Below the pieces are notes generated by a model. It had not been told where the DNA came from. It saw only the letters and a list, made by a program, of their open reading frames with translations, and did not search any database. A stretch of DNA of 39,593 nt from Verrucomicrobiota bacterium (lineage in GTDB: Bacteria > Verrucomicrobiota > Verrucomicrobiia > Limisphaerales > J093). Position numbers and translations under genes: made by a program. The stretch is from the NCBI GenBank assembly GCA_022710935.1, contig JAKLFY010000060.1, positions 1-39,593 on the forward strand. Reading direction: 5' to 3'. Positions 1 to 39,593 of the stretch are shown here, piece by piece (position 1 is the first letter of the stretch; each line of letters begins with the position of its first letter).

Positions 1-135
1 CGCCAACACGGCGTGTGTGTCCATCGCCACGGGATTTCCCAGCTTCCTTGTCACCAATTCGGGCTGCGGGAGCACGTCACAGAACCCTTGCTGATAAAAC
101 ACCCACTTTGGGGACAAGCTCTTTCTAGCGCGCAT
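1..135 (-). CDS. Possible 5' end of an unrecognised gene, cut by the window edge
   Basis: An open frame of 45 codons runs from an ATG at 135 off the left edge (begins MRARKSLSPKWVFYQQGF). I do not recognise the product. Two points argue against reading much into it. The proposed start codon lies inside the left arm of the inverted repeat at 123-200, and another frame on the opposite strand is also open across most of this stretch. No convincing ribosome binding site precedes the ATG. The sequence to the left of the window would decide whether this is the start of a gene or intergenic DNA. Confidence 0.25.
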   Translation of the reverse strand, partial: MRARKSLSPKWVFYQQGFCDVLPQPELVTRKLGNPVAMDTHAVLA

Positions 136-200
136 GGCTGCCGCTTTCGATGACATCGGCTTCGCGCCGTCCAAAACCTGGTGAGAAATGCGCGCTAGAA
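123..200. repeat. Inverted repeat, copy 1 of a gene-end palindrome family
   Basis: Two perfect 13-base arms, TTCTAGCGCGCAT at 123-135 and ATGCGCGCTAGAA at 188-200, are separated by 52 bases. The right arm supplies the TAG stop codon of the FHA-cyclase gene (read on the minus strand). Its outer sequence TGGTGAGAAATGCGCGCTAG recurs almost unchanged at 2320-2338, again at a gene's stop codon. It could act as a transcript-end hairpin or be a small mobile palindrome. I see no U-tract. Confidence 0.65.
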
Positions 201-1058
201 CGTGGCGAAGCGGCAGGGAGCGGGAAAGCCGGGCAACGCATGCATGCCCGCGTCGGTCGTGTTCAGCGCATCGCCCAGGCACTGTCGGGCCGACTCGCTC
301 AGGAGGCGCGCGAGCCCGAGCTGCCCGGCGAGCTTCTCCATTCGAAACACGAAGTTCACCTCGCGTCCGGAGAGGCTCTCTTCACCAAGCGAACCGTGTC
401 CGCCCAGGATGACCTGGCCGTGATGGACGACGAGACGAAATGCGGGGGACCGGGCTTCCTGGAGCTGTTTGAGCTGCGAGATGGCATCGAGGATGCCGGA
501 CCGTGCAGCCTCGGTCTCGGGCCAATAGGCAAAGAAGCCATCACCGAGGTACTTGTTGATGACGCCGCGGTGGCACTCGACGAGCTGCTGGCAGGTCGAG
601 AACCAGCGCCCCATCATGACCGCCAGGTCCTGATCCGCCATGCGCTGGCTGAGCAGGGTCGATCCCTCGATGTCGGCCACCAGCAACCAGCAGGCCGCCG
701 TCCGCAGATCCAGCACCGTGACTTCAGTTGTGCGTGTCGGATCGCCGGCCAGAGGCGACTCCGTCTGTCGAAAAACGAACAGGGACGACCCGAACTCGAG
801 CTGGTCGCCATCCCGCAGGCGGATCGGCTGGCTGACGCGCACGCGGTTGACATAGGTGCCGTTGCTGCTGCCCAGATCGACAAGCCACCACTCGCCGTCC
901 GCCTGGGCGTGGATGAAGGCGTGGCGACGGGAGACGCGCTCGTCGTGCAGCACGAGGCGGTTGTCCGTCGCGCGTCCGATGCCGAACGGGGCCTCGATCG
1001 GCAGGCGCTCTCCGTTGCGCTTCTCGATCCAGGCTCGATGGGGCGGCGTCGCAGTCAT
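195..1058 (-). CDS. FHA domain - class III adenylate/guanylate cyclase
   Basis: This is a cytosolic signalling protein of about 287 residues. Residues 20-95 form a forkhead-associated phosphopeptide-binding domain, with GIGRATDN, VSRRHAFIH and LGSSNGTYVN all visible. Residues 125-280 form a class III nucleotidyl cyclase domain. ADIEGST and LGDGFFAYW carry the two metal-binding aspartates, the preceding NKY supplies a lysine typical of ATP-specific enzymes, and VNFVFRMEKLA carries the transition-state Asn and Arg. It should make cAMP under control of a phosphorylated partner, although ATP versus GTP use is inferred. The start could be the ATG at 1058 or the GTG just before it; a GGAAGAG sequence sits at suitable spacing. 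The stop codon lies in the repeat at 188-200. The gene appears to be monocistronic. Confidence 0.85.
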   Translation of the reverse strand: MTATPPHRAWIEKRNGERLPIEAPFGIGRATDNRLVLHDERVSRRHAFIHAQADGEWWLVDLGSSNGTYVNRVRVSQPIRLRDGDQLEFGSSLFVFRQTESPLAGDPTRTTEVTVLDLRTAACWLLVADIEGSTLLSQRMADQDLAVMMGRWFSTCQQLVECHRGVINKYLGDGFFAYWPETEAARSGILDAISQLKQLQEARSPAFRLVVHHGQVILGGHGSLGEESLSGREVNFVFRMEKLAGQLGLARLLSESARQCLGDALNTTDAGMHALPGFPAPCRFATF

Positions 1059-1158
1059 CACTCTCTTCCGAATGCTACATGGAAATCGCCCGAACGAAAG
1101 CTCGAATGCCGCGGCCCGGCAATCTGGATCGTCATCCCACCATGAGATTCCCGCATGG

Positions 1159-2190
1159 CTACGGCGCGCGCTGCAACTCGCCCATGCGGCCGCGGACCCA
1201 GGACCGCATGAGGTCGAGTTGACGGGCGCTGAGGCCCGAGCGCTCGGGGTTGACCGCCAACGCCGTCATCCAGCGCTCGACGGCGGGGCGATACCCCAGG
1301 GTGGATCGCAGGCGTTCTTCGAGATCCGTCATGTGTCCCGCGCCGTAGAAGATCGCAATCGAACCCGGGGGCTGTTTGGCTTCCAGAGCGCGTCGCACAT
1401 CGTCGACCACCTTCTCATTGCGCTCCTCGATGAGGACCCTGAGCAGATTCTGAAAGCCGGGAGGCAAGCCGGGCATCCGCGGCAGATCGCGCGGCAGACC
1501 CGAGAGAACCTCGATGAGCACGACTTGCATGGCTGCCTGGAGTCGCGGACTGGCCTCGAGCAACGCCACGGTGACCCGCGCCATCGCGCCGAGAAAGCCC
1601 GTCCCCTGCATCGCCGCCAGCAGATGGTCGAACTCGGCGCCGCCCCTTTCCCCGGATCGAGGTTCGCCGCCTTCCGTGCCTGGCGGGCTTGGGGTGCCTG
1701 GCGGACCTGGCGGGGCATTGGCGAAAATGCGCGCCAGTTCCGCCACGGACAGGTCGCTGTTCTGAAAATGCTGTGGCGTGTAGTCGATCGCGTGCAGTTG
1801 GAATTCGAGTCCCAAGGCCTTGGCCAGCGCGGCCTGCAGGTTGAAGCCGGCCTCGCGCTGGAGCGCGAACGTCTTGTTTGTGGCCCCCACGCCCTCGAAC
1901 AGCACCAAGCCCTGCGCGTTGAGGAAACGCTGAAGCCTCGCGTAGTAATCTGCCGTGCCGAGATGCGTCACACCCACCAGCCAGACAGTCGGCCCGCGTC
2001 CGCGCGCGGGTTTGAACGCGCGCAGACCCACCTCGAGCTCCGCCGTCCCATCCGGGCCATGGGCTGCCCGGATGTAAGGCGCCGGACGCGCATCGGCCAG
2101 CGGCGCAACCGGACGCCGCGCGGCGCAACCGACCAGCAGCAATGCCAGGCCGGCCAGCAGGAACCGTTGTTCGAGAGGATTCCAGATCAC
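1159..2190 (-). CDS. TraB/GumN-like lipoprotein
   Basis: A protein of about 343 residues with an N-terminal lipoprotein signal (hydrophobic LLAGLALLLVGCAA, with Cys as the lipidation site), so it is probably membrane-anchored on the outside of the inner membrane. The body shows the TraB/GumN pattern: GVTHLG (the GxxH motif), LFEGVG, and a C-terminal IFYGAGHM with the second conserved histidine. Members are thought to be metal-dependent hydrolases or proteases related to the Tiki family, but the substrate is unknown. A GTG start at 2190 is chosen because a GGGAGG sequence lies about 13 bases upstream and it puts the signal peptide at the N-terminus. A Gly/Pro-rich stretch (PPGPPGTPSPPGTEGG) sits near the middle. 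It is transcribed in the same direction as its neighbours, with gaps of about 100-150 bases. Confidence 0.75.
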   Translation of the reverse strand: MIWNPLEQRFLLAGLALLLVGCAARRPVAPLADARPAPYIRAAHGPDGTAELEVGLRAFKPARGRGPTVWLVGVTHLGTADYYARLQRFLNAQGLVLFEGVGATNKTFALQREAGFNLQAALAKALGLEFQLHAIDYTPQHFQNSDLSVAELARIFANAPPGPPGTPSPPGTEGGEPRSGERGGAEFDHLLAAMQGTGFLGAMARVTVALLEASPRLQAAMQVVLIEVLSGLPRDLPRMPGLPPGFQNLLRVLIEERNEKVVDDVRRALEAKQPPGSIAIFYGAGHMTDLEERLRSTLGYRPAVERWMTALAVNPERSGLSARQLDLMRSWVRGRMGELQRAP

Positions 2191-2266
2191 GCCCGATGCT
2201 GATCCTCCCGATGCCGTATGGCGAGTCCAAAGGGTGCCAGACAACCCACAGGCTCACGGCGAGATC

Positions 2267-2337
2267 AGCCCGCATTTCAGGTGACATGTGACGGTCACCG
2301 GTCACATGACATCATAAGTTGGTGAGAAATGCGGGCT
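2267..2337. repeat. Inverted repeat, copy 2 of the gene-end palindrome family
   Basis: The arms are AGCCCGCATTTC (2267-2278) and GAAATGCGGGCT (2326-2337), with a second smaller palindrome inside (ATGTGAC 2286-2292, GTCACAT 2301-2307). The right arm gives the TAG stop of the large PKD protein gene, exactly as copy 1 does for the FHA-cyclase gene. The shared core is TGGTGAGAAATGCGSGCTA. A transcription-terminating hairpin or a REP-like mobile palindrome are both possible. Confidence 0.65.
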
Positions 2338-5173
2338 AAGGAGGCGTGATGAACAGCGGAATGCTGATCTGGCCCTCTGGATCCATGACGTAGACCTTGG
2401 CGTCGCCTTTGACCCAGACAGCGTACCTGAATCCGTAGGTCGACGGGTACTCGTGGCTGAAGGCCGGCACCTTGCCCGGGGCACGAACGATCCGAACCAC
2501 CGGGTCGGTGCCCGGCGGGTCGTACGCCAACGGACCGATCTTCAGGCTGCTGCCGGTGTCTTCCAGGTAGATTTGCCGCTGTGACCGCCCGTAGCATTGG
2601 CTGAGCGGGGTGAGCCGCCAGTAGATGAGGGATGGCCCACCAACTCCGGCCACCTGCGCCGCAATGATCTGCGGAGGCGAACATTGAGGCCTCGCCTGGA
2701 TTTCGTTCGATTGACAGTACTCGTCCCCGTTGAGTGCGGCGGGTCGGATCACGTAGTAGTACGCTGTGCCGGAGAGCCCGTCATCCTCCGAGTAGGTCAG
2801 GTCCGTTGTCGCGTCCAGCCACAGGAACGGGCCGCCGGGGGCGGTGCCCCGATAGATGTTGTAGGAGGCCGCCATCGAGTAGGCCGTCCACGAGAGAGAG
2901 ACCGTCTTCTCGACCACGGAATCGAGCGTGAGCACCACACAATCACACTGGGGATCGCTGGTTGCTTTGACGAAGACGTGGGCTGGCGCGGTGCTGCTCA
3001 GGTCGCCCATGCCGCTGCTCGGGAACGACTGCGAGGTGGTGTCGGTAACCCGCAACTGGACCAGGTACTCACCCGGGCCCAACGCCTCGAAGTAAGCCGT
3101 CACGTCCAGTGTAGCCCCATAGGCGTCGTTGAAGTCGTTGTCGCCATCCATGTCCCAGGCGTATTCCCGGATCGTATCGCCCGGGTAGGGACCCGACTGA
3201 TGCTCGCCCTCGTCGGGATTCACCGACCGGCGTCCGTCCAGGAACCACGGTTTGGCTGCCGGGCAGAACACATAGGGACCGTCAGGGTCGGCGGTCGGCT
3301 CGATCGGCGGCGACGTGATCCTTACATTGACGATGTCGATGTCCTGCTTGGCTGGAGAGCCGTCGTCGGTGACGCGCAGGGTTATGGGATAGACGCCGAC
3401 AGCGGAGAACGTCAGCGCAACCACCGGGCCCTCGACATCATAGGCGCCGTCGCCTTCGAGATCCCATTCCCAACGGACGATGCCTCTTCCGGTGGTCTGA
3501 TGAAAAGAATCGGCGCCGTCCACGAAGATCGTCTGCCCGACAACGCCAGGATTCGGGATTGCCTTGGCCACGGCCACCGGAGTGCCCGGATCGAAGAGTG
3601 TCGCCTTGAGCATCTGAATCGCCCAAGCGGTTTCAAAGCACCGCTGCCGGCTGTCGGCTTGATGCCCCCACCAGTAGCCACCTGCGTTCTGATCCCGAAC
3701 CAGGGTGCGCGCGACGCCGTCGGTGGGATCGCCATAGCTTGCCTCGGCCGCGTACCAATTGATGTCGGGCTTACCGGGCGTGTTCGAGTGAAGCCACTCG
3801 ATGGGATTCTCGACTCCGTCCTCATCCGGGTCATGCAGGAGCATGGCTTTCACGAACGAATAGAGTCCGTAGTAGTAGGCTTTGATGTTGTTGCTGTAGT
3901 TGCCGGTGTTGGCAAAACGGTCGCGAATCCAGGTCTCGGCCAAATCCCAACTCGGTTTGCCGCTCGGACCGGTCTCGCCCCGTCCGATGCCGTCCATGAC
4001 CATCTGAACCATGCCTGAGGGCGTGGTGGCGTACCAACCCCAGGGGGCATCGCCCGAAGTGGTGTATCCAAATGCGCCCGATGCATTTTGACTATAGGCG
4101 AGCCACACCACGTTCCATGTCTTGACGCAAGGGTGGACATAGATGCCCCAACGCCGCTCGGCCGCGATCATTCCGATAGCGGCCCACTGGCAGGCGGAGT
4201 TGTCGGGCGCCTGGTTTGCGCTATAGCGCCACCCCCCGCCGGGCGTCCCGTCATACTGCGCCCACATGTAGCCGTCGGTCATGTCCCGGACAATTTCGCG
4301 GTACTCTCGTCCCAGGACCCCAGGATCGCTTCCGCTCGGCACTTCGCCGGTCACGGTCATGGCGGCGGGCGTGCCGCTGGCGACGATAGCATCCATCAGC
4401 ATGCCCATCTGATACCAGTCCTGGTCCTGGGAAAGTTCGATCTTGTAGCCGTTGCCATTGCCGTCGGGCATGAATGTGCAGTGCGGATTGGTTTGCTGCG
4501 GCACCGTCGAAGTCTCGAGGTACTGGAAGAGGCGACGCAGGCCGCGCCGGACAGTCTCGGTGTAAGGGTTGTCGCTGCTGCCAATCTCGAGGTGACCATT
4601 GACCTCGAAGGCATTCACATTGGCGGCTGAACAACTGATGTATCCGTCATAGGCATAGCCGCCGTACCGGCTTGTCCGCCAGTCCCCAACGGGTATCCCG
4701 CCCGAATCGAATCGATTCATGCTCTTGTGCAGATACCACAAGCCCTCGTCGATCGCGATGTTGACATCGGTCTTGAGCTTGTTTTCCCGTGTGCTGACGT
4801 CCTGCAGAATGACGAAATAAGCCTTGCTGTCGGTCTTGCCCGTATTCTGATCCTCGACGGTCAAGCGGGCCGTATAGATCGTCCCGACACTTCCGGTATA
4901 CACGTGCTTGGCTTCGATCGCGTAAGGGTCGGTGACCTGACCCGAGACCGGCGCGCTGCCGTCGCCGAAGTCCCACGTGTAGATGATCTTTGTCCCGCTT
5001 CGATCGCAAGTGCCCTTGAGTGTGATTTGCCGGCCACTGACTGAGTCGTGCGGAATCAGCGGGTTTGTCGGCGACCAGGGCACGGTCTTCACCAACGGCG
5101 TCGGAGAAATCGCCATTGCGGACACGGCACAGACGCAAAAGGCTCCTATCAATTTTGCATCGAGGGTTCTCAT
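2336..5173 (-). CDS. Secreted multi-domain PKD / alpha-alpha toroid / FN3 protein
   Basis: A very large exported protein of 945 residues. After a signal peptide (MRTLDAKLIGAFCVCAVSA) come a PKD domain (about 30-120, with YTWDFGDGS and YTARLTVED), a long helical region rich in Trp/Gly repeats (about 130-530), two more PKD domains (WEWDLEGDG, YAWDMDGDNDF), a fibronectin type III-like domain (SLSWTAYSMAASYNIYRG) and a C-terminal beta-rich module. The helical region repeats patterns such as GGGWRYSANQAPDNSACQWA and GGYWWGHQADSRQRCFETAW, which resemble terpene-cyclase/prenyltransferase-type toroids. No catalytic acidic motif was recognised, so the function is unknown. A role as a surface adhesin or polysaccharide-associated protein is inferred. 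The start is set at 5173 because AAAGG lies nine bases upstream; the ATG at 5182 abuts that motif. Confidence 0.8.
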   Translation of the reverse strand: MRTLDAKLIGAFCVCAVSAMAISPTPLVKTVPWSPTNPLIPHDSVSGRQITLKGTCDRSGTKIIYTWDFGDGSAPVSGQVTDPYAIEAKHVYTGSVGTIYTARLTVEDQNTGKTDSKAYFVILQDVSTRENKLKTDVNIAIDEGLWYLHKSMNRFDSGGIPVGDWRTSRYGGYAYDGYISCSAANVNAFEVNGHLEIGSSDNPYTETVRRGLRRLFQYLETSTVPQQTNPHCTFMPDGNGNGYKIELSQDQDWYQMGMLMDAIVASGTPAAMTVTGEVPSGSDPGVLGREYREIVRDMTDGYMWAQYDGTPGGGWRYSANQAPDNSACQWAAIGMIAAERRWGIYVHPCVKTWNVVWLAYSQNASGAFGYTTSGDAPWGWYATTPSGMVQMVMDGIGRGETGPSGKPSWDLAETWIRDRFANTGNYSNNIKAYYYGLYSFVKAMLLHDPDEDGVENPIEWLHSNTPGKPDINWYAAEASYGDPTDGVARTLVRDQNAGGYWWGHQADSRQRCFETAWAIQMLKATLFDPGTPVAVAKAIPNPGVVGQTIFVDGADSFHQTTGRGIVRWEWDLEGDGAYDVEGPVVALTFSAVGVYPITLRVTDDGSPAKQDIDIVNVRITSPPIEPTADPDGPYVFCPAAKPWFLDGRRSVNPDEGEHQSGPYPGDTIREYAWDMDGDNDFNDAYGATLDVTAYFEALGPGEYLVQLRVTDTTSQSFPSSGMGDLSSTAPAHVFVKATSDPQCDCVVLTLDSVVEKTVSLSWTAYSMAASYNIYRGTAPGGPFLWLDATTDLTYSEDDGLSGTAYYYVIRPAALNGDEYCQSNEIQARPQCSPPQIIAAQVAGVGGPSLIYWRLTPLSQCYGRSQRQIYLEDTGSSLKIGPLAYDPPGTDPVVRIVRAPGKVPAFSHEYPSTYGFRYAVWVKGDAKVYVMDPEGQISIPLFITPP

Positions 5174-5265
5174 CGGATCCATCCTTTCTGACTTTGAGAT
5201 TCTCTTCGTTTTTCAGTTCAACCGGAGACAGGGGCTATCGGAAAGCCACCCGCTCGAGCCTCTTC

Positions 5266-5985
5266 TCAATCCGCGCAATGCGAGAGCTTCCGTGCACGCC
5301 GGAGAAGCGCCGCACCCAGAAGCCCGAGTCCAGTCAGCAGTGCGCTGGCGCTGGGCTCAGGAATGACATAGCCATGGATGCCGAATTCACCGATCCCAAA
5401 GCCCAGGTACTCCTCGCTTTTCTGGGAAACGGAAATGGAGTAAAGCGGGTCGCTCGAAAGGGTGCTGTAGAACCCCACGAAACTCGCTCCCCCGCCCCCG
5501 GAGATCGAGAGCGAGGTCGCCATCGTTTCCCCGCCGACGGTTAATCCTCTCACATCGAAGTCCCAAGTGGCGGCGGCGAGTTCCGGTTCGAGGTAGAGGT
5601 AGAAAGCCATTGTGCCCGCAGGCAGGGTCAGGTCCAGTTGCGCGTAACTGCTGCCGCCCGCCCCTGTCCATGGGCTCCAGTAGACCTGACCGCCATATCC
5701 ATGACTCCAGCCGTTCCATTGTCCGACTGCAGGTCCCACGTCGTAGAGTTGGACCGGATCGGAGAAAGCCAGACTACCCACCACCGGAACCGATGCCGGC
5801 GGGGACGCATCCATGACCCACGAACCGAGCGGTCGCGGGTCGGATGGGAATCCCGTCATGGCGTATCCCCCCACAGAGGCCGGTGGGGGGCCGCTTCCAA
5901 TGCTGGTGTCGATGACGACAGCCGCCTGGAGGACCAGCGCAGACAACAACGCGACCACGGTGCATATCAGTGTTCGACGAATCAT
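5266..5985 (-). CDS. PEP-CTERM sorting-signal protein
   Basis: A protein of 239 residues with an N-terminal signal peptide (MIRRTLICTVVALLSALVL) and a C-terminal tripartite sorting signal: the PEP motif in YVIPEPSAS, the hydrophobic helix ALLTGLGLLGAALL, and the basic tail RRARK. Such proteins are cleaved and processed by an exosortase and end up at the surface or in extracellular matrix. The middle is a beta-rich Gly/Ser-containing domain with no recognised enzymatic motif. A clear AAAGGAG binding site precedes the ATG, and a sigma-70-like promoter lies about 100 bases upstream. No exosortase gene is in this window, so it would have to be encoded elsewhere. Confidence 0.8.
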   Translation of the reverse strand: MIRRTLICTVVALLSALVLQAAVVIDTSIGSGPPPASVGGYAMTGFPSDPRPLGSWVMDASPPASVPVVGSLAFSDPVQLYDVGPAVGQWNGWSHGYGGQVYWSPWTGAGGSSYAQLDLTLPAGTMAFYLYLEPELAAATWDFDVRGLTVGGETMATSLSISGGGGASFVGFYSTLSSDPLYSISVSQKSEEYLGFGIGEFGIHGYVIPEPSASALLTGLGLLGAALLRRARKLSHCAD

Positions 5986-6088
5986 GGGTGCTCCTTTGTT
6001 CTATTGACGACGGCTCAATACCATCCCAATGAAATAGAATAGGCCACTGTGCGCGTAGCACTGCCCTTTGTTAATGGAATACGCACAC

Positions 6089-6117
6089 TTTAGACACCCA
6101 GAGCAGACGATTGTCAA
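6089..6117 (-). promoter_or_regulatory. Sigma-70-like promoter for the PEP-CTERM gene
   Basis: Read on the minus strand, TTGACA (6112-6117) is followed after exactly 17 bases by TCTAAA (6089-6094), which matches the -10 consensus at four of six positions. The gene start is at 5985, which implies a leader of about 95 bases. It lies in the only clearly AT-richer stretch here. The -35 match is perfect and the -10 is moderate. Confidence 0.4.
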
Positions 6118-6435
6118 TACGCAATTCCGTAGGCAATACCGTGCGCAAACGCTGAGCGAACCGTCCTTGCGCCGCGCGGGAGCACCCGGCCTACATCATG
6201 GGCATCAACAGCTTGCTAGGCGGGTCCCCTGACCCGGCGTTCACCAAATGACACCTGTTTCGTTCTGCTCCGCAGGAATTCACGTTCCACGACGATCGAG
6301 AGCAGCAAATCGTCATGATACGTCGATCATCGGCCCCCACCCGAGCATGCACCAGGCGGCGGTCCGAGGACTGCCCCCGTCCTGCCTTCCATCGCCGTGG
6401 AACGAGCAAACCGACAATTGCCCCTGGGAAGAGGC
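6118..6435. other. Intergenic region with a fragment of a dispersed repeat
   Basis: About 320 bases with no gene I can support. Positions 6168-6195 match an internal stretch of the 133-bp palindromic repeats found at 10340 and 17958 with about three mismatches in 28 bases, so this may be a relic copy. A 72-codon minus-strand frame here (6191-6409) has no recognisable domain and no ribosome binding site. No terminator-like hairpin with a T-tract is evident. Confidence 0.4.
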
Positions 6436-8652
6436 TCAGCGCGCGGGACCGCGGCTCAGGATCTCTCCCTGCGTTCTGCCATCCAACTGGTCGCGGATCG
6501 ATTGCGCGCGACTGGCGATGAAGCGCTTGATCTGGTGGACCGGTGCGCGCGGACCTTCCGGGGCCCCGTCGCGCGGGCCTTCGAGCCAGTTGGTGCTGAT
6601 CGCGAGGTCGAAACGCTGGAGACGGAAGTCGGACTCCGCCGCCACCGCGGGCCGGATGACCGCGCCGATCCGATCAATCTGGGGATAGAGACGGTCGACT
6701 GTGAACGGCCCTTCGAGCGCGCGTTCGAGGTGGCGCCGATAGAGATCGCGAAAGGCCTCGACCTTGAGCATGCGATCGAGGAAACGGTTTTCATAGGTGC
6801 TTGGCCGCCAGATGCACGCCCGCTCCCTGCGCTCGTCCGTTCCCACGTAGCCGAATTCGCCCCACCCATGATCGTGGTCCCACGGAATGAACCCAAGCCT
6901 GCCCGTGCGGGGATCCATGTGCATGTAGAAATTCTGGCCGTTGCTCAGGAACCCGTCGTAGCTCGAGATCAGGACGTTCCCCGCCAGGAACCCGGCGAAT
7001 TCATTGAGATCGATGTAGTCCGAGACGCGCTGCGCGAACTCGGGGTCGTCCGCTTGGGCCAGGAGTCGGGCGAAATCGACCAACCGGTCCAACTGCTGCG
7101 GTGTGGCCCTGGTCTTGAGGTCGTAAATGTCCGCGTAAGCGCTCCAGTCCTCGCCCAGGTACTCGAAGAGCTGGGTGGTCACGGGCTTGAAGATCGGGAC
7201 GTCCGGAGAGCCGAAGCGGTCCGCGGCGAAATCGGCATCGACGTTCTCGACCAGCACGTACAATCCGAGCGGCTGGCGCTCGAAAAGGCCGGGGACATCG
7301 AGCGTCAGGTAGGCGTAGGCGGTGCGGGGACCGGGGACGCCGAGTTCGCGGAACAGGTGCTGGGCAAGAACGTCGTGCACGTAGCTGTTGTCCGGAATTG
7401 CGTTGACGAAATTCAGGGTGTGGATCCCCGCCAGATGCTGGCCCCTGACGAACTTGTCCAGGTCGACCTTGAACGGCTGTTTGGGGCCGAAGAGCGAGTT
7501 GACGTAGGTGCCGTTGCCCCGATACCGAACGCCCACCGAAGACAACTGTGCCCCGGCGAATTCGAGATGGGCCCGCGCCCAGTTGAAATCGAGGCCCAGG
7601 ACACCGGCCAGGCCGCTGCGGCGCGCCTTTGGATTGCGCAATTGCATCATGCCGTCCGGCCGCATCAGGTTGGGGACGGGCGGGACACGCGACGGCGCGA
7701 GCGCCTTCCACTGCCCCGGCGTGAAACTGAACTGGGCCGTCCAGACATTGGTGAGTCCGTAGAGTTCGGAGGCACTCCGCGGAGGGGGCGGCGGCTCGTG
7801 CGAGACGTCTGGCGATCGAGCTGGCCAGGGGCGGGCGGGCTGCGCAACCTCGGGCATCTCCTTGGCCAGGCGCCGGCTCGATTGTTCGACGAACCATCGT
7901 GTCAGGTGCCCCTGCCGGAGCGACCAGGCAAATGCCACGACGAGCAGGATGAACAGGCATACGCCCGACGCAGCGGCGGCAACCACGCGCCGCGCGACCC
8001 GTTCGAGGGCAACCCACCGCCAGGCGCGTCGAATCCCGCGCACCAACTCGCTCTTGCGCGTCCGCGGCGACCAGGCCTCGACCTGGGCCAGGGCGCCACG
8101 TTCGAATTCGGTCGACATCGTGCGGGGGACCTGGGCCAGAAGCTTGGGCAGATCGAGGCCGGGCGCCCGGGTTCGAAGCGCCTTTCGCAGCTTGTCCAGG
8201 GCTCGGTCCCTGAGCGCGACTGCGCGGGACTCGTGGCGGCGCAATGCCCTCGCAGTTTCCCGGATGTCCGCCTGCAAGACACAGCCCAGGACAACCGCAT
8301 CCCGAAGGCCCCGGCGCATCCGGACCAGCGCGCCGAGAACGGCTGTGCTCACGCCAACTGGAGAGGCCCTTGGCGGCAGCGGGAGCTTCAGGCGCCTGCG
8401 CTCCCGTCGGACCGCGAGCCAGGTGGACCGGAGCAGCCACGAGGCAATGACGGTGTTCCGGGGCAGTCGGCGCCACTGGAAGGCGAACGCGTGAAACACC
8501 CCGACGAAAACCCGCTCGACGATCTCGCTCTGGTCCGGGGCCAGGAGCGATGCGCTGCCAAAGACCAGCGGCGCAAAGGCCCGGACGAGACTCGGGAACT
8601 CAGGTCCGCCGGGCGCCATGGACCGGGCGCGGCGCAGATCGCGAATGGTCAT
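6436..8652 (-). CDS. ECF-sigma-like domain fused to a CotH kinase-like protein
   Basis: A protein of 738 residues with an unusual order of domains. Residues 1-90 resemble sigma-70 region 2 of ECF factors (EFPSLVRAFAPLVFGSA, then VIASWLLRSTWLAVRRERRR). About 110-160 resemble region 4 (VVLGCVLQADIRETARALRR). A membrane segment follows near 250 (VVAAAASGVCLFILLVVAFA), and then a CotH-type domain fills the C-terminal half. The CotH part shows YRGNGTYVNS, KVDLDKFV and the signature NGQNFYMHMDPRTGRLGFIP followed by WDHDHGWG. CotH proteins are atypical kinases that phosphorylate proteins. The ATG at 8652 places the sigma-like domain at the normal N-terminus. The frame is open further upstream, and a TTG at 8769 overlapping the protease gene's stop is the alternative. 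The protease gene precedes it, probably in one operon. Confidence 0.75.
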   Translation of the reverse strand: MTIRDLRRARSMAPGGPEFPSLVRAFAPLVFGSASLLAPDQSEIVERVFVGVFHAFAFQWRRLPRNTVIASWLLRSTWLAVRRERRRLKLPLPPRASPVGVSTAVLGALVRMRRGLRDAVVLGCVLQADIRETARALRRHESRAVALRDRALDKLRKALRTRAPGLDLPKLLAQVPRTMSTEFERGALAQVEAWSPRTRKSELVRGIRRAWRWVALERVARRVVAAAASGVCLFILLVVAFAWSLRQGHLTRWFVEQSSRRLAKEMPEVAQPARPWPARSPDVSHEPPPPPRSASELYGLTNVWTAQFSFTPGQWKALAPSRVPPVPNLMRPDGMMQLRNPKARRSGLAGVLGLDFNWARAHLEFAGAQLSSVGVRYRGNGTYVNSLFGPKQPFKVDLDKFVRGQHLAGIHTLNFVNAIPDNSYVHDVLAQHLFRELGVPGPRTAYAYLTLDVPGLFERQPLGLYVLVENVDADFAADRFGSPDVPIFKPVTTQLFEYLGEDWSAYADIYDLKTRATPQQLDRLVDFARLLAQADDPEFAQRVSDYIDLNEFAGFLAGNVLISSYDGFLSNGQNFYMHMDPRTGRLGFIPWDHDHGWGEFGYVGTDERRERACIWRPSTYENRFLDRMLKVEAFRDLYRRHLERALEGPFTVDRLYPQIDRIGAVIRPAVAAESDFRLQRFDLAISTNWLEGPRDGAPEGPRAPVHQIKRFIASRAQSIRDQLDGRTQGEILSRGPAR

Positions 8653-8758
8653 CGCGATGTGAATGCGGCGAGTCTCCTCGTGCGCGGGCGCGCGGCCTGC
8701 AGGCTCCTGCAAGATCGGTGCTGCAGGCGCGTCGCGGGCGACGGCTATCGTATCGGCC

Positions 8759-10156
8759 TCATTTTTCAACGGTTCCCCCGCTGGATTGCGCGGCGTGGAT
8801 GCGGGCTTCGTTGCTCTTCTTCCATTCCTCGCCCAGCGTTTCGAGCGTCTTGCCGGTCGACTCCTCCCAAAGCGTCCGGGCATACCTTCCCTCGCGCGCG
8901 GCGGCGTTGAGCTTGGGCACGATGTCCCGGTGGTAAGTCCGGGTCACCCAGTCGAGGAAGTTGCCTGTGATGCGATAGCTGGCGTCGTAGGCGGCTCGAT
9001 CGAGATTGCGCTCGGTGATCTCGGCGCCCCTGGTCTCCGGTTCGTAGAGGAACCAGCGGATGTAGTCGGCGATGCCTTCGACCAGCCAGCCGGGGGTGCG
9101 TGTGGCGCCAGGGTTGAGGCGCCGAGCGCGCCCGTAGTCCTGGACGACATGGACCAGTTCATGCACCACGGCGCCGAGCGCCTCCCGGCGCAGCTCGCGC
9201 CTGAACCATCCGCTGTTCAAGTTAAGGCGGTTTCCGCCCGCCGACGCCGGTGTGCCGCCCATGTCCGTTCGAAACCGCAGGGTGATGTTTGTCGCAGGGT
9301 CGAAGCCGTCGCCGGGCAGCATCGCGACAATCTTCGGATACCATTCCTGGACGACCGGCCGCAGTTTCGCATCGGCCCACTCCGCCAGGTCCGGCGCGGC
9401 CGTCGCGTCGATGGTGAACTTGTATTTGCCCTCGGACGCCCCGAACGCAATGAGAACGGACTCGCCCGTTTGACCCGCCGCGGGTTCGAGGGGCGGTCCC
9501 TGGGCGTTGATGACGTCGATCTCACTGAAGAAGGTGTTTCCGAAAGCGTCCTGGTCTTCGGTGCGGACGACGTCCAGCAGCAGATACCGGTAATCGCCCA
9601 GCTTGCCCGAGCCGGGGTCAGACACCGCGACTCCATACTGCCCGCCCGCAGACCCGTGCCGCTCTCGGGTGTCCACCGCCGCGACATGCGTCCATCCGCA
9701 CGACTCGGGATCGGTTCCTCGGCGCGGGCTCGGGACGAATCCGGAGGCCGCGCCGTCCGCCGCATAGAGCCTATAGACCTGCGGAGCGCGCGATCCCGTG
9801 TGCCACGAGTACGTGTTGACCTGTTTCACCGGGATGACGCTCTTGAGATCGATCCGGATCCGGCCGCCATCCGTCCCGGCGCGGAAGAAAAAGTTCGCCG
9901 CGGGTTCGTCTTCGTCGACCGGAAGCCGTCCGTCGTGCAGGACAGCGAGCAGGCCGCCGTTCGAGTCGCGTTCGCCATCCACCAGGGTGAACTCCGCTGC
10001 GGACGCCGCATCGTTCCTGGCCGGGAGCGGCAAAGAGTCGAATGCGAAGCCGGATCCGGCGGGACCGTGGCCGATCGAGGCGGTGGCCGCGGCGCGGGAG
10101 ACCGGCGCGGCGGCCAGGATGAGAGCGGTGGGGATGAGCAGGAATCGAGTCTTCAT
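8759..10156 (-). CDS. Secreted BSP-family (basic secretory protein) zinc metallopeptidase
   Basis: A protein of 465 residues with a signal peptide (MKTRFLLIPTALILAAAPVS). The N-terminal half is a beta-sandwich resembling a discoidin/F5-8C-like carbohydrate-binding fold (GRIRIDLKSVIPVKQVNTYS, later GDYRYLLLDVV). The C-terminal half matches plant/bacterial basic secretory proteins: VVHELVHVVQDYG contains the HExxH zinc motif, and GWLVEGIADYIRW supplies the downstream glutamate region. It probably acts outside the cytoplasm as a peptidase; the substrate is unknown. Its stop codon lies about 106 bases before the ATG chosen for the CotH fusion gene, and the two could be translationally coupled if that gene starts at the TTG. 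Confidence 0.8.
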   Translation of the reverse strand: MKTRFLLIPTALILAAAPVSRAAATASIGHGPAGSGFAFDSLPLPARNDAASAAEFTLVDGERDSNGGLLAVLHDGRLPVDEDEPAANFFFRAGTDGGRIRIDLKSVIPVKQVNTYSWHTGSRAPQVYRLYAADGAASGFVPSPRRGTDPESCGWTHVAAVDTRERHGSAGGQYGVAVSDPGSGKLGDYRYLLLDVVRTEDQDAFGNTFFSEIDVINAQGPPLEPAAGQTGESVLIAFGASEGKYKFTIDATAAPDLAEWADAKLRPVVQEWYPKIVAMLPGDGFDPATNITLRFRTDMGGTPASAGGNRLNLNSGWFRRELRREALGAVVHELVHVVQDYGRARRLNPGATRTPGWLVEGIADYIRWFLYEPETRGAEITERNLDRAAYDASYRITGNFLDWVTRTYHRDIVPKLNAAAREGRYARTLWEESTGKTLETLGEEWKKSNEARIHAAQSSGGTVEK

Positions 10157-10339
10157 GTGAGAAGGCAGGTAGTATGAAATGGTCGTTGCACACTGGATGA
10201 CCGCCGCCTTCAGCCCGGATCGATCACAGGCTCCGCGCTGAACCGGATCGGGGCCAGTTGGCCGTTCATCTCCGACGGACGATATTGGCCCGAGGCAACG
10301 CGCGCCGTCCAGTCAATGCGGTTGGTCGGGTTGGTTCCA

Positions 10340-10472
10340 GTGCATCTGGAGGTTGTCGGTGGGAATCGAGTTTGCGCCGCGTGGGGGCACGCGGCCTACA
10401 GCGGGAGTCTCCATCCGTTGTAGGCCCGGTGCCCTCACCGGGCGACAGAACACCGACAACAACCAAATGCAC
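10340..10472. repeat. Palindromic dispersed repeat, copy A (133 bp)
   Basis: The element sits in the 387-base gap before the MFS gene, which otherwise shows nothing I can name. The outer ends pair (TTGTCGGTG with CACCGACAA), and so does an inner pair of arms (GGGCACGCGGCCTACA with TGTAGGCCCGGTGCCC), giving a nested hairpin. A second copy of exactly the same length lies at 17958-18090; by hand count about 16 of 133 positions differ. It encodes nothing obvious and looks like a non-autonomous REP- or MITE-like element. Confidence 0.8.
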
Positions 10473-11743
10473 CGGCTTGACCGCGCTGCGCACTCTGCGC
10501 TCGCCAAGAGAATGATCTTGGCCAAGAGTGGCTTCGAGTCTTTGTGACGCGCCACGCGCCAGCCATCCCGTTCATCCTGGTGACCCTGTTCCTGGATGTG
10601 CTGGGCATTGGGCTCGTCGTCCCAATCCTGCCGCGACTGATCGAGGAGCTTTCCGGGGGGAACGTGTCGTCCGCCTCGACCATGTTCGGCCTGTTGGCGT
10701 CGCTCTATGCGCTGATGCAGTTCATCTTCGCGCCAGTGCTGGGAAGCCTCTCCGACCGCTACGGCCGGCGTCCTGTCATTCTGTTTTCGCTGCTGGGGTC
10801 GGGGCTGGACTATCTCGTGTTGGCGGTGGCGCCGACGCTGGGATGGTTCTTTGTGGGGCGCATCGTTGCGGGCGTGACGGGGGCGAACATCGCGGCGGCC
10901 AGCGCGTATATTGCGGACGTGAGCCCGCCCGAGAAGCGGGCGCAGAGTTTCGGTCTGATCGGCGTGGCGTTCGGGCTCGGGTTCATTGCCGGACCGGCGC
11001 TTGGCGGCCTGCTGGGTCAGACCGGGCTGCGGCTGCCGTTCTATGCGGCGGCGGGCCTGACGCTGTTGAACTGGTGTTACGGGCTGCTGGTGTTGCCCGA
11101 GTCGCTCGACGCGCGGCATCGGCGCGCATTCGATTGGGGGCGGGCCAATCCGATCGGGTCTCTGGCGGCCTTGCGGCGGCATCCGGTAGTGTCCGGGTTG
11201 GCGGGGACGTTCTTCCTGCTGCACGTGGCGCATGCGGCCGTGCACAGCACCTGGGTGTTGTACACCGCCTACCGGTACCAGTGGACGGTGGCGCAAACAG
11301 GGGTGTCACTGGCCATCGTGGGCGCCATGGCGGCGATCGTCCAGGGCGGTCTGGTGCGCGTGGTGGTTCCGAGGCTTGGGGAGCGCCGCGCCATTGCGAC
11401 GGGTTTGTGCATCGGGGTGCTCACGATGACCGGTTACGCCGTGGCGACCGAGGGCTGGATGATCTACCCCATCCTGGTCTTCGGATCGCTGGGCGGCATC
11501 ACCGGCCCGGCGGCCCAGGCCCTCATCTCGAAAACCGTCGCCCCGAACGAACAAGGGGCTGTCCAGGGCGCATTGTCGAGCCTCGGAAGCGTGGCCGGGT
11601 TCATCGGGCCACTGTCGGCCACGACACTTTTCGGCTACTTCATCAGCGCGCGCGCGCCGGTGATGCTTCCCGGGGCCCCGTTTTACGCGGGCGCACTGGT
11701 TCTGCTTGGGGCGCTGGCCCTGTCGTCGCGCGCGTTCCGCAGG

Positions 11744-15066
<3,323 letters not shown>

Positions 15067-15070
<4 letters not shown>

Positions 15071-16107
15071 GGCTTCACCTCGACGGGTTGGCCGTCCAGC
15101 AGGGCGGCGCCACCCTCGACGACCACGGCCTCGCCCACCTCCAATCCGGACACGATCTCGATTTCGTCACCAATCCGCTTGCCCGTCTTGACGAGCCGCA
15201 ACCGGGCATGCTGGTCAACGACCACGAACACCATCTCCATTTGGCCCCGCACGACGAGGGCGGAGGACGGGATGCGCGTCGACGTGATCTCGTCCACCGG
15301 CACGGCCACCCGCCCGAACTGGCCCAAACGCAGCCCGCTCTCGGGCGGCAAATCGAGTTTCACGCGGAAGGTGCGTGTGTTCGGGTCCGCCATGGGAGCC
15401 AGCTCGCTGACCACGCCGTCGAGCGCATTGGTTCGCGCCCCGACACGAACAGGCAGTTTGATCCCCAACTGCACCCGGTCGATCAGGGCCTCGGGAACAT
15501 CCGCTTCGAGCCGGAGAGACCCAGGGTCCTCCAACTCGAGCAACGGACGCCCGGGGGACGCCAGGTCGCCCACCTCGGCCAACCGGCGGCTGATGACGCC
15601 ATCGAACGGGGCGGTGATCCGGGCATAGCCAAGCATCGTTTCGGCCTCGGCGACGGAAGCAGCGGCGACCTCAGCGCGTGCCCGAGCGGCGTCGTACTCC
15701 GCCTGAGTCACGGCCTTCTGAGACAGGAGAGTCTCGAATCGCTTCCGATCCTGGGCAGCCTGCTGCTCGACGGCTTTGGCCTGATCCAACCGGGCCTGGA
15801 CCTCGCGGACTTCGAGTTGGATGAGCAGATCGCCTTTCTTGACGATCTGGCCCGCAACCACAGGCAATTGATCGATCCGCCCGCTGATCTTGGCTTCGAG
15901 CGTGGCGCGGACCCGGGCGCGGGCGGTGCCGACGACCTCCTCGGTCGCCAGCCACCGTTTGGCCTCGACGGGTCGGGCCCGCACCGAGGCGGCGGGCAGC
16001 TTCACCCCGGACGATGCGTCCGGCTTCCGGCCGCAGCCGGGAGTCTGGGACAGGATCAGAAGGGCCAGGGCGCAGGCGGTTGTCGGCGGGAACGCGAGTT
16101 TGGTCAT
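15067..16107 (-). CDS. RND efflux periplasmic adaptor (membrane fusion lipoprotein)
   Basis: A 346-residue lipoprotein whose lipobox is LSQTPGC near residue 25. It has a lipoyl-like/beta-barrel part ([20 protein letters not shown]), an alpha-hairpin of Glu/Arg/Ala-rich heptads (about 90-150), and the second half of the lipoyl and barrel domains ([20 protein letters not shown]). It links the inner-membrane RND pump to the TolC channel. The start at 16107 is chosen because it lies one base past the TolC gene's stop (TGA-T-ATG), the usual spacing in such operons, and places the lipobox correctly. The frame is open for 83 codons further upstream inside the TolC gene, but those residues look like antisense noise. 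Confidence 0.85.
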
Positions 16108-16108
16108 A

Positions 16109-17416
16109 TCACTTGGATGCTGAGTCAGTCTGAAGCTGAGGGAGACCCAGGGCCTTGCGCAGGGCGGCGATGGCAATCCGACGATCGGCCTCGGCTTCGG
16201 CCCGCCGCACGCGGGCACTTGTGCGGGCGGTCTCGGCATCCAAAAGCTGACTGGCCAGGCAAAGCCCCTGCTCGAAGCGGGCGCGTGTGAGTTCGACGCT
16301 TTCGGCCGCCTTGGCGACGGCCATCTCGGTAACCTGGAGCCGCTCCGTGGACTCATTCAAACCAATGCGCGCCTGCTCGATTTCCAGGTCGATCGCCAGT
16401 CTCACCTTGCGCTCCTGCTCATTGGCGGACTCCTGCGAAGCGCGCGCCTCGGCCACCTTTGCGCGCGTCAACTGCCCATCCCAGAGGTTCCATTGCAGCA
16501 CAGCGCCCGCGGTCCAGCTCTCCCCCTCGCCATTGAGCCGCCATCCCCGGTCGTAATCGAGACTCCCGAAGGCGCTAAGAGTCGGGTAATACCCCCCGCG
16601 AGCGGCGCGGACGTTCGCTTCGGCGGCGTTCTTCCGAGACCGGGCTGCCGCCAGTTCGGGACGCGTGCCGACCTCGCCCGCATCCGGAGGCGCGACAACC
16701 GGGACATCGAGCGACACGGCGAATTCCGTCTCCTCGAGTCCGATGAGACTTCGCAAGGCGCGCTCGGAGAGGGCGAACGCGTTGCGGGACCGCACCAGGT
16801 CTTCGCGCGCCTGGGCCAGACGCACCTCGACGTCGAGCACGTCGGCGCGCAGCAGTGTGCCCGCCTCGAATCGGCGCTGGGCGATCGCCAGGTTGCTTTC
16901 GTAGGCCCGGGTGGCGGCCTCCGTGGCCTCGATGAATGCGTGGGCCTTGTGAATGGTGTGAAAGGCCCGCGCCACTTCAAACCCCAGTGCGTTGCGGACC
17001 GCCTCCGCCTCGAATTCCGTCGCCTGCGAGTTTGCCCTGGCTGCCTTCCGCCTCGATCCCATTTGCCCGCCCGTGTAGAGCGGCGCCGTCACCAATCCCT
17101 TCACATTCAGGTTGTCGACGTCCGGCACGCGGTTGAAATCGAGCGACGGGCTGAATGCCTCCTGGTTGAGAATCGATCCGAACACAAGCATCGGATTGTC
17201 CGAGCCCATGTAACTCGACTGGACTTGCACCTGGGGCCAGAAAGCGGCCGTGGCCTGATCCAGCGCGGCCTTGGCGGCGACGATGCGCTGCCGGGCCAGT
17301 CGCGCATCGGGACTGTTGGTCAGCGTATGGCTCAGCGCGCGCTCGAGGGTCCACGGCTCCGATGCGGCCGCGCTCAAGGCTCCGCCCAAAACCACAGCCG
17401 CAATCAACGGCAACAT
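16109..17416 (-). CDS. TolC-family outer membrane efflux protein
   Basis: A protein of 435 residues: signal peptide (MLPLIAAVVLGGALSAAAS), then the two tandem TolC-type repeats, each an amphipathic beta segment with long alpha-helical coiled coils (LTNSPDARLARQRIVAAKAA; ELAAARSRKNAAEANVRAAR). It forms the trimeric outer-membrane exit duct for the RND pump. The ATG at 17416 is preceded by AAAGGAGAAG and overlaps the end of the DUF2892 gene by 13 bases, which supports operon organisation. The ORF could be extended 43 codons upstream, but the extension overlaps the DUF2892 gene and lacks a signal sequence. Confidence 0.85.
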   Translation of the reverse strand: MLPLIAAVVLGGALSAAASEPWTLERALSHTLTNSPDARLARQRIVAAKAALDQATAAFWPQVQVQSSYMGSDNPMLVFGSILNQEAFSPSLDFNRVPDVDNLNVKGLVTAPLYTGGQMGSRRKAARANSQATEFEAEAVRNALGFEVARAFHTIHKAHAFIEATEAATRAYESNLAIAQRRFEAGTLLRADVLDVEVRLAQAREDLVRSRNAFALSERALRSLIGLEETEFAVSLDVPVVAPPDAGEVGTRPELAAARSRKNAAEANVRAARGGYYPTLSAFGSLDYDRGWRLNGEGESWTAGAVLQWNLWDGQLTRAKVAEARASQESANEQERKVRLAIDLEIEQARIGLNESTERLQVTEMAVAKAAESVELTRARFEQGLCLASQLLDAETARTSARVRRAEAEADRRIAIAALRKALGLPQLQTDSASK

Positions 17417-17613
17417 CCCGACTTCTCCTTTCCCACCCCGAGCTTGCGCAGAATCGTCTCTGCGGGACAGAACCCGGTGAAAGCCGACTGAACGAGGTTG
17501 AGGCCGACGAAAGCAGCCAGGAGCAGCCACCATGGGTTCACCCAATGGGCCAGGGCAAGACTCAGAAGCACCATGGTGCCCGCCAGAACGCGAATGGCAT
17601 TTTCAATGGTCAT
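17404..17613 (-). CDS. DUF2892 (YgaP-type) small membrane protein
   Basis: A protein of 69 residues with two TM helices (VLAGTMVLLSLALAHWV and WWLLLAAFVGLNLVQSAF) and the conserved loop GFCPAETILRKLGV, matching the DUF2892 membrane domain attached to rhodaneses such as YgaP. It ends in SGCCR, so with the Cys of GFCP there are three cysteines, suggesting thiol or metal chemistry at the cytoplasmic face. It is the first gene of the efflux operon, and its end overlaps the TolC gene's start. Confidence 0.8.
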   Translation of the reverse strand: MTIENAIRVLAGTMVLLSLALAHWVNPWWLLLAAFVGLNLVQSAFTGFCPAETILRKLGVGKEKSGCCR

Positions 17614-17787
17614 AGGTCGCTGAATCAACGTTTACGATTCCGTTTGCCCGTATCGAGCCGTGAGCCGCAAAGAAGTTACGCACTGCCTGGCCCACGTCGT
17701 CCCCAGTCCTGCGCGCCGAGCCCCAATTCACACAGGCCGTCCCCCCCGGAGGGCCAAGCCTTCCCGGAGGCCAGACCTTCCGTAGCC

Positions 17788-17868
17788 GTCCCGCATCGCG
17801 GGATCAGTCCGCGCCATCTCGATCCGCAAAGACGGGAATCAGCGCCGACTCATCCCGCGATGCGGGAC
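17788..17868. repeat. Inverted repeat with palindromic arms
   Basis: GTCCCGCATCGCGGGAT (17788-17804) pairs perfectly with ATCCCGCGATGCGGGAC (17852-17868) across a 47-base loop, and each arm is itself nearly palindromic. It lies in the divergent 660-base gap between the efflux operon and the gene at 18276. Just before it a short GC-rich stretch (17731-17785, repeated GGAGGCC-like units) resembles 20871-20925. No gene is apparent here. Confidence 0.6.
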
Positions 17869-17957
17869 GAGGATACAGATTTCCGGGCTGCGGCCGTGCA
17901 ACGGTTCGTTTACGCCTGACCTTGTCGCCCGTCAACACCCGCCGACACATGCTGCCG

Positions 17958-18090
17958 GTGTGTCTGAAGGTTGTCAGTGGGAATCGAGTTCGCGCCGCAG
18001 GGGGGCACGCGGCCTACAGCAGGAGTCTCCGTCCGGTGTAGGCCCGGTGCCCTCACCGGGCGACAGGGCACCGACAGAAACCAACTGCAA
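17958..18090. repeat. Palindromic dispersed repeat, copy B (133 bp)
   Basis: Same length, order and nested hairpin arms as the copy at 10340-10472, in the same orientation; see there. The remainder of the gap up to 18275 shows no gene. Confidence 0.8.
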
Positions 18091-18275
18091 GAACAACCGC
18101 GGACGCCGTCGCCCGCGAAGTTGCGGCTTGGCCACCGATGCGGGGCAATGGTAGAAACGGATCGCTGCCGTGAGTTCCGATGTCCCCGGAGCGTTCCTGA
18201 AGGACCCGGCATCGGGGGTGTTCGAAGATAGCCCATGAGGTTGGCCGCGCCTGGTGAATCCGGTGTTTTGGCGCA

Positions 18276-18734
18276 ATGATGATCGGGCGAGCCGATTCAG
18301 AAATGACCGACGATCCGCGAGCAATGAGTGACGCCGCCCCGTCCCAGGCAGGGCGGAGACGGCCTCTGTCGCGCGTCGAGGTGACGCTTGAACTGGCGCT
18401 GTGCGGGGTGCTGATCGCCGGTTTGCCGATGCTGTCCCTGCACCTCGGACTCGATGTGCGCCGCCCGACCGTGATCCTGGGCCTGATTGGCGGAGGGCTG
18501 TGCCTCCTCTGGAGCGGCCTGAGCCGACGCGGATGGTGTGTGCTATGGGGAGCGGTTCCAACGCTCGCGGCCGCCGCCTTGATCTTCCTGGCGCAGGCAT
18601 TTGAATCGTGGCACGCCGCGCCCGCGCTCGAGGCCAAGGGGCGGATGGCCGTGGCGGTGATGGTCGTGTTGTCGGTGTTTTGTGCGGGCACAGTGATCAA
18701 TCTGGTCCGGGTAGCCAGAGATCATGGCGAGTGA
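18276..18734 (+). CDS. Small membrane protein, unknown function
   Basis: Up to 152 residues with four probable TM helices after a basic, Arg-rich N-terminus: VTLELALCGVLIAGLPML, PTVILGLIGGGLCLLWSG, VLWGAVPTLAAAALIFLA and MAVAVMVVLSVFCAGTVI. No family is recognised. Several in-frame start codons exist in the first 17 codons and none has a strong ribosome binding site, so the start is uncertain. The stop lies six bases before the racemase gene and the three genes 18276-20783 probably form an operon with the sigma-54 activator. Confidence 0.55.
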   Translation: MMIGRADSEMTDDPRAMSDAAPSQAGRRRPLSRVEVTLELALCGVLIAGLPMLSLHLGLDVRRPTVILGLIGGGLCLLWSGLSRRGWCVLWGAVPTLAAAALIFLAQAFESWHAAPALEAKGRMAVAVMVVLSVFCAGTVINLVRVARDHGE

Positions 18735-18740
18735 ACAACC

Positions 18741-19433
18741 ATGAAGACCATAGGAATGATCGGCGGAATGAGTTGGCAGTCGACCATCGAGTATTATCGG
18801 CTGGTCAACGAATCGATCCAGGAGAAACTGGGAGGCCTGCACTCCGCCAAGTGCGTTCTCTACTCCGTCAATTTCGCGGAGATCGAGGAATTGCAGCGGC
18901 ACGGAGAATGGAACAAGGCGGCTGAGGCGCTGGTTGGAGCGGCGCAGGGGCTCGAGAAGGCGGGGGCGGACTTCGTGCTGATCTGCACCAACACGATGCA
19001 CAAGTTGGCCGATGCCGTGCAATCGCGCATCGGCATCCCGCTGCTGCACATTGCGGATGCGACCGCGGAGGCGGTCCGGAGGGCGGGAATGCGCCGGGTG
19101 GGATTGCTGGGGACGCGTTTCACCATGGAAGAGGAGTTCTACCGGGGCCGATTGGCAAATCGGTTTGGGCTCGAAGTCATGGTGCCGGACGCGGAGGACC
19201 GGCAGACGGTGCACCGCATCATTTACGAGGAACTGTGCGCGGGCACAGTGCGGCCGGAATCGAGAGCGCTGGTCAGTGGAATTATGAATCGTCTCGAAAC
19301 GCTCGGCGCGGAGGGCGTGATCCTCGGCTGCACCGAATTGGGACTCCTGGTGGATGCGGGGGACAGCCCGCTGCCGCTCTTCGACACCACGCGCCTGCAT
19401 GCGTGTGCGGCGGTGGATTGGGCATTGACCTGA
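18741..19433 (+). CDS. Aspartate/glutamate racemase family protein
   Basis: A protein of 230 residues of the Asp/Glu racemase superfamily. It shows the two cysteine signatures that act as the acid-base pair: ICTNTMHKLAD (first Cys) and LGCTELGLL (second Cys), plus the N-terminal KTIGMIGGMSWQST. These are PLP-independent enzymes that interconvert L- and D-amino acids. Closest by motif is the YgeA/aspartate-racemase group. It lies between the membrane protein (6-base gap) and the sigma-54 activator (3-base gap); its relevance to the activator is unclear. Confidence 0.85.
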   Translation: MKTIGMIGGMSWQSTIEYYRLVNESIQEKLGGLHSAKCVLYSVNFAEIEELQRHGEWNKAAEALVGAAQGLEKAGADFVLICTNTMHKLADAVQSRIGIPLLHIADATAEAVRRAGMRRVGLLGTRFTMEEEFYRGRLANRFGLEVMVPDAEDRQTVHRIIYEELCAGTVRPESRALVSGIMNRLETLGAEGVILGCTELGLLVDAGDSPLPLFDTTRLHACAAVDWALT

Positions 19434-19436
19434 AGC

Positions 19437-20783
19437 ATGCCGGACCCGGTCCAAAGTCAACTGCTCGACTCCGTGCCCGACGGCGTGTTCACCGTGGACA
19501 CCGAGTGGCGGATTACGACCTTCAACCGGTCCGCCGAGCGGATCACGGGCATCCATCGCGAGGAGGCGCTGGGCCGCCGTTGCTGCGACGTGTTCCGCGC
19601 CTCGATTTGCGAGAGCGCCTGCGCGGTCAAACAGACCCTGGCCACAGGCCGCCCCGTGGTCAACAAGGTGGTCTACATCATCGACGCCTCCGGCCAGCGG
19701 CTGCCCATCAGCGTCTCGACCGCCGTCCTAAGAGACAGCCGGGGCCGCGCCATCGGGGGCGTCGAGAGCTTTCGCGACCTGCGGGTGGTCGAAGAATTGC
19801 AGCGCCAGGCGCGCGCCCAGGATTCCTGCTCGGATCTCATCGGGCGCAGCACGCGGATGCGCGAGTTGTTCGAGTTGCTTCCGGTGGTGGCGGCCAGCGA
19901 AAGCACCGTGTTGATCGAGGGCGCCAGTGGCACCGGCAAAGAACTGGTCGCCCGGGCGATTCACGCGCACTCGCGCCGAAGCACGCATCCGTTCCTCGCC
20001 GTGAACTGCGCGGCTCTGCCCGACACACTCCTCGAATCGGAGCTGTTCGGCTACAAGGCCGGGGCGTTCACCGACGCCAAAAAGGACAAGCCCGGCCGCT
20101 TTGCGCTCGCGCAGGGGGGCACAATTCTGCTCGACGAGATCGGCGACATTTCGGCGGCCCTTCAAGCACGCCTGCTCCGCGTGCTGCAGGAACGCGTCTA
20201 CGAACCCCTCGGCAGCGTCGCCGCGGTCAAGGCCGATGTCCGGGTGATCGCCGCCACAAACAAGGATCTGCGCCAACTGGCGCAGGAAGGCCGGTTCCGC
20301 GAGGACCTCTTCTATCGCATCCATGTCGTGCGTCTCGAACTCCCATGCCTGCGGGATCGGCGCGAGGACATCCCCCTCCTGGCCGAGCAGTTCATCGCGC
20401 GATTCAACCGGCTCCAGGGACGCGATATCGCGGGGGTCTCCGAGGGCGTCATCGCGCGGCTCATGGAACATGATTTTCCGGGCAACGTCCGGGAACTGGA
20501 GAACGCCATCGAGCACGCGTTCGTGCTGTGCCGGGGCGCGTTGATCGAGGAGTGCCATCTTCCGCCCCACCTGCGAGCGGCAGAGTCGGAGCAGGGAACG
20601 CGGCTCCCGCGCGGTCTGACCCTGGCGGCGATGGAGGAGTTGCTTCTGCGCGATGCCCTGCGGCGCCATGGCGGCAACCGCGCCGCGGCCGCCCGGGAAC
20701 TGGGCATCAATACCAGCACGCTCTTCCGCAAGATCAAGGCCTTGAAACTCGACCGGATCGGCAAAGGCGATCGGACTCCTTGA
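19437..20783 (+). CDS. PAS - AAA+ - Fis sigma-54-dependent transcriptional activator
   Basis: A protein of 448 residues with an N-terminal PAS domain (about 5-120), a central AAA+ domain (about 135-375) and a C-terminal Fis-type helix-turn-helix (about 405-445). The Walker A motif is GASGTGKE (162-169), the sigma-54 contact loop is the variant GAFTDA (209-214), and the Walker B region reads TILLDEIGD. The PAS domain contains a cysteine set (C49, C50, C58, C62 in RRCCDVFRASICESAC), suggesting metal, Fe-S or redox sensing. The gene sits just before an operon with a sigma-54 promoter at 21080, so it is the likely regulator of that operon. This arrangement resembles the Desulfovibrio ORP locus and its cognate PAS-type activator. 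Confidence 0.85.
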   Translation: MPDPVQSQLLDSVPDGVFTVDTEWRITTFNRSAERITGIHREEALGRRCCDVFRASICESACAVKQTLATGRPVVNKVVYIIDASGQRLPISVSTAVLRDSRGRAIGGVESFRDLRVVEELQRQARAQDSCSDLIGRSTRMRELFELLPVVAASESTVLIEGASGTGKELVARAIHAHSRRSTHPFLAVNCAALPDTLLESELFGYKAGAFTDAKKDKPGRFALAQGGTILLDEIGDISAALQARLLRVLQERVYEPLGSVAAVKADVRVIAATNKDLRQLAQEGRFREDLFYRIHVVRLELPCLRDRREDIPLLAEQFIARFNRLQGRDIAGVSEGVIARLMEHDFPGNVRELENAIEHAFVLCRGALIEECHLPPHLRAAESEQGTRLPRGLTLAAMEELLLRDALRRHGGNRAAAARELGINTSTLFRKIKALKLDRIGKGDRTP

Positions 20784-21079
20784 CCGGTGATGCGGAATGC
20801 CAGTGTGTCCAATCCGCACCGAAGCAAAAGGCAATGCCTCGATCCGGCCAGGCACATCCCCTCTTCCGGGGGCGGTCCTTCCGGGAAGGCCGAGCCTTGT
20901 CTCGGAGGGCCGAGCTCCGCGAAGTCGTAAGGTTGACGCGTATGCCCAGTCGCGGGACTTCACCCCTTCTCAGGCGGGCGGCGAGGTCGTGAGGCGCCCC
21001 GGAGCGCCGGCTTGCAGCCGGCATAACGCACGCGACGCGCCCGCCTCGGCCCAACTCCGACGGACAGTTGACTGGGCAT
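20784..21079. other. Intergenic region with GC-rich repeats and a hairpin
   Basis: About 300 bases before the sigma-54 promoter. A hairpin GCCGGCTTGCAGCCGGC lies at 21006-21022, and 20871-20925 carries imperfect repeats of GGCCGAGC. An imperfect hairpin (GATGCGGA with TCCGCACC) directly follows the activator gene and may terminate it. The activator's binding site would be expected here, but I could not identify a repeated palindrome matching the region upstream of the promoter at 29156. Confidence 0.35.
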
Positions 21080-21095
21080 TGGCATGACAGTTGCA
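21080..21095 (+). promoter_or_regulatory. Sigma-54 (-24/-12) promoter of the ORP-like operon
   Basis: TGGCATGACAGTTGCA has GG and GC spaced exactly as in the consensus YTGGCACG-N4-TTGCW, with perfect -12 TTGC. The predicted transcription start (12 bases past the -12 C) falls near 21106, only about two bases before the ATG of the first gene. A PAS-type sigma-54 activator gene lies immediately upstream. Confidence 0.7.
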
Positions 21096-21107
21096 TGCGG
21101 TGCGGCC

Positions 21108-21539
21108 ATGACCGTGGCCATCCCTGTCTGGCAAGAGCGCGTTTCACCGGTGTTCGACGCCGCCTCCCGCCTGTTGGTGGTGCGGCGCCATCGCGGCCGG
21201 ACTGTCGAGCGCAAGGAGTTCGTCTTGACCGCGATGCCGGCTGAAGCCCTGGCGCGAAGCGTGGCGGAACTGGGCGTTGAGGTGCTGCTCTGCGCCGCGA
21301 TTTCCGAGACTCTGCGCACCGCGCTCGAACGCGCGGGCGTGGCCGTCGAGGCCCATCTCTGCGGCCAGGTCGAGGACTTGCTCGAATCTTTTCATGCCGG
21401 GCATTGGCGCCGATCCGAGTTCCGCATGCCGGGGTGCTGGGATCCGCATGGGCCGTTCCGACTGCGCCGCGGCGGATGCCGGTCTCAAAAAAAGATGCAG
21501 CCTGCTGGAGGCGCCACGTCCGACCACAAACATGCATAA
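21108..21539 (+). CDS. NifX/NafY-like (dinitrogenase FeMo-cofactor) family protein 1
   Basis: A protein of 143 residues with the NifX/ORP-type fold: MTVAIPVWQERVSPVFDAAS at the N-terminus, a conserved FRMPGC near the C-terminus, and a Cys-containing tail (RRGGCRSQKK). Members bind Fe-Mo or Mo-Cu clusters, as in the orange protein. This ATG is preferred over one at 21084, which lies inside the sigma-54 promoter. No Shine-Dalgarno sequence precedes it, and the predicted transcript start is two bases away, so it may be translated from an essentially leaderless mRNA. It is first in the operon and overlaps the next frame by eight bases. Confidence 0.8.
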   Translation: MTVAIPVWQERVSPVFDAASRLLVVRRHRGRTVERKEFVLTAMPAEALARSVAELGVEVLLCAAISETLRTALERAGVAVEAHLCGQVEDLLESFHAGHWRRSEFRMPGCWDPHGPFRLRRGGCRSQKKMQPAGGATSDHKHA

Positions 21540-21678
21540 CACGATCGCTGTCACTGTCCTGGTCGAAAACACGGCGCGGGACCGCGGATTGATGGGAGAG
21601 CCTGCACGGTGTGCGCTGTGGGCAGCCGTTTCACGTTTCAACGTTGATCGGATCGGTGCAGAGTGTCACTCGACATGA
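21532..21678 (+). pseudogene. MBL-fold metallohydrolase, N-terminal remnant
   Basis: Only about 48 codons. The start MHNTIAVTVLVENTARDRGL matches the N-terminus of MBL-fold hydrolases (which normally continue TVLVENTAxxxGLxxEHGLAF and then the HxHxDH metal site). Everything after the first 25 residues or so is lost or altered, and no metal-binding histidines remain. The ATG overlaps the previous gene's stop by eight bases, and its own stop forms an ATGA overlap with the following porin remnant. It looks like a real operon gene whose body has been removed. Confidence 0.5.
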
Positions 21679-22259
21679 TTATGAGACTGCCGCACGCACT
21701 TGGATTGGGGCTGGCGTTGGGGCTGGGTCGGCTGCCAGTTGCGGCTCAGGATCCAGGCCAAAACAGCCCGGTCGAACAACTGCAGCAGCAATTGCAGCAG
21801 TTGCGCCAGCAATTCGAGGAAACGCAGCGCCAGCAAGGCCTGCAGATCGAGGCGCTGCAGCGCCGAATCGAGGCCTTCCAGGCCAAGCCGCCCGCCGACG
21901 CAGCCGCCCCGGCGCCCGCGGACGCACCGCCGCCTGCGGCCGCGGCGCCGCCCGCGTACCCTGAACCCGTGGCCGACGCGGCGTCCGCGCAAGCGGCCGT
22001 GCAGACCTGGACTCCCGCGCAACCCATCCCAGTCGTGCGGTCCGGTCAAGACTACCTGAATCTGAGGAGAGACAATGAACCCGAAACAGCACTCGAAGCT
22101 GGATGTGACTCTGGCCGGTGTCTGCCGCAGTTGCCCGGTCTGCCGCACCGCGCGCCGACGCCAGGCCGGTTTGGCCTATTGGGTGGTCAATCGAGTCGAA
22201 AGCTCCCTCTGCCCGTTTTGCCGGGCCTACGAACGTGTTTACGGGCGCAAGGCCCATGA
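21675..22259 (+). pseudogene. Outer-membrane porin, N-terminal remnant
   Basis: The first 130 codons look genuine: a signal peptide (MRLPHALGLGLALGLGRLPV), a Gln/Leu-rich coiled coil (VEQLQQQLQQLRQQFEETQR), a Pro/Ala linker, then TPAQPIPVVRSGQDYLNL, where such porins normally begin the barrel. The frame then runs, with unrelated residues, through the start of the Cys-rich gene at 22075 and ends at 22259. No barrel strands remain. The natural boundary of the lost part lies near 22060-22070, directly before the strong ribosome binding site of the next gene. It starts by an ATGA overlap with the MBL remnant. Confidence 0.6.
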
Positions 22260-22296
22260 AGCGGGCGCCGCCCACCAACCGCAATCCGGCACATGA
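22075..22296 (+). CDS. Cys-rich small protein of unknown function
   Basis: A 73-residue protein with a CxxCxxC cluster (VCRSCPVCRTARRR) and a CPFC pair (SLCPFCRAYERVY), which looks like a Zn ribbon or Fe-S binding site. A good ribosome binding site (GAGGAG, five bases before the ATG) supports the start, and its stop overlaps the next start by four bases. I do not recognise the family. The context suggests a role in metal or sulfur handling. Confidence 0.6.
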   Translation: MNPKQHSKLDVTLAGVCRSCPVCRTARRRQAGLAYWVVNRVESSLCPFCRAYERVYGRKAHEAGAAHQPQSGT

Positions 22297-22538
22297 AAGA
22301 CCGCTGCACACTGTGGCTGGCGACAACGCTGAGTCTCGTCTGCCTGGCGAGCAGTCTCGCCGCCGATCGCAGCCGCGCCGAGGCCCTGAAGGCCCTCTGT
22401 CATCGGCTCGACATCGGCCCAGGCGCGGTGATCGCCGACGTCGGCTGCGGCGAGGGCCTCGATGCCGCGGAGTTCGCCCGCGTCGTCGGCGAAAACGGCA
22501 CGGTCCTGGCTCAGGAAATCGAGCTGAACAACACATGA
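22293..22538 (+). pseudogene. Exported SAM-dependent methyltransferase, N-terminal half only
   Basis: 81 residues: a signal peptide (MKDRCTLWLATTLSLVCLAS), then the first part of a class I methyltransferase, with the SAM-binding motif I seen as VIADVGCGEGLDAAEFARVV, and GTVLAQEIE. The sequence stops there, after the second strand, with LNNT and a stop codon forming an ATGA overlap with the next gene. Motifs II-VI are absent, so it cannot be active as a methyltransferase by itself. A complementary half (motif V region) is found fused to the CooC-type ATPase at 29880-30110. Confidence 0.6.
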
Positions 22539-22939
22539 AAATCGCCATCCCCCTCGTTGCCGGACGCTTGTCCGAGCACTTTGGTCATTGCGAGCACTTC
22601 GCCCTGATCGAAGCCGATCTGGAATCCAAACACATCGTCAGTCAAACCCGTGTGGTTCCCCCGCCGCACGAGCCGGGAGTTTTGCCGCGGTGGCTCCACG
22701 AACAAGGAGCGAAGGTGATCATCGCCGGCGGCATGGGCCGGCGCGCCCTGGATTTGTTCATCCAGAACGACATCGCCGTCCATACCGGCATCGCGGGCGC
22801 TACGCCCGAAGAGTTGGCACACGCATTCCTCACAGGCGCGCTGGGTGACACCACCCCAACCTGTGGACATGGGCGGGGAGAGGGGCACCATCACCATCAC
22901 GGATGCCACCACGACGCCGGATCGAGCCACACACCATGA
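22535..22939 (+). CDS. NifX/NafY-like family protein 2, His-rich tail
   Basis: 134 residues. N-terminal MKIAIPLVAGRLSEHFGHCE and central VIIAGGMGRRALDLF are typical of the NifB/NifX/orange-protein cluster-binding family. The C-terminus is a His/Cys-rich segment (CGHGRGEGHHHHHGCHHD), which could bind Ni, Zn or Mo-related metals. It starts by ATGA overlap with the methyltransferase remnant and ends by ATGA overlap with the third homologue, so the ordering of the operon is undisturbed here. It probably takes part in assembly or storage of a metal-sulfur cluster. Confidence 0.85.
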   Translation: MKIAIPLVAGRLSEHFGHCEHFALIEADLESKHIVSQTRVVPPPHEPGVLPRWLHEQGAKVIIAGGMGRRALDLFIQNDIAVHTGIAGATPEELAHAFLTGALGDTTPTCGHGRGEGHHHHHGCHHDAGSSHTP

Positions 22940-23295
22940 AGCTCGCCATCTCGACACAGGGACCGGAACCGGACTCGACCCTCGAACCGCGTTTCGGGCG
23001 CGCGCGCTATTTTCGAATCGTCGACACCGAGACCGGGCAGCAGACCGTCGTGGACAACGGCCACGCCGCCAGTGCCGTCCAAGGCGCCGGACCCAGTGCG
23101 GTCCAGATGCTGGCGCGCCTGGGCGTCGAGGCTGTCCTGACCGGCCATGTCGGTCCCAAGGCATGGACCGCGCTCGAATCGAGCAAGATTCAAGCGTATG
23201 CCGTCAACGGCGGGTCGATCGAGGAGAGCGTGCGCGCCCTGCTGGCCGGCCAGCTCCGGGCGATGTCGAGCGCCGAAGAGGAAGGGCACTGGTGA
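22936..23295 (+). CDS. NifX/NafY-like family protein 3
   Basis: 119 residues: MKLAISTQGPEPDSTLEPRF and FGRARYFRIVDTETG, with VEAVLTGHVGPKAWTALESS, are hallmarks of the same NifX-type fold (the single-domain, ORP-like group). It ends one base into the DUF89 gene (TGATG), so translation is coupled. Together with proteins 1 and 2 it makes three diverged copies in one operon. Sequence alone does not say which cluster it binds. Confidence 0.85.
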   Translation: MKLAISTQGPEPDSTLEPRFGRARYFRIVDTETGQQTVVDNGHAASAVQGAGPSAVQMLARLGVEAVLTGHVGPKAWTALESSKIQAYAVNGGSIEESVRALLAGQLRAMSSAEEEGHW

Positions 23296-24176
23296 TGAGA
23301 AGCGCGCTCGAGTGCATTCCATGTTTTGTCTCGCAAGCCCTGAACGTCACCCGGCTGGCCACCGCCGACCCTCGGGTGCATGAGCGGATTCTGCGCGAGG
23401 TGCTGCGGCGCGCCAGCGATGCGGATTTGGCCCAGGCGCCCGCGCGGTTCAGCGGCACCATTCATCAGTTGGTCCGGGACTTGACCGGCCAGAGCGATCC
23501 CTACCTCACGATCAAACAGGAATCGAATCGGCTCGCGCTCGAACTGCTGCCCGCCTGGATCGAGCGCATGCGGATGGCGGCGGATCCGCGGCTCGCCGCG
23601 GTGAAACTCGCCATTGCGGCCAACGTCATTGACTACGGCATCAAAGGCGACCTGACGGCGGAACAGATCCCACAGGCCCTCGAAAGCTCGTTCGCCGCCC
23701 CCTTGCATGGCGACATCGAGACGTTCTTCACCGCCGCCCAACGCGCGCCCGACATCCTGTTCCTGGCCGACAACGCGGGCGAACTGGTCTTCGACCGGCT
23801 GCTCCTCGAACTCCTCCCGCACGAGAAAATCACCGTCGTGGTCAAGGGCGGACCGGCTATCAACGACGCTCTGCGGGCGGACGCGACCGCGGCCGGCCTC
23901 GACGGGTGGGTCGCCGTCACCGACACCGGGTGCGCGGGCGCCGGCATCCCGATCGAGTCATGCTCACCGGAATTCCGGCAGCGGTTCGCGCGCGCCAGCC
24001 TGATCATCGCCAAGGGCCAAGCCAACTTCGAGTCGCTCGACGGCTGCGCGCGCGACATTTTCTTCCTGTTCAAGGTCAAGTGCCCTGTCGTGGGGCGCCA
24101 CATCGGTCATCCGGTCGGCAACCTGGTCCTGCACCGGAACGTCCCGGACGGGAACAAACACACAACGCAGGTTTGA
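23295..24176 (+). CDS. DUF89 / ARMT1-like metal-dependent phosphatase
   Basis: 293 residues of the DUF89 (damage-control phosphatase) family, bacterial/archaeal subgroup. Signatures: the CxxC of ALECIPCFVSQAL, ADNAGELVFDRLLLE (metal-binding Asp and Asn), VKGGPAINDALRADA, and AKGQANFESLDG. Members remove phosphate from abnormal sugar phosphates or related metabolites. A substrate linked to the neighbouring NifX-like proteins is not known. The start overlaps the previous stop by one base, and its end overlaps the MinD remnant. Confidence 0.85.
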   Translation: MRSALECIPCFVSQALNVTRLATADPRVHERILREVLRRASDADLAQAPARFSGTIHQLVRDLTGQSDPYLTIKQESNRLALELLPAWIERMRMAADPRLAAVKLAIAANVIDYGIKGDLTAEQIPQALESSFAAPLHGDIETFFTAAQRAPDILFLADNAGELVFDRLLLELLPHEKITVVVKGGPAINDALRADATAAGLDGWVAVTDTGCAGAGIPIESCSPEFRQRFARASLIIAKGQANFESLDGCARDIFFLFKVKCPVVGRHIGHPVGNLVLHRNVPDGNKHTTQV

Positions 24177-24358
24177 GTTCAGGAAGCGTCAGACTTGCTG
24201 TCGCGAGCGGCAAAGGCGGCACGGGCAAGACCACCGTGGCCGTCAATCTGGCCGTCACGCTGGCCCGGCAAGGCCTGACGGTGGCGTACGTGGACTGCGA
24301 TGTGGACGCATCCAATCTTGATCACGCGCACGCGGGCGATGGAGAATGCCATCCATGA
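24173..24358 (+). pseudogene. MinD/Mrp-type P-loop ATPase, N-terminal remnant
   Basis: 61 residues. VRLAVASGKGGTGKTTVAVN contains the deviant Walker A of MinD/Mrp/NifH-like ATPases, followed by VAYVDCDVDASN, where such ATPases continue EPNGHLF... The remaining roughly 200 residues are gone, and the fragment ends LDHAHAGDGECHP. A TTG start at 24173 overlaps the DUF89 stop (TTGA), and the stop overlaps the CoA-binding gene's start (ATGA), so both ends of the original gene seem preserved with its middle missing. The intact homologue in ORP operons is the partner ATPase of the orange protein. Confidence 0.6.
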
Positions 24359-24741
24359 ATGTCGCCGTGCTGGGAGCCAGCAACAAAACTGACCGTTACA
24401 GTTTCAAAGCGGTGCGCATGCTGCGCGAGAAGGGCCATGTCCCCTACCCCGTCCATCCTGCCCTGGCCGCGGTGGACGGCATCCCTGCGTGGACTTCGCT
24501 GCGCGCGATTCCGGAACCGATCGACACGGTCACGGTCTACTTGTCCGCTCGCAACCAGGAGGCGATCGCAAACGACCTGCTCGGCGGCGGGGCGCGCCGG
24601 GTGATCTTCAATCCCGGCGCCGAGAATCCCGAGCTGGCCGAGCAGCTTCGCCAGCGCGGAAAAGAAGTGCTCGAAGCCTGCACGCTGGTGCTGCTGAGCA
24701 CGGGACAATTCGCCAGGCCAGCAGCCGAGGCCGCCACGTAG
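24355..24741 (+). CDS. CoA-binding domain protein (YccU-like)
   Basis: 128 residues of the CoA-binding/succinyl-CoA synthetase-like fold: MNVAVLGASNKTDRYSFKAV at the N-terminus, YPVHPALAAVDG, TVYLSARNQEAI, RVIFNPGAENPEL and the final LVLLSTGQF. The length is normal for the family. It starts by ATGA overlap with the MinD remnant and is the last gene of the operon. Together with the CoA-disulfide reductase downstream it hints at CoA-thiol chemistry, although the role of YccU-type proteins is unknown. Confidence 0.85.
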   Translation: MNVAVLGASNKTDRYSFKAVRMLREKGHVPYPVHPALAAVDGIPAWTSLRAIPEPIDTVTVYLSARNQEAIANDLLGGGARRVIFNPGAENPELAEQLRQRGKEVLEACTLVLLSTGQFARPAAEAAT

Positions 24742-24763
24742 TCCGCCTCTTTCACACCGCGTT

Positions 24764-24808
24764 ATGACACAGGGAGGTCAGACTCCTCCACAGTCCCTCC
24801 CGAGTCAT
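24764..24808. terminator. Hairpin between convergent genes
   Basis: ATGAC-ACA-GGGAGG pairs with CCCTCC-CGA-GTCAT, an interrupted stem of 5 + 6 bp between the end of the ORP-like operon (24741) and the stop of the radical SAM gene (24805). It may serve both directions. No T-tract is present, so this is tentative. Confidence 0.35.
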
Positions 24809-25755
24809 CGGTGCGAGTCGGCGTGGAGCCTTCTCAGGTAGAATTGGCGGTTGCCGAATTGGGCCCGGGTGAGCTGATTCCGTTCGAGCAAGCGATCGAC
24901 CACCGCCCAATCCGCTCCAGCCCGCATCAGGAACTCGTTGACGGCGTCCTGGCGCATGGGATGCACGGACGTGATGCTCAGAAGGTCTTCCTCGACATTG
25001 CCCGTGTAGGCGAAGGCGTTGCCTTCGTACCCGATCAGGTACTCGACCCGATCCATCCGCTCATCGAAGATCTGATACGCGCGATTGATCACTTCTTCCC
25101 GCGGGGCGCGCACCCGCTTCTCCGCCGGCGGCCGGATCGGCACGGAGAGAAAGGCTGTGGCCGGCTTCAAGTGAGCCAGAAACTCGGCCACCTCGCCCAC
25201 CGCCTCGTCGCTGTCGTTGACCCCCTCGACCAGCATGGTCTCCGTCACCAACTCGCCCTGATATGTCCGCGCAAACTCGACGGCGCCGTCGAGAATCGCG
25301 GGGAGCCGCACGGCCCCGTGAGGCCGGTCGATCTTGCGCCAGATCTCCGGGCGCGTGGAATCCACCTTCAGCGAGACCCAATGCGCCTTCATCAGGTCCG
25401 CCCGCACATCTTCGCGTCCGATCAGGGACGCGTTGGTGATCACGGCAATCTTGATTCCCAACGGCCTCAACAGATCGATCTCGCGCCCGAGATGAATGTC
25501 CAGGGTCGGTTCCCCATCCGGCACGAAGGTCAGGTAATCGACGGTCTCCCCTGCTCTTTGGGCTCTTTCCACCTTGGTCTGGACATCGCGCGCGACGTCT
25601 TCCGGTTCGTAGAAGGCGCGCCGCCGCATCCGCATCGCGTTGGTTCGGCCCAACTGACAATACACACAGCTATAGGTGCACAGCTTGGGCGGAATGTTGT
25701 TGATCCCCACGCTGCGCCCCAAGCGCCTGGATGGAACTGGTCCGAAAGCGATCAT
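24805..25755 (-). CDS. Radical SAM protein, COG0731-like
   Basis: 316 residues. The radical SAM cluster motif is CTYSCVYC in GINNIPPKLCTYSCVYCQLG, and FGPVPSRRLGRSVG precedes it, as in the COG0731 (wyosine synthetase-like) radical SAM group common in anaerobes. YLTFVPDGEPTLD and AVITNASLIG match the SAM-binding barrel strands. The C-terminal 65 residues (AVNEFLMRAGADWAVVDRLL, then LTRAQFGNRQFYLRRLH) look like a winged-helix domain. The reaction is unknown. It is transcribed toward the ORP-like operon with a shared hairpin between them, so it is probably independently regulated. Confidence 0.8.
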   Translation of the reverse strand: MIAFGPVPSRRLGRSVGINNIPPKLCTYSCVYCQLGRTNAMRMRRRAFYEPEDVARDVQTKVERAQRAGETVDYLTFVPDGEPTLDIHLGREIDLLRPLGIKIAVITNASLIGREDVRADLMKAHWVSLKVDSTRPEIWRKIDRPHGAVRLPAILDGAVEFARTYQGELVTETMLVEGVNDSDEAVGEVAEFLAHLKPATAFLSVPIRPPAEKRVRAPREEVINRAYQIFDERMDRVEYLIGYEGNAFAYTGNVEEDLLSITSVHPMRQDAVNEFLMRAGADWAVVDRLLERNQLTRAQFGNRQFYLRRLHADSHR

Positions 25756-25974
25756 GTCTGGCTCCGCATCACGACCGACAGGTTAGCCGAAGACCAGGCG
25801 CGCGCCAACCTTTCCGACAGACCTCGCTTGCGGGCGGGCCGCGGTCTTGCGTAGCCTCGGCTTCATGCTCTTCTTGAGTGCTCTCGGGCCCGCCCGAGCC
25901 ACCGCGGATGTCCGAATCGAATGCCGGCGCCGGCCGAGCGGCGTCGCGTTCGAGGGCGCGCCTACCGATCGCCC

Positions 25975-27264
25975 ATGATTCGGCACGCGAGGCAGGCGGC
26001 AAAGCGCTGGGTGACCGGCAGCGTGGACATTCGAGCTGGCGAAGGACGCGCCGTGCTGGCCGCCGCGGTGCTGTTTTTCGTCCTGCTCACCAGTCTGATG
26101 CTCTTGCGCCCCGTGCGCGAGGCGCTCGGCCTGGCCCGGGGCATCGAGAGCGTCCGGCAACTGTTCTTCGTGACCGTGCTCAGCACCCTGCCGCTGATCC
26201 CTCTGTTCGGCTGGCTGGTCTCGAGATGCTCGCGCCGGAGGCTGATGCGAGTCTCCCTGCATGGGTGCGCCGGGATTCTGATCGCATTCTTCGTCGGGCT
26301 CACGGTGCTTCCCGAAAGCCCGAGGCTGTTGGTGGCGGCCGTCTACTACATCTTTCACTCGGTCTTCAATCTCTTCGTCATCTCGCTCTTCTGGGCGTTC
26401 ATGGTCGATCACTTCAACCTCGCCCAAAGCAAACGCCTCTTCCCCGCCATCGCCCTGGGCGGCAGCCTCGGCGCGATTGCCGGATCCCTGATCTCCTGGC
26501 GCCTGGTCGCGTATTTCGGCGTCAACGGCCTCTTCCTCCTGGCCGCCGCATTGCTGGAAGCGGGCGTTTGGCTGGCCGACCGCTTCACGCGGACACGCGC
26601 GGCGTCGCTGCCCGCCCCCACCGACATGACCCCCATCGGCGGATCCTGGTTTGCCGGGATCAATGCCGTCGCGCAATCCGCCTATCTGCGCGGGGTCGGC
26701 ATGTGGATCGTCCTCAGCGGCGTGGTCTCGACGTTTCTCTACTTCACGGGCCTCCGCCTGGTGGGCGCCGCCAGCGACTCGACCGCCGGACAGACCGCCT
26801 GGTTCGCATACATCAACCTCTGGACGCAACTGGCCACGCTGTTGGCGCAGGGGCTTCTGGCCAGACGTGTCATGCGCGTCGCGGGAGTCGGGGGCGCTTT
26901 GGCGGTCCTGCCCCTTCTCGCCTCCGCGGGCTTCGCGGTGCTCGCCGCGATGCCCGCGCTCGCCGCGTTCACGATCGTCAACGCCCTGTTCCGCGCGGCC
27001 CAGCAGGGGATTGCGGGCCCGGCCGAACAAACCCTGTTCACGGTTCTGCCGCAGCAACACAAGTACAAAGCCAAGTCGTTTCTCGACACGTGCGGATACC
27101 GTGGAGGCGACGCCCTCGGCGCCTATTTCGAGCGATTCCTCGCCATCGCCGGGTTCGGTCTTCTCCCGCTGGCGGGCGCCGTGCTCGCGCTGTCGAGCCT
27201 CTGGATGCTGCTCTCGTCGTTCCTGGGCCGCCGCCAGGCGCGGCTCGCTGCGTCCCAACCGTGA
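25975..27264 (+). CDS. ATP/ADP translocase-like (Npt1/Npt2) membrane carrier
   Basis: A 12-TM protein of 429 residues that resembles nucleotide transporters of the ATP:ADP antiporter family: LLRPVREALGLARGIESVRQ near TM1, then FVISLFWAFMVDHFNLAQSK and RLFPAIALGGSLGAIAGS. Such carriers are best known from intracellular bacteria, but related proteins of unknown substrate occur in free-living groups, so ATP uptake is not implied. The ATG at 25975 is preferred because the family starts with RAGEGRAVLA-type sequence soon after. A GTG/ATG further upstream would add a basic 18-residue leader. The binding site (GAGGG) is 16 bases upstream and weak. Confidence 0.75.
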   Translation: MIRHARQAAKRWVTGSVDIRAGEGRAVLAAAVLFFVLLTSLMLLRPVREALGLARGIESVRQLFFVTVLSTLPLIPLFGWLVSRCSRRRLMRVSLHGCAGILIAFFVGLTVLPESPRLLVAAVYYIFHSVFNLFVISLFWAFMVDHFNLAQSKRLFPAIALGGSLGAIAGSLISWRLVAYFGVNGLFLLAAALLEAGVWLADRFTRTRAASLPAPTDMTPIGGSWFAGINAVAQSAYLRGVGMWIVLSGVVSTFLYFTGLRLVGAASDSTAGQTAWFAYINLWTQLATLLAQGLLARRVMRVAGVGGALAVLPLLASAGFAVLAAMPALAAFTIVNALFRAAQQGIAGPAEQTLFTVLPQQHKYKAKSFLDTCGYRGGDALGAYFERFLAIAGFGLLPLAGAVLALSSLWMLLSSFLGRRQARLAASQP

Positions 27265-27335
27265 TGAGTCCTTGAATCGCCCTGAAAGATCGAGAAGACT
27301 GGCACAAGAATACATTTGAACCAATCGAGAGCGCT

Positions 27336-29012
27336 ATGGCTTTGAAAGTTGTTATCATCGGCGGCGTCGCAGCCGGCCCGAAGGTGGCCGCGAAAATCAT
27401 GCGGCTCAATCCCGAGGCTGAAGTCACCGTGGTGGAAAAGGGCAAGTTCCTCTCCTACGCCGGCTGCGGCCTTCCCTACTACATCTCGGGCATGGTCAAG
27501 GATCAAAAGGACCTGATGAGCACGCCGGTCGGGGTGGTGCGCGATACCGCCTTCTTCCAGAAGGTCAAGAACGTCCGGGTCCTCAACGAGACCGAGGTCA
27601 TCGAGATCGATCGCCCGCGCAAGCGCGTCCGCGCACTCCCGAAGGGCAAGAAGGAGGAGATCTGGTTGGACTACGACAAATTGGTCCTGGCCACGGGCGC
27701 GAAGCCGATCGTCCCTCCAATCCCAAATGTCAACCTGGGCAATATCTACACGCTCCACGGCGTCCATGACGCCGAGGCGATCAAGTCCCTCCTGGGCGAA
27801 GCCAAGGCCCGCGACGTGGTGATTGTCGGCGGCGGCCTGATCGGCGTGGAAACCACCGAGGCCCTGGTCCACAGCGGCTGCCGCGTCACGCTCGTCGAGA
27901 TGCTGCCGCAGGTCTTGCGCGTGCTCGATTGGGAAATGGCGCGCCTGGTGGAACAGCACATGGAGTCGCACGGGGTCAAAGTCATGACCAACACCCAGGT
28001 GACGGCATTCGAGGGGAAGGATCGCGTGACTGGCGTGATGACGACCCAGGGTCATATCCCGGCCGACATGGTGATTCTGGCGATCGGCGTTCGACCCAAC
28101 GTCGACTTGGCCCGCGCAGCCGATCTGGCTGTCGGCCCAACCGGCGGCATCCGGGTCGATGACACCATGCGCACCTCCGACCCGGACATCTACGCGGCTG
28201 GCGATTGCGTCGAGACCACCGACCTGATGACGGGCAAGCCCTGTTTCGTCCCCCTGGGATCGACGGCCAACAAGCAGGGCCGCATCGCCGCAATCAATGT
28301 CTGCGGCGGAACGGATCGCTTCCCCGGCGTTCTCGGCAGCACCGTCTGCAAGGTGTTCGATTTCTGCGTGGCCCGCACCGGCCTGACCGAGGCGTCGGCC
28401 CGCCAGCACGGCTACGAGACGGTCACGGTCCTGGTCCCGGACGTCGACCGCGCCCATTACATTCCCGGCGCGCAACTCATCGTCATGAAACTGGTCGTGG
28501 ACGCCCGCACCCGCAAGTTGCTGGGCGCCCAAGCCGTGGGGCCCGGTGTCGGCGACAAGCGCATGGACGTCGCAGCCATGGCTCTCACGGGCGGCATGAC
28601 CGTGGACCAACTGTCCAAGGCCGACCTCTGTTACGCCCCACCCTACGCCACCGCGCTCGATGCCATCATCACCGCCGCCAACGTCGCCCGCAACAAGCTC
28701 GACGGCCTCCTGGCCGGCATCAGCTCGCAAGAGGTCAAGCAGCGACTCGACACCAAAGAGGATTTCGTCTTTCTCGATGTCCGGAGCCCGGCCGAGCACG
28801 CCGAGACACACCTCGCCGGCTCGACGCTGATCCCCTTGGGCACGCTGCGCGCGCGCTTGAACGAACTGCCCAAAGACAAGGAGATCGTCGCGTTCTGCAA
28901 AGCCTCCCTGCGCGGCTACGAAGCAGCCCGCATCCTGCAGGGAGCCGGATTTACACGCGTCCGCGTCATGGACGGCGGCGTCGCCGCCTGGCCGTTCGAG
29001 AAACGCCACTGA
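27336..29012 (+). CDS. CoA-disulfide reductase / persulfide reductase with C-terminal rhodanese domain
   Basis: 558 residues. FAD-binding VVIIGGVAAGPK at the N-terminus, the redox-active cysteine in YAGCGLPYYISG (C44), NAD-binding VIVGGGLIGVETTEAL (about 160-175), a dimerisation domain, and a C-terminal rhodanese domain (about 460-556) with an intact active-site cysteine in EIVAFCKASLRG (C521). This CoADR-RHD architecture reduces CoA disulfides or persulfides with NAD(P)H, and has been linked to sulfur or polysulfide reduction in anaerobes. It lies between the carrier gene and the CooC-type fusion. The ATG has GAGAG upstream. Confidence 0.9.
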   Translation: MALKVVIIGGVAAGPKVAAKIMRLNPEAEVTVVEKGKFLSYAGCGLPYYISGMVKDQKDLMSTPVGVVRDTAFFQKVKNVRVLNETEVIEIDRPRKRVRALPKGKKEEIWLDYDKLVLATGAKPIVPPIPNVNLGNIYTLHGVHDAEAIKSLLGEAKARDVVIVGGGLIGVETTEALVHSGCRVTLVEMLPQVLRVLDWEMARLVEQHMESHGVKVMTNTQVTAFEGKDRVTGVMTTQGHIPADMVILAIGVRPNVDLARAADLAVGPTGGIRVDDTMRTSDPDIYAAGDCVETTDLMTGKPCFVPLGSTANKQGRIAAINVCGGTDRFPGVLGSTVCKVFDFCVARTGLTEASARQHGYETVTVLVPDVDRAHYIPGAQLIVMKLVVDARTRKLLGAQAVGPGVGDKRMDVAAMALTGGMTVDQLSKADLCYAPPYATALDAIITAANVARNKLDGLLAGISSQEVKQRLDTKEDFVFLDVRSPAEHAETHLAGSTLIPLGTLRARLNELPKDKEIVAFCKASLRGYEAARILQGAGFTRVRVMDGGVAAWPFEKRH

Positions 29013-29030
29013 AACATGCGTCATGGCATT

Positions 29031-29061
29031 CTGCAATGTTGAGTCCCAACCAACATTGCAG
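29031..29061 (+). terminator. Perfect 11-bp hairpin after the CoADR gene
   Basis: CTGCAATGTTG (29031-29041) and CAACATTGCAG (29051-29061) pair perfectly around a 9-base loop, 19 bases past the stop codon. It lacks a T-tract. As it lies 95-125 bases upstream of a sigma-54 promoter it could also be an activator binding site (UAS). Confidence 0.45.
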
Positions 29062-29155
29062 CCTGCTCGAATCAGCGTCGGTGCCCCGTTGCGCGACCAT
29101 CGCGAAAGCCCGGATTCACCGGCCATTCGCCGCATTCCATTCCCTCACCCAAGCC

Positions 29156-29171
29156 TGGCACGGTCCGTGCA
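29156..29171 (+). promoter_or_regulatory. Sigma-54 promoter of the CooC-type fusion gene
   Basis: TGGCACGGTCCGTGCA matches TGGCACG at -24 perfectly and has GC at the correct -12 spacing. The predicted transcript starts near 29182, 68 bases before the ATG at 29250. The same type of promoter precedes the ORP-like operon at 21080. Confidence 0.7.
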
Positions 29172-29249
29172 TTCACCTCGTGGCGCCGGTTGGGCCACAT
29201 CAACGACGCTCGACAACAGCCGGCGGTGCGGATGAGACGCGATAAGAAC

Positions 29250-30134
29250 ATGAATCACCAGAACAGAATCCTGGCCGGGCAACGCATCGGTTTGTTCGGT
29301 CGCGGGGGCAGCGGCAAGAGCACATGCGCCGTCCTCCTGGCCAAAGCGCTCGCCAAAGCCGGCTATGCCGTCTGCGTCGTGGACGCCGATTCCACGAACG
29401 AGGGGCTCCCCCAGGCCCTGGGTGCGGACAGAACACCCGAATCGTTGCTGGCCTGGTTCGGCGGCACGGTCTTCAGCGGCGGACCGGTCACCTGCCCCGT
29501 CGACGACCCGGTGCCCCTGGCCGGGGCGCGCCTCAGAGCGGACCAACTCCCCGGCCAGTATGTGGCTCAAACGCCCGAGGGCATTCGCATGTTCCAGGTG
29601 GGCAAGATCGGGCCACTGGGCCCCGGCGCGGGCTGTGACGGCCCGATGACCAAAATCGCGCGCGATTTCGAATTCGAAACCGAAGGAGTGGCGCCGGTCA
29701 CCCTTGTGGATTTCAAAGCCGGCGTCGAAGACGCATCCCGCGGCGTCATCACGAGTCTGGACTGGGTCGTTGTCGTCCTGGACCCCAGTTATGCGGGAAT
29801 CCGCGCCGCCGCCACAATGAAAACGATGCTCGACCAGATGCGCGCGGGTTTCCTGCCGGCAACGCAGCACCTCGATGATCCCGAGCGCGTCTTTGACGAA
29901 ATGCTCCGGGTCTTGAAACCCGGCGGCAAGCTGGTGCTCGCCGATTTCTCGCCCGGCGGCTTCCGCGCCATGGACGCCATCCACCGCGCCGAGGGACGGC
30001 GCCATCCGCATCCGCCCAGCCGATTCACCCGCTTTCATGCCCGCCTGCGTAAGGCCGGCTTCCGGGTCCGGCGCGCTTCCGGGCAGAATCAGGAGGTGCT
30101 GGTGGGGTTCATGGGGTCACATCTTCATATTTGA
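29250..30134 (+). CDS. CooC/MinD-like ATPase fused in frame to a methyltransferase C-terminal half
   Basis: 294 residues. About 1-208 are a CooC-type (NifH/MinD superfamily) ATPase: IGLFGRGGSGKSTCAVLLAK (Walker A), VVDADSTNEGLPQALG, ADQLPGQYV, TLVDFKAGVEDASRGVITSL and MLDQMRAGFLPATQHLDDPE. From about 210 it becomes the end of a SAM methyltransferase (VFDEMLRVLKPGGKLVLADF, then RLRKAGFRVRR). The CooC C-terminal third is missing. CooC proteins insert metal (Ni) into enzymes, so the remaining part may bind ATP, but a complete function is doubtful. The last residues GSHLHI come from the inverted repeat at 30112. It is probably a rearranged gene, not a designed fusion. Transcribed from its own sigma-54 promoter. 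Confidence 0.65.
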   Translation: MNHQNRILAGQRIGLFGRGGSGKSTCAVLLAKALAKAGYAVCVVDADSTNEGLPQALGADRTPESLLAWFGGTVFSGGPVTCPVDDPVPLAGARLRADQLPGQYVAQTPEGIRMFQVGKIGPLGPGAGCDGPMTKIARDFEFETEGVAPVTLVDFKAGVEDASRGVITSLDWVVVVLDPSYAGIRAAATMKTMLDQMRAGFLPATQHLDDPERVFDEMLRVLKPGGKLVLADFSPGGFRAMDAIHRAEGRRHPHPPSRFTRFHARLRKAGFRVRRASGQNQEVLVGFMGSHLHI

Positions 30135-30213
30135 CAATTGCCCGCGTGGTCCATCGATCCGCTCCCGCCGGGCGCGCGGTCGGCAGAATGTCAAATATGA
30201 AGATGTGACCCCA
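30112..30213. repeat. 25-bp perfect inverted repeat, REPIN/MITE-like
   Basis: Two arms of 25 bases (30112-30136 and 30189-30213) are perfectly complementary around a 52-base GC-rich spacer. The left arm begins TGGGGTCACATCTTCATATT. The element forms the 3' end of the CooC fusion gene. The arm sequence resembles, from memory, the ends of REP elements associated with tyrosine (RAYT) transposases; no transposase gene is nearby. Confidence 0.8.
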
Positions 30214-30259
30214 CGGTTGATTGAGTTGATGCGAACGCGCGCGCTGCTATCCTTGGACC

Positions 30260-31231
30260 ATGCAACAGGACCTGAAACAGCCTCCGCTGCGGCGCCCGGG
30301 GTTCTCCTGGCGCGCGATGACCTCCGTGATGCTCACGGCTTCGTCGCTCGTTCTCCTCGCCAGCGGCATCGTGTTGTTCGTCGCCCCGCCGGGACGCGTG
30401 GCGAACTGGAGCGATTGGCGCATCCTCGGACTGACGAAGCACGACTGGTCGGGACTGCACGTCTGGTTCGCCACGGTCTTCGTGGTCGTCGCGCTTGTCC
30501 ACCTGGTCTTCAACGTTCGCCCGCTGGTCAACTACTTCAGGAGCCGGCTGACGCGGCGCTTCGCAGTGCGCCGGGAATGGGCTGTGGCGCTGGCGCTTTG
30601 CGGCCTGATTTTGGCCGGGACGAGGCTCGGGTGGCCGCCTTTTTCGAGCCTGCTGGCTTTGAATGAAGAGGTCAAACGGAGCTGGGAAGATCCGCGCGCA
30701 CAGGCGCCAATCCCTCATGCCGAGCTCCTCACGCTCGAAGCCCTCAGCAGCCAGACCGGTGTCCCCTTCGAAACCGCCGTCGAGCGCCTCGAAGCCCGCG
30801 GCGCCACGGATGCCCAGCCCGATATCGTGGTCGAGGATTTCGCCCGCATCAATGCCCTCACACCTCAGCGCGTTTTCGAGATCATCCAGGGCCAGCGCGC
30901 GCGAGGCGGCGGCGGCGGACGCGGAGGAACGCCGGAGGTCACGGGCACTGGCTCGGGAGAGGAGCGCGGCTCGGGAGCGCGGAGCGGCGGAGGCGGTTTC
31001 GGACGCGGCGGAGGTGGGGGCGGCGGCGGTTATGGCGGCGGTGGCAGCGGTGCAGGCCGCATGACGATCGAGCAATACTGTGCCGACCAGCAGATCGACA
31101 TCGAGAAAGCGATCGATCTCCTGAAGGCCAAGGGAGTCCAGGCCTCGCCGAGCCAGACACTGCGCGAAGTCGCCCAGCAAAACGGCCTCACGCGCCCCTC
31201 CGAGCTGATCGAGATGCTTCGCCCCCGGTAA
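30260..31231 (+). CDS. DUF4405 cytochrome-like membrane protein with Gly-rich linker
   Basis: 323 residues. The first 130 form a DUF4405-type four-helix membrane domain; histidines in TKHDWSGLHVWFA and VALVHLVFN are placed as in b-type cytochrome subunits. Two copies of a small helical domain follow: one near 155-210 (LTLEALSSQTGVPFETAVER) and one near 265-320 (MTIEQYCADQQIDIEKAIDL), separated by a long Gly-rich segment (about 215-260). The duplicated helical module is not in families I recognise. It may be a membrane electron-transfer protein. The start lacks a strong ribosome binding site. No operon partner is obvious: the next gene is 190 bases away. Confidence 0.7.
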   Translation: MQQDLKQPPLRRPGFSWRAMTSVMLTASSLVLLASGIVLFVAPPGRVANWSDWRILGLTKHDWSGLHVWFATVFVVVALVHLVFNVRPLVNYFRSRLTRRFAVRREWAVALALCGLILAGTRLGWPPFSSLLALNEEVKRSWEDPRAQAPIPHAELLTLEALSSQTGVPFETAVERLEARGATDAQPDIVVEDFARINALTPQRVFEIIQGQRARGGGGGRGGTPEVTGTGSGEERGSGARSGGGGFGRGGGGGGGGYGGGGSGAGRMTIEQYCADQQIDIEKAIDLLKAKGVQASPSQTLREVAQQNGLTRPSELIEMLRPR

Positions 31232-31422
31232 AGACATCTTACCCGCGCAGCAGACATCTTGAGAGATCGGAGCGCCCTGTGCGCTGACGGGGCGAAACAT
31301 GCGGGTGAGGCCGTCCGTCCCTACGCCGGGCACGGACACCTGGCTGAAGGTTCAGGCCGCGGTGCAATCCTCCCAAGAAATCGTGTAACTGTGCGTGCAT
31401 TCGCGGCTCGATAAGGTCTGAC

Positions 31423-32613
31423 ATGCGTCGTGGCCGAACCGGAACTATTCTTCGCGCGACCGCCAAGTGGCTGGTGCTGCTGGCGGTCGTTGTTTTCGTT
31501 GTCGTTCGCGTCAAGTTTGCGCGAGTCCCTGTTCTTGCCCACGAGGTCAAGGCCGGTCCGATCGTCGCGGAAGTGATGGGCACAGGGACACTCGAAGCCA
31601 GGGTGAAAACGGTCATCAGTCCCCGCATCCAAGGGATTCTCTCCGAAGTGCTCGTTGATCAGAATGATCCCGTCGAGGCGGGCCAACTGCTGGCCCGGCT
31701 CGAGGACGAGGAATTGAAGCTCCAGGTCGATGTCGCCGAATCCGCCCTGGCCGCCGCCAGGGCGTCCGCCCAGCGCGTGCGGGCCGACGAGGCGCGCGCC
31801 GAGGCGGTCGTCCATCAGGCGCAACTCGAACACGAGCGCATCGCCGGATTGCTGACGAACCGGATCAGTTCCCAGGCCGATTTCGACAAAGCGATCGAGC
31901 TGCTGAATGTGGCCAACGCCGATCTGCGCCGCTCGCAGGCCGCGATTGTCGAGGCGGACAGCCAGGTCCAGACCGCCGAAAGACAGCTCGCTCACCAGAG
32001 GGAACTCCTCACCTACACCCGCATTGTCAGCCCCTACAACGGCCTGGTTGTCCGGCGCGACCGCGATCCCGGCGGCGTCATCGTCCCCGGCGGTTCTCTG
32101 ATGCAAGTGATCTCGACCAACGAAATCTGGGTTTCGGCCTGGGTCGATGAAACCGCCATGGCCGGCCTTGCCCCCGGACAGCCGGCCCGGGTGGTCTTCC
32201 GATCCGAACCCGCCCAATCCTACCCCGGCGAAGTGGCGCGTCTGGGCCTCGAGGCCGACCGCGAGACGCGGGAATTCGTTGTGGATGTGCGTGTGAACCG
32301 GCTTCCGAGGGTCTGGGCGGTGGGGCAGCGTGCCGAGGTGTTCATCGAGAGCGGACGCAAGAGCGGGGTGTTGACGGTGCCGCCGCAGTTTCTCCAGTGG
32401 CGCAACAACCGGCCCGGGGTGTTCGTGAACGAGCGCGGGGTTGCGGTTTGGCGGGATGTCGCCCCCGGTCTGCGCGGCCAGGCGCAGATCGAGATCGCGC
32501 ACGGTCTCTCGGAGGGCGAACAGGTGGTCGCCCCGCGCGATGTCAAGGTGCAACTGCGCCCCGGCCAGCGGATTCGCGCCAGCGGACCGACCCAACCGAA
32601 GGCCGCGCCGTGA
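31423..32613 (+). CDS. ABC exporter membrane fusion protein (DevB-like HlyD family)
   Basis: 396 residues. A single N-terminal TM (AKWLVLLAVVVFVVVRVKFA), then lipoyl and beta-barrel halves (TVISPRIQGILSEVLVDQND; YTRIVSPYNGLVVRRDRDPG) and a long coiled-coil hairpin (about 85-200). It resembles DevB of the heterocyst DevBCA exporter and MacA. It would span the periplasm and meet an outer-membrane duct encoded elsewhere. ATAAGG lies just upstream of the ATG. It precedes the permease gene by 37 bases and forms an operon with the permease and ATPase. Confidence 0.85.
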   Translation: MRRGRTGTILRATAKWLVLLAVVVFVVVRVKFARVPVLAHEVKAGPIVAEVMGTGTLEARVKTVISPRIQGILSEVLVDQNDPVEAGQLLARLEDEELKLQVDVAESALAAARASAQRVRADEARAEAVVHQAQLEHERIAGLLTNRISSQADFDKAIELLNVANADLRRSQAAIVEADSQVQTAERQLAHQRELLTYTRIVSPYNGLVVRRDRDPGGVIVPGGSLMQVISTNEIWVSAWVDETAMAGLAPGQPARVVFRSEPAQSYPGEVARLGLEADRETREFVVDVRVNRLPRVWAVGQRAEVFIESGRKSGVLTVPPQFLQWRNNRPGVFVNERGVAVWRDVAPGLRGQAQIEIAHGLSEGEQVVAPRDVKVQLRPGQRIRASGPTQPKAAP

Positions 32614-32650
32614 GGCCTTTGCTCCCAGCGCTTCGAATCCTGTCCTCCCG

Positions 32651-33862
32651 GTGAACCTCGCCACCAAAGACATCCGCCACAACTTCGGGCGGTTCGCCCT
32701 CACAACAGTGGGTGTTGGCCTGCTGCTGATGATTGTGATGGGGATGGGGGGCATTTACAGGGGGTTGATTCGCGAGGCCACACTGCTGGTCGAGAGGATC
32801 GGGGCCGACTTCTGGGTGGTGCAAGGCAGCACACGCGGCCCGTTTGCCGAGATTTCACGCGTGCCCCCCATTCTCGAAGACCGCGTGCGCGGGGTGCCGG
32901 GCGTCGCCAGCGCGCGTCGCTTTGTCTCGCACACGATCCAGCGCGAATTCCGCGGGCGCCCTCTTCGCATTGTTGTGCAGGGACTGGCCTGGCCGGACGA
33001 TCAGGGGGCGTGGCTGCCGTTGGTAGCGGGCCGGTCGCTGGGCCGGGCGCACTTCGAAATGGTCGCCGACCGTTCGCTCGGCCTGCCGCTGGGCGAGAGG
33101 GTGAAGTTGGGCAAGGACGTCTACGAAGTCGTGGGGCTGACGAGCGGCATGGTCGGGTCGGGCGGCGACGGCTTGGGTTTCTTCACAGTCAGCGACGCCC
33201 AAAGCATCCAGTTCGATCTGCCTGGCGACGCGATTCGCCTGGATAGACAAAGCCGTCGCGCCCGGGCGGAGGCGATGGATGTGGGCCGGGTGCAACCGTT
33301 GTTGCTCGAACGCAGTGCGGGCATGTCCAGCGGCATACCGGCGCTGGGGCCGCCCATGGTCAGCGCCGTGCTGGTGACGCTCGAACCCGGGGCCGAGCCC
33401 CACGCCGTGGCCGCCACGATTGCCAGTTGGCCCGACGTGACCGTCTATTCGAAGCAGCAGCAAAAAGACCTTCTCCTGAGCGGCATGGTGGACAAGGCCC
33501 GACGCCAGTTGGGCCTGTTTCGCGCCCTGCTCATCATCATCTCCACCATCATCATGGCCCTGATCATCTACACCCTCACCCTCGACAAGGTCCATGACAT
33601 CGCCATGCTCAAGCTCATCGGCGCGCGGAACAGCGTCATTGTCAGCCTCATCCTGCAGCAGGCGCTGTTGATCGGGGCGCTCGGCTACGGCCTGGCCTAC
33701 TGGCTCGGCACGTTTGCCTTCCCGCGCTTTCCCCGGTTGGTGATGATCGAGGCGCCCGATCTCGTGCAGCTCGCCGCGATTGTTCTGGGGATCTCGGTCC
33801 TCGCCAGTCTGCTGGGCATCTGGAAGGCCGTGCGTGTCGAGCCCAATAAGGTCTTGTCATGA
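32651..33862 (+). CDS. ABC exporter permease (DevC/FtsX-like)
   Basis: 403 residues. N-terminal VNLATKDIRHNFGRFALTTV with TM1, a large periplasmic domain (about 45-270), then three C-terminal TM helices with the FtsX-type sequence IAMLKLIGARNSVIVSLILQ. It matches MacB/DevC-type permeases that carry their own periplasmic domain. Start taken as the GTG at 32651, which opens the conserved N-terminus; the frame extends back into the preceding gene but without recognisable sequence. The stop overlaps the ATPase start (ATGA). Confidence 0.8.
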   Translation: MNLATKDIRHNFGRFALTTVGVGLLLMIVMGMGGIYRGLIREATLLVERIGADFWVVQGSTRGPFAEISRVPPILEDRVRGVPGVASARRFVSHTIQREFRGRPLRIVVQGLAWPDDQGAWLPLVAGRSLGRAHFEMVADRSLGLPLGERVKLGKDVYEVVGLTSGMVGSGGDGLGFFTVSDAQSIQFDLPGDAIRLDRQSRRARAEAMDVGRVQPLLLERSAGMSSGIPALGPPMVSAVLVTLEPGAEPHAVAATIASWPDVTVYSKQQQKDLLLSGMVDKARRQLGLFRALLIIISTIIMALIIYTLTLDKVHDIAMLKLIGARNSVIVSLILQQALLIGALGYGLAYWLGTFAFPRFPRLVMIEAPDLVQLAAIVLGISVLASLLGIWKAVRVEPNKVLS

Positions 33863-34599
33863 CGCAGACCTCCGCGCAATCGACCGCTGCCCTCGAAGCC
33901 CTGAACCTCACAAAGGTCTACGGCAGCGGCAACACCGAGGTCATCGCCATGAACGATGTCACCCTGCGCGTCTCCCGCGGCGAAATCGTCGCCCTGCTCG
34001 GCCCCAGTGGCGCCGGCAAGTCGACCCTGCTGACCGCGCTCGGTCTGATCAACCCGCCCAACTCGGGCCGGATCGTCATCGGAGGCACGCCGGTTATGGA
34101 TGGGCCTCGCGCCCTTGTGGACCTGCCCGCTTTCAGACGTCGGCACTTGGGCTTTGTCTTTCAAAAAGCCAACCTCATCCCGTTCCTGAACGCCACCGAG
34201 AATGTCCAGGTCGCTTTGGAAATCAATGACGTCCCGCCCCGCGCGGCCAAACGGCGGGCCATGGAACTGCTCGATTACCTCGGTGTCGCCGACCGCGCCG
34301 ACAACCTCCCCGACGCCCTCTCCGGCGGCCAGCAACAACGGGTCGCCGTCGCCCGCGCCCTGGCCAATCACCCGAGCCTCATCCTGGCGGATGAACCCAC
34401 GGCCGCGCTCGATAGCCACCGCGGTCGACAGGTCATGGAGTTGTTTCGCAAAGTCGCACACGAACGGGCGGCGGCCGTCCTCGTCGTCACCCATGACCAC
34501 CGGTCCCTCGATGTCTTCGACCGCACGTGCGAGATGGAGGACGGACGCCTGCGCGGAACGCTCGAAGCCTCGACTGCGACGGCGCAGACTCTCGCCTGA
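33859..34599 (+). CDS. ABC exporter ATPase (DevA/MacB-type)
   Basis: 246 residues. Walker A GPSGAGKST, signature LSGGQQQRVAVARAL, Walker B LILADEPTAALD and the H-loop VVTHDH are all intact. It belongs to the LolD/DevA/MacB group that energises exporters with FtsX-like permeases. Substrates of DevBCA-type systems include glycolipids, proteins and drugs; the substrate here is unknown. Translation is coupled to the permease. Confidence 0.9.
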   Translation: MTQTSAQSTAALEALNLTKVYGSGNTEVIAMNDVTLRVSRGEIVALLGPSGAGKSTLLTALGLINPPNSGRIVIGGTPVMDGPRALVDLPAFRRRHLGFVFQKANLIPFLNATENVQVALEINDVPPRAAKRRAMELLDYLGVADRADNLPDALSGGQQQRVAVARALANHPSLILADEPTAALDSHRGRQVMELFRKVAHERAAAVLVVTHDHRSLDVFDRTCEMEDGRLRGTLEASTATAQTLA

Positions 34600-34668
34600 T
34601 TCCACCACGACGAGCACGAAGGCGATGATCGGGTAGCGGCGTGGCCTCGTGCATGCCGAACTCGATCT

Positions 34669-34715
34669 GGGTGATTGTCCCCAGGAGAGCCTTTTTAACC
34701 TGGGGAATACTCCCC
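34669..34715 (+). promoter_or_regulatory. Putative upstream activator sites for the sigma-54 response regulator
   Basis: GGGGAATACTCCCC (34702-34715) is close to a perfect palindrome GGGGARTAYTCCCC. A weaker copy, GGGTGATTGTCCCC, lies 33 bases upstream (34669-34682). The strong site is repeated at 37151-37164. Both lie 129-171 bases upstream of a sigma-54 promoter, the usual distance for an enhancer-binding protein. Elsewhere in this 364-base gap no gene is seen. Confidence 0.6.
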
Positions 34716-34885
34716 ACACCGATGCGCGTGTCGGGTCGGCACAACTCCTGGCCCGCATCGCCAATCCTCATCGCCTGAGCCCACTCGACGAGGCCCGAAA
34801 CACCCGGTTTTTCGGTCGGAACCCCAATTGTCGCGGCTGGGTAGATTCCAGGTCGGCATCCCCTGCGATGCCCAGTCGAATCCGT

Positions 34886-34901
34886 TGGCATTCGAATTGC
34901 G
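34886..34901 (+). promoter_or_regulatory. Sigma-54 promoter of the secreted-protein gene at 34964
   Basis: TGGCATTCGAATTGCG has the required GG and GC spacing, with a near-perfect -12 (TTGC). The predicted transcription start is near 34912, giving a leader of about 52 bases to the ATG at 34964. Confidence 0.65.
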
Positions 34902-34963
34902 GGAGGCTGGACAGGCCGGCAATGGAGCCGGGAAAACAGAAACAACGCAGAAACACAATCGTT

Positions 34964-35500
34964 ATGCAAAGAAACCAAGTCTTCTGTCAGTCGCTCAAAT
35001 GGAGCGCAGCAATCTCGGCCGCCCTGGCCGTCCTGCTCATGCCCGCGCAGGCTCAAGTTACCGAAGAGCCCACCGACGACGGCATCATCGAAATCAAGTG
35101 CTCGCCGGCGGTCGTCAACCTCAACTCGAGGGCCGGTGGCAACTGGATGACTGTGCACACCGACCTGCCCTTCCCCGGCGAAGGATTCAGTGTTGAAGCG
35201 ATGCTCAACGAGGAGCTGCCTGCCAAGGTAATCAAGTCTGACGATTGCGGCGATCTGGTGGCGAAGTTCGAGCTTTCCGCCCTCAAGGCGGGCCTGGCGG
35301 ACTTGCCGCAAGGGACAGTCGCAGTCGAGCTGAAGCTCACGGTGACCATCACCGACGAGGAAACTGGTGAAGCTGAAATCTACGAGGGTTTCGACACGGT
35401 GCGGGTGATCCAACCGCCCAAAGTCACGCCGGGAAAGAACGCCCGCCAAAACAAATACTCGGCCGAACAACCACGGCGGGTGGGCAAACCCCAGAAATAA
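34964..35500 (+). CDS. Secreted protein of unknown function, sigma-54-controlled
   Basis: 178 residues with a signal peptide ending ...LLMPAQAQ. The mature part is a small beta-rich domain (IIEIKCSPAVVNLNSRAGGN; VAVELKLTVTITDEETGEAE) with two cysteines and a basic tail (TPGKNARQNKYSAEQPRRVG). No family is recognised. Longer in-frame starts reach back to 34649, but they precede the sigma-54 promoter and give Arg/His-rich sequence, so this ATG is chosen. A hairpin terminator follows at 35596. Confidence 0.7.
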   Translation: MQRNQVFCQSLKWSAAISAALAVLLMPAQAQVTEEPTDDGIIEIKCSPAVVNLNSRAGGNWMTVHTDLPFPGEGFSVEAMLNEELPAKVIKSDDCGDLVAKFELSALKAGLADLPQGTVAVELKLTVTITDEETGEAEIYEGFDTVRVIQPPKVTPGKNARQNKYSAEQPRRVGKPQK

Positions 35501-35595
35501 GGCGCGCGCGCGCATCTTGCATCGTTTCGACGCAACCAACCAGTACGCTGCACGAGGCTGAACAACCGTAGTGGCTGGTTCAGTCTCGACACCTG

Positions 35596-35629
35596 CCGGC
35601 CCCTTCGTCTGACTTGACGAAGGGGCCGG
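35596..35629 (+). terminator. Strong hairpin terminator
   Basis: CCGGCCCCTTCGTC and GACGAAGGGGCCGG form a perfect 14-bp stem around a six-base loop, about 95 bases after the secreted-protein gene. It is followed by TTCGCTATTCT, a weak T-rich tail. It separates that gene from the response-regulator gene. Confidence 0.65.
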
Positions 35630-35678
35630 TTCGCTATTCTGCTCTGGGTTGGCGATTCGCTTCGCGCATCGCTTAGGC

Positions 35679-37106
<1,428 letters not shown>

Positions 37107-37150
37107 GGGACCTGCCTATCGGGATATGGCCAAACCTGTTGCAAGAGGAT

Positions 37151-37205
37151 TGGGAGTATTCCCCGACTCTCACATTCCGTCGCCGCCCGGTGGGGATTAT
37201 TGCGC
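37151..37205 (+). promoter_or_regulatory. Putative upstream activator sites (second copy)
   Basis: TGGGAGTATTCCCC (37151-37164) matches the palindrome GGGGARTAYTCCCC with one change, on the reverse orientation of the site at 34702. A weaker half, GGGGATTATTGCGC (37192-37205), follows about 41 bases on, near four helical turns. The strong site lies about 129 bases upstream of the sigma-54 promoter at 37293. Confidence 0.6.
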
Positions 37206-37292
37206 AATTCAAGGGTTGTGCGCCGATCGCTCGGAATGGCGTCATACGCCCATTTCGCGCCATTTCGGGCAGTTTTTGCCCCTCCTTGCCGC

Positions 37293-37308
37293 TGGCACGG
37301 GTCCTGCG
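37293..37308 (+). promoter_or_regulatory. Sigma-54 promoter of the gene at 37391
   Basis: TGGCACGGGTCCTGCG matches TGGCACG exactly and has GC at the correct -12 spacing. The transcript should start near 37319, 72 bases before the ATG. Confidence 0.75.
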
Positions 37309-37390
37309 GAGAATTGCATCAGAATACGGGACCTGGACTCGCCTGAGTCCCAAATCTGAACAGATTACTGATCAACCGAAGATAAACGTT

Positions 37391-37975
37391 ATGAAGACAC
37401 GAATTAGCCTCGCCCTCCTGACTGGCATCGGCCTGATGGCCTTTGCACCCACCAGTTGGGCCGCCGATACCGACCCGGGCAATGGCACACCCGGGGGCTA
37501 CCAGAACCACCACGCCAAGCCCGACGACCCGAACTGGTTTAAGAATACCGAGGAATGGTCGAAGTCCCCCGTGCCGCAGCAAGTCCAAAACCAGCGCGGT
37601 GTCATCCCGCCTGAAGGAGATAAGCGCGCCGATCCGCCCGGTCCGCGCCCGCCGGGTCCGCTCACGCCGGCCGACGTCGAGGGGTTGGTGCGGCAATTCC
37701 AACAGGACCGCGAGGCTTTCATGGCCAAACGCAAGGCCCTCGAACAGCAGATGAAGGGACTTGCCGAACAGGACCGCCAGCGGTTGCGCGAGCAATTGAA
37801 GGATCAGATGGACCAATGGAAGCAACAGCAGAGCAGACTCCGCGAGCAACTGCGGGAGCAATGCGAGAGAATGCAGGAGCAACTGCGTGATCACAGCCGC
37901 CTCGTCGAGCGCGCAGGCAATCGGGGCGGATCGCCAGGTCAAGGCGGCGGCGGTGGCGGCCCGCGCGGACGCTAA
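37391..37975 (+). CDS. Secreted Pro/Gly-rich coiled-coil protein
   Basis: 194 residues: signal peptide (MKTRISLALLTGIGLMAFAP), a Pro-rich linker (PPGPRPPGPLTPADVEGL), a long Gln/Glu/Arg-rich coiled coil (about 110-170, e.g. REQLKDQMDQWKQQQSRLRE) and a Gly-rich end (GSPGQGGGGGGPRGR). The architecture resembles periplasmic or surface linkers; no family is recognised. Longer frames begin before the sigma-54 promoter and are not plausible. No good ribosome binding site precedes the ATG. Confidence 0.7.
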   Translation: MKTRISLALLTGIGLMAFAPTSWAADTDPGNGTPGGYQNHHAKPDDPNWFKNTEEWSKSPVPQQVQNQRGVIPPEGDKRADPPGPRPPGPLTPADVEGLVRQFQQDREAFMAKRKALEQQMKGLAEQDRQRLREQLKDQMDQWKQQQSRLREQLREQCERMQEQLRDHSRLVERAGNRGGSPGQGGGGGGPRGR

Positions 37976-38049
37976 CCCCGGGATCTCGTGCTGAGACGCG
38001 ATCGCGAATTCCAAGACCCCCAGGCGATCAGCGTCGCGACACTCCATGG

Positions 38050-39183
38050 ATGAACCTCGGACTAAGCCAAGGCAAGAGCGCGGTCGTCGCGCTCTTGCTC
38101 TTTGCCTCGATCACTGATCTTCGCGCATGCGCCGCCGAAACACTCGAATTGCCCGAGGGATTCCCGCTGTGGCAGGAGTCCGTCCAACTCGAAGCGGGCT
38201 TCGGCTACAACGACAACGTGGCCCTAAGCAGCGTCGACCGGCAAAGAAGCCCCTTCGCGATGGCCGGCGTCGAAGCCATGCTGTTCCGGTTGCCCTGGAA
38301 CGACTGGCAGTTGAGTCTGATGGCCGTGGGAAGCGACGCCGAATACCTCGATCGATCGATCAGCATCGACCGCGAGCAGAATGCCGCCGTGTCCGGCGAA
38401 TTCACGTATTTCATCGGGCGTGGCTGGAGGAGTGTTTCGACGTTGCAGTACGTGTTCATCAACGAGGTGATGGATGTCTCAACGACCTACGGCGCGTCCT
38501 ACCCCCAGCAGGTCTTCGGTCACAGCCTCGCCTTCAAGCAGGGGGCGCGCAAGGATCTCGGACCGTGGTGGGCCGAGTTCGAGGTCTCAGGCTCGCGCGA
38601 CTGGTTTCGCGAGCCCCTCGACGATTTCTGGCAGGCGGGGCCGCGACTCGCACTCGGACGCAGCTTCGGCGATCGGTGCGAAGTCTCCCTGACTTACCAG
38701 GCCTCATCCCTGATGTACGACAGCCGCGAGGAAACGGACCAGACGGGCACGCCTCTCCCCGGCACGCATCTGCGCTACCTGCCGCAGGCCCTCGAGCTGG
38801 CGTGGCAGCAGTCCCTCGACGCGCGCCGCCGCTGGCGCAACCTCCTGCGCCTGAGCTTCGAATCGAGCGAGGACAACGGCTCCGGCTACTACGATTATGA
38901 CCAGTACCGGGTTGCCGAACAGGTGCGCTACCGCGCGGAGAGCTGGGAACTCAACCTCCAAGCCGCGCTGGCCTACTACGACTTTCCCAATCAACCGGTC
39001 AGCCTCACCGATCCGCGCGCCCGCCATCGGACCAGCCTGCGCGTCGCCCTGCGGGCGGAGAAGACGCTGTCCAAACATTGGCGCGCCTACGCCGTCTACG
39101 ACTATGAACGCTCCTTCTCGAATCTGCGCGTGGATCGTTACGACGCCAATACCTTCAGCGGCGGTGTCATCTTCGCTTTCTGA
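38050..39183 (+). CDS. Outer-membrane beta-barrel protein
   Basis: 377 residues: signal peptide (SAVVALLLFASITDLRACAA), alternating aromatic/polar beta strands (FGYNDNVALSSV, LSLTYQASSLMYDSRE-like, YYDYDQYRVAEQVRYRAES) and a terminal phenylalanine (GGVIFAF), as needed for outer-membrane barrel insertion. No enzymatic motif is seen. It follows the coiled-coil gene by 74 bases and precedes the sensor gene by 22, so the three may be one sigma-54-driven operon. A surface channel or assembly barrel is inferred. Confidence 0.75.
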   Translation: MNLGLSQGKSAVVALLLFASITDLRACAAETLELPEGFPLWQESVQLEAGFGYNDNVALSSVDRQRSPFAMAGVEAMLFRLPWNDWQLSLMAVGSDAEYLDRSISIDREQNAAVSGEFTYFIGRGWRSVSTLQYVFINEVMDVSTTYGASYPQQVFGHSLAFKQGARKDLGPWWAEFEVSGSRDWFREPLDDFWQAGPRLALGRSFGDRCEVSLTYQASSLMYDSREETDQTGTPLPGTHLRYLPQALELAWQQSLDARRRWRNLLRLSFESSEDNGSGYYDYDQYRVAEQVRYRAESWELNLQAALAYYDFPNQPVSLTDPRARHRTSLRVALRAEKTLSKHWRAYAVYDYERSFSNLRVDRYDANTFSGGVIFAF

Positions 39184-39205
39184 ATGATGCTCCCCCGCCA
39201 TTGAC

Positions 39206-39593
39206 ATGGAACGTATCCGGCCCATCGCCCGGCGCCTCGGCCAGGCCAGGTGGCTTCCCATCGCAGTGATCGGGCTGACGCTGGCGCTTCTGGGCGGCAT
39301 GACGTTCCTCGGCTGGCGAAAGGTGCGCGAGACAATCGGGCACCAAATCATCCACCGCGACGCCGAGGTCCTGCGCGAAGTGGCCACCCTCGAACAGATC
39401 GGCGCGGACTCCCCCGAGGCGTTGGCCGAGCAACTCGAAGACACCGCCGGCCAGCTCGCCCTTGCCCTCCGCCTCTCGCGGCTCCGCGAAGGGGTGCTCG
39501 CCACCCGCCTGTTCAGCCCCGACGGCGACTTCGTCAGCGCGGTGCCCGTCCTGGTGCGGGAGACGCGCCTCACCGAGACGGAAAGGGCCGCGC
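39206..39593 (+). CDS. Membrane sensor, probably a histidine kinase (3' end outside the window)
   Basis: The first 129 residues of a longer protein. A basic cytoplasmic N-terminus (MERIRPIARRLGQARW) leads into one TM (LPIAVIGLTLALLGGMTFLG), then a helical, Glu/Leu-rich extracytoplasmic domain (IIHRDAEVLREVATLEQIGA) that resembles a sensor/Cache-type start. The kinase domain is not visible. Its position after a response regulator and in the same direction suggests it is the partner kinase. The gene is cut by the right edge. Confidence 0.6.
   Translation, partial: MERIRPIARRLGQARWLPIAVIGLTLALLGGMTFLGWRKVRETIGHQIIHRDAEVLREVATLEQIGADSPEALAEQLEDTAGQLALALRLSRLREGVLATRLFSPDGDFVSAVPVLVRETRLTETERAA

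Follow-up and report, generated by a model that had tools for sequence, protein, structure and literature searches.

A predicted sigma-fold domain joined to a membrane-anchored CotH kinase-like protein in one order of Verrucomicrobiota

Membrane-anchored ECF sigma factors are already known elsewhere, as ECF52, ECF48, ECF53 and IutY. ECF52 (SCO4117, Streptomyces coelicolor), ECF48 and ECF53 have been described from Actinobacteria; in them an N-terminal ECF sigma domain, considered active, is followed by a zinc-finger domain, a transmembrane (TM) helix and a long extracytoplasmic extension, which in ECF52 contains a carbohydrate-binding domain; these membrane-fused sigmas are thought to be activated by proteolysis (PMC8999054, PMC5826349). 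IutY (ECF243, Pseudomonas putida) has its sigma domain joined to a membrane-anchored C-terminal part, a fused anti-sigma in iron-uptake signalling, and the freed sigma is active (PMC8999054). Release by intramembrane proteolysis has been proposed for ECF52/SCO4117 and reported for IutY (PMC8999054, PMC5826349). PhyR of the alphaproteobacterial general stress response, a response regulator with a receiver domain, has a sigma-fold domain that binds an anti-sigma and not promoters (PMC8103513). In Bacillus, CotH belongs to the spore coat and phosphorylates CotB and CotG. Mutation of D228 and D251 inactivates CotH of B. subtilis (PMC7821199).

The window, i.e. the whole stretch of DNA that was analysed (39,593 nucleotides), contains a minus-strand frame of 738 codons at 6436-8652, without interruption in the open reading frame and its translation, whose product resembles these systems in plan (Table 1). 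As in ECF52, ECF48 and ECF53, an N-terminal sigma-like part is followed by a TM helix, predicted at residues ~223-245, and a C-terminal extension predicted to be extracytoplasmic; as in IutY, the sigma domain is joined to a membrane-anchored C-terminal part. This order of sigma-like part, TM helix and CotH-type domain had been read from the sequence in an earlier note, and the Pfam, family-profile, AF2 and hydropathy predictions agree with it. Unlike the actinobacterial proteins, the fusion carries a CotH domain, predicted to lie outside, lacks the Gln of the core-binding motif and has no recognised zinc-finger anti-sigma between sigma and TM: neither a zinc-finger nor another anti-sigma family was matched in Pfam by any of the 21 members of its family, and Cys and His are both absent from residues 161-222 of the window protein. 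IutY, with its anti-sigma extension, has no CotH, and PhyR, which has no TM or kinase part, serves as an analogy only. On balance, we think it probable that the protein is a CotH kinase located outside the cytoplasm and tethered by a pseudo-sigma, which came from an anchored ECF lineage and was put to a new use.

Table 1. Predicted features of the fusion gene, with positions in the window.
Feature	Position	Strand	Basis
Whole gene, 738-aa pseudo-sigma / TM / CotH fusion	6436..8652	(-)	One open frame
Sigma-2-like domain, residues 17-88	8389..8604	(-)	Profile to PDB ECF sigmas, SigK superposition, motif counts, dN/dS
Sigma-4-like domain, residues 97-160, more diverged	8173..8364	(-)	Sigma-E region 4 superposition, dN/dS
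Helical linker from sigma-4 to membrane, residues 161-222, with basic/Trp juxtamembrane end	7987..8172	(-)	AF2 helices
Single TM helix, residues ~223-245, predicted N-in/C-out	7918..7986	(-)	Hydropathy and K/R balance
CotH kinase domain (Pfam range), residues 375-717	6502..7530	(-)	PF08757, Foldseek
D566 codon, aligned with CotH catalytic Asp D228 (B. subtilis)	6955..6957	(-)	Alignment to 5jd9
D592 codon (PWD motif), aligned with CotH D251	6877..6879	(-)	Alignment to 5jd9

The start codon at 8652 agreed with a 92% identical copy (L010/L012) and with the N-termini of the 21-member family; starting further upstream, at 8883, would make the frame run into the gene before it (8759-10156). On the plus strand, an open frame of 837 codons (6397-8910) covers the full extent of the gene in antisense. 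Many relatives have antisense frames too, and the one in the window probably reflects high GC and codon usage and is not a gene. The upstream gene 8759-10156 (minus strand) encodes a BSP-type peptidase (PF04450, E=1.6e-18) and is kept only in the closest relative. Just downstream, 5266-5985 (minus strand) codes for a secreted protein of small size that bears a PEP-CTERM-like sorting signal, and 10544-15070 holds genes for an MFS transporter (plus strand) and an RND efflux pump (minus strand, 1108 aa, ACR_tran E=1.2e-157). Among 18 loci, no neighbour was conserved beyond close relatives, and no anti-sigma adjoining the fusion gene was recognised by eye from the sequence starts at 10 loci.

A taxonomic search of 196 related genomes, of the kind suggested in the earlier note, recovered the full architecture in 21, which fall into 10 family groups of a single Verrucomicrobiota order. 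The closest relative is the same protein in the MAG Verrucomicrobia bacterium ADurb.Bin006 (MWFF01000132.1), with 92% identity over the full length. The same 21 genomes headed a profile search of the 196 genomes with the N-terminal part, with a clear gap beneath them (1e-55 to 1e-46), and the alignment of all members (A1) showed a common domain plan. Identity to the window protein fell to 19-28% for the N-domain in distant members but stayed at 36-42% for the whole protein. A phylum-wide sample of 387 genomes (E<=1e-100) returned the fusion only from the window's own genome, a weak limit with few same-order genomes among the matches listed and two candidates scored per genome.

The C-terminal part matched PF08757 at residues 375-717 (E=1.7e-51; 176.1 bits, curated cut-off 23.8) over nearly the full length of the model (profile positions 1-320 of 322), which bears out the CotH-type domain of the earlier note. 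The best Foldseek matches of this part were to B. cereus CotH (5jda/5jd9, E=1.5e-17). The spacing of the two aspartates in 5jd9, 23 residues, equals that from 228 to 251 of B. subtilis CotH; the equivalent residues in the window protein, D566 and D592, were invariant in the alignment of all 21 members. The fusion thus has the kinase fold and both catalytic aspartates in common with Bacillus CotH, but it is predicted to be membrane-tethered and belongs to Verrucomicrobiota. Its CotH part is probably active and located outside the cytoplasm, where it would act as a kinase on a substrate in the envelope or at the surface. The scarcity of ATP outside the cytoplasm counts against kinase activity there.

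One strong TM segment per protein was found in all 21 members, each with an excess of K and R on the N-terminal (sigma) side. In the window protein the best 19-residue hydropathy window (2.78) covered residues 223-241, with 7 K+R on the N side against 4 on the C side. The earlier note had placed the TM helix at about residue 250; the helix itself stood, at the slightly earlier position given above, and the topology check by hydropathy and K/R balance gave the same direction throughout the family. Because of the single TM helix and the positive-inside rule, the sequences point to an N-in/C-out topology, which would put CotH outside the cytoplasm. Judged by eye, several CotH homologues of the order that lack the sigma part open with a segment resembling a signal peptide or a TM helix, and this agrees with an extracytoplasmic CotH. 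A second, sigma-less CotH protein of the window's own genome (L002, C193:55823-59998; 857 aa) has EF-hand-like inserts and a signal-peptide-like start, and an ECF-type sigma gene lies beside it in divergent orientation.

Residues 1-370 of the window protein had no Pfam match, and the whole protein had no NCBIfam match. At a lenient threshold of E<=1, NCBIfam TIGR02937 was matched by 16 of the 21 members (best 2.4e-13), Pfam Sigma70_r2 by 10 and Sigma70_r4_2 by 9; individual members, e.g. L020 and L025, still resemble ECF factors. A profile of the 21 N-termini searched against the PDB found Mtb SigE (1.7e-12) and SigW (1.8e-11); PhyR chains also turned up, with weaker scores, both in the profile search and in the fold comparison. 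Residues 1-222, modelled by AF2 with the family alignment, formed a compact helical domain (pLDDT 94, pTM 0.91) with linker helices at residues 168-173, 181-192 and 202-221. The model superposed on region 4 of E. coli sigma-E with 1.5 A over 69 residues and on region 2 of SigK with 2.1 A over 84 residues. Whole-chain superpositions were poor, presumably because the relative placement of sigma-2 and sigma-4 differs. Since Foldseek E-values for the N-domain alone reached only 0.002 at best, the sequence profile is the stronger evidence of ancestry. Taken from profile and model, residues ~1-160 are predicted to have the ECF sigma2/sigma4 fold and ECF ancestry. The likeness of the first 160 residues to sigma-70 regions 2 and 4, claimed in the earlier note, was therefore not recovered with the single sequence, which matched no sigma profile, but it held for the family, both in the profile (SigE, 1.7e-12) and in the structure prediction that the note had proposed, where comparison of the AF2 model with the PDB gave the folds of sigma2 and sigma4.

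ECF factors have a D/E-x-x-Q motif that precedes the conserved Phe in region 2.2. We take its acidic residue and Gln to be D403 and Q406 of sigma70, which make contact with the clamp helices of beta'. In the window protein these two positions are occupied by R47 and V50. In the alignment used, none of the 21 fusions has Gln at the motif position and 12 keep the acidic residue (absent in 9); the closest eight members need a small gap in region 2.2, so that their register there is less sure. The fold positions F53, W72 and L73 are invariant in all 21. In a first comparison set of 21 ECFs (11 from the same genome and 10 anchored paralogues from related genomes), Gln was present in 20 and the acidic residue in all; Gln was also present in 18 of 19 further distinct anchored paralogues, i.e. 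in 38 of the 40 comparison ECFs, with L092 and L137 (G054:C27) counted once as a single gene. The region 2.2 core-RNAP-binding motif of functional ECFs is thus missing from the fusion family. Because the residues of the fold are kept and the core-binding Gln is absent throughout, use of the fold only is favoured over a working sigma, and the N-terminal part has a real sigma fold but probably does not work as a sigma. One missing Gln is no proof of lost core binding, as other contacts could compensate. Among the anchored paralogues, L133 (G135:C115:26000-29600), with a CarboxypepD_reg ectodomain, has Ser in place of the core-binding Gln (AEDIASAVF), which may have been lost independently here.

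Selection on the domains was compared by dN/dS (Nei-Gojobori); with ~55-60 synonymous sites per short domain the single values are rough, and their order is consistent. Between the window gene and its 92% identical relative, the dN/dS values of sigma-2, sigma-4, linker and CotH were 0.13, 0.31, 0.44 and 0.11, respectively. In three further close pairs the ranges were 0.06-0.17 for sigma-2, 0.26-0.35 for sigma-4 and 0.06-0.08 for CotH. All domains had values below 1, the lowest being those of sigma-2 and CotH, and the sigma-2-like and CotH domains are under purifying selection. The low dN/dS of sigma-2 argues that the sigma-2-like fold is maintained, and sigma-4 less so. A residual role in transcription would explain equally well why the constraint on sigma-2 comes close to that on CotH.

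That constraint bears on whether the protein could be a working tethered sigma, in which CotH would sense or modify something outside, regulated intramembrane proteolysis would free sigma2-sigma4, and transcription would follow. The topology is that of ECF48, ECF52, ECF53 and IutY (PMC8999054, PMC5826349). Nearly all anchored paralogues examined keep the core motif intact, and the purifying selection on the sigma-2-like domain also fits a working sigma. We nevertheless regard it as unlikely, given that the core-binding Gln is missing in 21/21 members and the preceding acidic residue in 9/21, that sigma-4 is under more relaxed selection, and that no sigma model recognises the window protein itself. 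The earlier note had offered a membrane-bound regulator and fold-only use as alternatives; with Gln in 0/21 members the second is better supported than the first.

The note had also called a membrane-bound sigma unusual, and such proteins proved commoner than it supposed. The profile of the N-terminal sigma domain had matches in 178 of the 196 genomes, with ordinary soluble ECFs counted in, and the strongest matches below the fusion family were mostly in long frames of ~260-1160 codons. In all 20 long matches sampled, sigma-4 was directly followed by a hydrophobic segment, near residue 240 of the domain. The ectodomains seen in seven scanned paralogues included CarboxypepD_reg, DUF3738 and a DUF5122 propeller, and a CotH ectodomain was present in none of 20 anchored paralogues tested. 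This anchored ECF family with varied ectodomains, often with many members per genome in the order, is little described in the literature searched. Verrucomicrobial ECF-TM-ectodomain paralogues (e.g. L063:5650-8070, L090, L092, L133) share with the fusion the sigma2-sigma4 part and the TM position. In contrast to the fusions, with Gln in 0/21 and CotH predicted outside, the core motif was intact in 28 of 29 distinct long anchored matches, and the ectodomains of the 20 tested were other than CotH. In one genome (G053) an intact anchored ECF, L063:5650-8070, lies directly upstream of the CotH fusion. The CotH branch most likely arose from this local membrane-anchored ECF lineage.

TM-anchored sister CotH proteins without the sigma part share the juxtamembrane/TM segment with the fusions from about residue 215, which fits loss of sigma in the sisters and also gain of sigma by a TM-anchored CotH. 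In the unconstrained CotH tree, 18 fusions formed one clade and 3 stood beside sigma-less TM-CotH proteins, with two state changes; a single fusion clade was not rejected (p-AU 0.21), so that one fusion followed by loss and two separate fusions both fit. The sisters also suggest that the N-terminal domain could be a vestige decaying toward loss in a protein of which the TM-anchored CotH alone matters, and the N-domain is indeed far less conserved than the rest in distant members (19-28%, whole protein 36-42%), with a dN/dS of sigma-4 2-5x that of CotH. We consider this quite unlikely, since the sigma-2 values in the four close pairs (0.06-0.17) are near those of CotH (0.06-0.11) and 21 genomes from 10 families have the whole domain in an open frame. 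As to a misassembly or frameshift fusing a sigma gene to an adjoining cotH gene, which the earlier note had raised and with which the lack of a family match for the N-terminus of the window protein by itself would agree, it can be dismissed, because the same architecture occurs in 20 other genomes, including the independent MAG copy at 92% identity, and the fusion is genuine and conserved. A split version with a separate sigma gene was also sought in the window's own genome, where the matches were ordinary ECFs.

Under the preferred reading of a CotH kinase tethered by a repurposed pseudo-sigma, the product would be a one-pass inner-membrane protein with a CotH-type kinase, its catalytic residues intact, outside the cytoplasm. 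Inside there would be an ECF sigma2-sigma4 part, inherited from the local membrane-anchored ECF lineage, that has lost its sigma function and no longer recruits core RNA polymerase. This pseudo-sigma would probably be a folded protein-binding or anchoring module. We favour protein binding over promoter recognition as its role, and this is the most speculative step; by analogy with PhyR, it might bind an anti-sigma, or some other partner of ECFs, by mimicking a sigma. More tentatively, and with considerable doubt, we suggest that an ECF freed from polymerase binding may have been kept by selection as a cytoplasmic signalling or binding module coupled to the extracytoplasmic CotH kinase, for instance by posing as a sigma to the regulators of the numerous membrane-anchored ECF paralogues that are intact.

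A sigma-CotH fusion was not reported in the literature searched, although the main ECF classification papers may mention one. Within that literature, the CotH ectodomain and a core-binding residue lost without exception appear to be new. To our knowledge, sigma domains are rarely reused beyond promoter recognition, PhyR being the known case. If our reading is true, the fusion would be a second, independent case of sigma-fold reuse and would offer a testable membrane signalling design, with a sigma fold and an atypical kinase on opposite sides of the membrane. Beyond this, the findings draw attention to anchored ECFs with diverse ectodomains, a large and little-described group in one Verrucomicrobiota order, and suggest roles for CotH kinases outside the cytoplasm in settings other than spores.
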